Below are positions 1 to 64,000 of a DNA stretch of 64,000 nt, piece by piece; position 1 is the first letter of the stretch; each line of letters starts with the position of its first letter. Source of the DNA: Sebaldella termitidis ATCC 33386 (GTDB lineage: Bacteria; Fusobacteriota; Fusobacteriia; Fusobacteriales; Leptotrichiaceae); NCBI RefSeq assembly GCF_000024405.1, contig NC_013517.1, positions 3,131,989 through 3,195,988 on the forward strand, written 5' to 3'. The translations under genes were made by a program, and so were the position numbers. Under the pieces are notes generated by a model. That model saw only the letters and a list, made by a program, of their open reading frames with translations, made no database searches and was not told the origin of the DNA.

Positions 1-423
1 CCCTGTTCTTCCGGGAACATTATATATCATTAAAGGAAATTTTGTAGCATCTGCTATAGCCTTATAATGCTCGAATATTCCTCTCTGCGTAGGCTTGTTA
101 TAATAAGGACATGTACTTAATGCAGCATCTGCACCAAGTGATTTTGCATATTCTGTTAGCTCTATGGCTCTCTTGGTATTATTCGATCCAGCACCGGCTA
201 TTACCTGTATTTTGCCCTTTGCCTCCTCCATTACCACTCTTATTACTTTTTCATGCTCCTCATATGATAAAGTAGGGTATTCTCCGGTTGTTCCACATGG
301 CACTATACCGCTCGTACCATTTTCAATGTGAAAGTGAACCAATTCTCTTATTTTATCCTCATCTATCTCGTCATTTTTGGTAAACGGGGTTATTAACGCT
401 ACATAAGAACCTTTAAATTCCAT
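1..423 (-). CDS. dapA: 4-hydroxy-tetrahydrodipicolinate synthase, N-terminal part (cut by window edge)
   Basis: DapA condenses pyruvate with aspartate semialdehyde in the cytoplasm, the first committed step to DAP and lysine. The reverse-strand reading begins MEFKGSYVALITPF at position 423 and runs off the window at base 1, giving about 141 residues, roughly half of the usual 290. Family marks visible are the GTTGE phosphate-loop motif near residues 44-48 and the YYNKPTQ and MIYNVPGRT segments of the TIM barrel. The Schiff-base lysine lies beyond the edge. An AGGAGAG ribosome site precedes the ATG. It is the last visible gene of the lysine operon, 26 bases after the small secreted-protein gene. 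Confidence 0.95.
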   Translation of the reverse strand, partial: MEFKGSYVALITPFTKNDEIDEDKIRELVHFHIENGTSGIVPCGTTGEYPTLSYEEHEKVIRVVMEEAKGKIQVIAGAGSNNTKRAIELTEYAKSLGADAALSTCPYYNKPTQRGIFEHYKAIADATKFPLMIYNVPGRTG

Positions 424-449
424 AATATCATCTCTCCTATTCATAAAAA

Positions 450-887
450 TTAATATATTTTTTTAAACTCTCCTTTTTCAATTCTCCATCCCGGCCATTT
501 TCCCTCTTCGTACAGCTCGGGAGCTGACGTATGCAGAGTATAATATCCTTCATATAAATGTTTTTTTCCTTTGGTATCTTCCGAAAATATTTTTACATTA
601 TAGGTTACCCATCTGTTTCCTGCTCCGGCATCTGAATCCTTATATTTATAATACAGATCTATATGCTTTGTATCGCTGTATCCCTTTTTCCATTTTTCAA
701 AATCCGGTCCGGGCTTTAGTTTCCAGTAGTTCCAGGCTCTCTGAAAATCTTTTGTATTAATCGCATTTTCGAATGAAAGCATCACATGCTCGGGACTGCT
801 CACATCATCATACTTACTTGTCATATCAGCCGGCACTCTGGTAATCACTACCAGAAAAAATAAAACATAAAATAAAATCTTTTTCAT
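450..887 (-). CDS. small secreted hypothetical protein inside the lysine operon
   Basis: A 145-residue protein of unknown function. It has an N-terminal signal peptide (MKKILFYVLFFLVV core, likely cleaved near VPA at about residue 20), so it is probably periplasmic or secreted. The mature part is rich in aromatic and charged residues (WNYWKLKPGPDFEKW, then GKWPGWRIEKGEFKKIY at the end) and has the look of a single compact alpha/beta domain of the NTF2-like or DUF4878 kind; that is a guess. I chose the ATG at 887 because GAGGTG sits six bases before it; a GTG at 896 overlaps that ribosome site. It lies between dapF (53-base gap) and dapA (26-base gap), so it should be co-transcribed with lysine genes. 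Confidence 0.75.
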   Translation of the reverse strand: MKKILFYVLFFLVVITRVPADMTSKYDDVSSPEHVMLSFENAINTKDFQRAWNYWKLKPGPDFEKWKKGYSDTKHIDLYYKYKDSDAGAGNRWVTYNVKIFSEDTKGKKHLYEGYYTLHTSAPELYEEGKWPGWRIEKGEFKKIY

Positions 888-940
888 ATTCAGCACCTCG
901 ATTACAAAGAATTTTTTATAAAGTTTAAAATTATAAAATA

Positions 941-1798
941 CTACTCGCCTTCATAGCTGTAATATCCTTCTGCCACCTTTTCGCTGGGACCTGTCATAAA
1001 AGCTTCTTTTCCGTGTTCCGGATATTCTATCACAAGAATTCCGCCCGGTACTTCTACGTTCACCTTACTGTCTGTTTTCCCGAGATATGCCGTCAAAACT
1101 GCAGAAGCTGTGGCTCCTGTACCACAGGCCAGTGTAAGTCCTGCACCTCTTTCCCATGTTGTTACCTTTATATTATTTCTGTCCTTTATTTCTACAAAAT
1201 TAGCATTTACTTTTTTAGGAAATAATTCCGTAAAATTTTCTATTTTTTTTCCTGTTCCCTCTATATCTGTTTTTGAAAGATCATCCGAAAATATCATTGA
1301 ATGGTCTGTTCCCATAAATATAAACGATATCTCTATTTCTTCACCGTCTATTGTTATTTTTTCATTTATAAAATTATCTTTATCCGTATTTATCAGTTCC
1401 TTTACATTAAATACAGGCTTTCCCATATTTACCCTTGCAAAAAATGTTCCTTTTTCATCTGTATATGTATCCAGTATCATATCTCCCGGTATTGTTTTCA
1501 CAGTAAACTTATCTTCTGCTACATAGCTGTTATTTTTCAGGTAATATGCAAAGCATCTTATTCCGTTGCCGCACATCGGGGCCTGACTTCCGTCAGAATT
1601 ATAGTACAGCATGAAAGGAACTTCATCCACATACTTTAGTATAAGTATTCCGTCTCCTCCGATTCCGAATCGTCTGTGACACACTTTTTCGGCAAGTTTG
1701 CTGTAATCTTTTATATTATTTTTTTCAAGCTCTTTTTCATCAAATATCACAAAATCATTTCCCAGTCCGTGATATTTTTCAAATTTTAGTTTTAACAT
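941..1798 (-). CDS. dapF: diaminopimelate epimerase
   Basis: DapF converts LL-DAP to meso-DAP, a cofactor-independent two-base epimerisation in the cytoplasm. The 285-residue product has the two catalytic cysteines in their normal settings: Cys76 in the MCGNGIRC segment and Cys225 in LACGTGATA. The N-terminal signature KYHGLGNDFVIFD is present. Around residues 162-166 the usual GNPH motif reads GTDH, a mild departure. The start at 1798 is preceded by GAGGAG; an upstream in-frame start at 1831 would overlap lysC and lacks a ribosome site. It follows lysC after 22 bases in the lysine operon. Confidence 0.95.
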   Translation of the reverse strand: MLKLKFEKYHGLGNDFVIFDEKELEKNNIKDYSKLAEKVCHRRFGIGGDGILILKYVDEVPFMLYYNSDGSQAPMCGNGIRCFAYYLKNNSYVAEDKFTVKTIPGDMILDTYTDEKGTFFARVNMGKPVFNVKELINTDKDNFINEKITIDGEEIEISFIFMGTDHSMIFSDDLSKTDIEGTGKKIENFTELFPKKVNANFVEIKDRNNIKVTTWERGAGLTLACGTGATASAVLTAYLGKTDSKVNVEVPGGILVIEYPEHGKEAFMTGPSEKVAEGYYSYEGE

Positions 1799-1820
1799 AA
1801 TCTTTACTCCTCTGCCGTTT

Positions 1821-3023
1821 TTATATTTCAAATTCTTTTGAAAGCAGAACCGCTACTTTTTCTTTGTCTTCTCCGTTAATAATTAAAGAAATGCTTATTT
1901 CGGAAGTAGAAACCTGATGAAAGCTTATGCTGTTTTCTGCAAGTATCTTAAAGACTCTTGATGCTATACCTATATTACTGATCATTCCTATACCGACCAG
2001 TGAGATTTTCACTACATCTTTGTTAATCTCCGGCTTTATGTCAGGAAGTGCCTCTTTTATTTCCGTTATTGTTCTTTCAAGTGCAGTTTCGTCGGTCTTC
2101 GGACATGTAAATGCCATGCTGCCGTGACTGGCAGTTACATCATTCTGACTTATCATATCTATATTTACACCGTTTTTTTCTGCTGAATTAAATACTATAT
2201 AGACATTTTTTGCATAAGTTGGTATATTTTCTATGTTTACCATCGCAGTATTTTCATTTATAGAAATACCTGTGATCAGCTTCTTTTCCATACATTTCTC
2301 CTCTGCACATATTATAGTTCCGTTTTTTTCTCCCAATGATTTTCCTACATAAATTTCCACTCCGTATTTCTTTCCGAGTTCCACAGCTCTGGGCTCCATT
2401 ACTCCTGCGCCGAGATATGCCAGCTCCATCATTTCATCATATGAAATCAAAGGAAGCTTCTTTGCTTCTTTATATACTCTCGGATCTATGGAATATATCC
2501 CGTCCACATCAGTATATATTTCACATCTGGCATCTAAAGCCGCTGCAAGAGCCACTGCCGACGTATCAGACCCGCCTCTTCCCAGCGTAGTAACATCACC
2601 TCGTGAATTAACTCCCTGAAAACCTGCTACTATTACTATTTTTCCTTCTTTCAGCAAATCATTTATTTTATTGTTATCCACTGAATCAATGACATTTTTG
2701 GTATGAAAGCCTGATGTTTTTATTCCCGCCTGTACACCTGTAAGAGAAATCGCATCATAACCTAAGCTTTTCAATGCTATGGCAAGAAGTGCAATTGTAG
2801 TCTGTTCTCCCGTGGACATGAGTCTGTCCAGTTCTCTTTTATCCGGATCCTTTGTTATCTCCTTGGCAAGACTTATCAATGCATCAGTTCTTTTTCCCAT
2901 AGCCGAAACCACTACTATCACGTCATGTCCCTGATCTTTTACCTCTCCCAAATATTTGGCTATTTCTATTATTTTATCAGTAGTCGCTACAGAACTACCG
3001 CCGTATTTATGTACGATTATCAA
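1821..3023 (-). CDS. lysC: aspartate kinase, lysine-operon copy
   Basis: Aspartokinase phosphorylates L-aspartate, the entry to lysine, threonine and methionine synthesis. The N-terminal amino-acid-kinase domain shows VHKYGGSS, VVVSAMGKRTDAL, TTLGRGGSDTSA and the IYTDVDGIYSIDPR segment; two ACT domains fill the last ~150 residues and are where lysine feedback would act. I place the start at the TTG at 3023, five bases after a strong GGAGGAG, giving the usual family start (M)IIVHKYGG; another TTG at 3056 overlaps lysA. It sits between lysA and dapF under the lysine riboswitch, which marks it as the lysine-branch isoform, as distinct from the copy at 22663. Confidence 0.93.
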   Translation of the reverse strand: MIIVHKYGGSSVATTDKIIEIAKYLGEVKDQGHDVIVVVSAMGKRTDALISLAKEITKDPDKRELDRLMSTGEQTTIALLAIALKSLGYDAISLTGVQAGIKTSGFHTKNVIDSVDNNKINDLLKEGKIVIVAGFQGVNSRGDVTTLGRGGSDTSAVALAAALDARCEIYTDVDGIYSIDPRVYKEAKKLPLISYDEMMELAYLGAGVMEPRAVELGKKYGVEIYVGKSLGEKNGTIICAEEKCMEKKLITGISINENTAMVNIENIPTYAKNVYIVFNSAEKNGVNIDMISQNDVTASHGSMAFTCPKTDETALERTITEIKEALPDIKPEINKDVVKISLVGIGMISNIGIASRVFKILAENSISFHQVSTSEISISLIINGEDKEKVAVLLSKEFEI

Positions 3024-3045
3024 GGAAGCTCCTCCATTTCCATTG

Positions 3046-4353
3046 TTATAATTCAAATATAATATCGTTTCTTACCAGATCATCTAAAGTTTCTCTTTTT
3101 ACTGCAAGCTTTGCCTGTCCGTCTTTTACAAATACAAGAGCCGGTTTTGCAAATCTGTTATAATTGCTTGACATAGAATAGCAGTATGCCCCTGTCGTAG
3201 GAACAGCTATTATATCTCCTACTTCTGCGTTCTGAAGCTTTGCATTCCCTATTAATACATCTCCCGATTCACAGAATTTCCCTGCAAGAGTTATCTCTTT
3301 TCTGTCTTCATCTTTCAGCTTATTTATTATTCCGGCTTCATATTTTGCCTGATATAAAGCAGGTCTTATATTATCAGCCATTCCGCCGTCAACAAAAACA
3401 TATGTTTTTCCGCCCACAGTTTCTTTAATTCCTCCTACAGTATACAATGTTGTACCGGCATTTGCAACTATACTTCTTCCCGGTTCTATATAAAGATTTT
3501 TGAATCCTATTCTGTATTTAATTTCCATAGCTTCAGTATATGTAATTACTTCCTTTAGAAGCTCGTCAAGCTTTGGCGGCTGGTCTCCCTCAGCATAATA
3601 AACTCCGAAGCCTCCGCCCATATTTACAGTTTCTACTGCTATTCCCAGTTCTTCTTTCAGCTTGCTAAGATATTTGAATATTTCATCAAGTGCAAATATA
3701 AAGAATGCTGACTGAAAAATCTGTGATCCTATATGGGTATGAAATCCTTTAAATTCAATAAATTCACTGTCATCAAGTCTTTTTACTATATCAAAAAGAT
3801 TCTCCTGAAATAATGAAACCCCGAATTTTGAAGTCAGACCTGAGGTTTTTATATACTCGTGTGTATGTGCCTCAATTCCTGGATCTATTCTCAAAAGCAC
3901 CGCCTGCTTTTTATTTTTTTCTCTGCATATTCTTTCTATTTTTTCTATTTCATCTTCATTATCTATAACTATTTCTTTTATTCCATATTCTATTGCCATA
4001 TTCAATTCTTCATCAGACTTGTTATTCCCGTGCATATGTATTCTCTCCATGGGAAATCCCGCTTTTACAGCTGTATATAATTCTCCCGCAGATACTACAT
4101 CAAGATCCAGACCCTTTTTGTTAACAAGATTTACCATTCCTGTGGTAAGAAATGCCTTTCCTGCATAAGCTATCTGTGTATTGAATCTTTCTGATACAAA
4201 AGCTTCCTTCATTATATCAATAGTATCTTCAATAAGTTTTTGATCCATTACATAAAGCGGTGTGCCGAATTCCTCTGTAAGCTTTTCAGTATCTATCCCT
4301 CCGATTTCAAGATTTCCTCTTTCGTTAATTTTTGATGTTCCGAATAATTTCAT
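3046..4353 (-). CDS. lysA: diaminopimelate decarboxylase
   Basis: LysA decarboxylates meso-DAP to L-lysine using PLP, the last step of the pathway. The 435-residue length is normal. The PLP lysine is Lys66 in IAYAGKAFLT; further family motifs are HTHIGSQIF, the glycine loop NMGGGFGVYY, EPGRSIVANAG and the active-site CESGDVL near the C-terminus. The start ATG at 4353 follows GAGGAG. It is the first gene of the operon, directly downstream of the lysine riboswitch and terminator, so its expression should fall when lysine is plentiful. Confidence 0.96.
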   Translation of the reverse strand: MKLFGTSKINERGNLEIGGIDTEKLTEEFGTPLYVMDQKLIEDTIDIMKEAFVSERFNTQIAYAGKAFLTTGMVNLVNKKGLDLDVVSAGELYTAVKAGFPMERIHMHGNNKSDEELNMAIEYGIKEIVIDNEDEIEKIERICREKNKKQAVLLRIDPGIEAHTHEYIKTSGLTSKFGVSLFQENLFDIVKRLDDSEFIEFKGFHTHIGSQIFQSAFFIFALDEIFKYLSKLKEELGIAVETVNMGGGFGVYYAEGDQPPKLDELLKEVITYTEAMEIKYRIGFKNLYIEPGRSIVANAGTTLYTVGGIKETVGGKTYVFVDGGMADNIRPALYQAKYEAGIINKLKDEDRKEITLAGKFCESGDVLIGNAKLQNAEVGDIIAVPTTGAYCYSMSSNYNRFAKPALVFVKDGQAKLAVKRETLDDLVRNDIIFEL

Positions 4354-4371
4354 AATTTTACTCCTCTCAAG

Positions 4372-4408
4372 TCATATATAAAAATGCTGATAGACAAGCC
4401 ATCAGCAG
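4372..4408 (-). terminator. riboswitch-controlled terminator before lysA
   Basis: On the minus strand a TGCTGAT/ATCAGCA stem (4385-4407) with a short loop is followed by a T-rich tract. It lies between the lysine aptamer and lysA, where the expression platform of an L-box riboswitch is expected. Confidence 0.85.
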
Positions 4409-4444
4409 ATAAAATACTATTTATATAAAAGTACTGTATTTATA

Positions 4445-4614
4445 CCTGATAGCTCAACATTACCGATAAACGGAAATGACAGTCTTATGGATATTTTCCA
4501 CAAGCCCAGCTGTGAAACCTGTCAGTTTCTCACAGCTTCGGCGGATACTCCTTTTGATTTATATCACAGACTGACAGTCTCAATAAATCTACTCTTAGCT
4601 TTCCGCGCCTCTAT
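4445..4614 (-). promoter_or_regulatory. lysine riboswitch (L box) aptamer
   Basis: Read on the minus strand, the leader carries the recognisable L-box core: AGAGGCGCGG at its 5' end, AAGAGTA, a GGAGTATCCGCCGAAG segment, the AAACTGACAGGTTTCACAGC hairpin arm, CTGGGCTTGTGG, and a closing GTTGAGCTATCAGG. The order and spacing match the five-helix lysine aptamer. It lies between a consensus promoter and lysA, whose operon makes lysine, so function and context agree. Confidence 0.93.
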
Positions 4615-4629
4615 CTATTATTTTTTACA

Positions 4630-4658
4630 ATTATAAACTATTTAGCTTGAATTGTAAA
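4630..4658 (-). promoter_or_regulatory. promoter of the lysine operon
   Basis: Minus-strand TTTACA (4653-4658), a 17-base spacer and a perfect TATAAT (4630-4635) lie just upstream of the riboswitch aptamer. Confidence 0.8.
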
Positions 4659-4890
4659 ATAATTTTTTCATATACCTAAATTATATTTCATTAATGTATC
4701 CATGATAACATATATTGATATCTTAATCTGTACATTTCTTTTTTCCTGTGATAAACTTGGTTATATCTGAAATTATATAACTGATCCTTTCTGGAAAAAA
4801 CAGCTTTCTATAATTAAGAAAGAATCAGTATTTTTCTCCGGATCAGCAGATAAAAAGCTGAAAAATTAAGATTTAATATGAGGTGGTATT

Positions 4891-5445
4891 ATGAAGAAGA
4901 TAAAAATCAGTGATATTCCATGGAAGGAGCTGACTACTCCTTACGGGAGAGGAACAGATATTCCCAGACTTATTGAGAACAGAAATTACAAAGAATTAAA
5001 TAATCTTCTGGAACATCAGGAAACATTATGGCAGGTTACTCCATGGGGAGTATACTTTCTCCTTATCCAGCTGGAAGAAGACTTTGCGGAGGGAAAAAAG
5101 AATTTTAGCTTTGATCAGATGGAAATTTATGATCTGGTTCTGACTTCATTTAAAAATGTTATCCAGAATGATTATGATAAGTCAGAGATTTTTACTGATC
5201 CTCTTGAGCTTATTTCAGAAGGTTCCTTATGGTCTGCTCCTGAGGATGACGACGAATTATACTGGGAAGAAGAATTCCCACCCGGCTACGATGACATTTC
5301 ATTTTTGAATACTTATTACTATTCATGGAAATTCATAAATGACAAAGCCGGATTATTTGAAAAAATAAAGGATTCTACAGACAATAAGGAGCTTAAAGAT
5401 TTTTTGACCGGCATTCTTGCGGAATTAAAAGAATTTTCAGTATAG
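4891..5445 (+). CDS. acidic hypothetical protein, possibly immunity-like
   Basis: A 184-residue cytoplasmic protein that I do not recognise. It begins MKKIKISDIPWKELTTPYGR, has no signal peptide or membrane segment, and carries a strongly acidic middle (SAPEDDDELYWEEEF, about residues 115-130). The size, acidity and aromatic content resemble immunity proteins of polymorphic toxin systems, but there is no toxin gene beside it, so this is only a suggestion. GAGGTGG precedes the ATG. It stands alone on the plus strand between the lysine operon and the interrupted DUF7336-type gene, and ends at a long hairpin terminator. Confidence 0.7.
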   Translation: MKKIKISDIPWKELTTPYGRGTDIPRLIENRNYKELNNLLEHQETLWQVTPWGVYFLLIQLEEDFAEGKKNFSFDQMEIYDLVLTSFKNVIQNDYDKSEIFTDPLELISEGSLWSAPEDDDELYWEEEFPPGYDDISFLNTYYYSWKFINDKAGLFEKIKDSTDNKELKDFLTGILAELKEFSV

Positions 5446-5496
5446 ATATGAAATTTTGATACTTTTATTTATAAAATTGAAAAATGATACAAAATT

Positions 5497-5545
5497 AAAA
5501 TATGAAGAGAGAATATTTTTATTCTTTTCTTCATATTTTTACAAT
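5497..5545. terminator. bidirectional terminator hairpin
   Basis: A long imperfect hairpin with outer arms AAAATATGAAGA and TCTTCATATTTT lies between two convergent genes (plus strand ending at 5445, minus strand ending at 5562). A-rich and T-rich flanks allow it to act both ways. Confidence 0.7.
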
Positions 5546-5561
5546 TCAAACTATCTATTAA

Positions 5562-6008
5562 CTATTTTTCCCGCTTTATTGATTCCAGATACTCTTCAAA
5601 TGTAATAAATCCTCCCTCCCAGCCAAAGTCTAAATCAACATACCATTTCTCTACATAGTATCCTCTTGATCTAGGTTTCAAATTCTTTTTTATTTTATAT
5701 TCAGCAAGATATCCCCTAGCTTTTTTTATAGTTGAAAAGAATCCTAGAATCTCGTTATCTTCTGTATCATCCTTATATTCTTTATGCTACCCTAAAAGAT
5801 AGACTTTTTTAAATTCTCTATTATCTTTTTTTCCGTCTATAATATATTTTTTTATTTTGAATCCATTGGGAAATCTTTCAAACCCCTCATATTTGACATA
5901 TTCCTGCACTTTTTCTTCTGCTTTTTCAAGTGTTGAACAAATTCCGATATATTTTCTCTCTATCAAGTTCTTTTCTGCTTTTCTTGTATGTGTTAAAAAA
6001 TAGACCAT
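5562..6008 (-). pseudogene. tandem DUF7336-like protein interrupted by an in-frame TAG
   Basis: The ATG at 6008 (AGGGG ribosome site) opens a 73-residue reading frame that stops at TAG 5787-5789. The same frame continues without a shift for 74 more codons to a second TAG at 5562. Both halves look like the same small domain: the first has VYFLTH then IGICSTLEKAEEKVQEY and FKIKKYIID, the second has VYLLG-stop-HKEY, LGFFSTIKKARGYLAEY and YYVEKWYVD. The first strand of the second domain spans the stop. So the gene probably encoded a two-domain protein of about 148 residues, lost by one nonsense change, or is read through. The function of DUF7336-type proteins is unknown to me. Confidence 0.75.
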
Positions 6009-6133
6009 AAAATCATCCCCTATATTTTTAGTTCTCCTAAGTAAAATCATAATTTTTTTATACTTAAAATTCAACTTTATATAAAATACCCGCACAAAAA
6101 ATTTAATTTCCCTCTACAGGTATTTACACTAAC

Positions 6134-6460
6134 TCAATTCTGAAAAATCCTCTTATCATACACCTTATATATTTCATATGCCGGTTCCTCGTAAGGATGC
6201 TCTTTCAGCAGTATTTCCACTACATTCTCAATATATTCAGCCGAGCAAAGCATTTCTATCCTGTACTCTGCCACTGTCTCCATTTCTCCTGTTTTCCCCA
6301 AAAAAGGGTCACTTCCTGTAAGGGGTCTGAACTGTCCGGTACCTTTTACTTCAAAGGAACACATATCATAATTTTCATATTTTCCTGCCCCGGCTTCAAA
6401 TAAAGATTTTTTCATATTTTCCTTATATTCCTCAGGTATAAAAAAGACAAACTTATACAT
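6134..6460 (-). CDS. stand-alone YqfO/NIF3-insert-type domain protein
   Basis: A 108-residue protein made of the domain that is inserted in some NIF3/YqfO proteins and has a CutA/PII-like fold. Visible signatures are GTGQFRPLTGSDPFLG (about residues 40-56), VAEYRIEMLC, and the C-terminal HPYEEPAYEIY. The domain exists as a free-standing protein in many bacteria; its role is not established, though metal or ligand binding has been proposed for the fold. GAGGAAG precedes the ATG. It lies downstream of the beta-glucoside unit and is separated from it by a terminator at 6495-6521, so it is probably transcribed on its own. Confidence 0.85.
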   Translation of the reverse strand: MYKFVFFIPEEYKENMKKSLFEAGAGKYENYDMCSFEVKGTGQFRPLTGSDPFLGKTGEMETVAEYRIEMLCSAEYIENVVEILLKEHPYEEPAYEIYKVYDKRIFQN

Positions 6461-6494
6461 TTTTATCTTCCTCGCTCTCCAAAATTAATTATCC

Positions 6495-6521
6495 AAAAAG
6501 GGAGAAAAAAACTCTTCTCCC
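6495..6521 (-). terminator. terminator of the beta-glucoside unit
   Basis: Minus-strand hairpin GGGAGAA...TTCTCCC (6500-6521) followed by TTTTT, 52 bases after the stop of the small membrane-protein gene at 6573. Confidence 0.75.
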
Positions 6522-6572
6522 ATATATAATATCACTTTATTAGTATTTAGAACATCATTTTAAAATATCTTT

Positions 6573-6839
6573 TTATTTTCCCGTTTCATTATACCTTTCC
6601 ACTCTTTTGGCATAATGTATCTGAATTAAAGCTGCGAAAAATACCGTAACCAGGATTATCAGCCCGTAAAATCTGTTTCCCAGTACCGCACATATTAACA
6701 CACTTATAAATACTCCTCCTATACTCATAAGTACAAGTTTAAACGTTCCTATATTTCCCAGTTTTTCATTTTTCCCGAAAATAATGCGGGTTATTGCTAT
6801 AATCACAGCTAAAATAACTGTTCCAAAAACTGAATACAT
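6573..6839 (-). CDS. small membrane protein after the EIIC gene
   Basis: An 88-residue protein with three likely transmembrane segments (VFGTVILAVIIAITRIIF, LVLMSIGGVFISVLICAVLG and FYGLIILVTVFFAALIQ) and a charged C-terminal tail. I do not recognise a family. The ATG at 6839 is preceded by AGGTGGAG; an upstream in-frame TTG at 6860 has no ribosome site. It follows the EIIC gene by 33 bases and precedes the terminator, so it is the last gene of the beta-glucoside transcription unit. A role in the transporter is possible but unproven. Confidence 0.7.
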   Translation of the reverse strand: MYSVFGTVILAVIIAITRIIFGKNEKLGNIGTFKLVLMSIGGVFISVLICAVLGNRFYGLIILVTVFFAALIQIHYAKRVERYNETGK

Positions 6840-6872
6840 ATTCTCCACCTTTTCTTTCAATAAATTATTTTT

Positions 6873-8174
6873 TTATTCTCCGACAGACTGTACATTTTCA
6901 TTGTCCAGAGTTCTCTTTTCAAACAGCTTGAAAAAGGGATAATATATGGCAAGTGATACAAAAAAGCATATAAAAACAAGAACGCATGCCATCCAGTTCC
7001 AGTTTGTCGTTATCAGTGCTCCTAATGGTGCCGGCACTGTAAAGGGAGGTTTTACCATCATTCTGGGTATAATGTTTAAAGCAGTAAAAATATATACAAT
7101 AATAGTGTTAACCACAGGAACCAGCATAAACGGCACTGCCAGAAGAGGATTCATTACTATGGGTGCTCCGAATATCATCGGCTCGTTTATATTAAAAATT
7201 CCGGGAAGTATAGAAAGCTTTCCAAGCTGTTTCAGATACTGTGATTTTGATGTCATAAAAAGTACTACCAGTGCCAGAGTTCCTCCTGTTCCTCCCATCT
7301 GTGCATACCATTGAAAAAACTGTTCTGTAAATATGTTCGGAAGCTGATAAGCACTTATTCCTGCCTGGAATAATTCCATATTCTGTATTATCGCCTGATC
7401 CCAGAATGGTCTGATTATTGGACCCAAAACTGCATGACCGTGTATACCGAAAATCCAGAATAAGCATATGAAAAATTGTGTTAAAACTCCGCCGATAAGA
7501 TTATTCCCTGTTAAAAATACCTTTAACGGAGAAATTGCAAATGATATGATACCATTCAGATCAAATCCGAAAAAATGACGAGGTATCCAAAATAATATTA
7601 TTATAATAAGCGTTGGAAATAAAGCTGCGAACGAACTTGCCACTACAGGCGGTACTCCGTCAGGCATCTTTATTTCTATCTTCTTTTCTTTTACAAAACG
7701 ATAAATTTCCACTGCTATAAGTGAAGCCACTATAGCACCGAAAAGACCCTGTGAGCTGAGCGGAGCTATAGGAATGTATCTCCCTGAAACTGTTGTTCCT
7801 GCAGTAGTCACACCTTCTTTTATATTTACAGGTACTATCATAAGTATAGTAGCCAGCATAGCCAGAAAACCGCTTGTTACATCATCAAGCTTATAGCTTT
7901 TTCCAAGAAAAGATCCTATGGTAAATGCACTGTATAAAGACATTATTCCCACTGTAAAACGAAAAGGAATATCCAGTGCGTCTTTATAAGGAGCTATTAA
8001 CTCTGCATATCCGTTTATCGGAATATTCAGCAATATTACAAAAAATGAACCGACAATTGTAAGCGGCAATATAGAAATAAGTCCGTTTCTTACTGCCTGC
8101 ATGTGCCTCTGGCTCCCTATTGCATTTGCCACAGGCATCATTTTTTCCGCAAATCTTTCTAATACTTTCTCCAT
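6873..8174 (-). CDS. PTS EIIC, lactose/cellobiose (CelB) family
   Basis: The membrane channel subunit of a phosphotransferase transporter that takes up and phosphorylates beta-glucosides such as cellobiose or lichenan fragments. At 433 residues it has about ten hydrophobic spans and the family's substrate-site region, GIFNINEPMIFGAPIVMNP (about residues 325-343). It starts MEKVLERFAEKMMPVANAIGSQRHM, typical for CelB-type EIIC. It lies just downstream of the GH1 phospho-glucosidase gene (34-base gap). No EIIA or EIIB of the lactose/cellobiose family is in the window, so those must be supplied from elsewhere. Confidence 0.93.
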   Translation of the reverse strand: MEKVLERFAEKMMPVANAIGSQRHMQAVRNGLISILPLTIVGSFFVILLNIPINGYAELIAPYKDALDIPFRFTVGIMSLYSAFTIGSFLGKSYKLDDVTSGFLAMLATILMIVPVNIKEGVTTAGTTVSGRYIPIAPLSSQGLFGAIVASLIAVEIYRFVKEKKIEIKMPDGVPPVVASSFAALFPTLIIIILFWIPRHFFGFDLNGIISFAISPLKVFLTGNNLIGGVLTQFFICLFWIFGIHGHAVLGPIIRPFWDQAIIQNMELFQAGISAYQLPNIFTEQFFQWYAQMGGTGGTLALVVLFMTSKSQYLKQLGKLSILPGIFNINEPMIFGAPIVMNPLLAVPFMLVPVVNTIIVYIFTALNIIPRMMVKPPFTVPAPLGALITTNWNWMACVLVFICFFVSLAIYYPFFKLFEKRTLDNENVQSVGE

Positions 8175-8208
8175 CCTAACTTCCTTTCTTTCTCTATATT
8201 TTACTTAA

Positions 8209-9594
8209 TTAAAAACCATTGTTATCTATTACATCCCTAAACCATAAACCGGACTTTTTTACTGTACGCTCCTGTGTTTCATAATCCAGCCTGTAAAAGC
8301 CGTATCTGTTTTTATATGCGTTTATCCATGACCAGCAGTCTATGAAAGTCCACATCTGATAACCGAGACAGTTACTTCCTTCCTCTATTCCCTTATGAAG
8401 ATACTGCAAATGTTCTTTGAGAAAATCAATTCTGTACTGATCCTGTACCATTCCGTCTTTTATAAATTTTTCTTCACCCTCTATACCTATTCCGTTTTCT
8501 GAAACAAACCACGGTATATTATTATATTTTTCCTTTATCATCAGTGCTATGTCATAGATTCCTTCAGGATAAATCTCTATTCCTCTTGATCTGTTCATAC
8601 GTCTGCCGGGCATTTCATAAGAATCAAAGAACCACTCGGGCATAAAAATACCATTTTTATTTATTTCATATTCTTTTGCTTTTACCCTTCTCGGCTTATA
8701 GTAATTTATTCCAAGAAGATCTATCTTTGTTTCTTTTATTAAATCAAGATCCCCTTCTTCTGTTTCAGGAACCTGATTATATTCTCTGAGTATCTCTATC
8801 AGCTCCTGCGGATATTCCCCCAATAATACAGGCTCATTAATACTTCGTGTATAAAAAAGATCTGCTGCTTCTGCTGCTTTGACATCTTCCGGATTTTCAC
8901 TTCTCGGATATACCGGAATTACGTCCATTATGATTCCTATCTGTCCGCCCGGCTTCATATTTCTGTAAATTTTTACAGCTTTGCAGTGCGCAATTATTAT
9001 ATTATGAAGTACCTTGGCGGCTCTTTTAAAATCTACCACATAAGGATAGTGTCTGTCATGAAGATACCCCGCTTCTGCAGGTATCATCGGCTCATTAAAA
9101 GTAAACCAGTATTTTACCCTGTCACCAAAAAGTTCAAAACATTTTTTTGCGTATTCTGCATAGGCTTCCACTACTTCCCTGTTCTCAAATCCGCCCTTTT
9201 CCTGCAGTGCCATGGGCATATCAAAATGATAAAGATTCATAAAGGGTTCTATTCCTTCTTCTATAAGTCCGTCTATGACATTATTATAGAATTTCGCTGC
9301 TTTTTCATTAATTTTTCCTGTTCCTTCTGGTATTAGTCTTGACCATGATATAGATGTTCGAAATGAGTTTAGGTGTATGTCTTTCATAAGCTTTATATCT
9401 GTCTTATAATTCTTATAAAAAGTAGAAGTCCGCTCGCTTGTAATGCCGTCATAAAATCTGCTGTTAAATTTCCTTGACGAGTAATCCCAGATATTTTCTC
9501 CTTTTCCGTCACCGGGCTCTGCCCCTTCTGTCTGTGTCGCACTTGTTGATGCTCCCCACCAGAATTTTTCAGGAAACAAATATTTTTTTTCCAT
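8209..9594 (-). CDS. 6-phospho-beta-glucosidase, GH1
   Basis: Hydrolyses the phosphorylated beta-glucoside delivered by the PTS to glucose-6-phosphate and an aglycone or glucose, in the cytoplasm. The 461 residues cover a full GH1 barrel: WWGASTSATQTEG at the N-terminus, acid/base Glu168 in TFNEP, nucleophile Glu366 in VSENGIG. Ser422, Lys428 and Tyr431 in the DCWSW-INAYKNRYGF loop fit the phosphate-binding Ser-Lys-Tyr set of phospho-glycosidases. The start follows GGAGG. First gene of a unit with the EIIC gene, behind three operator-like repeats. A phospho-beta-galactosidase activity is less likely but not excluded. Confidence 0.92.
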   Translation of the reverse strand: MEKKYLFPEKFWWGASTSATQTEGAEPGDGKGENIWDYSSRKFNSRFYDGITSERTSTFYKNYKTDIKLMKDIHLNSFRTSISWSRLIPEGTGKINEKAAKFYNNVIDGLIEEGIEPFMNLYHFDMPMALQEKGGFENREVVEAYAEYAKKCFELFGDRVKYWFTFNEPMIPAEAGYLHDRHYPYVVDFKRAAKVLHNIIIAHCKAVKIYRNMKPGGQIGIIMDVIPVYPRSENPEDVKAAEAADLFYTRSINEPVLLGEYPQELIEILREYNQVPETEEGDLDLIKETKIDLLGINYYKPRRVKAKEYEINKNGIFMPEWFFDSYEMPGRRMNRSRGIEIYPEGIYDIALMIKEKYNNIPWFVSENGIGIEGEEKFIKDGMVQDQYRIDFLKEHLQYLHKGIEEGSNCLGYQMWTFIDCWSWINAYKNRYGFYRLDYETQERTVKKSGLWFRDVIDNNGF

Positions 9595-9644
9595 GTCTTC
9601 CTCCTGTGCTTGTTTAAAATTATAGTAACACAGTTTTTTTAAAA

Positions 9645-9699
9645 ATACAATACTTTATTTTTAAAAGTACGGTATTTTTAAAAATATATACCATACTTT
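9645..9699 (-). promoter_or_regulatory. repeated operator before the phospho-glucosidase gene
   Basis: Three copies of the 12-mer AAAGTAYKGTAT occur on the two strands: an inverted pair with arms at 9664-9675 and 9688-9699 (one mismatch) and a third copy at 9645-9656. They lie in the promoter region of the GH1 gene, next to a TATAAT at 9619-9624 on the minus strand. The likely ligand is the GntR regulator encoded at 9749-10468; that is inference. Confidence 0.6.
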
Positions 9700-9704
9700 T
9701 ATCG

Positions 9705-9742
9705 GGCAATAAAAAAAGACTATCCTATTCATTAGATAATCT
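9705..9742 (-). terminator. terminator of the GntR gene
   Basis: Minus-strand hairpin GATTATCT...GGATAGTC followed by TTTTTTATT, just after the stop at 9749. It separates the regulator gene from the GH1-EIIC unit. Confidence 0.7.
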
Positions 9743-9748
9743 CTTCTT

Positions 9749-10468
9749 CTACATCTTATTAACTACTGCATAAAAGCTAAAATGCTTGTAGTGAAATCTT
9801 AATCTCGAATATTCAAACGGAACACCGGTTGTCAGATAAGCTGTTTTTTCTACTTCTACTATAGGCTCGTTTTTCTCCAGCCCCAGATTACTCTGATCAT
9901 GCTCATTGGATGGGTAAGCTTTTATCAGCTGGTTGCTCCCCTGTATTTTTTTTCCGAGTTCATCTTCTATATATGTATATATTGAACCTTCCACATCTTC
10001 CTGCCTAAGATTAGTAATAACAGATATAGGCATATACATCAGTTCTATTACATGCGGAATTCCGTTAACCTTTCGTACACGCTCTATACAGTATACAAAA
10101 TCTCCTTTTTTTATCTTCAGTTTATCCGCAGTTTCACGGTCAGAAGGAATAACATTAAACTGAAGGACTTTTGTCTCTACTTCGCCCAAAGATGTAAAAT
10201 GTTTGGTAAATCCTTTTATATAGTGTCCATAAGTTAACTCCGGAGTTCCCTCTGTGTTTACTGTATTTTTTACAAAAGTTCCTGCTCCTCTTCTTCTGAT
10301 GATCAGCCCTTCACTTACAAGTATTTCCAGGGCCTTCTTCATAGTCTGCTTATTACACTTGTATTCTTCACACAATTCATATTCGTAAGGAAGCTTCATT
10401 CCCTGTTTATATGTTTTATTAAATATTTTTTCCCGAATATCTTTTGAAATAGCCAGATATTTTTTCAT
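9749..10468 (-). CDS. GntR-family (HutC/UTRA) regulator of beta-glucoside genes
   Basis: A 239-residue sugar-responsive repressor. Residues 1-65 are a winged helix of the GntR class (YEYELCEEYKCNKQTMKKAL, then GLIIRRRGAGTFV wing); residues ~80-235 form a UTRA effector domain, which in relatives binds a phosphorylated sugar. It lies directly upstream of the GH1 and EIIC genes on the same strand, separated by a terminator and the repeated operator, so local control of that unit is the natural reading. The AAGGGG ribosome site supports the ATG at 10468. Confidence 0.9.
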   Translation of the reverse strand: MKKYLAISKDIREKIFNKTYKQGMKLPYEYELCEEYKCNKQTMKKALEILVSEGLIIRRRGAGTFVKNTVNTEGTPELTYGHYIKGFTKHFTSLGEVETKVLQFNVIPSDRETADKLKIKKGDFVYCIERVRKVNGIPHVIELMYMPISVITNLRQEDVEGSIYTYIEDELGKKIQGSNQLIKAYPSNEHDQSNLGLEKNEPIVEVEKTAYLTTGVPFEYSRLRFHYKHFSFYAVVNKM

Positions 10469-10533
10469 TTTTCCCCTTCCGCAGTTATTAAGGTTATATT
10501 TTTATTACAGTATTTACAGGTTCTTTTTTTTAA

Positions 10534-10546
10534 TGTACCACATTTT
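10534..10546. promoter_or_regulatory. small palindrome upstream of the GntR gene
   Basis: AATGT-acc-ACATT, a short inverted repeat 66 bases before the GntR start, could be an autoregulatory site. The evidence is only symmetry and position. Confidence 0.3.
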
Positions 10547-10568
10547 AATTAAAAAATAAAGTTGTTTA

Positions 10569-10943
10569 TTATTTCAAAAATTCCATCTGGTCTTCCAGCT
10601 TAGTCAGAAGCATTTCTCTTGTGGCTTTTGGCATTTTTCCCACTACACATTTATAAGAATGTATTATCATTTCCACTATAGCCTTTCTTTTTACATCTGA
10701 TTCCAAAACCACAGTATTCCAGTGTTTTTTATTTAAATGATAGCCCGGCTTCACTCCCTCATACATTTCACGGTAATCAAGTGCCAGATCAGGATTACAT
10801 TTCAGAGATATCTCAATTTCATCTAAAATGGCAAACATTTTATCATTTACTTTTATAACACAATTTTCAGGTCCGAAAGGATATGTTTCCTCACTTTCCG
10901 GCAGCATTAAACAAATTTTTTTATAAATCTTAAATTTCGACAC
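10569..10943 (-). CDS. MmcQ/YjbR family protein
   Basis: A 124-residue protein of the MmcQ/YjbR family, which has a fold resembling the C-terminal part of CyaY-like or DNA-binding domains; its cellular job is not settled. The family pattern is clear: an N-terminal helix, SEETYPFGPENCVIKVNDKMFA, ISLKCNPDLALDYREMY, then GYHLNKKHWNTVVL (about residues 66-80). Start is a GTG at 10943, five bases after GAGGAG, since no ATG fits. It appears to be a single-gene unit between the GntR regulator and the flavodoxin gene. Confidence 0.88.
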   Translation of the reverse strand: MSKFKIYKKICLMLPESEETYPFGPENCVIKVNDKMFAILDEIEISLKCNPDLALDYREMYEGVKPGYHLNKKHWNTVVLESDVKRKAIVEMIIHSYKCVVGKMPKATREMLLTKLEDQMEFLK

Positions 10944-11071
10944 TATATCTCCTCATTTCTTTTTTATTGATCATTCTTATATCTTTATTTTAAATCTTAT
11001 TTGAAAATTGTCAATATACTTTTTTTAGAGATTCATAATATCAATAATTATTTTATGTTCAAGTTACAGTA

Positions 11072-11106
11072 AATGGCTGTACCTGATTGGCACAGCCATT
11101 TTGTTA
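11072..11106 (-). terminator. terminator after the flavodoxin gene
   Basis: A nine-base perfect stem AATGGCTGT/ACAGCCATT (11072-11080 and 11092-11100) lies 15 bases after the stop at 11116. The T-tract is stronger on the plus strand (TTTTGTTATT) than on the minus strand, so orientation is uncertain. Confidence 0.55.
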
Positions 11107-11115
11107 TTACTATAT

Positions 11116-11547
11116 TTAATTTTTCTGTTTTCCTGTTATCAATACATGAGCTTCTCTGACATGAACTTTCCCCATCAGCTTATCCATTTCTTTCATAGTT
11201 TTTCTGTAGTCCTTCTTCTCATTCTTATGTGTAACTATATACTCTACTTTATTTACTAGCTGCCCGTACTTTTTTATAAATGTTCTTACCGGTGACGGTA
11301 TTCCCCCGAGCCAGACAGGCGTACATAATATCACCCTGCTGTAAGAAGAAATATCTATTGATACTTCATCTATAGGTGTTGGTGTTTTTAATACAGCCTG
11401 AAATGCAGATTTAACAACCCCAAAAAAACCTCTCCTGTTTACCAGATCCTTTATTCCATAAATAGCTGTTTTATTTTCTCCCGCATACTCTTCTGCTACG
11501 GTTTTTGTATTTCCCGTACGGGAATAAAAAATAATTATTCTTGACAT
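11116..11547 (-). CDS. flavodoxin-family protein
   Basis: A 143-residue FMN-binding electron carrier or quinone/thiol-related flavodoxin. The N-terminal MSRIIIFYSRTGNTKTVAEE contains the flavodoxin phosphate loop (SRTGNT), and VILCTPVWLGGIPSPVRTFI (about residues 72-91) matches the second FMN loop. It is shorter than long-chain flavodoxins and resembles the flavodoxin domain of protoporphyrinogen oxidase or multimeric-flavodoxin types. Single gene; GGGG precedes the start. The physiological partner is not visible nearby. Confidence 0.85.
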   Translation of the reverse strand: MSRIIIFYSRTGNTKTVAEEYAGENKTAIYGIKDLVNRRGFFGVVKSAFQAVLKTPTPIDEVSIDISSYSRVILCTPVWLGGIPSPVRTFIKKYGQLVNKVEYIVTHKNEKKDYRKTMKEMDKLMGKVHVREAHVLITGKQKN

Positions 11548-11770
11548 ATGTTTTTACCCCACTGATATTTTTGTGCGGCATCCTGTTTATCTTTAGTTAA
11601 GATAGTACTGGATATTTTATCACTCTAATGCAATCGACGTAGATGTATTATACCTACGCCGACTAATAATAACGCTTCTGATGATAAAACAGGCAGTGCC
11701 CTCTGACTAATTGTGTACCGAATGCTGCACTAGTTCCTTTTTGAATGTCTGTTAAAATGTATCTTATATT
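11548..11770. other. intergenic stretch, no gene recognised
   Basis: About 220 bases with higher GC than other spacers and an imperfect inverted repeat (CGACGTAGATGT...ACCTACGCCG near 11635-11661). Minus-strand reading frames are short and broken, and could be remnants of an older gene; nothing is identifiable. Confidence 0.4.
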
Positions 11771-12280
11771 CTATATATTTTTTTCATATCTGTAATCTGC
11801 CCACCATTTTCCATTGTAATATGTGAAATCTTTCAGACATGCTATCTGATTATAACCGATTTTTTCATAAAATCTTCTGGCTCTTATGTTAAATTCAAAT
11901 ACTCCAAGCTCAATTTTCCTGTAGCCGTCATCTTTAAGTTTTTCCTCAAATAAAAAATAAGAATCTTTTACTATCTGATTACCGTGATACTTTTTTATAA
12001 AGGCTAAGGATATCCATGCAGTACCTTCTTCTTTTTTAACCAGATATTCAAAATCTTTGATTACAGAAAAAGTCCCTATTCTTTCACCTTTATATTTTAC
12101 AATATATATTTTTTTTGCATTTTGATTTTCATATTCTTTCATTGCTTTGTCATAACTCAAAAACTCCATTTTTCCGTCTTCACTGAAATTTGGATGATAA
12201 TAATAAATAATTTCAGGATCAGTTTCAAGTTCATAAAGAAACTTAAAATCTTCAATCCCGTTTGCTTCCACTAATTCCAT
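11771..12280 (-). CDS. GNAT-family N-acetyltransferase
   Basis: A 169-residue acetyl-CoA-dependent acetyltransferase of unknown substrate. The central strand and acetyl-CoA loop region (AWISLAFIKKYHGNQIVKDSY, about residues 88-108) and the late IELGVFEFNIRARRFYEKIGY segment (about 117-147) are typical of GNAT enzymes acting on amino groups of small molecules or proteins. The loop is an atypical variant of Q/RxxGxG/A, reading KKYHGNQIV. GGGG precedes the ATG. Its neighbour, the His/Cys-rich protein gene, ends 20 bases upstream, so the two may share a transcript. Confidence 0.85.
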   Translation of the reverse strand: MELVEANGIEDFKFLYELETDPEIIYYYHPNFSEDGKMEFLSYDKAMKEYENQNAKKIYIVKYKGERIGTFSVIKDFEYLVKKEEGTAWISLAFIKKYHGNQIVKDSYFLFEEKLKDDGYRKIELGVFEFNIRARRFYEKIGYNQIACLKDFTYYNGKWWADYRYEKNI

Positions 12281-12300
12281 TTTTTCCCCGTTTCTCTTAA

Positions 12301-12855
12301 TTAACCATGATTATGACCGCATCCGCACTCATGTCCTTCCTCTTTACAATCACAGTTTTCATGGTCATGATCGTGGTCATGACCGCATCCGCATCCTTCT
12401 CCATGCTCGTGCCCGTGTTCATGCTGGCTGCGTTCGTTCAAAAATCTATCTACATTTCCTTCAATATTTTTTAACAGGAAGTCTAACTTTTCATCACTAT
12501 ATTTAGCCAGTGAGCTGAACGAAGCTTCCATTAAGTATAATGCACTTAATAATTCCATAGATACTTCATTTCCGTTATTATCCGTAAAGATAACATTCCC
12601 ATAACCGCTTTCATTTGTTACTATTCTGAATGCTGCTATTTCAAATTCAGTTCCAAAGCCTTTTCCTTTTACAGGATAAGAAAGTTTTAGATTTTCTTCC
12701 TCATTCCCTTCATTTTTTTCCATTGACCATACTACGCTGAATAATATAAAAAACACAGCATAATTTATTTCTATTGTATTGTGGAAATAATGTAAAAATT
12801 CCGATTTTCCCATTAATTCACCGATTTTTTGTTGAAATTCTTTATTTTCAGTCAT
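12301..12855 (-). CDS. hypothetical protein with His/Cys-rich metal-binding tail
   Basis: A 184-residue protein in two parts. Residues ~1-143 form an unrecognised globular domain, with IAAFRIVTNESGYGNVIFTD near the middle. Residues ~144-184 are a low-complexity tail made of His, Cys, Asp, Glu and Gly (HEHGHEHGEGCGCGHDHDHD is typical). Such tails in HypB, SlyD or cation-diffusion proteins bind nickel, zinc or copper, so metal storage or delivery is plausible, but the body belongs to no family I can name. No signal peptide. AAGGAG precedes the ATG. Followed 20 bases later by a GNAT acetyltransferase gene. Confidence 0.75.
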   Translation of the reverse strand: MTENKEFQQKIGELMGKSEFLHYFHNTIEINYAVFFILFSVVWSMEKNEGNEEENLKLSYPVKGKGFGTEFEIAAFRIVTNESGYGNVIFTDNNGNEVSMELLSALYLMEASFSSLAKYSDEKLDFLLKNIEGNVDRFLNERSQHEHGHEHGEGCGCGHDHDHDHENCDCKEEGHECGCGHNHG

Positions 12856-13038
12856 ACTTTTCTCCTTCTATGATTTTTTTTATTTATGTACCATCTGATT
12901 TTTTTTAGTATTTTTATATTTCATTATGATATTATACTATGAATTTACGAAAAAATAAAATTTATTTTATTTATGTTAACTAAATCACTTATATAATACC
13001 TTTCCTACACTTTTGGAATTGTTATAAAATAATCTTGT

Positions 13039-13543
13039 TTATTGCGACTTTACTCTCCTGCGAATCTCTTCCGCTGCTTCTTTGGTCGTTTTACTGGATA
13101 CATCTATTTTATATGTATCCATATTCTTATATAATTCCAGTCTGGAGATACTTTCATTTATCTGTCCCGTTTCTCTCTTTCCTGTTTTTATATCTCAGGC
13201 TATTCTCCTTGCCAGTTCAGTTTCATTACATAATAGAGCAAATTTATATAATTCAAAATCTAAATCTCTTATCTCATTCAATATATTTTTAAAAATTTCT
13301 TCCTTATGCATTACCTAGCAAAAAATTATATATTGAAAATTTGAATTATTCAAAAAAGATCAGAGCAGAAATATAATATTTTTCAGAACCATTTCAATAT
13401 TTTCCTCGTTCACTGTAAACGGATTCATATTCCAGCACCTGTCACTGTCAAGATATACTGTTTTCAGTTTCTTTTAAAAGCAGATCACTCACTGTACTCT
13501 TCCCCACTTCCATTGTACCATTTATGATTATTAATTTTTTCAT
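13039..13543 (-). pseudogene. decayed P-loop nucleotide-kinase-like gene
   Basis: The minus strand starts with ATG at 13543 and gives MKKLIIINGTMEVGKSTVSD, an intact Walker A motif (GTMEVGKST). The frame is then broken near residue 32, resumes one frame over as VYLDSDRCWNMNPFTVNEEN, shifts again near IIFLL, and resumes as NNSNFQYIIFC-stop-VMHKEEIFKNILNEI, with another in-frame TGA after CNETELARRIA before the C-terminal part ending at 13039. At least two frameshifts and two stops are visible. In-order segments match the small AAA/nucleoside-kinase family with WNMNPF and FCWVMH motifs, so this is a dead copy. Confidence 0.85.
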
Positions 13544-13585
13544 CTTTTTATTCCCATTCTTTTGAATAAAACTAAAACTGCTGTA

Positions 13586-13621
13586 TTTAAAAAGCTGCAT
13601 CAAAAATACTTTGATACAGCC
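13586..13621 (-). terminator. terminator of the isomerase-PTS operon
   Basis: Minus-strand hairpin GCTGTATCAAA/TTTGATGCAGC (one mismatch) followed by TTTTTAAA, 11 bases after the GntR stop at 13632. Confidence 0.8.
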
Positions 13622-13631
13622 GTATTCATAT

Positions 13632-14390
13632 CTATACTTCCCGTTTCAGACTTATATTATACACAAATCTGTCAGCTCTGTAATACCCTATATTATATTC
13701 TATTTTCTGCCCGAACTTGTCATAAACAAGTCTTTTTCTGCATAATACCGGAATTTTATCATTAATATCAAGTATCTCCTTCAGTTCCTCCGTAGGCATC
13801 ATTGCAGTTACTTCTTCATCAGACACTACTGTAAAAATCCCGTAATTCTTTTCAAGATAATCATAAAGCTTTGTAAAGCTACCGTTTATAAAATCCTCAT
13901 CTTTATCCAGATTTATTCCAGGATTAAAATAACTCTGAAAGTATATATCTATGCTGTCGTTTATACCGCTTTCCCTGTATAGTACAGGACCGTTATATTC
14001 TTTATTCCTGTCAAGACCAAAAATGTCCTTTATCTCATCAGGAAAATCTTCCATTACTATCTTTTTATTTATATGTTTTAATTCAGACCCTTGGGAAAAC
14101 ATTTCATCTGTAAAACTATGCCATGAGTTCAAAGTCGTTTTTACTTTCTTTCTGTCAAGATTAACCTTTGTCCCTCTGCCTTTTTCACGTATAATAAGTC
14201 CGCGTAAAACAAGGCTGTCCATAGCCTTTCTTACTGTATGTCTGCTTACATTCAGCCTTTTCATCAGCTCAAGTTCGTTCGGCAGGTAAAAACCCTTACT
14301 GTAAGGTTCCTCATTTATAAGCTCAAGCAATATATTCTCTACTTGTTTATAAAGCTTTTCATCAGAATTTTTATCAACTTCTTTTCTCAT
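13632..14390 (-). CDS. GntR-family (UTRA) regulator of the isomerase-PTS operon
   Basis: A 252-residue transcription factor. Residues ~10-80 are a GntR winged helix (LPNELELMKRLNVSRHTVRKAM, then RGLIIREKGRGTKV), and ~95-245 a UTRA domain that probably binds a phosphorylated sugar. It is the last gene of the operon that starts at 20550, 25 bases after the cupin isomerase gene, so it would regulate its own operon. A GntR-type inverted repeat at 20583-20612, just downstream of the operon promoter, is the obvious target. GGGG lies nine bases before the ATG. Confidence 0.9.
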   Translation of the reverse strand: MRKEVDKNSDEKLYKQVENILLELINEEPYSKGFYLPNELELMKRLNVSRHTVRKAMDSLVLRGLIIREKGRGTKVNLDRKKVKTTLNSWHSFTDEMFSQGSELKHINKKIVMEDFPDEIKDIFGLDRNKEYNGPVLYRESGINDSIDIYFQSYFNPGINLDKDEDFINGSFTKLYDYLEKNYGIFTVVSDEEVTAMMPTEELKEILDINDKIPVLCRKRLVYDKFGQKIEYNIGYYRADRFVYNISLKREV

Positions 14391-14415
14391 AAGTGCATTC
14401 CCCCTATAAAGTTAG

Positions 14416-15192
14416 TTAAGGAATGAAATTTTTCCATTCTTTTAGTTTTAGTACCGGATCTGCTACAAACATGAATTTTTCCCTGTCTTTCAAATACTGC
14501 TCATAAATGGGTATACCTTTTTCTATGCTGAATTCATTGTAAAGACGAGGTTTTTTTATTTCCAGTTCCTGATTCTTATATAATTCATTTTTTATCCAGT
14601 TTATTTTATTATTGTAGTCCAATATCGGAAAAAATGCAAGTCCCTTATGCTCCCTGACTTTATCATAGTCAAATCCGTAATCTCTTACACACCATGCACC
14701 AAATACCATATTTTCTTCCGGATCTGCATTTACTGTATAGTGAGCCCAAAACGGCGGAACTATCACCACATCTCCTTCTGATGCTTCCACTGCAAAGCAC
14801 CTTCCCGGGCTGTCCTCTGCGGTTTCCTGCATATAGATAACTGCCTTCCCCTGCCATATTTCATAAACTTCCGGAGTTGACATCCCGCACGATGCTGATA
14901 TGCTGTGTATATGCCCCTGACTTCTTACCGGTTCTTCCCCCAGTCTTCCCTTGGAATATATTACAGCGCCGTATAAAAGATTTCTTTTTATAAGATCTGC
15001 TTTATCAGCTTCATTCCCTACATCCATAGCTATGGAATAGACTATTTCAGGACCGTCTGTATCAGGGTTTTTCAGACTTTTTCTTATGGAATCAATATCT
15101 CTGTTTTCTACCTCCGGTCCGAAAACACCCGGCTCATAAATAAATCCAAGCGGATTTTCTTTGATTTTTATATTAAATCCCGGCCAAATCAT
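14416..15192 (-). CDS. cupin-type glucose-6-phosphate isomerase-like protein (first copy)
   Basis: A 258-residue protein of the metal-dependent cupin phosphoglucose isomerase family, best known from archaea. The metal-site pattern is present: SQGHIHS (His-x-His), PEVYEIWQGKAVIYM (Glu), and PPFWAHYTVN (His). Such enzymes interconvert aldose and ketose phosphates. In this operon a second cupin isomerase-like gene (19972) and a mannose-6-phosphate-isomerase-like gene (18193) also occur, so its substrate may not be glucose-6-phosphate but the product of the co-encoded PTS. GGAGG precedes the ATG. It follows the EIID gene by 84 bases. Confidence 0.85.
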   Translation of the reverse strand: MIWPGFNIKIKENPLGFIYEPGVFGPEVENRDIDSIRKSLKNPDTDGPEIVYSIAMDVGNEADKADLIKRNLLYGAVIYSKGRLGEEPVRSQGHIHSISASCGMSTPEVYEIWQGKAVIYMQETAEDSPGRCFAVEASEGDVVIVPPFWAHYTVNADPEENMVFGAWCVRDYGFDYDKVREHKGLAFFPILDYNNKINWIKNELYKNQELEIKKPRLYNEFSIEKGIPIYEQYLKDREKFMFVADPVLKLKEWKNFIP

Positions 15193-15276
15193 ATTTCCTC
15201 CCGATATTTTTTATAAATAAATATTTTATTCTCTATAATTTATACCTTATTTTATTATTTTTTTCCATTCACACTG

Positions 15277-16089
15277 TTAAAATATTCCTAATAAAACTCC
15301 GACTATTGCTATTATCAGCAATACAAGCATTACTTTTACCGCGCTTAATTTTTTCTTTGTCATCAGATAATAAGTAAATAAAACTATTAATAATGGTATC
15401 AGCTTAGGAAAAATTCCATCCAGAATACTTTGCACGTTTATATCCACACTGCCGTTTTTATATCCAAGTTTTGTAACTACGTTCATATAACTTGCAGCTA
15501 TACCGCCTGTTACGAATACTCCCAGTATAGCAAATGCCTCTTTCATTTTTTCCGCTCTTTCATCTATTAAAAGGTTCACTGCATCGGTTCCTAATTTATA
15601 CCCTTTCATAAATAAGAAATATGAGCCTGTTATTATCAGCAGATTATATACTACTATGTAGAAAACCGGACCCAGAATATTTCCCCCTTGTGCCAGCCCC
15701 ATTCCAATACTCAGCAGTATAGGAATCAGCATTCCCGGAATCATAGAATCCCCTATTCCGGCTACAGGTCCCATCATTCCGACCTTTATACCATTTATTA
15801 CCTCTTCGTCTATTGCTTCTCCGTTTGCTCTTTTTTCCTCAAGTCCCACCACAATACCGTTGACTATTGCCCCCAGCTGCGGCTCGGTATTATAAAACGT
15901 TGATTGTCTTGCCAGTGCTTCCTTTACTTCTTTTTCATCACCGCCGTAAAGCTCTTCTATAACAGGAAGCATAGAATGGCAGAACCCGAAAGATTCCAGT
16001 CTTTCATAACTCATCGAGGATAAATTAAACATCATCCAGTCTCTCCAGCTTTTTACAAGCGTTTTTTTACTTAATTTTTTTTCTGTCAT
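15277..16089 (-). CDS. PTS EIID, mannose/fructose/sorbose family
   Basis: Membrane subunit found only in mannose-family PTS transporters, working with EIIC as the sugar channel. The 270 residues begin with a cytoplasmic segment (KTLVKSWRDWMMFNLSSMSYERL), carry the conserved GMMGPVAGIGDSMIPGMLIPI loop (about residues 127-147), and end in hydrophobic spans. Its start overlaps the EIIC stop (TAATG), so the two are translationally coupled. Confidence 0.95.
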   Translation of the reverse strand: MTEKKLSKKTLVKSWRDWMMFNLSSMSYERLESFGFCHSMLPVIEELYGGDEKEVKEALARQSTFYNTEPQLGAIVNGIVVGLEEKRANGEAIDEEVINGIKVGMMGPVAGIGDSMIPGMLIPILLSIGMGLAQGGNILGPVFYIVVYNLLIITGSYFLFMKGYKLGTDAVNLLIDERAEKMKEAFAILGVFVTGGIAASYMNVVTKLGYKNGSVDINVQSILDGIFPKLIPLLIVLFTYYLMTKKKLSAVKVMLVLLIIAIVGVLLGIF

Positions 16090-16892
16090 TAGAATTCATC
16101 CTCCTCATCGTCATTTTGTGTTCCGTTATTATTTCCTCCCTGTACAGCTGACGGTCTATAGTTGAAATGTATCAATGCGAGCAATACTCCTATCATTGCC
16201 AATGCTATCATATTCAGATTCAGGAATATGATTCCTATGAATCCTACCAAGAAATAAACCAGCAGATCGTTTCTCTTTACTATCTGCTTTAGAAGAATTG
16301 CTATTCCCACTGCCGGAAGCATTCCGCCGAGTACAGTCATCATTGTTATTACTTTATCCGGAATATGATCCAGTATTGTCTGTATATACTGCCCGCCAAG
16401 ATAAACAGCTATAAACGACGGTATAAATCTCATAAGAAAAGTCGTGATCTGAGGATATAATCCGTTTGCCAGCCTTACTCCCCTTATGTCCCCGGCCTGC
16501 ACCGCTTTATCTGCCTTATTATTCCAGTATGAATTTAGTACCATCATAAAATTAAATATTACTGTTCCTAATATTCCTATTGTTGCAGCAAGGGTCACAG
16601 CTACCTGCGGATCCTTTCCGGACATAATTCCAAGGGCTATTGCCGGATAAGCCACAAAATTCAGATCAGAAGGCATTGTTCCGCCCGGAGTTACGAGTGC
16701 TATATATACAGCCTGCACTGCCACTCCTACTATTATTCCCGTTTTTACATCTCCCAGAATCATTCCTACGATTAATCCTGATACCAAAGGTCTTGATAAT
16801 GTATACCATCCTCCTGTAAGACCAAATGCCCAAGGTACGCTCAGCGCCCCCAGATAACAAAATATTCCGATTAAAACTGCCTGTATAAACAT
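16089..16892 (-). CDS. PTS EIIC, mannose/fructose/sorbose family
   Basis: The 267-residue channel subunit. It starts MFIQAVLIGIFCYLGALSVP and carries the family's GLIVGMILGDVKTGIIVG and VTPGGTMPSDLNFVAYPAIA segments. I prefer the ATG at 16892 because GGAGGG precedes it and the family begins there; an in-frame ATG at 16943 would overlap the EIIB gene and add 17 residues. The C-terminal tail is acidic and Asn/Gly-rich (NNNGTQNDDEEDEF). The substrate cannot be named from sequence. Confidence 0.92.
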   Translation of the reverse strand: MFIQAVLIGIFCYLGALSVPWAFGLTGGWYTLSRPLVSGLIVGMILGDVKTGIIVGVAVQAVYIALVTPGGTMPSDLNFVAYPAIALGIMSGKDPQVAVTLAATIGILGTVIFNFMMVLNSYWNNKADKAVQAGDIRGVRLANGLYPQITTFLMRFIPSFIAVYLGGQYIQTILDHIPDKVITMMTVLGGMLPAVGIAILLKQIVKRNDLLVYFLVGFIGIIFLNLNMIALAMIGVLLALIHFNYRPSAVQGGNNNGTQNDDEEDEF

Positions 16893-16924
16893 ATTCTTAT
16901 CATTCCCTCCATAAAAATATTTTT

Positions 16925-17410
16925 CTATTTCACTTCTTCCCAATAATATGCTTTTTTATCAGGTATTAATTTAAACTCTACCTTATATCTTTGCGCGAGA
17001 TAATCAAATGCTTCCTCTTCTTCCTTAGTTACTGCCGCATTGGGTCCTATTGTTCTGGCTCCGTCTTTTAGATGCATAGGACCTACATTAATCTTATTAT
17101 TATTATCATTTCTCAGATCTGCACCGCCTTCTGTAAGTTTTTGAAAAACTACCGGTGTTTTTGCAATAATAAAATACTTTTTGTTGCTTTCTATAATTTT
17201 AGGGAGTTTTTCCAAAGCTGTTTTTATATCAAAAATCCATACTTTTACTCCGCTTGGTGCTGCTCCTTTGAATACATTGCTCAAAACAGGGTCTTGAGCT
17301 ATCTTATCATCCACAGCTATTATCCCGTCACAGGGAAATTCTTTTGACCATGCTGTAACTATCTGTCCGTGTATTACTCTGTCATCCACTCTTACAAATG
17401 ATATTGCCAT
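16925..17410 (-). CDS. PTS EIIB, mannose/fructose/sorbose family
   Basis: The 161-residue cytoplasmic phosphocarrier that passes phosphate from EIIA to the sugar. The active histidine is His14 in DDRVIHGQIVTAW. The family's VGPMHLKDGARTIGPN-like segment is near residues 110-126. GGAGG precedes the ATG. It sits between the EIIA gene (207 bases upstream, across a hairpin at 17519-17550) and the EIIC gene. Confidence 0.95.
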   Translation of the reverse strand: MAISFVRVDDRVIHGQIVTAWSKEFPCDGIIAVDDKIAQDPVLSNVFKGAAPSGVKVWIFDIKTALEKLPKIIESNKKYFIIAKTPVVFQKLTEGGADLRNDNNNKINVGPMHLKDGARTIGPNAAVTKEEEEAFDYLAQRYKVEFKLIPDKKAYYWEEVK

Positions 17411-17518
17411 TTTTCCTCCTAAGTTGTGTAAAATATATTAAAAAAATTTGTGTATTTCATTCTGAAAATGCCTGTATCTGTACCTTTCTCTGTTTGACTG
17501 TCATCTAAGACTTTTCAA

Positions 17519-17550
17519 TAAGATGAAGTACCGATATTTTCTTCGTCTTA
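17519..17550 (-). other. intergenic hairpin between the EIIA and EIIB genes
   Basis: Arms TAAGATGAAG (17519-17528) and CTTCGTCTTA (17541-17550) pair with one mismatch. No T-tract follows on the minus strand, so mRNA processing or stabilisation is more likely than termination. Confidence 0.5.
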
Positions 17551-17617
17551 CATTGACTATTCAATACTGATTCTGCTTATATCTCCAATAATTATATTAA
17601 TTATAAAAAACATATAA

Positions 17618-18046
17618 CTAAAATTCATCATCTTCTTCCAAAACTGCTCCTGCTTTTTTTATGCTTTCTCTAGCAGTATTCATTATATTTTCTGCTGCAC
17701 CGGCAGCATTTAGTCCCGACTCGGAGCTTTCCAGCGCTTCCAGCAGCATGGGAAAATTCACGCCGCTTATTACTTCTGTTTCTGTCTTAAACTCAGGATC
17801 ATAAAAATAAGTACAGGCTGTATTATAAGGAGTTCCTCCTTCCAGATCAGTAAGAACCACAAGTCCGGAAATATCTCGGAACCCATTTACCAGCTCATGA
17901 AATTCTTTTTTAAAAGTATCGGCATCAGAATCTCTGCGGAGTGATATAATTTTTATATTCTCAGGCAGATCTCCTGCTACCATCGAATATGTGTCCCTTA
18001 ATCCATAAACAAGATCTCCGTGACTTGCCAGTATTATTCCCAGCAT
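17618..18046 (-). CDS. PTS EIIA, mannose/fructose family
   Basis: The 142-residue soluble phosphocarrier that receives phosphate from HPr. His9 in ILASHGDLVYGL is the phosphorylation site, and the LTDLEGGTPYNTA loop and SGVNFPMLLEAL strand (about residues 84-115) are family hallmarks. AAGGAG precedes the ATG. It lies between the isomerase-like gene at 18193 and the EIIB gene, and is flanked on both sides by intergenic hairpins, unlike the tightly packed genes around it. Confidence 0.93.
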   Translation of the reverse strand: MLGIILASHGDLVYGLRDTYSMVAGDLPENIKIISLRRDSDADTFKKEFHELVNGFRDISGLVVLTDLEGGTPYNTACTYFYDPEFKTETEVISGVNFPMLLEALESSESGLNAAGAAENIMNTARESIKKAGAVLEEDDEF

Positions 18047-18089
18047 TTTTCTCCTTTCCGACAGCCCGGCATTTCTGTATTTCTTTGCG

Positions 18090-18151
18090 GGTGCTATATC
18101 TCATTCATCATTAGCCCGGTAATGCTGAATATTTTAATGAGATATAACACC
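18090..18151 (-). other. long intergenic hairpin upstream of the EIIA gene
   Basis: A 16-base inverted repeat (18090-18105 with 18136-18151, one mismatch, core TATATCTCATT/AATGAGATATA) encloses a smaller CATTA/TAATG hairpin. There is no following T-tract. It may be an RNA-processing or stability element inside the operon. Confidence 0.6.
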
Positions 18152-18192
18152 AGACTGTCTTTTATCCATTAATTTTTTATTGTTTAGATTTT

Positions 18193-19956
18193 TTATACTC
18201 TGACAAAGGCTTTAATTGTAGCTATTTCTTTCCCTGCCGAATTTCCATAAGGTCTTATTGTATATTCTCCCACATTTGCAGGTATTATAAATGTTTCGGC
18301 ATAATGTACAATATATGGTTCAAATTTATTTTCGGGAGATTCTATTATCGCTTCTTCACCCTCTACAAGATTCAGCATATTTACCAAACCATACGTATTA
18401 TGTAATACTTTTTTACTAAACCAGTGTCTTCTTGTTTCTATGAATTCTCTTTCATGAAGCCCTGTTCTTTCCTCTCGGAAGCCGTCTCCTTCGTCTATTT
18501 TTTCTATTCTGTTTATAAGATTTTCTTCTACCCATTCAGTGTTTCTGTTATATTGTATATTTTCCTTTCCGTGCTCTATATGTATTGGTCTCGGAAGCCC
18601 GTCAAGTCCGACTCTTCCCCAGTCCCACAGTTTAAATGTAAATATGTACGGTGTTGCGCTTATTTCAAGAATCATGGCATTTTTACCTGAGCAGTGTATT
18701 GTTCCTGCCGGTATCAGAAAGTGGTCATGTTTTTTTGCAGGAAATTTGTTTATATACTTTTCATCCGGAAAAGCTCCCTCTCCTCTTTGTGCCTTTCTGA
18801 ATTCTTCTATCAGTTCATCGGGATTCACTCCGGTTTTAGTACCGAGATATACACTTCCGTCATCTCCGCTGTCCAGCATATAATAGCTTTCATCCTGTGT
18901 ATAATGCATTCCGAATTTTGACTGTATATATTCAGTAAGCGGGTGAACCTGAAGACTGAGATTTCCTCCGCCCATGGTATCCAAAAAATCAAATCTTATA
19001 GGGAATTCCGTTCCGAATCTGGCATGTACCTTATCCCCTAATAATTCTACAGGCTTATAAAATACAAGATCTATTGAAGGTATTTCTACTACTATATCCC
19101 CGTATTTTAATTTCAGTGAATTTTCCTCAGGTACACCGTCAAAACACCATGCATACTGTTCCTGATTTTTATCCAGTCCGCAGACTTCCTTCATCCACTG
19201 ACCGCCCCAAACACCCGGATCAAAGAATGGCACAAGCCTGAACGGCTGGTTTACGGCCTGTGTGAGAGCGGCTCTGAATGCATCGCCCTTTACCATTTTA
19301 GGATCATTTTTTATATTTGTATCAAGAAGATAATCCAGTTTTTGAAATAATCCTTTTTTATGTCTGTCCAGTACTCTCCATTCTATAAAAAATGCTCTTT
19401 TATATTTTTTCAGCACATCTTCATCAAAATTCCCTGCTCCCCAGTTATCCAGTTCTTTTCTTCGGAATCTCTGCTGTATCTCCCATCTTGCCATATCCGC
19501 ATATACGAGAATATCTCCTTCGATCAGACCGGCACCAATACCGTATACCACTACCAATCCTTCCGAAATTTCATTTATTTCTTTTTTCAGTTCTTCTATT
19601 TTTTTCATATCAAAGAATTCTTCTATTGTTCTTACGCTCAATACTCCAAATACCCTGTCTTCTGTTATCTCTCTCTTTAATTCGTCAGAAAGATATTCTT
19701 CCGAAAGTTTATAATCTGCTATATTTATAAGCTTAACAGCTCCTGTTTTGCTGACAAGATTCTCATACACTTCCTTTTCATCTACTCCGTGATAATAATC
19801 CAATACCATAACTGTCTTTTTCTTATTTAAGCTGTCTTTTTTGCTCTTTAATTCCTCTAAAATATTTTCATATGACTGAAAAGCTTCCTTTTCCATGCCT
19901 TTCATTTCTATAACGGGATTTTTTTCATAATTTCTTTTTTGCTCTGGTAAATTCAT
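18193..19956 (-). CDS. class I mannose-6-phosphate isomerase-like protein with N-terminal extension
   Basis: A 587-residue protein. The C-terminal ~350 residues are a type I phosphomannose isomerase cupin, with zinc ligands in the right places: Gln and His in LSLQVHP, Glu in DESYYM, and His in IPAGTIHCSG. The first ~230 residues resemble a nucleoside-kinase-like alpha/beta domain (VVVYGIGAGLIEGDILVYADM) but lack a clear Walker A motif. Long versions like this exist in Gram-positive bacteria and are annotated as mannose-6-phosphate isomerases. Here it sits in a mannose-family PTS operon with two cupin isomerases, so mannose-6-phosphate or a related ketose/aldose phosphate is the likely substrate. 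Confidence 0.87.
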   Translation of the reverse strand: MNLPEQKRNYEKNPVIEMKGMEKEAFQSYENILEELKSKKDSLNKKKTVMVLDYYHGVDEKEVYENLVSKTGAVKLINIADYKLSEEYLSDELKREITEDRVFGVLSVRTIEEFFDMKKIEELKKEINEISEGLVVVYGIGAGLIEGDILVYADMARWEIQQRFRRKELDNWGAGNFDEDVLKKYKRAFFIEWRVLDRHKKGLFQKLDYLLDTNIKNDPKMVKGDAFRAALTQAVNQPFRLVPFFDPGVWGGQWMKEVCGLDKNQEQYAWCFDGVPEENSLKLKYGDIVVEIPSIDLVFYKPVELLGDKVHARFGTEFPIRFDFLDTMGGGNLSLQVHPLTEYIQSKFGMHYTQDESYYMLDSGDDGSVYLGTKTGVNPDELIEEFRKAQRGEGAFPDEKYINKFPAKKHDHFLIPAGTIHCSGKNAMILEISATPYIFTFKLWDWGRVGLDGLPRPIHIEHGKENIQYNRNTEWVEENLINRIEKIDEGDGFREERTGLHEREFIETRRHWFSKKVLHNTYGLVNMLNLVEGEEAIIESPENKFEPYIVHYAETFIIPANVGEYTIRPYGNSAGKEIATIKAFVRV

Positions 19957-19971
19957 TTAAATTCCTCCTAA

Positions 19972-20550
19972 TCAATTATCTGTCTGGTTATCAGTAATTT
20001 TACTAATTGAATATCCGTCATTACTTCTAAAAATTCTTACAGGAAATCCTTTTTCCTGTATTTCTCCATAATTATGTCCGGCATCTGACGGCCAGCACGC
20101 TCCTACCACTAGAGGCTCATCCGAAATATTTACAAGTCTGTGTGCTGTATTTTCCGGTATATAATGCAGAGAATTTTTTTCCACTGTTATCACACTGCAC
20201 TCTCCGTCAATATTTTTTAGTATTAAAAGTCCTCTTCCTTTTATTCCCCAATAATATTCTGTATGAGACATTTTTTCATGATAATGTCCTTTTGTCATAT
20301 TAAACTCTCCGTTTACCTCTCCGGGGAATATTTTCGTAACTCCGAAATTTAATTCGCCTGCTTTTCCTTCATTTATATAACCTGTTACTTCATACATTAT
20401 TTTTTCGTCATCTATGCTTTCATCCTCAGGCTTTAGAAAAACAGATTTCAGATCTTTAAATTTTTTCTTGGAAATAATCAGATTTTGTTTATCAGTATCC
20501 GAAAATTCCCCATTTTCAAAATTAAAATAAAGATTTGATTTTATTTCCAT
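19972..20550 (-). CDS. cupin-type glucose-6-phosphate isomerase-like protein (second copy)
   Basis: A 192-residue single-cupin protein of the archaeal-type phosphoglucose isomerase family. Metal-site residues are seen in TKGHYHEKMSHTEYYWGIKG (His-x-His then Glu) and IPENTAHRLVN (His). The C-terminal WPSDAGHNYGEIQEKGFPVR is characteristic of the family. It is first in the operon, 15 bases before the mannose-6-phosphate-isomerase-like gene, behind a consensus promoter and a GntR-type operator. Length matches the archaeal enzymes better than the 258-residue paralogue at 14416. Confidence 0.88.
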   Translation of the reverse strand: MEIKSNLYFNFENGEFSDTDKQNLIISKKKFKDLKSVFLKPEDESIDDEKIMYEVTGYINEGKAGELNFGVTKIFPGEVNGEFNMTKGHYHEKMSHTEYYWGIKGRGLLILKNIDGECSVITVEKNSLHYIPENTAHRLVNISDEPLVVGACWPSDAGHNYGEIQEKGFPVRIFRSNDGYSISKITDNQTDN

Positions 20551-20582
20551 ATATCCTCTCCTTCGCTGACATTATCTTTTTT

Positions 20583-20612
20583 AAATGTACGTATGTATAT
20601 GTCCGTACATTT
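20583..20612. promoter_or_regulatory. inverted-repeat operator of the isomerase-PTS operon
   Basis: Perfect nine-base arms AAATGTACG (20583-20591) and CGTACATTT (20604-20612) lie just downstream of the -10 box, a roadblock position. The probable binder is the GntR protein encoded at 13632-14390. Confidence 0.7.
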
Positions 20613-20623
20613 ATTTTGATTTT

Positions 20624-20651
20624 ATTATACCTCTTTTTTTTATTTTGTCAA
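20624..20651 (-). promoter_or_regulatory. promoter of the isomerase-PTS operon
   Basis: Minus-strand TTGACA (20646-20651), a 16-base spacer and TATAAT (20624-20629): a full consensus sigma-70-type promoter in front of the gene at 20550. Confidence 0.85.
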
Positions 20652-20873
20652 TATTTTTTTGAAGATAATTTTTTTAAAGCTGTATTTTAAAAAATCATAC
20701 AATCAGTATCACAGGCTGTTTTCTTTTAATCTGATATTTTCCTGTATGCTGTACTACCGCTTCTCAATCCACCATATCAAAAATTTTTCGCAGATATAAA
20801 ACTGTATACAATAATGTTTTATAATATTAAAAATATATGCTAAAATATGGTATCAAAAGAAACGGAGGTTCAA

Positions 20874-21878
20874 ATGAAAAAGTTTATATTAGCATGCTTA
20901 TTTCTGGTTTCTGCTTTTAGTTTTTCACTTGAGAAATCAGGGATAAAAGAATACGACAGCCTTGATATTTCCAAAGGAAAAATCATTGCTTATTATAATA
21001 CTAAAAAACAGATTGTCGAAGAGCCGGCTGCGATGTTTTACAGAAAAGATTACGGAAAAAAGGGAAATTATCATCTGGTGGCAGACTTTTACGCAGATAC
21101 AGATACTCCTGAAAAAATTTTTATGCTGCGTGATCTCGATGATGAGGACAGCATAAACGGAAAACTTGCATATTATAACAAGAATGAGACTATTTCATAT
21201 GTAGCAGATATGAAAAATGGAAGAATTGACGGTCAGAAAACAACTTTTGAAAAAGGAAAAGTAGCGGCTGTTGTTAATTTTTCCAATAATCTTGCCAACG
21301 GAAAAGGAACATTATACTATAAAGAAAAAAAATATGCAGAAGCAAACTATGCTTACGGATTTGCAGACGGTGATTTTACACTGTTTTATCCGGACGGATC
21401 AAAAGTATTGACTCTTACTTATAAAGACAATGATGTAATAAAAAGCCAGAATTTTAACTACAAACTACAGAAGTCAGGAATAGATGAATTTGATTCCCTT
21501 GATTTTTCAAAAGGTGAAATAGTTTACTATTACAATTCTGATGGTAATATCATATCAAAAGATTCAAAAGATGCTGTTTATTTTAGAAAACTTATGTCAA
21601 AAGAAGGAAACGAATACTTTGTAGTAGACTTTTTTCTTGAAACGGGAAATGTTCAGGGGATCGGGAAAGGATATAATCTGAAAGATTTTCAGGGTCATAC
21701 TCTAAACGGACCTGTTGTCACATATTATGATAATGGAATTCTAAAATCAAAAGCTTCTTATAAAAATAAAAAACTTGACGGTGAGTCAACTTTATATGAT
21801 TATTTTGGAAACATTGTAAGAACAGACATATATAAAGACGGAGTCATTCAAAGTGCCCGTTTCTTTGAAACAAATTAA
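20874..21878 (+). CDS. secreted MORN/YwqK-like repeat protein
   Basis: A 334-residue protein with a signal peptide (MKKFILACLFLVSAFSFS) and short beta-hairpin repeats of the MORN/YwqK kind (LNGPVVTYYDNGILKSKASY and GRIDGQKTTFEKGKVAAV). The protein is internally duplicated: KSGIKEYDSLDISKGKIIAYY near residue 20 recurs as KSGIDEFDSLDFSKGEIVYYY near residue 200, so it arose by tandem doubling. Some relatives are called YwqK antitoxins, but no toxin is adjacent and the export signal argues for an envelope role. GGAGG precedes the ATG at 20874; the earlier in-frame start at 20847 has none. Confidence 0.8.
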   Translation: MKKFILACLFLVSAFSFSLEKSGIKEYDSLDISKGKIIAYYNTKKQIVEEPAAMFYRKDYGKKGNYHLVADFYADTDTPEKIFMLRDLDDEDSINGKLAYYNKNETISYVADMKNGRIDGQKTTFEKGKVAAVVNFSNNLANGKGTLYYKEKKYAEANYAYGFADGDFTLFYPDGSKVLTLTYKDNDVIKSQNFNYKLQKSGIDEFDSLDFSKGEIVYYYNSDGNIISKDSKDAVYFRKLMSKEGNEYFVVDFFLETGNVQGIGKGYNLKDFQGHTLNGPVVTYYDNGILKSKASYKNKKLDGESTLYDYFGNIVRTDIYKDGVIQSARFFETN

Positions 21879-21960
21879 TCATTTTATCAATGTTAATTTT
21901 AATTATCCAAAGCCGGAAAAGGCTTAATTCAAAAAATTTTTTCAATAATACAAGAAATCA

Positions 21961-22004
21961 AAAAAGACGGTCTTTTTAAATAAAAAGTACCGTCTTTTAT
22001 CATT
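21961..22004 (+). terminator. terminator after the MORN/YwqK-like gene
   Basis: AAAAAGACGGT...ACCGTCTTTTA hairpin, with arms extended by AAAAAG/CTTTTT, about 85 bases after the stop. Confidence 0.8.
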
Positions 22005-22174
22005 ATTCTTTTTTATCATTCTTTATTTTTTTAAATATTATAAAAATATTTTCATTTGTAAATATAAAAAAATTATTATTATATATATGTATTAAAAACA
22101 AATAATTAATTAAATCATTTTCTAAACTATCCCAAAAACTATGATAATTCCTGAATTTTAAATATCATATAAAA
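22005..22174. other. AT-rich intergenic stretch
   Basis: Between two terminators. It is almost pure A/T with no open frame, repeat or motif that I can identify. Confidence 0.5.
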
Positions 22175-22204
22175 AATAAAAAGCGACTTAAAGTCGCTTT
22201 TTTT
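22175..22204 (-). terminator. terminator of the cold-shock gene
   Basis: Perfect stem AAAAGCGACTT/AAGTCGCTTTT with T-runs on both sides, six bases after the stop at 22210. It could act in both directions. Confidence 0.9.
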
Positions 22205-22209
22205 CGGGT

Positions 22210-22407
22210 TTATCTAGCTACAACATTAGTAGCTTGAGGTCCTTTTGGTCCCTCTTCTACTTCAAATATTACTTCTTCACCTTCGTTAACAGATTTAAAT
22301 CCGTCTTTTTCGATTTTTGAAAAATGTAAGAAATAATCATTCCCGTCTTCTCCAGAAATAAACCCAAACCCTTTTTTGTCGTTAAACCATTTTACTTTAC
22401 CTTGCAA
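22210..22407 (-). CDS. cold-shock protein, CspA family
   Basis: A 65-residue single OB-fold RNA chaperone that binds single-stranded RNA and melts structure. Both RNA-binding motifs are present: [11 protein letters not shown] (RNP1) and YFLHFS (RNP2, the family norm being VFVHFS or DVFVHFS). The N-terminal [14 protein letters not shown] is standard. AGGAGG precedes the ATG. A TATAAT lies at 22491-22496 on the minus strand, leaving a leader of about 80 bases, shorter than the classic cspA leader. It is a single-gene unit ended by a strong terminator. Confidence 0.97.
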
Positions 22408-22662
22408 AGAAACTACCTCCTAAAATTATTACACCTTAAACATATTACCACTCAAATACATATTTTTTAAGTAATGCTTTTGGCAATATTATTATAACAT
22501 ATTTTTAAAAAAATGAAAGCCTTTTTTATTTTTTTTTATCATTTTCTTCTCAATACTATATGATATATATTGTTCTATAAGAAATATATTAGTATTAGTT
22601 ATTGAAAATAATTCCAAAATAGGTTATTATATTCTATATATTATATTGTCTTAGGAGGTTTT

Positions 22663-23883
22663 ATGGCACTTATTATTCAAAAATACGGAGGTACTTCTGT
22701 TGCCAATACAGAAAGAGTAAAAGAAGTCGCAAAAAAAGTAGTAAAATATAAAAAGGAAGGTCACGATGTTGTAGTTGTCGTTTCTGCACCTGCGGGAATG
22801 ACCGACAGTCTTGTTAAAAATGCTTATGAGATAACCAATAACCCTAACAAGCGTGAACTTGACATGTTATTAACTACGGGAGAACAGATCTCTGTTGCTT
22901 TACTTTCTATGGCTGTATATGAGTTAGGTGAAAAAGCAATATCTTTTAATGCTTTTCAGATAGATTTCAGAACAACTTCCGATCATACAAAAGCAGAAAT
23001 ACTAAATATTGATACTAAAAAAATCAAAGAAAAGCTAACAGCAGGAAATGTAGTAGTTATTGCCGGTTTTCAGGGAGTAGATGAAAATTTTGATATTACC
23101 ACACTTGGAAGAGGCGGCTCTGATACCACTGCTGTGGCATTGGGAGCAGTACTAAATGCTGATGAAGTAGAAATATACACTGATGTTGACGGAGTATACA
23201 CCGCTGATCCGCGGGTAGTGGACAATCCAAAAAAATTAAAAGAAATATCATATCAGGAAATGCTTGAAATGGCTTCTTCCGGAGCAAAGGTTCTTCACCC
23301 GCGTTCTGTGGAGATAGCTGCAAAATATAATATTAATATTCACCTGCGTTCATCATTTGAGGATATTCCAGGTACTATAGTAAAAAAAGGAGATGAAATA
23401 ATGGAAAAGGCACAAGTAGTAGGAGTAACTTCTTCTAAAAATGAAGGAAAAATAACACTGTTCGGACTGCCGGATAAGCCGGGAACAGCTTCAAAAGTTT
23501 TCAGCACTCTGGCAAAGGCAAAAATCAATCCTGACATTATTCTGCAAAGTTCAAGTATAAATAAAGATCTTAACAATATATCATTTACTGTAAAAACTAC
23601 TGATCTCAAAGAGGCTGTTAAAATAACAGAAACTTTAAAAGAGGAGCTTGGTGCTGCCGGACTGGCCTATCAGGATAATATAGCTAAAGTATCTGTAATC
23701 GGTGTAGGTCTCAGAACGCACTATGAGACAGTTTCAGCTATATTTGATACACTTGCCGAGAACCAGATTAATATAGATATGATATCTGCTTCTGAAATAA
23801 ATGTTTCATGTATTATCGAAGAGAAAGACATTGATAAAGCCGTCAAGGCTCTTCATGCTAAATTTATCGATCTGGGGGAATAA
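22663..23883 (+). CDS. aspartate kinase, threonine-branch copy
   Basis: A 406-residue aspartokinase (aspartate to aspartyl-phosphate). MALIIQKYGGTSVANTERVK, VVVSAPAGMTDSL, TTLGRGGSDTTAVAL and IYTDVDGVYTADPR define the kinase domain; two ACT domains follow from about residue 265, with the FGLPDKPGTASKVFS segment typical of the monofunctional LysC type. AGGAGG precedes the ATG. It is three bases upstream of the homoserine dehydrogenase gene, so it feeds the threonine/methionine branch, while the 1821-3023 copy is under lysine control. I leave the symbol blank because lysC is used for the other. Confidence 0.94.
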   Translation: MALIIQKYGGTSVANTERVKEVAKKVVKYKKEGHDVVVVVSAPAGMTDSLVKNAYEITNNPNKRELDMLLTTGEQISVALLSMAVYELGEKAISFNAFQIDFRTTSDHTKAEILNIDTKKIKEKLTAGNVVVIAGFQGVDENFDITTLGRGGSDTTAVALGAVLNADEVEIYTDVDGVYTADPRVVDNPKKLKEISYQEMLEMASSGAKVLHPRSVEIAAKYNINIHLRSSFEDIPGTIVKKGDEIMEKAQVVGVTSSKNEGKITLFGLPDKPGTASKVFSTLAKAKINPDIILQSSSINKDLNNISFTVKTTDLKEAVKITETLKEELGAAGLAYQDNIAKVSVIGVGLRTHYETVSAIFDTLAENQINIDMISASEINVSCIIEEKDIDKAVKALHAKFIDLGE

Positions 23884-23886
23884 TAA

Positions 23887-25083
23887 ATGAAAATAGGAAT
23901 AATCGGGCTTGGTACTGTAGGTGAAGGTGTACTGAAAATACTGGCTCTGGAAAATAAAAATATAAAACTAAAATCAGGTGCAGACCTTGAAGTGAAATAC
24001 GCCTGTGACTTAAATATTGACAGAGAATTTTCATTTGATTTTGATAAGGCTATACTTACTCAGGATTATAAAAAAATACTCTCAGATCCCGAAATTGACA
24101 TCGTAGTGGAATTGATCGGCGGAGAGACTATAGCAAAAAATATAATAATGGAGGCTCTTAATAATAAAAAACATGTTATTACTGCTAATAAAGCTCTGGT
24201 TGCCAAATATGGGCCGGAAATAATTTCTGCGGCAAAAGATAACTGTTCTTTATTCTTATATGAAGCTGCTGTCGGCGGCGGTATTCCTATTATCACACCT
24301 ATGATAGAAAATCTGATTGCCAATCAGATAACTGAAATACGAGGAATTATGAATGGTACCTCTAATTATATACTTACAAAAATGAAAGAAGATAAGCTTG
24401 ATTTCGAGGAGGCTCTTCATCTTGCCGCTGAAATGGGATATGCAGAAGCTGATCCTTCATACGATGTGGACGGTATAGATGCCGGTCATAAAATTGCTAT
24501 TCTTTCTTCACTTGCCTATGGAGGGTATATTAACTTTAGCGAGGTTTATCTTCAGGGAATAAGGGATATCTCTCTTGTGGATATATTTGAAGCTGAAAAG
24601 CTTGGTTTTTCAATAAAGCTTATTGCCAGCTCAAAAATAAACGAAGATAAGCTGGTGGAAATTTCCGCAGAACCGATTCTACTAAAAAATGAGAAGCTTC
24701 TGTCCAATGTAAATGATGTTTATAATGCCATTGAGGTAACAGGAAGCTATACAGGGAAAACTCTTTTTTACGGAAAAGGAGCGGGTATGGAGCCTACTGC
24801 ATCTGCAGTAATTTCGGACATAGTAAAAATCGCAACTGATTCTGTTATTAATTCAAACTTTTTCTTTGATACAAAAAGTCATCTGGAAACTGTGGATACT
24901 AACAAACTAAAGCATGAATTCTATATAAGAACTTCAAAAGATTTTGATCTGGAGGCATCTGCACTGGAACTTTATGAAGAAATAGACAATTATTACATTA
25001 TAATTGCAGAAAATATTTCAAGAAATGAATTAGATGAAACTTTTGCCAATGTCAAAGAGAAGCTTATCATAAAAATAATATAA
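23887..25083 (+). CDS. hom: homoserine dehydrogenase
   Basis: Reduces aspartate semialdehyde to homoserine with NAD(P)H, the branch toward threonine and methionine. The Rossmann start is IGIIGLGTVGEGVLKIL, followed by ITANKALVAKYGPEI, the GIMNGTSNYILTKM catalytic segment and the AEADPSYDVDGIDAGHK signature. The tail after about residue 330 is shorter than in the 430-residue enzymes with a full ACT domain, so allosteric threonine control may be weak or different. It starts three bases after the aspartate kinase stop. Confidence 0.94.
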   Translation: MKIGIIGLGTVGEGVLKILALENKNIKLKSGADLEVKYACDLNIDREFSFDFDKAILTQDYKKILSDPEIDIVVELIGGETIAKNIIMEALNNKKHVITANKALVAKYGPEIISAAKDNCSLFLYEAAVGGGIPIITPMIENLIANQITEIRGIMNGTSNYILTKMKEDKLDFEEALHLAAEMGYAEADPSYDVDGIDAGHKIAILSSLAYGGYINFSEVYLQGIRDISLVDIFEAEKLGFSIKLIASSKINEDKLVEISAEPILLKNEKLLSNVNDVYNAIEVTGSYTGKTLFYGKGAGMEPTASAVISDIVKIATDSVINSNFFFDTKSHLETVDTNKLKHEFYIRTSKDFDLEASALELYEEIDNYYIIIAENISRNELDETFANVKEKLIIKII

Positions 25084-25095
25084 TTTGATATAAAA

Positions 25096-25132
25096 AAGAG
25101 CAGTTTTTTATTTTTGAAACTGCTCTTATATA
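25096..25132 (+). terminator. terminator after hom
   Basis: Perfect stem AAGAGCAGTTT/AAACTGCTCTT (25096-25106 and 25117-25127), 12 bases after the stop codon. Confidence 0.85.
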
Positions 25133-25484
25133 TTTTACTCTTTATTTTCCCGTTTTAAGATATATATTATATATTTTTCTCTCTTACCTGTATTTTTTAG
25201 ATATTTTATTCTCATGCTTTTTCTGACATATAAAATATTTATCTCTTGATTTCTTATTAATTATTTTACTGTAATAATGTTTGCCGGATTGTATATCTGC
25301 TCTGTCATATGACAAATATTTCTGTAAGAAAATACAGAAATTCCAAATAAAAACGTGTAGAATCATAATAATTTTTTCAATATTCTTCTTCTTATATTTT
25401 TTGCGTATTATAACATAAAATTATTATTAATAAAATAATGAGGGCTTTAGTATAACTGCCTGCTTATTTTTATTCAAAAAAATA
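25133..25484. other. AT-rich intergenic region between convergent genes
   Basis: About 350 bases. The only open frame is a 60-codon minus-strand one (25184-25366) without ribosome site or family resemblance. I see no repeats, RNA gene or operator. Confidence 0.45.
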
Positions 25485-26453
25485 TTATCCGGAAAAATCT
25501 GTTTTTATTACTCCAGACTTTAATAAATCTGTAATTTCTTTTATTATTTTGAGTTTTTTTATACCGATTTTCTCTTCAGCTTTTATTACAATACCTATTC
25601 CTTCTTCTTTCGCTCCGTATATATAAGTTTTATTTTCCAAGGTATTATCAGTGAGTTTTTTTATAATATCATAAACAGCTACATCTATATTTTTTACTGC
25701 CGAAGCAATCACTACTTCTTCATTCTGCCAATCACTATATGAATCCACTTCTATTACATATTTTCCATATTTTTTAGCAGAGCTCACAATTCCTCTATTG
25801 CTGGCACCGGCCGCATGATAAAAAACATCTGTATTTTCCCTGATGAGTTCATTGGTTATCTGTTCTGCTTTTTTCGGATCATTAAAGGAATTATATCCTC
25901 CTATGTAGGACACTAAAACTTCTACATCAGGCTTTACATACTTCGCACCCTGTTCAAATCCGGCTTTGTATCTGGCAATTAATGGGGCCTCTGTTCCGCC
26001 GATAAATGCCACTTTATCTGTTTTAGTCATTAATGCGGCAACAGCTCCGGCAAGAAAAGATTCCTCCTCCACATTAAATGTTATGGAAGTTATATTCTTA
26101 GAATCAAAAACAATTTCATCAACAATTGCATATTTTTGATTTGGATATTCCTTTGCTGCTTTCTCAAGAGAACTCTTTGATAAAAATCCAACAGTGATGA
26201 TCAGATCATAACTTTTCGAATCACTGTACGTCATGAGTTGCCTCTCAGTCTCCTTGACAGGATCTATTGGCTCATAGTAATCAAAATCTATGCCAAGATC
26301 AAATTTAGCCTTATTCAGAGCTTTATGGGCAAGATCATTATATCCTTCATCTCCCAGACCCCCTGCACTGTAAATTATCGCTACTTTGTTTTCTGAAATT
26401 GCTAAAAACTCCGTACAAAAAAATAAAAATACCAGCAAAAGTATTTTTCTCAT
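25485..26453 (-). CDS. BMP/Med-family substrate-binding protein
   Basis: A 322-residue periplasmic binding protein of the basic-membrane-protein family, whose characterised members bind nucleosides or related compounds for ABC import. Signal peptide MRKILLLVFLFFCTEFLAIS; the only Cys (residue 13) has no proper lipobox, so it is probably a soluble or weakly anchored protein. Family motifs: GGLGDEGYND near the N-terminus, ITVGFLSKSSLEKAAKEYPN, FNVEEESFLAGAVAALMTKT and IGGTEAPLIARYKAGFEQG. No permease or ATPase gene is adjacent, so it is an orphan. AGGAGG precedes the ATG. Confidence 0.88.
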   Translation of the reverse strand: MRKILLLVFLFFCTEFLAISENKVAIIYSAGGLGDEGYNDLAHKALNKAKFDLGIDFDYYEPIDPVKETERQLMTYSDSKSYDLIITVGFLSKSSLEKAAKEYPNQKYAIVDEIVFDSKNITSITFNVEEESFLAGAVAALMTKTDKVAFIGGTEAPLIARYKAGFEQGAKYVKPDVEVLVSYIGGYNSFNDPKKAEQITNELIRENTDVFYHAAGASNRGIVSSAKKYGKYVIEVDSYSDWQNEEVVIASAVKNIDVAVYDIIKKLTDNTLENKTYIYGAKEEGIGIVIKAEEKIGIKKLKIIKEITDLLKSGVIKTDFSG

Positions 26454-26512
26454 AGATTCCTCCTTAGATTAAAAAAAAGATCCCAGCCGAATCTGAAATC
26501 TTTACTTATTTA

Positions 26513-26686
26513 TTATTCACCTGATATTGCTTCTACCGGACATACCCCTTCGCATGCTCCGCAATCAATACAAGTTGCTCCATCTATTGCATATTTTCCA
26601 TCTGCTTCAGCTATTGCTTCTACTGGACATACTCCTTCACATGCTCCGCAAGCTATACAAGTTTCTTTGTTTATTGAATAAGCCAT
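26513..26686 (-). CDS. 2[4Fe-4S] ferredoxin
   Basis: A 57-residue clostridial-type ferredoxin, a small low-potential electron carrier for anaerobic metabolism. Two nearly identical halves each carry CIxCGACEGVCPVEAI: first cluster cysteines at residues 10, 13, 16 and 20, second at 39, 42, 45 and 49. The start MAYSINKETC follows GGAGG at a normal distance. Single gene between the BMP-type protein gene and the isochorismatase gene. The near-identity of the halves, also at DNA level, is typical of the family. Confidence 0.97.
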   Translation of the reverse strand: MAYSINKETCIACGACEGVCPVEAIAEADGKYAIDGATCIDCGACEGVCPVEAISGE

Positions 26687-26849
26687 ACTGTTTCCTCCTA
26701 AATATATTTGAATTTATTTTATATCACAACATTAAAGTATCATTTTTTGTTTCTTATGTCAATGAAAAATATTCGTTTGAAAGTCTTAATTTATAATGCT
26801 TCGAGGATATTTTAGTTTGATAATAAAACTAATTCATGACTTTTTCATA

Positions 26850-27395
26850 TTAATTTTTCAAATACTCTGCACAGCTTAAAATCTCTGCATAATAGTACCC
26901 TAATGCTGTCATAAAAGAACTTTGAATATCTTCTGCTGTAACAATATTTCCCTCAAAGATAAAATCTCTTGTTGCACATGTATCTTTTATTACCACACAT
27001 TTATATCCTAGGTCTCTGGCAGCTCTCGTAGTGGAGTCTACACACATATGTGTCATCATTCCAGTTATAACCAGATTTTCTATATTTTTTTCTTTTAGAT
27101 ATTCGTCCAGTTCTGTATTAAAAAAACTGTTCGGATAGTTTTTTACTACTATTTTTTCAGAAGCTAGCGGCATTATTGCCTCATGAATCTCAGATCCGTA
27201 AGTATCTTTCAGAAAAAATCCTGCTTCCTCTCTTATTGCGATATGCTTTATAAAGATAATTTCCTTTTTTTCATTTCGGAATTTTGCAAGCAATCTTTTT
27301 ATGTTTTCTAAAGCTTTCAGAGGATTTTTCAGTTCCATTTTCCCGTTTTCAAAGTAATCATTCTGTACATCAATTATTAATAGTGCTTCTTTCAT
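26850..27395 (-). CDS. isochorismatase-family hydrolase
   Basis: A 181-residue cysteine hydrolase of the isochorismatase/nicotinamidase superfamily. The catalytic set is visible: Asp in LLIIDVQNDYF (about residue 9), Lys in the EIIFIKHI/KNYPNSFF region, and Cys in the GMMTHMCVDSTTRAA loop (about 108-122). The substrate is unknown. The ATG at 27395 is preceded by GGGAGAAAG; the earlier frame start at 27425 would overlap the upstream gene. It lies 19 bases after the HxlR-flavin-domain fusion gene and is probably co-transcribed and regulated by it. Confidence 0.9.
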   Translation of the reverse strand: MKEALLIIDVQNDYFENGKMELKNPLKALENIKRLLAKFRNEKKEIIFIKHIAIREEAGFFLKDTYGSEIHEAIMPLASEKIVVKNYPNSFFNTELDEYLKEKNIENLVITGMMTHMCVDSTTRAARDLGYKCVVIKDTCATRDFIFEGNIVTAEDIQSSFMTALGYYYAEILSCAEYLKN

Positions 27396-27414
27396 GGCTT
27401 TCTCCCGGTATTCT

Positions 27415-28158
27415 CTAAATTTCAAAACTCACAGATGAAAAATTTTCATAAAGCCTTCCGGATTTTGCAGTAAAACGTAAAACACAGTAATCTTCATCAT
27501 CTACTCCTTTTTTATAGTAAAGAGTATCTCCGTCCCGCCATATACGCTTTTTTGTATCACTGTCCGTTAGTACCTCCATATTTCCTTCAAGCAGAACGCC
27601 TATAAATAATCTGTCATTATAGAAATACAGACTGGCTCTGGGATTTTCTCTATACTGCCCTACCCGCATTGAGGAGGTATTCGTAGTAAAAAATATTTCC
27701 TTCAAACCATTTATTTCCCGTGGTGCAAGCATTGCCTTTATATCAGGAAATCCGTCGCTGCTTACTGATCCTATGATTGACACACTGCTTTTTTTTATTA
27801 GTTCCAGAGATTTTAATTTTATTTCTTCTTCCATACTGCTGCCTCCTTGTTTTATAAACTCTTTTCCGAATTCCTGCAGGGCTTCCAGTGTGGGAAGTAA
27901 TTTCTCGCCTAATTCCGTGAGATAGTAATCTGTCCTCAAAGGATAGGTATTATAATCCTTCTTAGCAATTATACCTGCATCTATCAGCTCATTCAGATGC
28001 TGCAGCAGCATTTTTTCATTTATATTTTTTATTTTTCTTAAATCCTTGAGCCTTTTTGTCCCGCTGCTCAGTTCCCACAAAATTATCGTCTTCCATTTGG
28101 CAGATATCAGATCAGTTGCCAATTCCAGAGGACATGTGAATTCTTCCCTGAGTTTCAT
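27415..28158 (-). CDS. HxlR-type regulator fused to a pyridoxamine-oxidase-like domain
   Basis: A 247-residue fusion. Residues 1-~110 are a HxlR/MarR-like winged helix (CPLELATDLISAKWKTIILW, then LKDLRKIKNINEKMLLQHL and DYYLTELGEKLLPTL). Residues ~115-247 are a split-barrel flavin-binding domain of the general-stress-protein-26/PNPOx-like type (IIGSVSSDGFPDIKAM, FFTTNTSSMRVGQYRENPRASLYF). The fusion suggests a redox- or flavin-sensing transcription factor, but this is inference. It is upstream of the isochorismatase gene with a 19-base gap. HxlR proteins usually respond to electrophiles or redox stress through a Cys; Cys9 is in the typical N-terminal place. Confidence 0.88.
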   Translation of the reverse strand: MKLREEFTCPLELATDLISAKWKTIILWELSSGTKRLKDLRKIKNINEKMLLQHLNELIDAGIIAKKDYNTYPLRTDYYLTELGEKLLPTLEALQEFGKEFIKQGGSSMEEEIKLKSLELIKKSSVSIIGSVSSDGFPDIKAMLAPREINGLKEIFFTTNTSSMRVGQYRENPRASLYFYNDRLFIGVLLEGNMEVLTDSDTKKRIWRDGDTLYYKKGVDDEDYCVLRFTAKSGRLYENFSSVSFEI

Positions 28159-28240
28159 ATTTCACCTGCCTGTGTTTTGATATTTATATTTTATTACATA
28201 AGTATAAAAAGAGCAATAACCCACTTTTTTGTTAGTATAA

Positions 28241-29344
28241 TCACGATACCATTCCGCTTATGCTGACAATTTTTCTTATTTCAGATCCTACTTTAAAATC
28301 TTTATAAAACAGCTCTGGAAATTCCTTTCCAATTTCAAGCTTCTCAAGTATTATCCCAAATAAATCATAATCATAAATAATTATATCAATATATGATTTA
28401 TACAATCCTGTAGCAGCGCCGAAAATCTCGAATATATCCCCGTATTCCGGCAATTCTGCAAGTATACTCTCCAGCTTATCCCTTAACGGTATTTTTTCTT
28501 CATTGGGAACTTCACTGTTATCATAAAAAAGCATACCGTAAATACCGCCCTGTCCGCTCATAAAGTTATATTCATTATTTTCTTCTGCATATTCTTCCAC
28601 GACTGACATATTTGAACTAAAGCCCACTACTATATCATTTCTTACTGCTCTCAGATCCTCTATATTTTCTATGTCACATCTGTAAGTATTATATCTGTCG
28701 AGTATTTTAGGGTTCTTTATCCATGAGTTCTCTTCTGATATTTCATCCATTTTTATGCTGAATTCACGTAGTGTAAGTGTTTCCTCAGGACTTGACTCTA
28801 TATCCTCTATTTTTATCATTCCCAGATAAGACTCGACTATCCCCTCACCCAAGAGTGCATCCATAATATTATAAATAACGTTATACATCTCATTTTCTTC
28901 AAAAACTTTTTTCTGTCCGAAAAATTTTGGACAAAGAACTAGAATATCTACTCTTTTTCTTTCTGCATCAATATTTTTTATCAAAACACTGAAATCTTCC
29001 TCATAAAAATTTTCATCATTTATCAGGAGACGCATATTTTTTATACCCATTGCCGGTTTCATATCATAAAAATTCCATTTTTTCTTTAATTCCACAGGCA
29101 TTTTTCTCTTAAAATAATCTGCAATAAAATATCTGCTCTTTAGACCTGCAGGATTAAAAATCAATTCATACTTATTTTCTGTGGATGATTTTCCCATCAT
29201 AAACGGCATATCTATTTCAAACATACTGTCAATGTCCGAAAATCTTTCCATTATTTTATTTTCATCCATTAAGCTTCTTATTTCACTCTCTTTTTCAGAA
29301 AAAAGTTTCCAAAAATCTTCAGTTCTCTCCTTTAGACTCTTCAT
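28241..29344 (-). CDS. hypothetical protein, 367 residues
   Basis: A long acidic cytoplasmic protein that I cannot assign. It begins MKSLKERTEDFWKLFSEKES at the ATG at 29344, which has GAGGTG before it, and has no signal peptide or membrane segments. A central region around FSVLIKNIDAERKRVDILVL and a C-terminal FEIFGAATGLYKSYIDIIIYDYD suggest alpha/beta segments. It could be a conserved fusobacterial protein of DUF type. No obvious operon partner: the HxlR gene is 82 bases downstream on the same strand. Confidence 0.7.
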   Translation of the reverse strand: MKSLKERTEDFWKLFSEKESEIRSLMDENKIMERFSDIDSMFEIDMPFMMGKSSTENKYELIFNPAGLKSRYFIADYFKRKMPVELKKKWNFYDMKPAMGIKNMRLLINDENFYEEDFSVLIKNIDAERKRVDILVLCPKFFGQKKVFEENEMYNVIYNIMDALLGEGIVESYLGMIKIEDIESSPEETLTLREFSIKMDEISEENSWIKNPKILDRYNTYRCDIENIEDLRAVRNDIVVGFSSNMSVVEEYAEENNEYNFMSGQGGIYGMLFYDNSEVPNEEKIPLRDKLESILAELPEYGDIFEIFGAATGLYKSYIDIIIYDYDLFGIILEKLEIGKEFPELFYKDFKVGSEIRKIVSISGMVS

Positions 29345-29441
29345 TTGCTCACCTCTCAATTTCATTTATCAGATTATACCATAAAATTTCTAATTTAAAT
29401 TCCAAAATAAAACTTTAGTTGTAAAAATATCTCTAATATGA

Positions 29442-29535
29442 AAAAAAAGACCTCTAATAGGTCTTTTAAAGGAGTTTTATGAAGAAAAAATTATTATTTC
29501 TTTGTTATGTATTTAGTATAATGTATTTCGCTTAG
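29442..29535 (+). repeat. hairpin + ribosome site + micro-ORF cassette, copy A
   Basis: Hairpin AAAAGACCT...AGGTCTTTT, then AAAGGAG, TTTT, and an ORF of 18 codons (MKKKLLFLCYVFSIMYFA, 29479-29535). The 28-base core tcttttaaaggagttttatg + aagaaaaa is shared exactly with copy B at 30916. No gene lies upstream on the same strand that the hairpin could terminate. The peptide is hydrophobic with a basic N-terminus. Confidence 0.55.
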
Positions 29536-29703
29536 TCATAACTTTTTTTTATCTTAGCTCTTCATTTGTTCGTACAATAATGTCCTATCTCTTGTTTTTC
29601 TTGTTCAAATTTCATAATTACTGTTTTTATCAGCTAAAATAATTTGATTTTAATTAAAAATAATAGTATAAATGAAGTATAAAATATTTTGGAGGTAATG
29701 CAT

Positions 29704-30645
29704 ATGAAAATATTATTGTTTCATAGTAAAAAATTTCCAATAACCAAAGAAGCACAAAATATAATAGACAATGAATTTCAAAATCATAAATTTTTCACGG
29801 TAAATTCCAGAAATTCATTATTTCAGGAGCTTCCTGATACGGATATTTTCCTTACAGGAGTATTTACCAAAGAAATGGCTGATATTTCAAAAAAATTAAA
29901 GTGGGTAAATGCACTAAGTGCAGGGGTTGATAATTTTGATCTGGAATTATTCAGAAAAAATAATATAATTTTTACTAATTCCACAGGGATGCATAAAATA
30001 CAGATGTCGGAATATGCCGTAATGTCTATGGTTATGCTTATAAGAAATATGAATTTCTTTATGAAAAATCAATATAATAATATCTGGAATCAGGAAATTA
30101 CACAAAGCCAGATATCAGGCAAAACTCTCGGCATTCTTGGTCTGGGTTCCATAGGCAGGGAAACTGCCCGAAAAGCTCATTTTATGGGAATGAAGGTTAT
30201 TGGTCTAAATACTTCCGGAATAAATAAAGATGAGTTTATTGAAAAAGTTTATACACTGAAAGATCTGGACACTGTTATAAAGAACAGCGACTTTCTGATT
30301 AATCTTCTTCCTAGCAGAGAAGAAACAAAATATCTTCTTACACTTGAAAAAATGAAATTAATGAAAAAAGGCGCTTATTTTATAAATATGGGAAGAGGCA
30401 GTATTATAAGCAATGATACTCTTTACGAAGTCTTAAAAGATAATATTATCTCTGGAGCTGTGTGTGACGTATTTGAAACTGAGCCTCTCTCACAGGAATC
30501 TCCGCTGTGGAAACTGGAAAATCTTATTATTACTCCGCACATATGCGGTAATTCTGACACATACATAGCAAAAGCTCTCAGAGTATTTTCTGATAATTTC
30601 CAGAATTATATAAATAATGAAAAAATGTTTAATGTAATTACATGA
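29704..30645 (+). CDS. D-isomer-specific 2-hydroxyacid dehydrogenase
   Basis: A 313-residue NAD-dependent oxidoreductase that reduces 2-ketoacids to D-2-hydroxyacids or the reverse. The NAD-binding GLGSIGRETARKAHFMGMKV (about residues 143-162) and catalytic Arg/Glu/His set (MGRGSIISNDTL, FETEPL, TPHICGNS) are in place. The first strand ILLFHSKKF and LSAGVDNFDLELFRKNNI are typical. I start at 29704, eight bases after GGAGG; an ATG at 29698 lies too close to the ribosome site. Exact substrate unknown; the sequence looks like the phosphoglycerate-dehydrogenase-like/glyoxylate-reductase branch. Downstream lie a small ORF and the second hairpin cassette. Confidence 0.9.
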   Translation: MKILLFHSKKFPITKEAQNIIDNEFQNHKFFTVNSRNSLFQELPDTDIFLTGVFTKEMADISKKLKWVNALSAGVDNFDLELFRKNNIIFTNSTGMHKIQMSEYAVMSMVMLIRNMNFFMKNQYNNIWNQEITQSQISGKTLGILGLGSIGRETARKAHFMGMKVIGLNTSGINKDEFIEKVYTLKDLDTVIKNSDFLINLLPSREETKYLLTLEKMKLMKKGAYFINMGRGSIISNDTLYEVLKDNIISGAVCDVFETEPLSQESPLWKLENLIITPHICGNSDTYIAKALRVFSDNFQNYINNEKMFNVIT

Positions 30646-30713
30646 AATATTCTATAGCCGGTATTGAATATTTCTCATTTTAATACTTAAAGCGAAAGGA
30701 ATATATTATATTT

Positions 30714-30851
30714 ATGCACAGCTTTATGCTTTTGGACAGATCGGAAGAAAAATGCAAAATGATTATGGAAAAGTACCGCCATTACAGAATGCCTGGCAAA
30801 CTTATTATGAATGCAGAAGATGAGATAATAACTGAACTCATGGAAGACTGA
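30714..30851 (+). CDS. possible 45-residue ORF or gene remnant
   Basis: A plus-strand ATG at 30714 opens MHSFMLLDRSEEKCKMIMEK and runs 45 codons to TGA. A GGA-rich ribosome-like site lies about 14 bases upstream, too far for confidence. The frame is open upstream of the ATG to 30687, so it may be the tail of a lost gene. I do not recognise the peptide. Confidence 0.3.
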   Translation: MHSFMLLDRSEEKCKMIMEKYRHYRMPGKLIMNAEDEIITELMED

Positions 30852-30915
30852 CCACAAACCCTGAAATTTCAAAAATAAAGCATTTCAGACTTAATTATAG
30901 ATTTTTATAAAAATA

Positions 30916-31008
30916 AAAAAGATCTGTTTCCAGATCTTTTAAAGGAGTTTTATGAAGAAAAATTATTATTTTTATTGGTATGTGTTAATTATAGCCATTG
31001 CTTCTTAG
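30916..31008 (+). repeat. hairpin + ribosome site + micro-ORF cassette, copy B
   Basis: Hairpin AAAAAAGATCT...AGATCTTTT, then the same AAAGGAGTTTTATGAAGAAAAA core as copy A (29442). One A fewer in the run puts the ORF in a different frame: MKNYYFYWYVLIIAIAS, 17 codons, 30952-31008. Sequence outside the core still aligns to copy A in blocks (TTATTATTT, TATGT, TTAG). The hairpin could terminate the dehydrogenase transcript; the peptide remains hydrophobic in both frames. Confidence 0.55.
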
Positions 31009-31057
31009 TTCTCCATTAATTTAAGCTTTGTCTTTTATTTGAATAATTATTCTACAA

Positions 31058-31096
31058 GGCAGGAAATGTTTTATTTTCATTTCCTGCCGTTTTTAT
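31058..31096 (+). terminator. terminator between convergent units
   Basis: Perfect stem GGCAGGAAATG/CATTTCCTGCC followed by GTTTTTAT on the plus strand, 17 bases from the EIIA stop of the minus-strand operon; it may serve both directions. Confidence 0.75.
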
Positions 31097-31112
31097 AAAA
31101 TAGTTATATTTT

Positions 31113-31517
31113 TCACTCTGCACTAAATGCTTCTGTTATATCAATAATCCCTTCATTCCCTGCTGCTTTCAGCTGCTTCACGAGCATATCCGCAGCAGTA
31201 TTCTCTCTTTCAGTAAGTGCTTCCAGCAGCATCGGAAGATTTACACCCGAAACAGCATTTATTTTATAGTTTTCAGCAAGCAGAAGTGCTGTAGCATTCG
31301 AAGGTGAACCGCCAAATATATCTACAAGCAGTAAATGAGAGAAATCATTATCAAATTCATTAATTGCTTTTTTTAACTTTTCCACAAGTGTATCCAGAGA
31401 TTCTCCGGGATTAAAAATCACTGTTTTCAGATTTTCCTGCTCTCCGATTATCATTTCTGCCGATTTGCATATTCCTTCGGCAAATTCACCATGTGACATT
31501 ACCAAAATATTTATCAT
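31113..31517 (-). CDS. PTS EIIA, mannose family, glycyl-radical operon
   Basis: The 134-residue soluble phosphocarrier, phosphorylated at His9 in LVMSHGEFAEGI. The LLLVDIFGGSPSNATA and VSGVNLPMLLEAL segments confirm the family. GGAGGG precedes the ATG. It is the last gene of the operon, after the EIID gene by 13 bases. Together with EIIB, EIIC and EIID here it makes a complete transporter, unlike the orphan EIIC at 6873. Confidence 0.94.
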   Translation of the reverse strand: MINILVMSHGEFAEGICKSAEMIIGEQENLKTVIFNPGESLDTLVEKLKKAINEFDNDFSHLLLVDIFGGSPSNATALLLAENYKINAVSGVNLPMLLEALTERENTAADMLVKQLKAAGNEGIIDITEAFSAE

Positions 31518-31530
31518 TCTTTCCCTCCGT

Positions 31531-32358
31531 TTAAAATAATCTTATTAATGATCCTGCTGCTCCGATTAATATAAGAAGCAAAAGAAGCTTCATCACAGAT
31601 ATATTTTTTTTATCATGCAGATACCATATGACCATTACCAGTATAAACGGAAGAATCCCCGGCATAAGTCCGTCAAAAATATCCTGGAGCTTTGTTACAC
31701 TTTCACCGTTTCCCCATGCTATTTTTGTTTTAAGTGAAATAAACTGCGCTGACAGTCCGCCTACCACTGTTAATCCTAATATAGCCAGAAATGCCGTTGC
31801 CTTACTTATCATTTCCGGAGAGAAAATCTCGGAATCCATTATTTTCATTCCCTCTTTAAAGCCGAACTGTATTCCCCACATTGAGAATCCAATTGTTATT
31901 GCTGTCCATATTACTGCAAACATTACAGGACCTAAAATATTTCCCTCAAGAGCCAGCCCCATCCCAAAGCTCAAAAGAAGCGCATTTCCCGTACTTGCAA
32001 ACAATGAATCTCCCAGAGCTGCCATCGGTCCCATTAAGCCTGATTTTATTGCATTAAATACATCATCCGGAATATCTTCTCCCTTTGATTTCTGTACCTC
32101 CATAGCTGCAACAGCACCTATAAGCGGTGTTCCTATAGTAGGCTCAGTATTGAAAAAGCTCATATGTCTGCTTAAAGCATGTCCTAATTCTTCTTTTGTA
32201 TTGGTTACTTTCTTTAGTACAGGAACCATGCTCCAGGCAAAGGCCACATTCTGCATTCTTTCCCAGTTCCATGCCGAAGTATTGGACATAAGCCATCTTA
32301 CTCCTACTTTATATAAATCTTTCTTTGTCACTTCATTTTTCATATTATTTTCAGACAT
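31531..32358 (-). CDS. PTS EIID, mannose family, glycyl-radical operon
   Basis: A 275-residue membrane subunit. Its cytoplasmic N-terminal stretch (KDLYKVGVRWLMSNTSAWNW) and the GLMGPMAALGDSLFASTGNA loop (about residues 128-147) are characteristic, followed by C-terminal hydrophobic spans. The start overlaps the end of the EIIC gene by 8 bases, so translation is coupled. Substrate unknown. Confidence 0.94.
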   Translation of the reverse strand: MSENNMKNEVTKKDLYKVGVRWLMSNTSAWNWERMQNVAFAWSMVPVLKKVTNTKEELGHALSRHMSFFNTEPTIGTPLIGAVAAMEVQKSKGEDIPDDVFNAIKSGLMGPMAALGDSLFASTGNALLLSFGMGLALEGNILGPVMFAVIWTAITIGFSMWGIQFGFKEGMKIMDSEIFSPEMISKATAFLAILGLTVVGGLSAQFISLKTKIAWGNGESVTKLQDIFDGLMPGILPFILVMVIWYLHDKKNISVMKLLLLLILIGAAGSLIRLF

Positions 32359-33118
32359 CCGCCGCCTCCCTGCTTGAATTATTCAAAAAACTGATCAGAG
32401 CAAGTGCTATTCCTATAAGAGCTATTGTAAAGATAGGAAGATTTAATGCTGTAACAGCAATAAACCCAATTATAAAATAGCTTATCAAAGCCGGAGATGA
32501 CAGCAGCATTTTCAAAAGCACGGCCATCCCTAAAGCAGGAAGCATTCCTCCTATTACTGTAATGATATTAGTAAGCCATTCTGGAATCAGCTGAACCAGA
32601 TTCTGTGCAATAGATGCACCAAAATACAGTACCAGAAATGCCGGAATAAATCTTAATACCAGTGCAATAATCTGCGGAAGTCCCAATGTCATAAAAGTAA
32701 GTTTTCCTACTTCACCGTTTAAGGCATATTCATCTGTTTTATGTACTAAAAACGAATTTATTGTAGCAAACAGCTGCCATACAAAGGTTCCTACAAGTCC
32801 CAAGGGCACAGCTATCGATACAGCCATTTCCGCTGTCACTCCTGTAGACAGAGCAAGTGCTGTTCCCACATAGCCTGCGAAATTTATATCCGATGACATT
32901 GCACCTCCCGGTGTAACCGCCCCTATATATAAAGCATTAATTGTAGCCCCTATAATAACGCCGTTTCTGACATCCCCCATAATTATACCAACAATAAGTC
33001 CTGCAACCAAAGGTTTTCCAAATACATGATAGGAAATACCCTGTCCTCCCAGCCACGGAGTTGCTATCCATGCAAGATATGCAAAAAGTGAAACTAAAAT
33101 TGCCTGCAATAGTGTCAT
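32351..33118 (-). CDS. PTS EIIC, mannose family, glycyl-radical operon
   Basis: The 255-residue channel subunit, starting MTLLQAILVSLFAYLAWIAT and carrying GLIVGIIMGDVRNGVIIGA and VTPGGAMSSDINFAGYVGTA, the two best-conserved segments of the family. AAGGAG precedes the ATG. Fifteen bases separate it from the EIIB gene upstream. Confidence 0.94.
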   Translation of the reverse strand: MTLLQAILVSLFAYLAWIATPWLGGQGISYHVFGKPLVAGLIVGIIMGDVRNGVIIGATINALYIGAVTPGGAMSSDINFAGYVGTALALSTGVTAEMAVSIAVPLGLVGTFVWQLFATINSFLVHKTDEYALNGEVGKLTFMTLGLPQIIALVLRFIPAFLVLYFGASIAQNLVQLIPEWLTNIITVIGGMLPALGMAVLLKMLLSSPALISYFIIGFIAVTALNLPIFTIALIGIALALISFLNNSSREAADV

Positions 33119-33133
33119 ACTTTTTCTCCTTTT

Positions 33134-33586
33134 TTAAAATTTTGTTACTGTCTGTCCGGGAACTGTCTGCATAAAAATATCAATATTTTCTATTGCTTCC
33201 AGTTCTTTTATAGCTGCATAATTTTCTTCGTCAAGATACACTGTCTGTGCATATTTCTTTCTCCCGGCGTCCATCCCCATATTACCCACATTCATTTTCC
33301 ATTCATAACACAGATTTTCTTGTATTACCTTTTTAGCATTAACAGGTGCCTTTGTTATTATAAGAAGATCCTTTTCTTCAAAATCACAAAGACAGCTTTT
33401 GGCATCTTCTACTGATTTTATTACCAGCTTTATATTTTTAGGCGTAGCCATAGTCAGTGCCTTCGAAATAATAGGATTACCTGCTGCCAGGTCATCTATT
33501 ACCAGTATACTTTTGACATTAAGCTGCTTTATCCACGCTGTTACCACCTGTCCGTGTACTAATCTGTCATCTATTCTTAAAAACAT
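33134..33586 (-). CDS. PTS EIIB, mannose family, glycyl-radical operon
   Basis: A 150-residue cytoplasmic phosphocarrier with the phosphorylated histidine at position 11 in RIDDRLVHGQVVTAW. The KMNVGNMGMDAGRKKYA segment (about residues 95-111) is typical of the family's later loop. AGGAGG precedes the ATG. It comes 22 bases after the glycyl radical enzyme gene, which ties the transporter to that enzyme. Confidence 0.94.
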   Translation of the reverse strand: MFLRIDDRLVHGQVVTAWIKQLNVKSILVIDDLAAGNPIISKALTMATPKNIKLVIKSVEDAKSCLCDFEEKDLLIITKAPVNAKKVIQENLCYEWKMNVGNMGMDAGRKKYAQTVYLDEENYAAIKELEAIENIDIFMQTVPGQTVTKF

Positions 33587-33608
33587 AATTTTTTCCTCCT
33601 AAATCTTA

Positions 33609-35891
33609 CTATGCGTCATAAAGCACCCTGCTCATTACCTCGTCCTGTACATCTCTTTCAAGATTTACAAATATTGCACTAAAACCACTTACTCTAACTA
33701 CAAGATCAGGATATTTTTCCGGATGATCCTGTGCATCTTTGAGAACTCCCCGATCTACCACAGTTACCATTAAGTGGCATCCTCCCTTTTTAAAATAAGT
33801 ATCGAATAATGATTTTATTATTTTTCTGTTTTTATTAAACATATTCGGAGTAAACTTTATATTCTGAACAGAGCCTCCATGATACTTTGCATCAAATCTG
33901 GACAGTGAATTCAGCAGTGCTGTAGGACCGTTTTTATCTGCTCCTCCCTGCGGATTATTAGCAGGATTCATAAACTGTCCCGAATATCTTCCGTCAAGAG
34001 ATGCTGATGTTTTTCTTCCCCATTCTGTATTTGTCTGGTTATTGCTTATTACAATAAGAAAATAATCCATACCTTTTTTAAGCCCTCTGTCCCTGTTTCC
34101 TTTAGCAACAAATTCATAAAGATCATTTGCCAGTTCGTCTGCTTCCTCTATGTCATTTCCGTATTTACCGCAATTCCATAATTCCTCGCGTATTTTTTCA
34201 TATCCTTTAAAATTATGGTGAGCAGCTTCGTTTAATTCTTTCAATGTATATTTTTTCTGATCAAAAACCAATGTTTTAATAGCATAAAGTGCATCGCTGG
34301 AATTAATATTACCGTATGTCTCATTCGTACCGCCTAGATATCTTACCCCGCCGTCTAAAATAGATTTTCCCCTGCTTATACAGTCATTAGTAAGTATACT
34401 CGCAAACATAAAGGATACTTCCCTGTTCATTACTTCATAACTGTGATATTGTGCATCAGCAGATAAATCAAGATAATAATCCAGCAGCTCTTTGTACTTG
34501 GAATAAAGCTCATCAAAGCTTCTGTATTCATCCGGATCTTTCATAATTATATTTCCGGATTTTTTTTTACCGTCCATGGGATCTATCCCTTTATTCAAAG
34601 TAATATTCAAAATTTTTAGTAAATTTATAAGTATATTCGGGGTTCCTACACTCTGACCCTGAATAACAAATTCGCCGCACCCGAAAGGTACATACTGTTC
34701 TGCTGTTTCTCTGTCCACACGCATGCTGTACATTACTGCCGGAATATTTATCTCGTCATTATAAAGCGTGGGATATGTTACACCCTCACCTATACAGTCA
34801 TATGCCATATCCATAATATCCTGCGGTGTTTCCTTTGTTATTCTCAAGGTAAACTGCGGCTCTACATATTTACAGTCTTTTGTTACCTTTAGAGCTATAC
34901 GTGTAAAAATATCCGCTGCTTCTATATTTTTACGTCCGTAGCCGCCGGTAATTATTCGCCCGTTTACCGTTGTTCTTCTGTTTTCTATTAATGTCCACAG
35001 TGACTTTAGATATCTGTAAGCATCTTCCTCTGTTATAAGCCCTGTTTCAAGATCATGTTTCAGATACGGACCGAGATAGTCGTCAAGACGTCCATAATTA
35101 ATACAGCCGGCAAGTAAAGCATAAAGCCAGAACATCTGCAATGCCTGATGAAAAGTTTTGGGTTTGTTATTTCTTATTGCAGACAGACTCTCATCTATAA
35201 GAAGGAGCTCTTTTAATCTCTCTTCTCCTGCATTTTTCATTGCCTTGGCGATAAGCTTTCTTTCATAATCAACTGTTTTTTCATATAAATCCAGTGTTTC
35301 CAATGCAATCTTTAGAAATTCATTTTCTGCGGATTTATTCAGTTTATCTTTTATGATATTTTTCAGACCATCAATTCCGTTATCCAGAAGCTTCGGATAA
35401 TCAAGCATCATCCCGCTGAGTCTCGCTGTTGCCATCAAAGGATAATTACAGTCTATAAATCTTCCTATGGTATCTTCAGTAAGCACATCTTTGCAGTATA
35501 GAGCTTTTACATCATGCTCTTCCCAATATTTTCCGATTTTATCGACACGCTTTTTATCCTCTTCTGATACAAGTTCACTTTGAAACTTCTGTAGTTTGTC
35601 AAAAACACAATAATGCCCCACACCTCCTACAGATGTAACAGAACCAAATCCTACGGGAAGAAAATCAAGTCTTCCAGCTATCAGATCATCTTCTTCTATA
35701 TTTCTGAATAATCTGGGAAAAATAACATTCAGACAGTTTATTTCTCTTTTTTCTTTGGATAAATGTAACGATGCTTTATGAACCGAAGTATATTCCTCCA
35801 TAATATCCAGCTGTTCTGCCGTTGACTTTTCACACGGAAGTTTTTTACTGACTTCTACATTCTGTGCACCAGATATATTTATCTTTTTCAT
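33609..35891 (-). CDS. glycyl radical enzyme of the eliminase/decarboxylase class, substrate unknown
   Basis: A 760-residue pyruvate-formate-lyase-superfamily enzyme. The glycyl radical site is Gly736 in VRVSGFSAIF near the C-terminus. The active-site Cys405 and Glu407 form a GCGE motif, the Cys-x-Glu arrangement of dehydratase/lyase members, as opposed to the Cys-Cys pair of true pyruvate formate-lyases. I start at 35891 (AAAGGAGC upstream), one base after the NanE stop. It is encoded between a NanE-like epimerase and a full mannose-family PTS, so it likely acts on a phosphorylated sugar derivative. E. coli YbiW and PflD are reported, to my knowledge, to open anhydrohexitol-phosphates; a related role is possible. 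Confidence 0.9.
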   Translation of the reverse strand: MKKINISGAQNVEVSKKLPCEKSTAEQLDIMEEYTSVHKASLHLSKEKREINCLNVIFPRLFRNIEEDDLIAGRLDFLPVGFGSVTSVGGVGHYCVFDKLQKFQSELVSEEDKKRVDKIGKYWEEHDVKALYCKDVLTEDTIGRFIDCNYPLMATARLSGMMLDYPKLLDNGIDGLKNIIKDKLNKSAENEFLKIALETLDLYEKTVDYERKLIAKAMKNAGEERLKELLLIDESLSAIRNNKPKTFHQALQMFWLYALLAGCINYGRLDDYLGPYLKHDLETGLITEEDAYRYLKSLWTLIENRRTTVNGRIITGGYGRKNIEAADIFTRIALKVTKDCKYVEPQFTLRITKETPQDIMDMAYDCIGEGVTYPTLYNDEINIPAVMYSMRVDRETAEQYVPFGCGEFVIQGQSVGTPNILINLLKILNITLNKGIDPMDGKKKSGNIIMKDPDEYRSFDELYSKYKELLDYYLDLSADAQYHSYEVMNREVSFMFASILTNDCISRGKSILDGGVRYLGGTNETYGNINSSDALYAIKTLVFDQKKYTLKELNEAAHHNFKGYEKIREELWNCGKYGNDIEEADELANDLYEFVAKGNRDRGLKKGMDYFLIVISNNQTNTEWGRKTSASLDGRYSGQFMNPANNPQGGADKNGPTALLNSLSRFDAKYHGGSVQNIKFTPNMFNKNRKIIKSLFDTYFKKGGCHLMVTVVDRGVLKDAQDHPEKYPDLVVRVSGFSAIFVNLERDVQDEVMSRVLYDA

Positions 35892-35892
35892 T

Positions 35893-36642
35893 TTAATGTT
35901 TGCTCCTTTCGGCATCACGCCAGTTATCCTGATATCCCCCAAGTAAATCTACAAATCTTTTTGCAGTCAGATGCGGTCTTGTTATGGCACTTCCTACTAC
36001 TACTGCATGTGCCCCGAGATAAAGACATTCCATAGCCTCTTCCGGTGTGTATATATGCCCTTCCATAAGTACATATGCTTCATCCTTAAAGTCTCTGCAC
36101 ATTCTTGCGAATTCTCTCATATTAGCGCCCTCTATATGCTTAGTTTCTTCAGTATAGCCGTATAATGTAGGAGCTACTATATCCGCTCCGTTGTCTATAG
36201 CACGTCTTGCTTCGGCATAATTAGCTACATCAGCAAAAATAATTGCTTCTGGTATCTCTCGTTTCACTATCGGAAGAAGATCCCATGCCTTGGTTTTTTC
36301 ATGAGTCAGCTGTGAAGTACAGTCAAGTGCTATTATATCTGCACCAGCTTCCCATACCTCTCTGCATGCTTCAAGCGTAGGCGTAATAAATACATCAGTA
36401 TCCTCATGCCATATTTTATACAATCCTATTATTGGTAAATCACAATTCTCTTTAATCAGTCTTATCTGCTCAGGGGTATTTGCCCTGATCCCCACAGCTC
36501 CTGCCCATTTCGCCGCCTGTGCCATTTTTACTACCATGTCATTTGTATAGATAGGTTCGTCCTTTTGTACCTGACAGGATACTATAAGTCCGTTTCTAAA
36601 TGACTCCAATATCTCTTTCTTTCTTGGATCATTAGTTTTCAT
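35893..36642 (-). CDS. nanE: N-acetylmannosamine-6-phosphate 2-epimerase-like protein
   Basis: A 249-residue TIM-barrel protein of the NanE family, which interconverts ManNAc-6-P and GlcNAc-6-P. Marks: NGLIVSCQVQKDEP near residue 18, GLYKIWHEDTDVFITPTL with the catalytic Lys, IFADVANYAEA, and LMEGHIYTPEEA with the conserved Glu; the usual wording is EGRxxTPE, here EGHIYTPE. I chose the ATG at 36642, nine bases after AAGGAGG. It lies between the DeoR regulator and the glycyl radical enzyme genes. It may use a non-acetylated relative here; no nagA, nanA or nanK is nearby. Confidence 0.85.
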   Translation of the reverse strand: MKTNDPRKKEILESFRNGLIVSCQVQKDEPIYTNDMVVKMAQAAKWAGAVGIRANTPEQIRLIKENCDLPIIGLYKIWHEDTDVFITPTLEACREVWEAGADIIALDCTSQLTHEKTKAWDLLPIVKREIPEAIIFADVANYAEARRAIDNGADIVAPTLYGYTEETKHIEGANMREFARMCRDFKDEAYVLMEGHIYTPEEAMECLYLGAHAVVVGSAITRPHLTAKRFVDLLGGYQDNWRDAERSKH

Positions 36643-36656
36643 TAAAGTTTTCCTCC

Positions 36657-37415
36657 TTATTTGCATATAATGATGTTCTTGCTTCTTTTTTCATTTTTAG
36701 GAAAATCATTTACATAAATATGGGTAAATTCAGAGAAGTATCCAAAGGTACAGATACCTGCAAGTGAAAATTTCGAATCATCTACAAGTAAATAAGAATC
36801 TTTGCTTCTTTTCATAACCGCCTTTTTCAGGGCACCTATTTCAAATTCACTTGAATATACTTCGCCAAGCTCCAGATCAATACCGTTAGCACCAATAAAA
36901 GCATGGTCAAATCTAAACTGCTTTAACTGCTCTATTGTGCTTGGTCCCGAACATACTTCATATTTAGGTATATATAATCCTCCCAACATATATATCTGTG
37001 CATCGCATCCCTGTAATCTTGCCAAAGTAAGATAACAATTCGTTACGATCTTTATTTTTTTATTCTGAATATAAGGTATCAGATAAAGCGGTGTTGTACC
37101 TGAATCAAGAAATATAAGGTCCCCATCCTTTACCACCTTGGCAGCTTCCCTGCAGATAGCCTTTTTCTCTTCTGCATGTATATCTACTTTTTCAATAACC
37201 GGTATTTCTGTGAGGTCACTCATTATCTCATCCAGATTTTTTTGGACAGCACCTCCTCGTTCTCTTGAAATTTTTCCTTCATCTTCCAGAATTTTCAAAT
37301 CTCTTTGAATAGTTGATTTTGACACTTGTAATTCTTTGCAAAGATCAGCAACACTTATAGATGGTTGAGCCTGCAGTCTCTTAATAATATATAATAAACG
37401 TTCTTTTGCCAGCAT
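36657..37415 (-). CDS. DeoR-family regulator of the glycyl-radical operon
   Basis: A 252-residue sugar-phosphate-responsive repressor. Residues 1-60 are a DeoR winged helix (SVADLCKELQVSKSTIQRDL, then GKISRERGGA); the rest is the DeoR sensor domain (FLDSGTTPLYLIPYI, VTNCYLTLARL, GGLYIPKYEVCSGPSTIEQL). It is first in the operon NanE-GRE-PTS, with the radical SAM activase gene in the opposite direction across a 378-base spacer, so it may control both sides. AAGGAG precedes the ATG. Confidence 0.92.
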   Translation of the reverse strand: MLAKERLLYIIKRLQAQPSISVADLCKELQVSKSTIQRDLKILEDEGKISRERGGAVQKNLDEIMSDLTEIPVIEKVDIHAEEKKAICREAAKVVKDGDLIFLDSGTTPLYLIPYIQNKKIKIVTNCYLTLARLQGCDAQIYMLGGLYIPKYEVCSGPSTIEQLKQFRFDHAFIGANGIDLELGEVYSSEFEIGALKKAVMKRSKDSYLLVDDSKFSLAGICTFGYFSEFTHIYVNDFPKNEKRSKNIIICK

Positions 37416-37461
37416 GTTTTATCTCTCCTTTTAAAAAAAATATTATTTTTAACTACCTATA

Positions 37462-37467
37462 ATTATA
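37462..37467 (-). promoter_or_regulatory. probable -10 box of the DeoR-NanE-GRE-PTS operon
   Basis: Minus-strand TATAAT, 47 bases before the DeoR start; the -35 is weak (AACAAA at 17 bases). Nearby repeated TTTTTCATTTTT/ATGAAAAA tracts may be regulator sites. Confidence 0.45.
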
Positions 37468-37679
37468 CCTTATTTCAAACGGTATTTGTTCATTATTTTT
37501 CATTTTTGCCATAATTTCTTCTGATTCAATCTAAATATGAAAAACATGCATTATCTTTGCAGTTCACAATACACCTCCTCTTTAATTTACCAAAAATGAA
37601 CTAATATGAATTTCGTGTCATCCTTCACCTTAAAAAAAGTATACCACCATTTTTATATCATGTCAAATCATTTTTATTC

Positions 37680-37704
37680 AAAATGATTCATATTGAATCA
37701 TTTT
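37680..37704. promoter_or_regulatory. perfect palindrome at the activase promoter
   Basis: AAATGATTCA-TAT-TGAATCATTT (10-base perfect arms) sits three bases upstream of the -35 box of the activase gene. Half-sites GATTCAAT and ATGAACTAATATGAAT recur in the same spacer. A likely operator; DeoR or a redox regulator would be candidates. Confidence 0.65.
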
Positions 37705-37707
37705 TTA

Positions 37708-37736
37708 TTTACAAAAGTATATTTTTAAGTTATAAT
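37708..37736 (+). promoter_or_regulatory. promoter of the radical SAM activase gene
   Basis: TTTACA (37708-37713), a 17-base spacer and TATAAT (37731-37736), 58 bases before the ATG at 37794. Confidence 0.8.
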
Positions 37737-37793
37737 AGCATATATGATTTTTTTGACTAAATATTATACTATTACATATAAAGGAGATTTTTT

Positions 37794-38576
37794 ATGAACA
37801 ATGAGATAAAATCCTGCATCTTTAATATACAGAGATTCAGCATTCATGACGGACCGGGAATTCGGACAACTGTGTTTTTCAAGGGCTGTCCCCTGAACTG
37901 CATGTGGTGTTCCAATCCTGAGTCACAGAGCTTCAAGCCGGAACCTATATGGGATAAAATAAAAAAGGATTATATTATTACAGGTGAATGTAAAACTGTG
38001 GAAGAAATCATGGAAATAATTTTAAAAGATATGGATTATTATATTGAATCAGAAGGCGGCGTGACTCTTTCAGGAGGTGAGGTACTTTCACATCCTGAAT
38101 TTGCAGCAGAGCTGCTGAAAGAGTGTAAAAAACACAACATACATACTGCCTGTGAAACTTCCGCATTTTCATCACCGGAAATTTTCAATAACTTTACAGA
38201 ATATCCTGATCTGCTTATTATTGATATAAAACATTATGATAATTCCGAGCATATAAAAAAAACAGGTGTCTCTCTGAAACCGATTCTGAAGAATATAAAG
38301 CATGCTATTTTGAAAAAAAAGAATGTTTTATTCAGAATACCAATCATTCCCGGATATAATGACTCTTTGAAGGATGCTGAAAATTTCTCCCGTTTATTAA
38401 AACTGTATAATATAAATAAAGTAGAGCTTCTTCCGTTTCATCAATTCGGAAAATCTAAGTACAAATTTTTAAACAGGAAGTATGAATTTGAAAATACTAA
38501 GCAAATATATGCAGAAGATCTAAAAGAATATAAAGAAGTTTTTTTAAGAAATAAAATAGAATGCAGCATTAGCTGA
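37794..38576 (+). CDS. glycyl-radical-enzyme activating protein (radical SAM)
   Basis: Uses S-adenosylmethionine and a [4Fe-4S] cluster to install the glycyl radical on its partner, evidently the enzyme at 33609. The cluster cysteines are 32, 36 and 39 in FKGCPLNCMWCSNPES, and RFSIHDGPGIRTTVF and GGVTLSGGEVL are family motifs. At 260 residues it lacks the ferredoxin-like insert with two extra clusters that many activases of non-PFL enzymes carry: only one further Cys follows before residue 110. AAGGAG precedes the ATG. Divergent from the operon of its partner, which is unusual since activase genes tend to be adjacent and co-directional. Confidence 0.92.
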   Translation: MNNEIKSCIFNIQRFSIHDGPGIRTTVFFKGCPLNCMWCSNPESQSFKPEPIWDKIKKDYIITGECKTVEEIMEIILKDMDYYIESEGGVTLSGGEVLSHPEFAAELLKECKKHNIHTACETSAFSSPEIFNNFTEYPDLLIIDIKHYDNSEHIKKTGVSLKPILKNIKHAILKKKNVLFRIPIIPGYNDSLKDAENFSRLLKLYNINKVELLPFHQFGKSKYKFLNRKYEFENTKQIYAEDLKEYKEVFLRNKIECSIS

Positions 38577-38669
38577 TAATATTGTAATATGTAAGAAATT
38601 TTTTACTAAACTGCTGCTAAAAAATAAAGCTGTAAAATGTATTATTTCCCATTTCACAGCTTTATTTAA

Positions 38670-38873
38670 TTATTTTGGTTTATATTCTTTTTTTATTTTG
38701 TCTATTGTTTTTCCGCCTATTCCTATATTTTCATCAGATAACTCATTGATACTGATAAAGAAAAACTCTTCCGGAACACTCATTATTTCCGAGGCTGTTC
38801 TGGTAATACTGTTTATGAGCTCAGATTTCTGCTCTTTAGTTAATTTCCCGCTTTCAATTGTTATTAAAGGCAT
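38670..38873 (-). CDS. 4-oxalocrotonate tautomerase-family protein
   Basis: A 67-residue tautomerase superfamily protein, acting through an N-terminal proline. The ATG at 38873 gives MPLITIESGKL, so removal of Met exposes Pro1, the catalytic base; an upstream ATG at 38888 overlaps the GGAGG ribosome site and would bury the proline. Later residues, EEFFFISINELSDENIGIGG, fit the family's Arg/hydrophobic end pattern only loosely. Oligomeric and cytoplasmic in relatives. Substrate unknown. Single gene between convergent and co-directional neighbours. Confidence 0.9.
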   Translation of the reverse strand: MPLITIESGKLTKEQKSELINSITRTASEIMSVPEEFFFISINELSDENIGIGGKTIDKIKKEYKPK

Positions 38874-38975
38874 ATCAAATTCCTCCATTTTTATTATTTC
38901 AATAATTATAACATATATTTTTTATTTTTCAGAAAAAATGAACATACTTAATATGCTCATTTTATATATTATATT

Positions 38976-39761
38976 TTATCTTAAATTTTTTAACTCATTC
39001 AAGCTTATATCATTATCTTTTATATACACAAATTTTAGCTTCTCACTTAAAAATTCATTTACAAATTTTGTATTTTCACTTTGGTAATACTCTTCCTTTG
39101 TACCTATCTGTTCTATTTTTCCGTTATGCATAATTATAATTCTGCTTCCCAGCGTAAAAGCCTCTTCTATATCATGAGTAACCAGCATAATTGTAAGTCC
39201 CAGCTCTTTTTGAAGCTTTTTTACCTGTTCCTGAAGCTTTCTTCTGTTTATCTCATCCAAAGCCCCAAAAGGCTCATCCATAAGCATTATTTCCGGACTT
39301 GACGCAAGAGCTCTTGCTATTCCAACCCTTTGCTGCTCTCCGCCGCTCAGCTCACGCGGATATTTTTTCAGATAATCATGCGGCAGATTCAGAAGCTCAA
39401 GAAGTTCCTCTGCCTTTTTTCTTTTTTCCTCGGAAGATTTATTCTGCAGTGTAAGAACGTAGCTGATATTCTCCTCAGTATTCAAATGAGGAAAAAGTCC
39501 TATACTCTGTACCACATAACCTATCTTTCTTCTCAGCCCTGTTTTATCCCATGCTTCTATTTCTTTATCCAGTATTTTCAGACTTCCTGAAGTTTTTTTC
39601 TCAAGACAGTTTACCATTTTCAAAAGAGTTGTTTTCCCATTTCCGCTTGTCCCCAGAATAGTTATAAACTCGCCCCTTTTTACTTTAAGATCAAGATTTT
39701 TTATCACAGGCTTGTCTTTTTCATATGACTTGCTGACATTTTCAAATTCTATTACTGTCAT
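38976..39761 (-). CDS. osmoprotectant-type ABC transporter ATP-binding protein
   Basis: The 261-residue ATPase of a glycine-betaine/choline/carnitine-type importer. Walker A GTSGNGKTT, Q-loop VVQSIGLFPHL, signature LSGGEQQRVGIARAL, and Walker B IMLMDEPFGALD are all intact. CBS domains found in some OpuA/OpuC ATPases are absent. Its start overlaps the stop of the permease/binding-protein gene by four bases, so it is second in a two-gene unit. Confidence 0.92.
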   Translation of the reverse strand: MTVIEFENVSKSYEKDKPVIKNLDLKVKRGEFITILGTSGNGKTTLLKMVNCLEKKTSGSLKILDKEIEAWDKTGLRRKIGYVVQSIGLFPHLNTEENISYVLTLQNKSSEEKRKKAEELLELLNLPHDYLKKYPRELSGGEQQRVGIARALASSPEIMLMDEPFGALDEINRRKLQEQVKKLQKELGLTIMLVTHDIEEAFTLGSRIIIMHNGKIEQIGTKEEYYQSENTKFVNEFLSEKLKFVYIKDNDISLNELKNLR

Positions 39762-41353
39762 TTTATCAGCCCCTTTTCTTCAAGAAATTTTCTTGCCACA
39801 TCCTGAGGATTTTTATTCTCTACTTCTACCTGATAATTCAGATTTGTCATAGTTTCATCATCTAACATTCCGTTTAGCTTTTCTATCAAAGGTTTTATTT
39901 CGGGATATTTTTTCAGCGTTTCCTTTTTTATTACGAATCCTGCATTATATGAAGGAAAATAATCTTTATCATCCTGTAATGTTACAAGATCATATTTTTT
40001 TATCAGACTGTCTGTAGAAAATGAATTTATCACATCTACCTCTTTTCCCTCCATAGCCTTATATTTTAGATTTATATCCAGTTCAACCAGCTTTTTGAAA
40101 TCAAAACCGTACACCTTTTTCAGTCCCGGATATCCATCCTCTCTCTCGAAAAAATCAAACTCCGCCCCAAATCTGTATTGATTACTTGCCTTTGCCAGAT
40201 CTGAAAAAGTTTTTATGTTATTTTTCTCTGCTTCCTCTCTTTTCATAGAAAGTGTAAAAGTATTATTAAAGCCCAGAAGACCAAGCCACTCAAAATTGAA
40301 CTTATCTTCATATTCCTTTTTCAGCTGTGCATACATTTCATCCTTTGGAAGGGCCTTTTCATGCTTTAGCACGAACAGCCAGGAAGTTCCCGTATATTCA
40401 GGATACATATCCACTTCTCCCTTTACCATTGCAGGATGAATATTTGATGTTCCGCCGCCTATACTGAATTTCTTCTCTACATGTATTTTAGTGTTTTTCT
40501 CTATAAGCAGGCTTGCCATCTCACCGAGTATAAGCTGTTCTGCACTTGGCTTCGTTGCTATAGTTATTATTTTTCCGTCTGCTCCTCCCGGTTTCGGTCC
40601 GTAAACTTTTGAAAATATTGTAAAAACTAATATTGCCGCTGCTGCTGTTCCCAGTATCAATGCAGTTCTTTTTGTCTGTCCTGCTTTTAGTTCACGATAT
40701 CCGTTTACTTTTCTAAATGCTTTTTTCTCTACTACATTCAAAAAATAATCCAGAACAATTGCCAGTATTGCTATAAGCAAACTTCCAATTACTATCAAAA
40801 CTGAATTATTAGTATTGATCCCGCGGTATATTGCCTGTCCCAAGCCGCCGGCACCGATAAATGATGCTATACCTGCAAGTGATATTGTCATAATAACTAC
40901 TGTTCTGATACCTGAGATAATAATAGGCATTGCAAGAGGAAGGCGGATATTTTTAAAAGTCTGGAATTCAGTAGCTCCCATTCCTTCTGAAATTTCTATT
41001 ATTTTTTTATCTGTACTTTCCAGTCCTGTATAAGTATTTCTTATTACCGGAAGCAGTCCGTATATTATAAGTGTGACAGATGCATTCCAAAAGCCTATCC
41101 CCACAAGTGGTATAAGCAGTCCCAGCACTGCAATTGACGGTATTGTATAAATTCCGTTTGTAATTCCCAGTATCAGACTGCGAATTTTTTTATTATAAAA
41201 AATATATATTCCTATTGTGATTCCTAAAATTACTGCAATAACTATTGAAAATACTGATATTTTCAGATGCTGTATAAGTAAATTTATATAATAGGGTCCG
41301 TTTTCTGTGATTTCCTTAAAAATACTTGCCATATATTCCTTAAGTTCTCCCAT
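39758..41353 (-). CDS. osmoprotectant-type ABC permease fused to its substrate-binding domain
   Basis: A 531-residue fusion. Residues ~1-215 form a permease with about six membrane spans and the EISEGMGATEFQTFKNIRLPLA coupling region; a further span at ~230-250 (TALILGTAAAAILVFTIFS) leads to a periplasmic OpuBC/OpuCC-like binding domain (~260-531) with IATKPSAEQLILGEMASLL and DMYPEYTGTSWLFVL. Substrates in this family are betaine, choline, carnitine or proline betaine, and cannot be chosen from sequence. First gene of the unit behind a consensus promoter. Confidence 0.92.
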   Translation of the reverse strand: MGELKEYMASIFKEITENGPYYINLLIQHLKISVFSIVIAVILGITIGIYIFYNKKIRSLILGITNGIYTIPSIAVLGLLIPLVGIGFWNASVTLIIYGLLPVIRNTYTGLESTDKKIIEISEGMGATEFQTFKNIRLPLAMPIIISGIRTVVIMTISLAGIASFIGAGGLGQAIYRGINTNNSVLIVIGSLLIAILAIVLDYFLNVVEKKAFRKVNGYRELKAGQTKRTALILGTAAAAILVFTIFSKVYGPKPGGADGKIITIATKPSAEQLILGEMASLLIEKNTKIHVEKKFSIGGGTSNIHPAMVKGEVDMYPEYTGTSWLFVLKHEKALPKDEMYAQLKKEYEDKFNFEWLGLLGFNNTFTLSMKREEAEKNNIKTFSDLAKASNQYRFGAEFDFFEREDGYPGLKKVYGFDFKKLVELDINLKYKAMEGKEVDVINSFSTDSLIKKYDLVTLQDDKDYFPSYNAGFVIKKETLKKYPEIKPLIEKLNGMLDDETMTNLNYQVEVENKNPQDVARKFLEEKGLIK

Positions 41354-41384
41354 GTGTAACCCCTCTTTCTCTAGTTTTGTATTA

Positions 41385-41413
41385 ATTATAGTTTACCATA
41401 CAAATTTTGTCAA
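41385..41413 (-). promoter_or_regulatory. promoter of the osmoprotectant transporter
   Basis: Minus-strand TTGACA (41408-41413), 17 bases, TATAAT (41385-41390): exact consensus, 32 bases before the start codon at 41353. Confidence 0.88.
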
Positions 41414-41705
41414 GTTTAACTTTTAACTTTTTTATAAATTTAATATTACTTTTTCTATAAAAAATATTTTCTGTTTTCTATTTTTTATTAACCAAAATTT
41501 TTTTATCTATAAAATAAAATATATATTAAATAAAATTATATTTGTATGAACAATATCGTTAATTTATTTAAATTACTATTTATTTTTATCTACAAATATA
41601 ATACTTCTATTACAAATTACTTCTTTTTAATGATAAAATAAGTTATATTTTTTATCTTTTTTTAATATAATAAAAATATGAATACAGTAATATATAGGAG
41701 GTCAA
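41414..41705. other. very AT-rich divergent intergenic region
   Basis: About 290 bases almost free of G and C, between divergent genes. No palindromes or ORFs of note; it must hold the promoter of the plus-strand DUF5996 gene, but I cannot place it confidently. Confidence 0.45.
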
Positions 41706-42593
41706 ATGAAAATAGTTAACAGATCTGACTGGAAAGATACTTATGATACACTCCATCATCTTGTTCAGATGATGGGTAAAGTAAAACTGGCATCCACACC
41801 TGTACAGCCCGAATGGGCAAATGTTCCTCTTGAGGTTTATCCTCACGGCTTTAAAACGGGACTTCTTTATAAAAACGGTGTTAATTTTGAAATCCTTCTG
41901 GATTTTTATCAATCCGAAGTGAGTATTTATGATAACCGCGGAAATTCAAAATTTTTTGTATTAAAGGATAAAACTTCTGTTTCTGGTATATATGCAGAAT
42001 TTATGGAACTGCTGGACTTTCTCCGGCTTGAAATTCCTATTAATACAATCCCTCAGGAAATGAATACCAAAGTACGCTTTGAAGATAATACAAAGGAAAT
42101 AACATATGATCATGAATCTGCTAAAAATGCCTTTGAAATGATCTTATTCGCATACCATGAACTTAATGTTTTTATTTCCCCTTTTCGTTCAAAAAAAGTA
42201 ATGCCTAAGTTTTACTGGGGAACCTTTGATCTCGGCACTACTATATTTTCCGGCATTCCTGCTCCGTATGAAACTACGGATATTATTGCCAGAATAGGAT
42301 TTGACGAACAGATGATAGAATTCGGTTACGCCTTTGATGATACCATTGACGGTTTTCCTTATTTCTATATACTGATTTATCCGATAAAAGCTTCCGAATA
42401 TGAAGATGCAAAGCCTGAAGGATCCGGATATTTTTCAAAAGAAAAATCAGAATTTTTTCTTCCGTTAAAACCGGTTTTTGAAAGTGAAAATCCTTCTGAA
42501 GAGATACAGAAATTTCTCTCGTCATCATTCAAAATTATATGTCATAATGAAAAGTGGCCTAATCTTGACTGGCATACTCAAGAGATTAAATAA
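41706..42593 (+). CDS. DUF5996-family protein
   Basis: A 295-residue cytoplasmic protein of the DUF5996 family; function unknown. The diagnostic N-terminal order is visible: WKDTYDTLHHLVQMMGKVKL, then WANVPLEVYPHGFKTGLL, FEILLDFYQSEVSIYDNRG, and later KFYWGTFDLGTTIFSG and FPYFYILIYPIKASEYEDAK. No signal peptide. AGGAGG precedes the ATG. It is a single gene ended by a terminator at 42618. Confidence 0.87.
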   Translation: MKIVNRSDWKDTYDTLHHLVQMMGKVKLASTPVQPEWANVPLEVYPHGFKTGLLYKNGVNFEILLDFYQSEVSIYDNRGNSKFFVLKDKTSVSGIYAEFMELLDFLRLEIPINTIPQEMNTKVRFEDNTKEITYDHESAKNAFEMILFAYHELNVFISPFRSKKVMPKFYWGTFDLGTTIFSGIPAPYETTDIIARIGFDEQMIEFGYAFDDTIDGFPYFYILIYPIKASEYEDAKPEGSGYFSKEKSEFFLPLKPVFESENPSEEIQKFLSSSFKIICHNEKWPNLDWHTQEIK

Positions 42594-42617
42594 TAAAATA
42601 TTTATATACTAAATATC

Positions 42618-42656
42618 AAAAGATGATCACTGTAATAAAGAGATCATCTTTTTTAG
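42618..42656 (+). terminator. terminator after the DUF5996 gene
   Basis: AAAAGATGATC/GATCATCTTTTTT stem, 25 bases after the stop. Confidence 0.85.
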
Positions 42657-42745
42657 TTTTATAACTTATATAATGCTTTAAAATTTATAACTAATAAGTT
42701 TATTATATTTTTTATCCTCAGAAAGTGCTAAAAAACTGCCCTGCC

Positions 42746-43492
42746 TTAATTTTTTATGACTTCATATAATGACAATAAATTTCCAATATTTAAGATAGTC
42801 GTCTCAACCCCGCAGCTCTCTGCTGCTTTTAATGCTGACATCTTTTTCCTGAATTCCTGCTTTTCATTTTTCAATGATTGATATTTTTTTCCGCTGCTGG
42901 TTTTGGCTGTAAAGCTCAACTCCCTGATATTAATATTCTGAAAGATTTTTTTATAAGGAAAGAACTCATCAGACAAAACTATAAGTTTGTGAGTTTTACA
43001 CAATGCTGCAATTACCACTGCAAGCATATCATCATCTTCAAACAGCAGTTCTTTCGTCCTTGGTTCAATACAGCCGGCAATGCTGTTTGTATTTACTATC
43101 GGAATGATTCCCATTTCAAGCAGGGTATTTATAGTATCTGAAAGGTTTTTCTTTTTTTCTGCGGATTTTATATCTTCTGCATTTAGAAGAATCTGTGCTA
43201 TTACTTTATTATAATCATTAAAAAAACTGTCATATAGATCAAGCATACTGCACTGCCCCACTACTGCCGCCATTTGCTTCTGTCTTATATTTTCAGGCCT
43301 TGTTTTCATACTCAGTGTATCCATACCTGCGGTAAGTGCACCGGAAGGTATAAGAATAAGCTCATAGCCCATATTTTGAATATCTGCCAATATTGAAACA
43401 AGCTCCTCAAAAAAAACTGAACCGTTTTTCTGTTTACCAATAAATGAAGTTCCTTCTATCTTTATTACCATTCTGTTTTTATACTGCTTCAT
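42746..43492 (-). CDS. glutamate 5-kinase-like amino-acid kinase, degenerate motifs
   Basis: A 248-residue member of the amino-acid kinase fold closest in feel to ProB, which phosphorylates glutamate for proline synthesis. Recognisable are VIKIEGTSF (usual VxKxGSS), LILIPSGALTAGMDTL, RQKQMAAVVGQCSMLDLYDSFF and QILLNAEDI. The later nucleotide-site segment that normally reads LTDxDGLY is LSDEFFPYKKIF, and the FGDND-like motif is FEDDD. So the enzyme may have altered or lost activity. No PUA domain. It starts two bases after the prolyl-tRNA-editing-like gene; no proA is nearby, arguing against ordinary proline synthesis. Confidence 0.8.
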   Translation of the reverse strand: MKQYKNRMVIKIEGTSFIGKQKNGSVFFEELVSILADIQNMGYELILIPSGALTAGMDTLSMKTRPENIRQKQMAAVVGQCSMLDLYDSFFNDYNKVIAQILLNAEDIKSAEKKKNLSDTINTLLEMGIIPIVNTNSIAGCIEPRTKELLFEDDDMLAVVIAALCKTHKLIVLSDEFFPYKKIFQNINIRELSFTAKTSSGKKYQSLKNEKQEFRKKMSALKAAESCGVETTILNIGNLLSLYEVIKN

Positions 43493-43494
43493 AT

Positions 43495-44034
43495 TTATAC
43501 CTCTATTATAACGGGAATATGTCCTGTAAACGGCAAAAATTTATTAATAATATGTTTTGTCTTGATTTTCATATATCCTGTGATTGTTCCGTCACTGCAG
43601 CCACAGTATTCTTTGTCTGCCACATCTTTATCAAAAATAACTTTTATTTTATTATTTTTATCAAGAACAGCACTGAAAACAGTTACAGCTCCGATTTTTA
43701 CTCCCAGCGTCTTTTCGGTTAACTCCACAGGAGCAAATGAAACACGCGATATATTTAAAGCACTGCTAAAATCTCCTGATCTGAATGGTTTATCCCCTGC
43801 TGTAATAAATAAATAAAACTCTGTCTCATTTCTGTTACATAAAAACAGTGTTTTTACCATTTCCATATCCAGCTTTTTATTAATCCCCAGACAGTCTTTC
43901 ATTGTAACTGCTTCATCAGTACTAACCCGTTCAAACGGTATATTAAGATTTTGCAGTATTCTGTATGTTTTTTTCTGCAGTATTGTATGAAATTTCACCG
44001 GTGCCGTCTTAGATATCTCACTTATATAAAACAT
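43495..44034 (-). CDS. prolyl-tRNA-editing-like (YbaK/ProX) domain protein
   Basis: A 179-residue stand-alone INS/YbaK-superfamily deacylase; relatives hydrolyse mischarged Ala-tRNAPro or Cys-tRNAPro. The order YRILQNLNIPFERVSTDEAV, LDMEMVKTLFLCNRNETEFYLF, SRVSFAPVELTEKTLGV and AVTVFSAVLDKNNKIKVIFDKDV fits ProX/PrdX proteins, whose HTDEA-type motif here reads VSTDEA. The ATG at 44034 lies close to GGAGGAG. First gene of a two-gene unit with the ProB-like gene and divergent from a LysR gene 126 bases away, which probably regulates it. Confidence 0.85.
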   Translation of the reverse strand: MFYISEISKTAPVKFHTILQKKTYRILQNLNIPFERVSTDEAVTMKDCLGINKKLDMEMVKTLFLCNRNETEFYLFITAGDKPFRSGDFSSALNISRVSFAPVELTEKTLGVKIGAVTVFSAVLDKNNKIKVIFDKDVADKEYCGCSDGTITGYMKIKTKHIINKFLPFTGHIPVIIEV

Positions 44035-44160
44035 TACTCCTCCTGTCCTTTATTCTTGAAATTTATATAAATATAGTGTATCATAAATTTATAAATTACA
44101 AAAACGAATTATAATCATACTTATCATGACAAAATCAGATATAAAGGAGAAGCAGATAAC

Positions 44161-45027
44161 ATGGATATGAATATTCAAAAATATATTGCATTTATTAAAA
44201 CTGTAGAATACGGAAGTTTTACAAAAGCGGCTGAAATGCTTAATTATTCTCAGTCCGGCATCAGCCGTATGATAAACGATCTTGAAAAAGAATGGGGTGT
44301 ATCACTCCTTGAACGCGGACGTTCCGGTGTACGTCTTACCTCTGACGGTCTGAAGCTCCTTCCTTTTGCTAAAAGCATGTGCAGTGAATACAGGAAATTA
44401 CAGACACAGGTCGAAGAACTAAATGGTCTGAAGTCCGGTCTTATTCGAATCGGAACATTTTCAAGCGTGGCTACCCACTGGCTGCCCAAAATTATCAGCA
44501 GATTTCAAAAAGATTATCCTAATATTGATTATGAACTGCTGCTGGGTGACTATGCCGAAATAGAGAAGTGGATTTCTGAAGGACGTGTAGACTTTGGCTT
44601 TGTCCGTCTTCCTACACTTCCGGAATTTGAAACTTTTCTTCTTGAGGAAGATAAACTGCTTGTCGTACTGCCTGAAAATCATCCGCTTGCAGACTGTGAT
44701 TATTTTCCTGTCAAGGAATTATGCGAATATCCTTTTATGCTGCTTCAACGAAGCGTAAAAGCCGATACTGCCGATATATTTGAAAAATATAATATTACAC
44801 CTAAAATTCATTTTACTACGTGGGATGACTATGCTATTATGTCCATGGTAGAAAGCGGTTTAGGTATCAGTATTTTGCCGCAGCTTATTTTACAGCGGAT
44901 TCCATATCGAATTGTAACAAAAGAGCTGGAAATTCCTGCATATAGAAAAATAGCACTGGGATTAAGAGACAAAAAAAATACTTCACTTGCAGTTAAGCAA
45001 TTTTTAGATTATATCCGGTACAGATAA
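44161..45027 (+). CDS. LysR-family transcription regulator
   Basis: A 288-residue LTTR. Residues 1-60 form the DNA-binding helix-turn-helix (FIKTVEYGSFTKAAEMLNYS, QSGISRMINDLEKEWGVSLL); residues ~90-288 the effector-binding domain (GLKSGLIRIGTFSSVATHWL, VDFGFVRLP, ESGLGISILPQLIL). Divergent from the prolyl-editing/ProB-like pair, the classic arrangement in which a LysR protein controls the opposite unit. GGAG lies about 11 bases before the ATG; a second Met two codons on is possible. Confidence 0.93.
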   Translation: MDMNIQKYIAFIKTVEYGSFTKAAEMLNYSQSGISRMINDLEKEWGVSLLERGRSGVRLTSDGLKLLPFAKSMCSEYRKLQTQVEELNGLKSGLIRIGTFSSVATHWLPKIISRFQKDYPNIDYELLLGDYAEIEKWISEGRVDFGFVRLPTLPEFETFLLEEDKLLVVLPENHPLADCDYFPVKELCEYPFMLLQRSVKADTADIFEKYNITPKIHFTTWDDYAIMSMVESGLGISILPQLILQRIPYRIVTKELEIPAYRKIALGLRDKKNTSLAVKQFLDYIRYR

Positions 45028-45047
45028 TCCTTATACTTATATACATT

Positions 45048-45080
45048 AAAAAATCCCTGGAATTTTCAGGGATTTTTTTA
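45048..45080. terminator. bidirectional terminator
   Basis: AAAAAATCCCTG/CAGGGATTTTTT stem between the convergent LysR and ROK genes, with runs suitable for both strands. Confidence 0.9.
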
Positions 45081-45109
45081 TATTTTAATAAATTTCTTTT
45101 CCAAATAAC

Positions 45110-46255
45110 TTATACTCCGCTTTTTAATATCAGATCAAAATCATAAATATTCGACAAAGGAATAATACCGGCTCCTATTGCAGAAGCTGTTGTAAGTAAT
45201 TGCGGAAAAACAATTTTTTCGGCATTTTTTTCCAGCTTGCAGTTTTCATTTTTTATTTTTTCTATAAGCAGATTCTGTATCTGTTTTTCATAAGGTGCAA
45301 GAATACCTCCGATTATTATACAATCCAGATCAAATATAAGAAAAAGATTCATTATTCCTGCTGCAAGATAATCAAAATACTCGTCCATCTGTCGAAAAAT
45401 AACATCATCACTTTTATTCAGATATATGTCAAGAAGTGGATCTACACCTGCAAGGCTGTTATCCTTGATTATTTTATTTATTATATTGGAAGAAACATAC
45501 TTTTCCCAGCAGCCATGTCTTCCGCACTCACACTCCCGTCCTTTATATTCTATCACCATATGTCCCACTTCGCCTGCATGCTGAAGACCTCCGGAATAAA
45601 GAGAATTTTCCAGAATTATTCCTCCCCCTATCCCTTCATGTACAGAAAGATAAATAGAATTCTTATATTTTTTGGAACTGCCTATAAGATTCTCGGCATA
45701 TGCCGCATAGTCTGCTTCATTCCCAATATATATCGGTATATTAAAAGATTCTTTCAGTCCTTCAAGTGAATACTCCTTTATGTCTACTATAGGCGATTCT
45801 TCGAATTTCAGCTTTCTGTCATTTACTATTCCCGGAAACGCTATCCCTATGCCTAGAAGCTGTTCCATTTTTATATTACTGTGTACTATTGATTTATAGA
45901 CAAGATTCTTTAATTCTTCCTGAAGATTATTTATATTATAATTTTCCTGCGACTTATATATCAAATTTAATTCCAAATCCAGTATTATCACTGTAATAAG
46001 TTCCTGTCTTATTTCAATTCCTATGGTATAGCTGTTTTGGGAATTTATTTCAAATACAACGGGTTTTCTTCCTGCTTCGGAATTAATTACCCCGCTTTCT
46101 TTTATCAGACCCATTTTTATAAGTTCGTTCAAATAAAGAGTTACAGTCGGTATTGTAACATCAAGAAATTTAGACAGCTGTATCTTAGTTATCTGTTTTT
46201 CAAGATATATATAACTCAAAATTTTTCTATGATAATTATTCTGAATTAATTCCAT
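45110..46255 (-). CDS. xylR: ROK-family regulator, XylR type
   Basis: A 381-residue repressor. Residues 1-~65 form a winged helix (ITKIQLSKFLDVTIPTVTLY, then LIKESG wing); the rest is a ROK sugar-binding domain with GIGIAFPGIV, IGNEADYAAYAENL, the AGEVGHMVIEY segment and the zinc motif CECGRHGCWEKYVS. It follows xylB by 197 bases in the xylose gene set, so it is named by context. AAGGAG precedes the ATG. GTTTACT elements upstream of it recur upstream of xylF, consistent with shared control. Confidence 0.85.
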   Translation of the reverse strand: MELIQNNYHRKILSYIYLEKQITKIQLSKFLDVTIPTVTLYLNELIKMGLIKESGVINSEAGRKPVVFEINSQNSYTIGIEIRQELITVIILDLELNLIYKSQENYNINNLQEELKNLVYKSIVHSNIKMEQLLGIGIAFPGIVNDRKLKFEESPIVDIKEYSLEGLKESFNIPIYIGNEADYAAYAENLIGSSKKYKNSIYLSVHEGIGGGIILENSLYSGGLQHAGEVGHMVIEYKGRECECGRHGCWEKYVSSNIINKIIKDNSLAGVDPLLDIYLNKSDDVIFRQMDEYFDYLAAGIMNLFLIFDLDCIIIGGILAPYEKQIQNLLIEKIKNENCKLEKNAEKIVFPQLLTTASAIGAGIIPLSNIYDFDLILKSGV

Positions 46256-46275
46256 AAAAATTCTCTCCTTTTACA

Positions 46276-46311
46276 GTTTACTTTTTAGTGTAATATTAGC
46301 TGAGTATAGTC
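46276..46311. promoter_or_regulatory. possible XylR operator region upstream of the ROK gene
   Basis: CAGTTTACTTTTTAGTGTAA (from 46275) contains half-sites like those before xylF (GTTTACT, TTAGT). Not a clean palindrome; assigned by shared sequence only. Confidence 0.35.
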
Positions 46312-46451
46312 AGTTCCCTACACTAATACCGGATTGTTCCGTAATAATATATTATACTCCTAATTTTTCTTTTTTCAAATTCAAAATTATTTAATTTCAG
46401 ATAATAAAACTAAATATCTTCCTATAAAAAATATAAATTTATAAATCCCTT

Positions 46452-47921
46452 TTATAGTCTGCTTATTTCAAAAAATTCATTTTTTAATGCTTTATAGAGT
46501 CTTGTGTAAACTTCATATCTTTTTTGATATTCTTTGTGGTTTTCCAGATCCGGCTCTATTATATCTGTTATCTTTACTATTTCTTTCAGCTTCTCATCCA
46601 TATTTTTTTCATTTTCCGTTCCGAATAAAGCAAGAAGTGCCGCACCGTATGACGGTCCTTCCTGAATAGCCAGTACCTCTGATTTTATGTTAAAAACATC
46701 CGTGAGTATTTTTCTGCTCAGCTCTGATTTCGCACCGCCGCCTATTATTCTTATTGTATCCGGATTAAGTCCGTCAGCAAGGTTATATGAATCATAAAGC
46801 GCAAAAACTATTCCCTCCATTACAGCCCTTGTCATATCTCCCCTTGTATGTGCTGCGGTGAGACCTATAAAGCTTCCTCTAGCATAAGGATCTGAGTGTG
46901 GTGTTCTTTCACCTGTCAGATATGGAAGAAAAAACAGGTTATTGCTTCCAACCGGCGACTGTTCCGCTTCATCAAGCATTTTCGCATAATTACCGTCATG
47001 AATATCCTCTATCCACCATTTCAGACATGAGGCTGCTGATAATATTACCCCCATAAAATGGTATTTTCCGCTTGAATCACAAAAAGTGTGCATACTGCTT
47101 TTTTCAGGAAGCGACCATTTTTTCTGCGGTATAAAAACTACTCCGGATGTTCCCAGCGAAACCAGTATTTTATCCTCTTCCACTACTCCTGCACCTATTG
47201 CACCGCAGGCATTATCTCCGCCGCCTGCTGCCACGGGAATTTTTACAGTTATTCCTAATTCATCCATGATCTCCTGCTTTAATTCACCTGCAATTTCATA
47301 TGATTCAAAAATTTCCGGCAGATATTCTTTTTTTATTTCAAGAATTTTTATCATTTCATCTGACCATTTTCTATTTTTTACATCAAAAAATAAAGTTCCC
47401 GATGCATCTGAAACATCAGTATAAAATTTTCCTGTAAGTATATATCCTATATAATCTTTTGGAAGCATTATATGTCTTATTTTACTGAAAACTTCGGGCT
47501 CGTTTTTTTTGAGCCACAGAAGCTTTGATGCAGTAAAGCCTGTAAATGAAATATTTGAAGTATATTCCGTGAGCTTATCCATTCCGATTTCATTATTCAA
47601 AAATTCTGATTCCTCCACAGTCCTCTGATCATTCCATAATATCACAGGATATAAAACTTCCTTATCTTCCCCCAAAATCACAAGGCCGTGCATCTGACCT
47701 GATATTCCTATTCCCTTTATGTCATTTATATTTATTTTTTCTGAAAGCTCCTTCATGCTGTCTGTTATACCTTTTATCCAGTCAGAAGGATTCTGGTCAG
47801 ACCAGCCGTTATTAGAATAATGTACAGGATATTCCCTGGATGAAGATGCTGTTATTTCTCCGTTTTTATCTATAGCTGTTATTTTTACCCCGGAAGTCCC
47901 TAAATCTATACCTAAATACAT
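46452..47921 (-). CDS. xylB: xylulokinase
   Basis: Phosphorylates D-xylulose to xylulose-5-phosphate for the pentose phosphate pathway. The 489-residue FGGY kinase begins MYLGIDLGTSGVKITAID and shows SGQMHGLVIL, WNDQRTVEES, the GGGDNACGAIGAG phosphate loop near residue 230 and LPYLTGERTPHSDP near 330. AAGGAGG precedes the ATG. It follows xylA across a 214-base gap containing a terminator-like hairpin, so it may be expressed partly from its own promoter. Confidence 0.96.
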   Translation of the reverse strand: MYLGIDLGTSGVKITAIDKNGEITASSSREYPVHYSNNGWSDQNPSDWIKGITDSMKELSEKININDIKGIGISGQMHGLVILGEDKEVLYPVILWNDQRTVEESEFLNNEIGMDKLTEYTSNISFTGFTASKLLWLKKNEPEVFSKIRHIMLPKDYIGYILTGKFYTDVSDASGTLFFDVKNRKWSDEMIKILEIKKEYLPEIFESYEIAGELKQEIMDELGITVKIPVAAGGGDNACGAIGAGVVEEDKILVSLGTSGVVFIPQKKWSLPEKSSMHTFCDSSGKYHFMGVILSAASCLKWWIEDIHDGNYAKMLDEAEQSPVGSNNLFFLPYLTGERTPHSDPYARGSFIGLTAAHTRGDMTRAVMEGIVFALYDSYNLADGLNPDTIRIIGGGAKSELSRKILTDVFNIKSEVLAIQEGPSYGAALLALFGTENEKNMDEKLKEIVKITDIIEPDLENHKEYQKRYEVYTRLYKALKNEFFEISRL

Positions 47922-47983
47922 ACTGCCTCCTTTATCAGTCTTATTTTTTTAATATTGTACCATAAAATATCAATATAAAACAC

Positions 47984-48028
47984 TTCTTAAAAAACAGGTT
48001 ATTCCAAATAATTTGAAATAACCCGTTT
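47984..48028 (-). terminator. terminator-like hairpin between xylA and xylB
   Basis: Long stem with arms at 47993-48009 and 48011-48027 (core GGTTATT/AATAACC), then TTTTTT on the minus strand. It would reduce read-through from xylA into xylB. Confidence 0.7.
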
Positions 48029-48135
48029 ATCCCGTTTTAACAGGTATTGCCTCACAATTCGAAATTCACCAAAAATCTAATTTATCTTATCAATCAGCAG
48101 CGGAGAGAGTTGCCGCTGAAAGACTGGGGCCTTTT

Positions 48136-49458
48136 TTATTTTGCTTCCAATATATATGAATTCAATATACTTTCCAGCATTTCCTGTCTTCCCGAAGTAT
48201 TTTTTATTTCAGCAAGATTTTCTACATATTCCGCCAGTTCTTCAAATCCTACTTTACCTTCTACTATATCTTTTCCTATCCCTGTTTTGTAACTTTCATA
48301 TCTTTTATCCTGAAAATCCTCAAAAACTTTATCTTCATAAAGTCTGTAAGCTATTGTTAATCCTTTTGCGAATGTGTCCATACCCGCAATATAAGCTAAA
48401 AATAAATCCTTGTCTTCAAATGAGCCTCTTCTTACTTTTGCGTCAAAATTCAGTCCACCTTTACCCAATCCGTTATTTTTTATTACTTCATACATTGCCA
48501 GAACAGCATCATATATATTTGTAGGAAACTGATCTGTATCCCATCCCAGAAGCATATCTCCCTGATTTGCATCTATGGAACCCATTACATTATTTATTCT
48601 TGCAAGGTTCAGTTCATGCTGGAATGTATGTCCGGCAAGAGTGGCGTGGTTTGCTTCTATATTCATTTTATAATGTTTATCAAGATTATACTTTCTCAAA
48701 AAACCAAGAACTGTAGCAGTATCAAAATCATACTGGTGCTTTGTAGGTTCTTTTGGTTTCGGTTCTATAAGCAGCTGCCCTTCAAACCCTATTTTTTCTT
48801 TGTAATCCACTACCATCTGCAGAAATCTGGCAAAGTTATCATATTCCAGATCAGACTTAGTATTCAGAAGAGTTTCGTAGCCCTCTCTTCCGCCCCAGAG
48901 AACATAATTTTCCCCGCCTAATCTTTTTGTTATCTCCATTGCCTTTTTTACCTGTGCCGCAGCATACGCAAATACGTCTGCATTTGGTGCAGTTGCTCCT
49001 CCGTGAAGAAATCTGGGATGACTAAAAGCATTTGTTGTTCCCCACAAAAGTTTTATTCCTGTTTTTTTCATAAGACCTTCTAGATGATCTACTATTTCAT
49101 CAAGAAGTCTGTTTGTTTCTTTTAATGTCATTGCTTCATTTATAATATCTCTGTCATGAAAGCAGAAATAATCCATCCCTATTTTCTGCATAAATTCAAA
49201 ACCTGCATCTGCTCTTGCTTTTGCCTGTTCCAATGCGTCATCATATCTGTTCCATGCTCTGTCCATCGTGTCCCCGCCGAACATATCCAGTCCCTGGGCT
49301 TTTAATGTATGCCAGTAACTCATTGCAAATTTCAGATGTTCTCTCATCGGTTTTCCGCCTATTACCTCATCTTTATTGTAATATTTGAAAGCCATAACAT
49401 TTTTTGATTCAGGACCTTCATACTTTATTTCTTTTATTTCCGGAAAATATTCTTTCAT
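48136..49458 (-). CDS. xylA: xylose isomerase
   Basis: Isomerises D-xylose to D-xylulose using two divalent metals. At 440 residues it is a class II enzyme; the catalytic pair His101 and Asp104 occurs in [12 protein letters not shown], and the [33 protein letters not shown] and [14 protein letters not shown] metal-site segments are intact. GAGGAG precedes the ATG. It follows the xylH permease by 37 bases. Confidence 0.97.
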
Positions 49459-49495
49459 GTATTTTCATCTCCTCTATTGTAATTTTTATTATTAT

Positions 49496-50641
49496 TTATC
49501 CTTTTTTCTTTTTCTGCGACTGAACATCAAACAGTACTGCAAACAGAAGTATCAGACCTTTTACCACATACTGCCATGACGGCTCTACATTCAGCATACT
49601 CATTCCGTTATCCAGACTTGCCATTATCAAAGCTCCGAGTATAGCTCCCGTTACCTTTCCTTTTCCTCCTGAAAGACTTGCACCCCCGATTACACATGCT
49701 GCTATGGTATCCAGCTCTGCATTGGTTCCTGCGGAAACCGAACCTGCTCCAAGTCTTGAGGTAAGTACCAGACCTGCTGTAGCCACAAGAAAACCGTTTA
49801 CTATATAGATTATCATCTTTATTTTCTGAGTATCTATTCCTGAATACTTTGCTGCGTTTATATTTCCACCTATTGCATAAACTGTACGTCCGTAAGCTGT
49901 CTTATTTGAAACAAAGGAAAATATAATTATCAAAACTGCCATTAATAAAACCGGTGTTGGAATTCCCTCATAGCTGTTCAGAATTATTATTCCCAGAAAA
50001 ATCAATATACTGTTTCCTATTATCCACATCAGATCATTCTTAAAGTCTCCGGTCTCTATTTTATTGGCAATTTTTGCTTTTCTGTCGCTCATTTTACTGT
50101 AAACAAGAAGAAGAACAAATAATATTCCTATTATGTAGCTCAGACTTTTCGGTATATAGCTCTGCCCCAGTATCTTGAATGCACCGCTTATTGGCGAAAT
50201 AGTCTGACCGCCTGTTATACCTATAAGAATCCCTCTGAATACAAGCATTCCCGATAAAGTTACAATAAATGACGGAACATTTTTCTTAGCTATCCAGTAT
50301 CCGTTCCATACACCAAAAACCAGCCCCAGAACAAGTGTAACCAATACCGTTACTATAAACGGCAGCTTTAATGTAACATCCATAATGGCAGCTATTCCTC
50401 CGAGCAGTGCCATCTGTGATCCTACAGACAGATCTATTTCCCCGGAAATAATAACAAATATCATTCCTATGGAAAGTATCCCTGTTATCGACATCTGTCT
50501 TAACAGATTTGATATATTTCTGAAATTTATAAAGTTTCCTCCGGTAATTGCTATAAATACTCCCCATATAACCAGAAGTGCCAAAAACAAAATAAACATA
50601 TTGGAATTTTTAGCTTTTTTTAAATTAGTTGCCAGACTCAT
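49496..50641 (-). CDS. xylH: xylose ABC transporter permease
   Basis: A 381-residue inner-membrane subunit of a ribose/xylose-type (CUT2) importer with about ten spans. GEIDLSVGSQMALLGGIAA, NAAKYSGIDTQKIKMIIY and AACVIGGASLSGGKGKVTGA are family hallmarks. AGGAGG precedes the ATG; it overlaps the ATPase stop by 17 bases. Named by its place next to xylG, xylF and xylA. Confidence 0.93.
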   Translation of the reverse strand: MSLATNLKKAKNSNMFILFLALLVIWGVFIAITGGNFINFRNISNLLRQMSITGILSIGMIFVIISGEIDLSVGSQMALLGGIAAIMDVTLKLPFIVTVLVTLVLGLVFGVWNGYWIAKKNVPSFIVTLSGMLVFRGILIGITGGQTISPISGAFKILGQSYIPKSLSYIIGILFVLLLVYSKMSDRKAKIANKIETGDFKNDLMWIIGNSILIFLGIIILNSYEGIPTPVLLMAVLIIIFSFVSNKTAYGRTVYAIGGNINAAKYSGIDTQKIKMIIYIVNGFLVATAGLVLTSRLGAGSVSAGTNAELDTIAACVIGGASLSGGKGKVTGAILGALIMASLDNGMSMLNVEPSWQYVVKGLILLFAVLFDVQSQKKKKG

Positions 50642-52160
50642 TTCTACCTCCTACAATAGCCGCTTCCATTATCATTTCCTGCGTAACGTCTTTATTTATA
50701 AACTCTCCTTTTATTTCCCCTTCATGCATTACTATAATTCTGTCACTTATGCCCAAAACCTCAGGCAGCTCTGATGAAACCATTATCACGGATATTCCCC
50801 GTTCGGCAAGCTCTACTATATTTTTATATATTTCGTATTTTGCCCCGACATCCACTCCTCTTGTGGGTTCATCAAGAATTATTATCTTAGGGTTTACAAG
50901 AAGATTTTTTGCAAGTACTACTTTCTGCTGATTTCCTCCGCTCAAATTTTTTATTGCAAGATCTTCGCTTGTTGTTTTTATTTTCAGAAGGTCTATATAT
51001 CTTCTCACATCAGTTTTTTCCCTGTATGTATCTACATAATCTGCTGCTTTGGTGTAGCTGTCCAGATTTGAAAGAGTCATATTTTTTTCCACTGACATAT
51101 CAGCTATTATACCGTCCTGTTTTCTGTCTTCCGGAACCATTGAGATACCGGTCTTCAAAGCTTCCTTTGCTGATTTTATATTTATCTTTTTACCGTTAAA
51201 AATACACTCTCCTGTTTTGCTTCCTTCATATGTTCCAAAAATACTTGAGATAAGTTCTGTTCTCCCTGATCCTATCAGTCCGGAAATCCCTAATATTTCC
51301 CCTTTTTTCAAGGTAAAATTTGCATTTTTTACTCTTTGTTTTCCTATGTTGTCAAATACATTGTAGTTTTTTACTTCAAAAATTACTTCTCCTATCTTAT
51401 TATTTTTTTCAGGATAAAAACTTCCAAGCTCTCTTCCTACCATGGCTTTTACTATTTCGTTCTTGCTGTAGCCGGAAGTTTTTCTGCATTCTATGAATTG
51501 TCCGTCTCTGATAACAGTTACTTCATCTGATATTTTCATGACTTCATCCAGTTTATGGCTTATATATATTGATGTAACCCCTTTTTCTCTTAAATCTCCG
51601 ATAATATTCAAAAGAACATCGGTTTCCTTTTCTGTTAAAGATGCTGTAGGCTCGTCAAAAATTATCAGCTTTGAATTCTTAGAAAGTGCCTTTGCTATCT
51701 CTACCAGCTGTTTATGGCCTATCCCCAGTTCTCTTACCAGTGTATCAGGCGAAATATCCATTTTCAGCTCTTTCAGCACTTCGCTGGTTTTTTGATACAT
51801 TTTATAAAAGTCCACCATACCGTTTTTTAGTATAAAATTTCCCAGAAATATATTTTCCATAATAGAAAGCTCATCTACGAGATTCAGTTCCTGATGGATT
51901 ATGGAAATGCCCTTATTTTCAGAATCCTTTATTCCTCTGTTTTTTAGTATATTTCCGTCATAATAAATATCCCCGCTGTATGTACCGTGTGGGTATATCC
52001 CGCTCAAAACCTTCATAAGAGTGGATTTCCCCGCGCCGTTTTCACCGCACAGGGCATGAACATCTCCTTTTTTTACTTTTATTGTAATATTATCAAGTGC
52101 TTTTACTCCTGAAAAATCTTTTGTGATATTCCTCATATCCAAAATTTCTCTATTCTCCAT
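50625..52160 (-). CDS. xylG: xylose ABC transporter ATP-binding protein
   Basis: A 511-residue CUT2 ATPase made of two ABC domains. The first has Walker A CGENGAGKSTLMK (about residue 38) and a degenerate signature RELGIGHKQLVEIAKAL; the second has SGLIGSGRTELISSIFG, LSGGNQQKVVLAKNL and ILDEPTRGVDVGAKYEIY. Typical of xylG/rbsA architecture. Twenty bases after the xylF stop. Confidence 0.93.
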   Translation of the reverse strand: MENREILDMRNITKDFSGVKALDNITIKVKKGDVHALCGENGAGKSTLMKVLSGIYPHGTYSGDIYYDGNILKNRGIKDSENKGISIIHQELNLVDELSIMENIFLGNFILKNGMVDFYKMYQKTSEVLKELKMDISPDTLVRELGIGHKQLVEIAKALSKNSKLIIFDEPTASLTEKETDVLLNIIGDLREKGVTSIYISHKLDEVMKISDEVTVIRDGQFIECRKTSGYSKNEIVKAMVGRELGSFYPEKNNKIGEVIFEVKNYNVFDNIGKQRVKNANFTLKKGEILGISGLIGSGRTELISSIFGTYEGSKTGECIFNGKKINIKSAKEALKTGISMVPEDRKQDGIIADMSVEKNMTLSNLDSYTKAADYVDTYREKTDVRRYIDLLKIKTTSEDLAIKNLSGGNQQKVVLAKNLLVNPKIIILDEPTRGVDVGAKYEIYKNIVELAERGISVIMVSSELPEVLGISDRIIVMHEGEIKGEFINKDVTQEMIMEAAIVGGRNESGN

Positions 52161-52179
52161 TTTTTAACCTCGTCAGAAT

Positions 52180-53223
52180 TTATTTTCCATAAACGTCGCT
52201 TTCTGTCTGGAATCCGTCCTTTATTATAGTTTCTTTTAAATTTTCCTGAGTTACCGCTATTGGAGATAACAGGTAAGATTTTACATCAATTTTACCGTTA
52301 TTAGTTACGCCGTTTGATTCTATTTCTTCGCCTCTTCCAAGATCTACCGCTATTTGTGCAGCTTTTTCCGCAAGAGTTTTTATTGGCTTATATACTGTCA
52401 TTGTCTGTGTTCCTTCTACTATTCTTTTTACCCCGGCAAGGTCTGCATCCTGTCCTGATATAGGTACTTTTCCTGCAAGCCCCTGAGCATTCAGAGCCTG
52501 TATTGCTCCTCCGGCAGTACTGTCATTAGAAGCTATTACCGCGTCTATTTGATTATTATTAGCTGTAAGTGCATTTTCCATAATTTTCAGTGCTTCTTCA
52601 GGAAGCCAGTCTTTTACCCACTGATCTCCTATTACCTTTATATCTCCTTTATCTATAAGAGGCTGTAATACTTTCATCTGTCCTTCTCTGAAAAGTCTTG
52701 CATTATTGTCTGTAGGTGATCCGCCCATTAAAAAGTAGTTCCCTTTAGGCATTTTTTCTACTATAGCCTGCGCCTGAAGCTCTCCGACCTTTACATTATC
52801 AAATGATATGTAAAAATCTACATCTGAATTTGTAATTAATCTGTCATAAGCCAGTACTTTTACTCCCGCCTTATGTGCTTCATCTACTACCGGCGCCATT
52901 ACTTCACCGTTATTAGGTATAATAACCAGTACATCTATACCCTGCGATAATAAATTTTCTGCATCTGTAAGCTGTTTCTGAGAATCTCCGTTTGCTGAAA
53001 CCACAATCACTTCTGCTCCAAGCTCTTCTGCAGCTTTTTTAAAAATATCCCTGTCTTTCTGCCATCTCTCCAGTCTCAAATCATCAATAGACATTCCTAT
53101 TTTTATCTTTTTCTTATTTTCCTTACCTGCCTCGCCGCTTCCTGCACTGCTTTCACCGCTGTCCTTTCCGCATGAAACTAAAAATAACATTACTAAAGTT
53201 AACATAAAAAACATCTTTTTCAT
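52180..53223 (-). CDS. xylF: xylose-binding lipoprotein
   Basis: A 347-residue solute-binding protein with a lipobox signal (MKKMFFMLTLVMLFLVSC, Cys18 anchored) and a Ser/Gly-rich linker. The type I periplasmic fold is seen in KIGMSIDDLRLERWQKDRDIF, YDRLITNSDVDFYISFDNVK, and SGQDADLAGVKRIVEGTQTM; these match XylF more than ribose proteins. GAGGTG precedes the ATG. First gene of the xylose operon xylF-G-H-A-B with the ROK regulator after it. Confidence 0.93.
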   Translation of the reverse strand: MKKMFFMLTLVMLFLVSCGKDSGESSAGSGEAGKENKKKIKIGMSIDDLRLERWQKDRDIFKKAAEELGAEVIVVSANGDSQKQLTDAENLLSQGIDVLVIIPNNGEVMAPVVDEAHKAGVKVLAYDRLITNSDVDFYISFDNVKVGELQAQAIVEKMPKGNYFLMGGSPTDNNARLFREGQMKVLQPLIDKGDIKVIGDQWVKDWLPEEALKIMENALTANNNQIDAVIASNDSTAGGAIQALNAQGLAGKVPISGQDADLAGVKRIVEGTQTMTVYKPIKTLAEKAAQIAVDLGRGEEIESNGVTNNGKIDVKSYLLSPIAVTQENLKETIIKDGFQTESDVYGK

Positions 53224-53545
53224 TTTATCACCTCTATAATTTTTTTTATTTGTTTACTTTTCCATTTCCGCTGCTTAGTTTACTGAATAAAAATTTTTTC
53301 AGATTTAAAGAAAATTATTTTCATAATTAAATATATCCGACTATAATCTTTATGAAAAATATATTTTAAAATCATTTTAAAATATAAAATCAATATATTT
53401 TACCTCTATTTTTTGATTTGTCAATAGCAAAACAAAAAAATAATTTTCTATTTTAAAATAATCTTATAAATAATGCATTATATAGTAAAAAATATTTTTT
53501 TTTAGTATTTTAAAAATATTTTTAGAACTATTATTTTAATTTTAT
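53224..53545. other. divergent regulatory region of the xylose operon
   Basis: An AT-rich spacer between xylF and the YheO-like gene. Direct repeats GTTTACT at 53252-53258 and 53278-53284, the second inside TTAGTTTACTGAATAAA, are probable XylR sites. No clear -35/-10 pair for xylF; the rest shows only A/T tracts. Confidence 0.45.
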
Positions 53546-53574
53546 TTGACATTTTTCAGTTTCAATTATACAAT
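53546..53574 (+). promoter_or_regulatory. promoter of the YheO-like regulator gene
   Basis: TTGACA (53546-53551), 17 bases, TACAAT (53569-53574), 31 bases upstream of the ATG. Confidence 0.82.
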
Positions 53575-53604
53575 CTATACAAGTACACTTACAGGAGGTT
53601 AGGA

Positions 53605-54261
53605 ATGGTTTTATCAGATATAGATAAACAAATATTAGAGTCTTATAAGACCATGGTGGACGGGCTGGCAAATTATTTAGGGCCTTCTTCCGAAGTGGTT
53701 CTCCACAGTCTGGAAGATTACAACCGTTCTGTTGTAAAAATAGCAAACGGACACCATACAGGAAGAAAAATCGGAGCTCCTATCACAGATATAGCTCTGA
53801 AAATGCTTTCTGAAATCAAAAATTCTGATGACAAGATTTGTAAAACATACTATACCAGATCTAAGACAGGTAACTCGCTAAAATCTAATACCACAGCCAT
53901 CTACGGAGAAAACGGCAGAATTATCGGATTACTATGTATGAATCTGAATTTAGACACTTCATTCGGCGAGTTTATCAAAAGTTTTTTCCCAGGCAAAGAT
54001 CAAAATACGCAGAATCATAACGAAAATAATGAAATTTTTGCTAATTCCACGAGCGAATTGGTTCTTAGTGCATTAGATAATATTGTTGCAGAAGTAAATA
54101 ATGATTCTTTTGTTTCTTCAATAAACAAGAACAAAGAAATCATAAAAAGACTCTATGACAAGGGAATTTTTAATATCAAGGATTCGCCCAATCTGGTTGC
54201 GGATTATTTGAAAATTTCCAAAAATACAGTTTATTTACATTTAAGAAACTACTCAAAATAA
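53605..54261 (+). CDS. YheO-like PAS/HTH regulator
   Basis: A 218-residue transcription factor. Residues ~8-125 are the YheO-type PAS domain (LANYLGPSSEVVLHSLEDYN, IGAPITDIAL, TTAIYGENGRIIGLLCMNLN); residues ~165-218 are the DNA-binding end (KNKEIIKRLYDKGIFNIKDS, VADYLKISKNTVYLHLRNYS). Members are thought to sense small molecules, but ligands are largely unknown. AGGAGG precedes the ATG. It sits between the xylose and allose operons and is transcribed away from xylF; a role in either is possible but unproven. Confidence 0.9.
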   Translation: MVLSDIDKQILESYKTMVDGLANYLGPSSEVVLHSLEDYNRSVVKIANGHHTGRKIGAPITDIALKMLSEIKNSDDKICKTYYTRSKTGNSLKSNTTAIYGENGRIIGLLCMNLNLDTSFGEFIKSFFPGKDQNTQNHNENNEIFANSTSELVLSALDNIVAEVNNDSFVSSINKNKEIIKRLYDKGIFNIKDSPNLVADYLKISKNTVYLHLRNYSK

Positions 54262-54294
54262 TAGTTATTATTTTATACTGTAAAAATTGTCATT

Positions 54295-54334
54295 AAAAAA
54301 ACAGATATGCTGTAAAGTCATATCTGTTTTTTAT
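54295..54334 (+). terminator. terminator after the YheO-like gene
   Basis: AAAAACAGATATG/CATATCTGTTTTTT stem, about 35 bases after the stop. Confidence 0.88.
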
Positions 54335-54524
54335 ATATAATAACTTGTATTTGAATTCAGGTATTTTCTTTTATAAGGTTTTTTCATTGCATAAAAATAT
54401 AAAATTTTATTTCTATCTTTTCTTTGCCTGTTACAATTCCTTTTGTATCCTGATTTTTCTTCATAATTTCTAGTTTTTATAAAGCTCTGACAAATAAGGG
54501 TTATTTACTTTTTTCCAAAAATAC
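54335..54524. other. AT-rich spacer, nothing recognised
   Basis: Between the convergent terminators; no ORF, repeat or motif stands out. Confidence 0.45.
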
Positions 54525-54571
54525 ATATTTCTGCCTGCCAAGATCCTGTTTCTGATATCCCGGCAGGCAGA
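54525..54571 (-). terminator. terminator of the allose operon
   Basis: Perfect stem CTGCCTGCC/GGCAGGCAG (54531-54539 and 54562-54570), 28 bases after the alsB stop, with inner GATATC/GATC pairing; the T-tract on the minus strand is interrupted. Confidence 0.7.
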
Positions 54572-54598
54572 TTTGTTAGAAAAATAATATTATAATTT

Positions 54599-55591
54599 TT
54601 ATTTAGAAATCAGATTCGATTCTACAGGCACTTCTTTAGCTTCAATGTCTGGAGAAATCTGTGGTTTATCCTTTATTGCTTCTATTAATATTTTTAAGCT
54701 TGTTGCACCTATCATTGCAGGATCTTGTGCTACTGTTGCGTTTAGTTTTCCTTCATCTATAGAAGTTCTTGCTTCAGGAGCTCCGTCTGTTCCTACTACT
54801 AGGATCTGACCTGTTTTCCCTGCATTTGCTACTGCCTGTACAGCTCCAAGAGCCATAGTATCATTACATGCGTAGATTGCTTTTAAGTTAGGATATTTTT
54901 GAATTAAGTTTGCAGCTACGTCTAATGCTTTTGATCTGTCCCAGTCAGCAGGCTGGCTTGCTACTAATTTGAATTTAGAATCAGCTTTAAATGCTTCTGT
55001 TGCACCTTGTCTTCTGAATTCTCCCGATGCATTTCCTGATTTACCTTCTATTATTGCTACTTCTCCACCTTCAGGCAATTTCCCGATAATGTATTCTGCA
55101 CCTTTTGCACCAACTTTTACGTTATCAGTTGTTACGAAAGCCAGTACGCTTCCGCCAGATTTTTTCAGCTGTTCCATATCAACTTTTTCATCGATATTTA
55201 CTACATAAATTCCTTTTTTGTTAGCTTCCACTATTGCCGGAATTGTGTTAACCGGTGACAGAGGAGCTATACCAATTGCCTTATATCCTTTTGATAATAA
55301 GTTTTCTATTAGTCTTAACTGCTCCTGTACATCTTCCTCGGAACTTGCTGCGATGATATCCACTTTTATTCCCTGAGCTGCTGCTTCTTTCTCTATTCCT
55401 TCCTTCATTTCCACCCAGAACGGATTTGATAAAGTTTTTAGAACTATTGCAATTTCAGCTTGTCCTTCAGCTTTTTGTTCAGTTTTTGCAGGTTCGTTTC
55501 CATCTTCAGTTTTTGCCTCTTCTTTAGCTCCACCACAAGAAACTAATAAAAACATTGTTAACAATAGAAAAATTTTCATGATATTTTTCAT
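54599..55591 (-). CDS. alsB: allose/ribose-type binding lipoprotein
   Basis: A 330-residue periplasmic sugar-binding protein. Lipobox signal MKNIMKIFLLLTMFLLVSC (Cys19), then an acidic Glu/Lys/Ala linker to about residue 48. The RbsB-like fold shows IVLKTLSNPFWVEMKEGIEK, VDIIAASSEEDVQEQLRLIE, YACNDTMALGAVQAVANAGK and VVGTDGAPEARTSIDEGKLN. It is the last gene of the operon with alsA, alsC, alsE and alsK, so allose is the likely ligand; ribose-type sugars are an alternative. GGAGGG precedes the ATG. Confidence 0.87.
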   Translation of the reverse strand: MKNIMKIFLLLTMFLLVSCGGAKEEAKTEDGNEPAKTEQKAEGQAEIAIVLKTLSNPFWVEMKEGIEKEAAAQGIKVDIIAASSEEDVQEQLRLIENLLSKGYKAIGIAPLSPVNTIPAIVEANKKGIYVVNIDEKVDMEQLKKSGGSVLAFVTTDNVKVGAKGAEYIIGKLPEGGEVAIIEGKSGNASGEFRRQGATEAFKADSKFKLVASQPADWDRSKALDVAANLIQKYPNLKAIYACNDTMALGAVQAVANAGKTGQILVVGTDGAPEARTSIDEGKLNATVAQDPAMIGATSLKILIEAIKDKPQISPDIEAKEVPVESNLISK

Positions 55592-55649
55592 GTTTTGTTT
55601 CCCTCCTAATAATATTATTTATTTTAAAAAATTTTAAAACCGATATTTT

Positions 55650-56546
55650 TTAGCTTATTATATTTCTAATATAGTAAGCTGCTCCAAGAACCCCGCTTTT
55701 CTGGTCATGCTCTGAATAAATAATATTCAGATTTTCTGCCGGGTAAGGCTTTCTTGCATATTTATATATGCATTTATCCAGATAATCTCTTGGAAAACCT
55801 TTCATCATAGGAACTCCGCCTGCTATTATGATATGATCTGGATCAAATATGTTTATCTCTGTTGCAATAGGCAAAGCAAGAGTATCTATATATTTTTTTA
55901 TTATTTCATTATCTCCGTGCTTTACGAAAATATCATCTATCTTATCTTCAGGAAAATTTTCTTTTAATATGTTCTGAAGATTCTTTCCTGAAGCATAAAT
56001 TTCTATACATCCTGTATTGCCGCACGGACATTCTTCCTCGCTGTTCATAACAGGTATATGTCCCAGCTCTCCGGCAACACCGTTTTTACCTTCAAGAATA
56101 CTTCCGTTAATATACACCGCATTACCGAATCCTGTTCCTATATAAAAACCCAATACTACTTTGTCCTTTTCCATATTGTGCTTTTTTATATCATCAAGCA
56201 TCAGAAAGTTTACATCTTTATTTATAAAAACAGGTATATTCAGAATTTCTGACAATCTGTCTGTTACATTTACATTATCCAGATTTTTCATATTCGGAGT
56301 AGAATAAACGAATTTTTTATCTTTACTTACACATGAAGGAAAGCCTATTCCCACACCTTCTATCTCGCTACCATATTCATTGATATAGTCCTTTATCTCA
56401 CCGGACAGATTTTCTATAAAATCCCCGTTCTGCAAAACTAAACTTGGCTTTATTCTGAAATCCTCCACCGTGTATGATTCGGTTACCAAACCTGTTCTAA
56501 AATTCGTACCGCCTATATCAATTCCCAAAATATACTTTTTTTGCAT
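55650..56546 (-). CDS. alsK: D-allose kinase, ROK family
   Basis: Phosphorylates D-allose at C6. The 298-residue ROK sugar kinase starts MQKKYILGIDIGGTNFRTGL (ATP loop), has the GIGFPSCVSKDKKFVYSTPN segment very like E. coli AlsK, GFYIGTGFGNAVYING, AGELGHIPVM and the zinc motif CPCGNTGCIEIYASG. AGGAGAG precedes the ATG, 14 bases after alsE. The co-encoded AlsE strongly supports the allose assignment. Confidence 0.9.
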   Translation of the reverse strand: MQKKYILGIDIGGTNFRTGLVTESYTVEDFRIKPSLVLQNGDFIENLSGEIKDYINEYGSEIEGVGIGFPSCVSKDKKFVYSTPNMKNLDNVNVTDRLSEILNIPVFINKDVNFLMLDDIKKHNMEKDKVVLGFYIGTGFGNAVYINGSILEGKNGVAGELGHIPVMNSEEECPCGNTGCIEIYASGKNLQNILKENFPEDKIDDIFVKHGDNEIIKKYIDTLALPIATEINIFDPDHIIIAGGVPMMKGFPRDYLDKCIYKYARKPYPAENLNIIYSEHDQKSGVLGAAYYIRNIIS

Positions 56547-56560
56547 TATTATCTCTCCTA

Positions 56561-57241
56561 TTATTTTGCAGTTTTTGCCTCGTATATTTCCATCATTTTA
56601 TCCCATGCTTTAGGCAGATCACTGTCTAAGTTAAATAAACCGGAGCTTCCCACGATAAGTACCTCTGCACCTGCTTCTGTGAGAATATCAAATGTTCTTT
56701 CATTACATGAACCGTCTACCTCTATCAGATAGTTATATCCATTTTTCTCTTTCAGCTCTTTTAATTCTTTTATTTTATCCAGCATTTCCGGTATAAAAGG
56801 CTGTCCTGCAAATCCGGGATCCACTGTCATAACAGTGATTTTATCCAGCAGATGAATATAGTATTTTATCCATTCTATAGGAGTGGCAGGATTAAGCACT
56901 ATCCCGGCCTTACACCCGAAACCTTTGATCTTGTTAATGATTCTGAATGCATCTTTATTTATTGTTTCTGCATGAGGACAGATATAATCTGCTCCTGATT
57001 TTGCCAGTTCCTCAATATAGTCATCCGGATATTCAGTCATCAAATGTACATCTATCGGAAGTTTTGATATTCTTTTTAAATTTGATACAAAAAATGGTGA
57101 TAATGTTATATTTTTTACAAAATGCCCGTCCATGATATCCACATGGTAAAAATCAGCCCTCTCGTTTAAAATTTCTACCTGTTCTTTCATACTAAGCAAA
57201 TCCATACACATAAGTGACGGTGAAAACATCATTTTTTTCAT
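56561..57241 (-). CDS. alsE: D-allulose-6-phosphate 3-epimerase
   Basis: Converts allulose-6-phosphate to fructose-6-phosphate, linking allose to glycolysis. The 226-residue TIM barrel of the ribulose-phosphate-3-epimerase family is closer to AlsE than to Rpe: SPSLMCMDLLSMKEQVEIL, YHVDIMDGHFVKNITLSPFF and KITVMTVDPGFAGQPFIPEM are near those of the E. coli protein. Metal ligands His/Asp are in VDIMDGHF, HLMTEYP and the VDGSCN end. It starts one base after the permease stop, so it is translationally coupled. Confidence 0.93.
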   Translation of the reverse strand: MKKMMFSPSLMCMDLLSMKEQVEILNERADFYHVDIMDGHFVKNITLSPFFVSNLKRISKLPIDVHLMTEYPDDYIEELAKSGADYICPHAETINKDAFRIINKIKGFGCKAGIVLNPATPIEWIKYYIHLLDKITVMTVDPGFAGQPFIPEMLDKIKELKELKEKNGYNYLIEVDGSCNERTFDILTEAGAEVLIVGSSGLFNLDSDLPKAWDKMMEIYEAKTAK

Positions 57242-57242
57242 A

Positions 57243-58208
57243 TTAAGCTCCCTTCTTTTTCGTTGCGAATAATCTGTCTACTGTTACTGCTAATATTATT
57301 AAACCACCCATTACTATCTGCTGATAATACGGCGGTACATTATTAAGGTTCAGTCCGTTGCTGATTACACCTATTATAAGTCCACCCATTACTACTCCGA
57401 ATATTTTCCCTTTTCCTCCAAAAAAACTTGTTCCTCCTATTATTGCCGCAGCAATTGCAAATGTTTCAAAACCGGCTCCGGCCTGCGGTTCTGCCGATCC
57501 TACCCTTGCTGTAGAAACTACTCCGGCAATTCCTGCACAGACACCCGAGATAATAAAAACTATCAGTGTATGTAATTTTACATTTATTCCTGAAAACCAT
57601 GCTGCCTGGCTGTTTCCTCCCAATGCATAAATGTTTCTTCCAAGCTTAGTCTTATTAGTAATAAACGATAAAATCAAAGCCACTCCTATTGCTATTAATG
57701 CCGGAACAGGAATATCAATACCGAAAAACGGAATTTTTCCTGCTACAGTATTTGTAAATGATGCGTTAAATCCAAATATAGGATTTGCTTTCGATATAGT
57801 AAGAGCTACTCCTCTAAATATAGACTGTGTTCCCAGAGTTATAATAAACGGATGAAGTCCTGTTACATTTATTAATAATCCGTTCATTGCCCCCAAAATT
57901 GCACCGGCAATTACTCCTCCTATTAAAATTGCCAGTATCGGATGAAATCCTGCCAGTAAAAGCTTTGCTGTAAACATTCCTGTAAGTGCTATTACAGAAC
58001 CTACGGAAAGATCTATTCCTGCTATTAATATTGCGAAGAACACTCCACATGCTATAAGTATATTTACAGAACTCTGCAAAATTATCTGTGTTATATTATT
58101 AAACGAGAAAAATAATCCTGGTTGAGTTATTCCAAATACTATTGCAACGAGAATTAATATCCCGAATGTTCCGTATTTCTGCCATAAATTATTAAAGTCT
58201 TTAGTCAT
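57243..58208 (-). CDS. alsC: allose ABC transporter permease
   Basis: A 321-residue CUT2 permease of the RbsC/AlsC type with about eight to ten spans. GIDLSVGSVIALTGMFTAK, LHPFIITLGTQSIFRGVAL, NSQAAWFSGINVKLHTLIV and AIIGGTSFFGGKGKIFGVVM define the family. GGAG lies nine bases before the ATG, which overlaps the end of alsA by eight bases. Confidence 0.92.
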   Translation of the reverse strand: MTKDFNNLWQKYGTFGILILVAIVFGITQPGLFFSFNNITQIILQSSVNILIACGVFFAILIAGIDLSVGSVIALTGMFTAKLLLAGFHPILAILIGGVIAGAILGAMNGLLINVTGLHPFIITLGTQSIFRGVALTISKANPIFGFNASFTNTVAGKIPFFGIDIPVPALIAIGVALILSFITNKTKLGRNIYALGGNSQAAWFSGINVKLHTLIVFIISGVCAGIAGVVSTARVGSAEPQAGAGFETFAIAAAIIGGTSFFGGKGKIFGVVMGGLIIGVISNGLNLNNVPPYYQQIVMGGLIILAVTVDRLFATKKKGA

Positions 58209-59742
58209 TTTTCATATCTCCTTCGTGTGTTAAAATATACATAATTTTTTCTTCAGTAGCCTCATCTGCACTTAGAATTTCTGCTATTTCCCCGTTTTTG
58301 AAAACAGCTATTTTGTCACATACCGCAAGTAATTCCGGAAGCTCCGAAGATACCATCAGTACTCCTTTACCCTCATCGGATAGTTTTCTCATTAGTGTAT
58401 ATATTTCACTTTTACTTCCTACATCTATTCCTTTGGTAGGTTCATCAAATATAATAAGTGATGATTCTGCTGCCATCCATTTACCGAGTATTACTTTCTG
58501 CTGATTTCCCCCTGACAGTTCGGTAATATTCTGATTAATTGAAGAACACTTTATATTTAATTTCTTTTTTTCATCATCGGCATACTTCTTTTCCATCTTG
58601 CTGTTTATCAGTCCCCAGGTTCCCCCGAGCTTTGAGTTTTTTATAAAAGGAAGAATAGATATATTCTCTTTTATGTCAAAGTTATGAAAAAATCCAGTTT
58701 CACGTCTGTTTTCAGTGACAAATGCTATTCCGTTTTTTATTGAAATATACTCGCTTTTTGGTTTTAATTCTTTTCCAAAAAGAGAAATACTTCCTTCCTT
58801 TATAGGATCAGCACCAAACACTGCATTCATCAGTTCACTTCTTCCAGAGCCTATCAGTCCGGCAAATCCAAGAATTTCTCCTTGCTGAAGCTTGAAAGAA
58901 ACATTTTTTGCTTTCCCGTCATATCTCGTTATATTTTTAGCCTCAAAAATAGTTTTTGTTCTGTCCAGTTCAGGATTATTCGACGGATATTTTGATTTTA
59001 TTTCTCTACCTACCATCATGGAAACCAGATCCTTTACCTCTACATCTTTTACCTCTCTTGTTCCCACATAAGTTCCGTCTTTCAATACAGTAACCCTGTC
59101 TCCTATTTCCTTAAGCTCTTTTAGTTTATGAGATATATAAACTATTCCTTTACCCTCTGATTTCAGCTGTCTTATTATTGCAAACAGCTGGTCTGTTTCT
59201 TCCTGTGTTAATGAAGTAGTAGGCTCATCCATAATAATTATATCTGCATCTGATACAAGTGATTTTGCAATTTCCAGCTGCTGCTTTTCACAAATGCTTA
59301 ATTCTTCCACAAATATATTCAAATCTCTGTGAAGTCCCACTTTCTTTGTCAGTACTTCTGCTACTTCCTTCATTTTCTTATAATCTACAAGATTTACACC
59401 TAAAACCTTTCTTGTAGGAAGTTTTCCTACAAACAGATTTTCCTGCACCGATAATTCATTGATTACACTTAATTCCTGATAGATAATGCTTATTCCGTTT
59501 TCATATGAATCCTTTGGTGTCAGCTGGTTATAATCCTTTCCTTTTAAATTGATACTTCCTGATGTCGGCTGATATGCTCCGCTCAAAATTTTCATAAGTG
59601 TTGATTTTCCGGCTCCGTTTTCCCCTAAAAGTACATGAACCTCGCCTTTTCTTACATCAAAGGAAATATTATCCAAAGCTGTAACACCTGAAAACTTTTT
59701 TGTAATATTTTTCATTTCAACCAGTTTTTCAATATTTTCCAT
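58201..59742 (-). CDS. alsA: allose ABC transporter ATP-binding protein
   Basis: A 513-residue tandem-ABC ATPase. First domain: LGENGAGKSTLMKILSGAY, IYQELSVINELSVQENLFVG and VEELSICEKQQLEIAKSL; second domain: AGLIGSGRSELMNAVFG, ELSGGNQQKVILGKWM and IFDEPTKGIDVGSKSEIY. The ATG at 59742 has GAGG eight bases before it; the in-frame ATG at 59757 overlaps that site. It opens the structural genes of the operon, 210 bases downstream of the LacI gene, with a LacI-type operator in the gap. Confidence 0.92.
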   Translation of the reverse strand: MENIEKLVEMKNITKKFSGVTALDNISFDVRKGEVHVLLGENGAGKSTLMKILSGAYQPTSGSINLKGKDYNQLTPKDSYENGISIIYQELSVINELSVQENLFVGKLPTRKVLGVNLVDYKKMKEVAEVLTKKVGLHRDLNIFVEELSICEKQQLEIAKSLVSDADIIIMDEPTTSLTQEETDQLFAIIRQLKSEGKGIVYISHKLKELKEIGDRVTVLKDGTYVGTREVKDVEVKDLVSMMVGREIKSKYPSNNPELDRTKTIFEAKNITRYDGKAKNVSFKLQQGEILGFAGLIGSGRSELMNAVFGADPIKEGSISLFGKELKPKSEYISIKNGIAFVTENRRETGFFHNFDIKENISILPFIKNSKLGGTWGLINSKMEKKYADDEKKKLNIKCSSINQNITELSGGNQQKVILGKWMAAESSLIIFDEPTKGIDVGSKSEIYTLMRKLSDEGKGVLMVSSELPELLAVCDKIAVFKNGEIAEILSADEATEEKIMYILTHEGDMKND

Positions 59743-59912
59743 AGTTAAATACCTCATTCTGAAATATATTTTACCTTTATAAAACCCCTGTCTCCTGTCA
59801 TCTGCTTTGTACTGCCGTCCAGATATAAAACAAGAAGCCTTATCTTTATATTATTCAATCTTTCAAAAAATCTCCATTTATTCTTTGAAATACTGAACTA
59901 ATGTTATACCGA

Positions 59913-59924
59913 GATAACGTTTAC
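59913..59924. promoter_or_regulatory. LacI-type operator before alsA
   Basis: GATAACGTTTAC, an imperfect copy of the perfect operator at 60985-60996, lies immediately upstream of a minus-strand TATAAC-type -10 box. It would let the repressor control alsA directly. Confidence 0.65.
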
Positions 59925-59951
59925 TCATATTTTTAAATAAATAAAATTTTT

Positions 59952-60962
59952 TTATTTATTTTTAGTACTATTACGTTTCACCAATTTTACGGGAACACTG
60001 ATATTCTTTACATCTGTTTCATCTTTTAAAATTATTCCCATTAGTATTTCTGTAGCATACTCGCCTAATTTTTCCGAATCCTGATGTATAGTAGTAATAG
60101 AAGGTGATGTGATTTCACTTATTGACATATTGTCAAAACCAACTATTTTTACTTCTTCAGGAATTTTAATTTCTCTTTCTCTCAGTGCACTTATTGCTCC
60201 TATGGCCATCCAGTCATTTGTAGCAAAAATACCGTCAAATTTTATCCCGTTGTTTATTTTTTCTAAAACTCCTTTTTTAGCTTCTTCATAATTAACATGA
60301 TCTACATTATGGATTAAATTCTCGTCAACAGATTTCCCTGCTTCTTTAAGAGCCATTTTATACCCTTCATAACGGCTTATAATAGACGATATCTGTCTGA
60401 AATCCTTTATTATCATTATATTTTCACAGCCTGCGCTGAGCAGTTCTTTTGTTGCCAGATATCCTCCTTCTTTATTATCCGACTGAACATACATCTTCGA
60501 TGCTGAAATATAACGATCTATGTACACCACAGGGATTCCTATATTTTCCTCTACCTCTTCCCCTGATTTTGTTTTACCTGAAATATAAATGATTCCATCC
60601 ACAAATTTTTCCAGCAGATTTTTCACCTGCATCTGTTCTCTTGCTTCATCCTCGTCTGTATTGCACACGAACACTGAGTAGTCATATTTCATAGCATTTC
60701 TTTCTACAGATTGTATTATTTTTGCAAAAAATTCATTAGTAATATCCGGAACTATTACCCCTATTGTCTGAGTTTTTTTAGTTCTCAGACTTTTTGCATT
60801 TACATTCCTTCTGTAGCCGCTCTCCTCTATAATTTTCAGAATTTTTTCCTCAGTTTCTCTGGAATATCTTCCGTTTTTATTCAGGACACGCGATACAGTA
60901 GCAATAGAAACACCTGCTCTTTTGGCAATATCTTTAATAGAGAGTTTTCCTTTTACACTCAT
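59952..60962 (-). CDS. LacI-family regulator of the allose operon
   Basis: A 336-residue repressor. The N-terminal helix-turn-helix is textbook (SIKDIAKRAGVSIATVSRVL), followed by the LacI hinge (YRRNVNAKSLRTKKTQTIGV) and a periplasmic-binding-like effector domain (VYIDRYISASKMYVQSDNKEGG, GIFATNDWMAIGAISALRER). The ATG at 60962 follows AAGGGAAG; the in-frame GTG at 60977 contains that site. In E. coli the allose regulator AlsR belongs to the RpiR family, so use of a LacI protein is a variant. Allose or its phosphate is the expected inducer. Confidence 0.93.
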   Translation of the reverse strand: MSVKGKLSIKDIAKRAGVSIATVSRVLNKNGRYSRETEEKILKIIEESGYRRNVNAKSLRTKKTQTIGVIVPDITNEFFAKIIQSVERNAMKYDYSVFVCNTDEDEAREQMQVKNLLEKFVDGIIYISGKTKSGEEVEENIGIPVVYIDRYISASKMYVQSDNKEGGYLATKELLSAGCENIMIIKDFRQISSIISRYEGYKMALKEAGKSVDENLIHNVDHVNYEEAKKGVLEKINNGIKFDGIFATNDWMAIGAISALREREIKIPEEVKIVGFDNMSISEITSPSITTIHQDSEKLGEYATEILMGIILKDETDVKNISVPVKLVKRNSTKNK

Positions 60963-60984
60963 AAAACTTCCCTTCACTTTCTGA

Positions 60985-60996
60985 GTAAACGTTTAC
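60985..60996. promoter_or_regulatory. perfect LacI-type operator
   Basis: GTAAACGTTTAC, a 12-base perfect palindrome with the central CG of LacI/GalR sites, is 22 bases before the LacI start and just past the promoter. Autoregulation is implied. Confidence 0.85.
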
Positions 60997-61010
60997 CATA
61001 ATACAATGAT

Positions 61011-61038
61011 AGTATACCTTGTTTTTTATTTTTGTCAA
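61011..61038 (-). promoter_or_regulatory. promoter of the LacI regulator gene
   Basis: Minus-strand TTGACA (61033-61038), 16 bases, TATACT (61011-61016), directly upstream of the perfect operator. Confidence 0.82.
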
Positions 61039-61221
61039 TAGCACATTTAAATTTTTTTTAGCTGTTTTATTTATATTATCCTTTTCTTATCCTCATTTCT
61101 CCTGTATCCTTTTTTATTTTATAATCAGAAAATTTATCTTTATTTTTTTATATTTTTCAAATCTATTATATTTTCCATATTATTTTTATTATATTCTTAA
61201 ATATCAATTTTTTTACTCTAA
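61039..61221. other. AT-rich spacer upstream of the LacI promoter
   Basis: About 180 bases of T-rich sequence with no ORF or motif recognised. Confidence 0.4.
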
Positions 61222-61246
61222 ATGAAAAATGAGCCTAAAGGCTCAT
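61222..61246 (-). terminator. terminator of the GH13-like gene
   Basis: Minus-strand hairpin ATGAGCC-TTTA-GGCTCAT followed by TTTTTCATTT, about 135 bases after the stop at 61382. Confidence 0.75.
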
Positions 61247-61381
61247 CTTCTATAATTTTATCTGCATTATTTAATTTATGCTTTTTATCATATTCTGTTT
61301 TTCAGTTCAAATCTTAAATATCAAATCATATCATTTTATATTGTATTTCTTCTATTTTCTGTATAAAAATTACATATAAAA

Positions 61382-63775
61382 TCATTTAGAATATAATATT
61401 GTTACTTCTTTAGGTTTTAATGTAAGTTCTATTGTCCTGTCAGAAACATAATATTTTTTATTATACATCAGATCTTTATACTCCCCGAAAAGCTTTGGTA
61501 CAAGAGCTTTTATTGTGTATTTGTCACTACTGTTATTTATTATTATAACAAGTGATTCTTTTCCGTTCGTAAGCTCATAGCTGATGTAATCCACAGCAGG
61601 TCTCTTTACTTCTATGATTTTATTTTGATAAATCTGTGCTTTTCTTTTTTCTTCTGCCATATAATATGCAATAAACTCGTTTACACGGGCCTGTGTCTTA
61701 GGATCATTAGAAACTTCCAGTATTTTGAATTCGGAATTTCTTATAAGGTCGCTGTATTGCTGTCTTATTCCGAGTATTTTGCGGTAAAAATTTTCTATGT
61801 CCTGATTAATAACTACAGGATAGAATATTTTCTTTTCTACTTCGTTTATAATAACCTGTTCCGGCATATTTCTCAGTCTGTCCATATATTTAGAAATATC
61901 ATCGCTTTCATTGTCATATGGTGCAAGATCTTCCCAAAGCATTGGTTTTCTGTTACGCGGATAATCAGATCCCCACATACCTTTTTCATCACCATAATAA
62001 ACCACAGGGCTGGCAGGAAGCATCATTTGTATGCTTACCAGCATCTTAAGCTTTCTTACTGCTTCACCATCATATAAATCCGGTCTTATTTCTTTATACT
62101 CGCTTGAACCGTTATTTCTGTCAAATACTCTGTTCGGATTAATAATTCCCGAATAAATTCTGTCTGTATCAAGTGAATCAAGATAAATTTCCGTACCATA
62201 AAATTTCTGTCTTGAATACTGATTATATACTTCAGCCATTTTTGATGCGAATTCTATATTATCTATTTTATAATTTGAATTAGTATTAACAATATACTTT
62301 ATCATTTCATTAACATAGTTATAGTCTACACCTGTATCATAAAGACCCATTTCTATATCATTACCGAAATTTCTGCTCTGATCTCCCAGAACCAAAATTT
62401 CCGGTTTGAACTTTTTTAGCTCTCTTGTTATTTCAGCAAGTCCTTTTTTATTCTCATTTTTATAAAAAACATACCTTACTCCGTCAATTCCGTCATCATC
62501 TTCATAAGTTTTGAAAGTCTCATCAGGCCCCAGAATCCATTTTTTCAAGGAATTAAATACATATTCTCTTGCTTCACGGTTATTAAGATCCAGCCGTAAA
62601 TCAGACCTGCTTCTGTACCATTTGTTATACTTCGGGTTCAGATTTGCAAAAAACTTGTTTGATGTAACATCAGGAGATATTTCCATTATTATTCTCATAT
62701 CTCTTTTATGTACTTCTCTTGCCAGCTTTGCCAAGAGCAGATCGGAATTCGTCCATTTCCATGTCTGCGGGTCAGTTGTCTCATCCAAGAGATTTTTGTC
62801 CTGCTGTGCATTGTATACCAGCAAATCCAGCTCTCTTGCTCCGTTAGTATTACTTGCCTGTCCTTTTACATCCATCCCTTCATTGGTTCCGGTCTGTTCC
62901 AGATAACCAAATGTAGGATCCACATGATTCATATATATAGGGTCATATTTATGATTTGAAAATGAATACACAGGGGGAGAAATTATCAGATAGTCAATCC
63001 CCAGTTCTTTCAAATAATCAAGCTTGTCTATTATTCCTGCAAGGTCTCCGCCGTATACTCTTGTATATTTCTTTATCTGGTTTCCTGCATTTTCTTCCCA
63101 CGGATCCAGCTCTTCGTAATTCCCTGTCCATGGGTGTACCGTGAATGCTTTATATAAAGGATTCGGATTCCAGTTCGCAGTAGCAAGGCTTCTGCGCGGA
63201 GTTCCCGATCTTATTGTTCCTGTGGGAGCACTGAAGTTATTAGTTCCAAATTCATTAAAAATAGCATCATTATCATAATTCCCGTTTCTGAAAGTGTCTA
63301 TATATATCATATAGCCTGTCCCTGATTTTGCCCATTCAGGCATATTTGTGAAATCATGAGTTTTTTCATATTCAAATGGAATAATATCAGAATTATTTTC
63401 ACTCTGTGTTTTCCCGTAAAAATATTTTGCATTGCCGTCTGTCAAAGCAAAATAATATGAAAAGTTTTCATTTGGTACCTCTACAGAAAATATTTCTTTT
63501 CCCTTATAATTTCCAAAACTGCTCATCTCAGCTTTATCATTGCCATAAATGAGTTCTACCTTTTCTATATCATTATTTTTTACATCCAGCAGTATTCTCA
63601 CTGTTTCATTATTATCTACTCTGTAATTTACATTTTCTTCATGAAAGACAGAGGCCTTGTCTATGTAATTATCCCTTCTTTGACTGATCTTCGGGATTAC
63701 CTCCTCAGCCGGAGTCTCCCCGTAAGATACAGAAAATGCAAAAAACACAGCCGCCAGCAATAACCATTTTTTCAT
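61382..63775 (-). CDS. secreted GH13-fold (alpha-amylase-like) protein lacking key catalytic residues
   Basis: A 797-residue exported protein: signal peptide MKKWLLLAAVFFAFSVSYG, an N-terminal beta-domain, then a GH13 barrel (MPEWAKSGTGYMIYIDTFRN, YGGDLAGIIDKLDYLKELGI, SFSNHKYDPIYMNHVDPTFG, ASPVVYYGDEKGMWGSDYPR). The four classic regions are altered: region I reads DVTSNK, region II GVRYV (nucleophile Asp replaced by Val436), region III LGDQS (acid Glu replaced by Asp465), region IV SLDTDR (the third Asp kept). It may bind alpha-glucans without cleaving, or use a different mechanism. GGGAG precedes the ATG; its own transcription unit. Confidence 0.88.
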   Translation of the reverse strand: MKKWLLLAAVFFAFSVSYGETPAEEVIPKISQRRDNYIDKASVFHEENVNYRVDNNETVRILLDVKNNDIEKVELIYGNDKAEMSSFGNYKGKEIFSVEVPNENFSYYFALTDGNAKYFYGKTQSENNSDIIPFEYEKTHDFTNMPEWAKSGTGYMIYIDTFRNGNYDNDAIFNEFGTNNFSAPTGTIRSGTPRRSLATANWNPNPLYKAFTVHPWTGNYEELDPWEENAGNQIKKYTRVYGGDLAGIIDKLDYLKELGIDYLIISPPVYSFSNHKYDPIYMNHVDPTFGYLEQTGTNEGMDVKGQASNTNGARELDLLVYNAQQDKNLLDETTDPQTWKWTNSDLLLAKLAREVHKRDMRIIMEISPDVTSNKFFANLNPKYNKWYRSRSDLRLDLNNREAREYVFNSLKKWILGPDETFKTYEDDDGIDGVRYVFYKNENKKGLAEITRELKKFKPEILVLGDQSRNFGNDIEMGLYDTGVDYNYVNEMIKYIVNTNSNYKIDNIEFASKMAEVYNQYSRQKFYGTEIYLDSLDTDRIYSGIINPNRVFDRNNGSSEYKEIRPDLYDGEAVRKLKMLVSIQMMLPASPVVYYGDEKGMWGSDYPRNRKPMLWEDLAPYDNESDDISKYMDRLRNMPEQVIINEVEKKIFYPVVINQDIENFYRKILGIRQQYSDLIRNSEFKILEVSNDPKTQARVNEFIAYYMAEEKRKAQIYQNKIIEVKRPAVDYISYELTNGKESLVIIINNSSDKYTIKALVPKLFGEYKDLMYNKKYYVSDRTIELTLKPKEVTILYSK

Positions 63776-64000
63776 ATATATTTCTCCCTTATTAACTCTT
63801 GCTTTATAATAAAATCCGATATTCTGATCTTATTCATGCTTTTTGTTAATTAATTATTTTGTTCTTTCTTCAATAATAAACCTGATCCGGTGTAATAATC
63901 CGCCTGCAATATATTAAAAAACAACCAAAATATTTAATATTTTTCATCGTTATATTCTATCATTTATTTTTATTTTTGCAAATAATTATTTATGTCGTAA
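63776..64000. other. upstream region of the GH13-like gene, window end
   Basis: About 225 AT-rich bases. No clear promoter pair or palindrome can be placed, and no ORF is recognised before the window ends. Confidence 0.4.

Follow-up and report, generated by a model that had tools for sequence, protein, structure and literature searches.

A mannose-family PTS operon of Sebaldella termitidis as the apparent PTS version of a conserved three-isomerase cassette

The genome of Sebaldella termitidis, described as a termite-gut anaerobe (PMC3035275), encodes an operon in which a complete mannose-family PTS is joined to three sugar-phosphate-isomerase-like proteins, namely, two cupins of the phosphoglucose isomerase (PGI) family, denoted cupA and cupB, and a long protein related to class I mannose-6-phosphate isomerases. 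As judged by comparison with other bacteria, the three isomerases form a conserved cassette, and the Sebaldella operon is its PTS version. The operon lies in a stretch of 64,000 nucleotides (the window), which corresponds to positions 3131989-3195988 of contig C1 in the S. termitidis genome (4,486,650 bases, 3 contigs).

Organization of the operon

The sequence-only reading of the window had placed two cupin PGI-like proteins, a long isomerase, a full PTS and a GntR regulator in one operon, and this observation holds. Eight genes at 13632-20550, all on the minus strand, are predicted to form a single transcription unit (13593-20651, minus strand). The features, in 5' to 3' order, are:

20624-20651, minus strand: predicted sigma-70 promoter, TTGACA / 16 nt / TATAAT, 12/12 consensus matches
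20583-20612, no strand: predicted operator, 9-bp inverted repeat with a 12-bp spacer, unique in the genome
19972-20550, minus strand: cupA, cupin PGI family, 192 aa (PF06560, 99 bits)
18193-19956, minus strand: long isomerase of 587 aa, class I mannose-6-phosphate-isomerase-like, extra N-terminal domain at about 1-230 (1qwr fold match)
17618-18046, minus strand: PTS EIIA, mannose family (PF03610, 76.9 bits)
16925-17410, minus strand: PTS EIIB, mannose/sorbose family (PF03830, 138.1 bits)
16089-16892, minus strand: PTS EIIC, mannose/sorbose family (PF03609, 234 bits)
15277-16089, minus strand: PTS EIID, mannose family (PF03613, 313.7 bits)
14416-15192, minus strand: cupB, divergent cupin PGI-family protein, 258 aa (PF06560, 84.1 bits)
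13632-14390, minus strand: GntR/UTRA transcriptional regulator (PF00392, 58.7 bits; PF07702, 66.1 bits)
13593-13621, minus strand: terminator-like stem with a T tail, 13 pairs, directly after the regulator gene

Seven of the eight proteins score above the Pfam cut-off for some family. These include the four EII parts, which together make up a full Man/Sor-family set; the NCBIfam scores of all four fall below every curated cut-off. For EIIC, the ATG at 16892 was chosen as the start over the TTG at 16943 from reading the sequence. The order from cupA through the long isomerase and EIIA-IIB-IIC-IID to cupB is identical in the genomes G001 and G003, and in G002, from the same genus, these genes are spread over broken contigs.

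The promoter ranks best of 32 promoter-like sites, a total that is not raised compared with the mean of 28.3 in shuffled sequences. The upstream limit of 20651 given in the sequence-only reading coincides with the start of the -35 hexamer. Immediately past the -10 box lies a 30-bp palindrome with perfect 9-bp arms that occurs once in the genome; arms of the form TGTACG/CGTACA recur at the locus in each of the four genomes of the genus, two of which have altered spacers. In the regulator, both the GntR winged helix and the UTRA domain score above the cut-off, which places it in the HutC type. We infer that this protein binds the palindrome and represses its own operon. The terminator-like stem should be read against an overall count of such sites that is not elevated (2 found, 3.2 expected). 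A search of 12500-21500 against Rfam matched no family. A hairpin in the intercistronic gap at 18047-18192, considered as a conserved control element, is strong in the window (z -5.07), but G001 has a different stem and the corresponding gap in G003 is 15 nt, so this candidate was dropped; folding of the EIIA-EIIB gap showed nothing unusual (z -0.69).

Two cupins of separate lineages

The two cupins are the only PF06560 proteins in the S. termitidis genome. Both score far above the family cut-off of 20.7 bits, and they share 22% identity. In cupA, the three His and one Glu ligand positions are present and the metal-ligand columns are invariant in all 14 rows of the alignment; the ligand columns of cupB are likewise invariant in 14 rows. 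cupA matches an archaeal PGI sequence at E 8e-36 and clusters with the archaeal cupin PGIs at 100/100 in a tree that carries a long-branch warning. In the Pyrococcus furiosus PGI, Tyr152 and His158 are named for proton transfer in the account of PMC6627849. At these columns, cupA has Trp (14/14 rows) and His (13/14 rows), respectively.

cupB falls on the opposite side of the tree, together with a bacterial sister family (100/100, under the same long-branch warning), so that, by their sequences, cupA and cupB are separate lineages rather than recent duplicates. The predicted structure of cupB (pLDDT 93.9) has the P. furiosus PGI as its best PDB match. The Tyr152 and His158 columns are occupied in cupB by the near-invariant Cys168 and the invariant Phe174, and because both proton-transfer residues are missing, we class cupB as a relative rather than as a PGI.

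The sister family was detected in 21 genomes of a 398-genome Bacillota sample, 20 of which lack the classical PGI, a count made among the sister-family carriers alone. Of the 21 known loci, 11 were fetched, and in six of these the adjacent gene was annotated; in four of the six it is of a glycolysis type, namely PFK in one, GAPDH in another, and a protein containing a pyruvate-kinase C domain in two. These observations suggest that the sister family is itself a PGI, and that cupB derives from a hexose-6-phosphate isomerase lineage yet has been kept for a non-housekeeping role. If the sister family is the only PGI in many Bacillota, a gap in the annotation of glycolysis would be closed. A distant relative of cupB adjoins hxlB and hxlA in locus L079.

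A long isomerase with an additional N-terminal domain

The 587-aa protein has no match of its own in Pfam or NCBIfam; the Pfam model PMI_typeI_cat does not match it at E 1 and gives weak matches in 9 of 20 of its relatives (best E 0.0058). Residues 236-461 match the Bacillus subtilis mannose-6-phosphate isomerase 1qwr at E 1.5e-9, and residues 236-585 of the structural model superimpose on 1qwr with Z 28.0 and an rmsd of 3.0 over 304 residues, that is, they have the phosphomannose isomerase fold. The earlier description of this protein as class I mannose-6-phosphate-isomerase-like applies to the C-terminal ~350 residues, and the N-terminal ~230 form an extra conserved domain; the rows for the long isomerase in the structure alignment (VIA-align) cover residues 229-587. 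In a 20-row alignment, the motifs that we take to be the class I phosphomannose isomerase metal site have invariant His, Glu and His residues. Lys442 occupies the place of the Arg in the TYRVYDYDR motif of 1qwr, presumably a catalytic residue; Lys is present in 19 of the 20 rows, with Arg in L038 only.

The N-terminal domain matched no PDB sequence at E 10. The 'YADMARWEIQ' segment, along with the succession of helices and strands in the model, raised the suspicion of a uridine-kinase-like (P-loop-less kinase) domain, a reading that is unsupported by hhalign against E. coli Udk (probability of 0.3, ranking 226th among 630 proteins).

The sequence-only reading had suggested that one of the isomerases may sense an uncommon sugar phosphate. 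This conserved domain without an assigned fold is what speaks for the idea that one of the three proteins is a sugar-phosphate sensor or regulator rather than an enzyme. We consider this highly improbable: the two cupins and the long isomerase all keep their metal-ligand positions, and the operon already contains a regulator of the GntR/UTRA type and the unique palindrome.

A conserved cassette in three phyla

Comparative genomics of the gene set, proposed along with the sequence-only reading, shows that the isomerase set recurs in Fusobacteriota, Bacteroidota and Bacillota. Loci with cupB were collected by a scan of genome contigs (15), from plasmid records (2) and from even samples of two phyla (5); the count of 21 loci outside the genus excludes L046, a contig from the same genus, apparently of the G002 genome. 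At these 21 loci, the long isomerase is present in 20, a ROK kinase in 16, cupA in 14, an MFS sugar porter in 13 and all three isomerases in 13. The only locus without a long isomerase, L061, spans 20.8 kb, and a separate record of the same strain (L034) has one. Among the seven loci that lack cupA, one is cut off by the contig end: L048 begins inside the porter gene, so the missing cupA is uninformative there. Weak cupA cross-matches at cupB positions (for example, in L063 and L067) were not scored as cupA. In the even Bacteroidota sample, all four non-centre cupB genomes fall among the 28 of 394 with a long isomerase (P 2.1e-5, a value that ignores kinship).

Most of the cassettes come from Bacteroidota, in which the genes usually run cupA - porter - ROK - long isomerase - cupB; in many cases a GH2 enzyme and a GntR-type regulator are also present. 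In L037, the ROK kinase is fused to the long isomerase. A PTS arrangement also occurs in the Bacillota genome G470, in which cupB and the long isomerase are found together with a GntR/UTRA gene and a mannose-family PTS whose EIIC and EIID are 68% and 63% identical to those of Sebaldella. The G470 locus, along with the porter/kinase cassettes elsewhere, argues that the Sebaldella operon is a PTS version of the cassette. The genes, their order and conservation, the palindrome and the replacement of porter and kinase by the PTS can be read from the sequences themselves, and the cassette looks like a real metabolic unit.

The classical PGI (PF00342) is encoded in S. termitidis and in each of the 16 further cassette genomes that were checked (17/17), so that a housekeeping need does not account for the cupins. 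This bears on plain redundancy, under which three ordinary isomerases would provide extra dosage for growth on glucose and mannose, as might be expected from the characterized PDB members of all three families, which are hexose-6-phosphate isomerases. The set nevertheless stays together across three phyla although a classical PGI is present elsewhere in the genome, and the two cupins lie on opposite sides of their family tree; hence redundancy appears improbable, in agreement with the original expectation.

The sugar and the proposed function

Attempts to read the sugar from the PTS or kinase sequences failed, given that neither the EII parts nor the ROK protein reach an NCBIfam cut-off, and their matches point to several sugars. 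The glycosidases beside the trio are mixed as well and do not name a sugar. An alpha-mannosidase-family gene is located near the long isomerase at five of the eight loci from plasmid records: GH92 in L034, L037 and L039, and GH38 in L034 (by annotation), L036 and L040 (both by BLAST cluster). Near cupB stand GH2, GH31, GH43 and GH66 enzymes and, in L051, a single member of the GH38 cluster. These neighbors appear no less compatible with mannose- or glucose-type sugars than with an uncommon hexose, and the sugar of the cassette is most likely of the mannose/glucose type, with mannose or a mannose/glucose mixture as the plainest reading of the gene neighborhoods.

For the isomerase activities, the regulation and the identity of the sugar, we infer the following scheme, which we hold to be probable but well short of certain: the operon would be a PTS-coupled form of a scattered, dedicated hexose-utilization cassette, most likely for mannose or a mannose/glucose mixture. 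The mannose-family EII complex would import the hexose and deliver its 6-phosphate. The metal-dependent cupA, cupB and long isomerase would feed glycolysis by turning aldose-6-phosphates into a ketose-6-phosphate, which is most likely fructose-6-phosphate. In Bacteroidota, the sugar porter and ROK kinase would perform the uptake and phosphorylation that the PTS combines in one step. The GntR/UTRA protein would repress its own operon from the palindrome past the -10 box until released by a sugar phosphate. This scheme draws on the co-occurrence counts for the cassette, the G470 PTS locus, the invariant cupin metal ligands, the alpha-mannosidase genes, the fusion of ROK kinase and isomerase, and the sister family of cupB, carried by 21 Bacillota genomes, 20 of them without classical PGI. 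Against it stand the altered residues at known or presumed catalytic positions in all three isomerases, which may differ in activity accordingly, and the ubiquity of the classical PGI in the 17 tested genomes, which leaves little reason for a role in plain glucose-6-phosphate isomerization. The mixed glycosidases, the lack of cupA at seven of 21 loci, and the ROK and PTS matches that name no single sugar also count against it.

Unlikely, although worth serious consideration, is a less common hexose (for example, of the allose, altrose, talose or gulose type), with the isomerases acting in series or in parallel on substrates other than glucose- or mannose-6-phosphate. The ordinary activities look covered in S. 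termitidis, which has two further short ManA-like genes besides the classical PGI, and the active sites of cupB and the long isomerase deviate from the references while both proteins are strongly conserved. However, the annotated cassette genes, a subset of all neighbors, include no sugar-phosphate 3- or 4-epimerase, and alpha-mannosidase families, GH31 and GH66 are represented among the glycosidases nearby. A route that dispenses with the epimerase can be envisaged, in which one isomerase would yield a 2-ketose-6-phosphate, cupB would move the carbonyl from the 2- to the 3-ketose and another isomerase would move it back, resetting the stereochemistry at C2 and C3. Such carbonyl walking would be a shift of the kind made by 6-phospho-3-hexuloisomerase, and would fit the non-standard active sites and the position of the distant cupB relative beside hxlB and hxlA; we nonetheless rate it as quite improbable. 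If the sugar is uncommon after all, the operon defines a new catabolic route. Three soluble enzymes from one operon make a ready assay target.

Comparison with known systems

Each part of the operon is of a known kind, and what appears to be new is the conserved trio with a PTS in place of the porter and kinase. Among the papers listed by our searches of open-access PMC, no title or opening of an abstract describes this gene set, and none was found on the trio, the exchange of porter and kinase for a PTS, the cupB branch or the long isomerase with its extra domain.

The mannose-family PTS operons, exemplified by manXYZ, lev and aga, resemble the Sebaldella operon in their separate EIIA, EIIB, EIIC and EIID genes accompanied by a GntR/UTRA regulator; the Sebaldella operon differs in the addition of three isomerases of two families and in the sub-cut-off NCBIfam scores of the EII parts. 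With the cupin PGIs of P. furiosus and Thermococcus litoralis, cupA and cupB share PF06560 membership and the metal-ligand positions. Unlike these enzymes, cupA has Trp instead of Tyr152, whereas cupB is longer, belongs to a separate branch and carries Cys and Phe at the positions of Tyr152 and His158. The class I phosphomannose isomerases (B. subtilis 1qwr and Salmonella typhimurium ManA) share with the long isomerase the fold from residue 236 on and the invariant metal-site His/Glu/His, in contrast to the ~230-residue N-terminal addition and Lys442 in place of the 1qwr Arg. The Bacteroidota cassettes (L049, L054, L058 and others) contain the same three isomerase families side by side, but rely on an MFS porter and/or ROK kinase instead of the PTS, with glycosidases alongside.

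The cupB-like cupins of Bacillota

The family of cupins resembling CupB is represented in 21 of the 398 sampled Bacillota genomes (loci including L068-L078), and the classical phosphoglucose isomerase (PF00342) is missing from 20 of these 21. Some members of the family adjoin genes of the PFK, GAPDH or pyruvate kinase type. The cupB-like cupin may be the sole phosphoglucose isomerase of these bacteria.

The operon and its downstream flank

The S. termitidis genome carries 13 mannose-family EIID genes. Within the operon, the genes for the long isomerase and EIIA are separated by a strong hairpin (18047-18192, minus strand; z -5.07); among other genomes of the genus, G001 has a different stem and G003 has none. 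Beyond the terminator lies a short reading frame with an early stop (about 13400-13543, minus strand), which starts with a P-loop kinase-like motif, NGTMEVGKST; past the stop, the kinase-like sequence continues in another frame. Judged by eye, motif included, this is probably a broken gene. A further gene encodes a protein for which Pfam and NCBIfam gave no match:

12301-12855, minus strand: 184-aa protein with a His/Cys-rich C-terminus

Relatives in other genomes

In Flammeovirga (L037:7963-10623), a ROK kinase and the long isomerase are fused in a single 886-aa protein. A Peribacillus locus (L047:2307-15525) combines adjacent short and long mannose-isomerase-like genes with cupB, genes of the mannitol dehydrogenase and alcohol dehydrogenase types, and PTS genes from two families other than the mannose family, a gene content that hints at a hexitol link. 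On a Salmonella plasmid (L079:5177-8912), a distant cupB relative is flanked by the following genes:

ptsG: glucose-type EIIBC
hxlB-hxlA: 6-phospho-3-hexuloisomerase and 3-hexulose-6-phosphate synthase

This plasmid gene set is a PTS-to-ribulose-phosphate arrangement.
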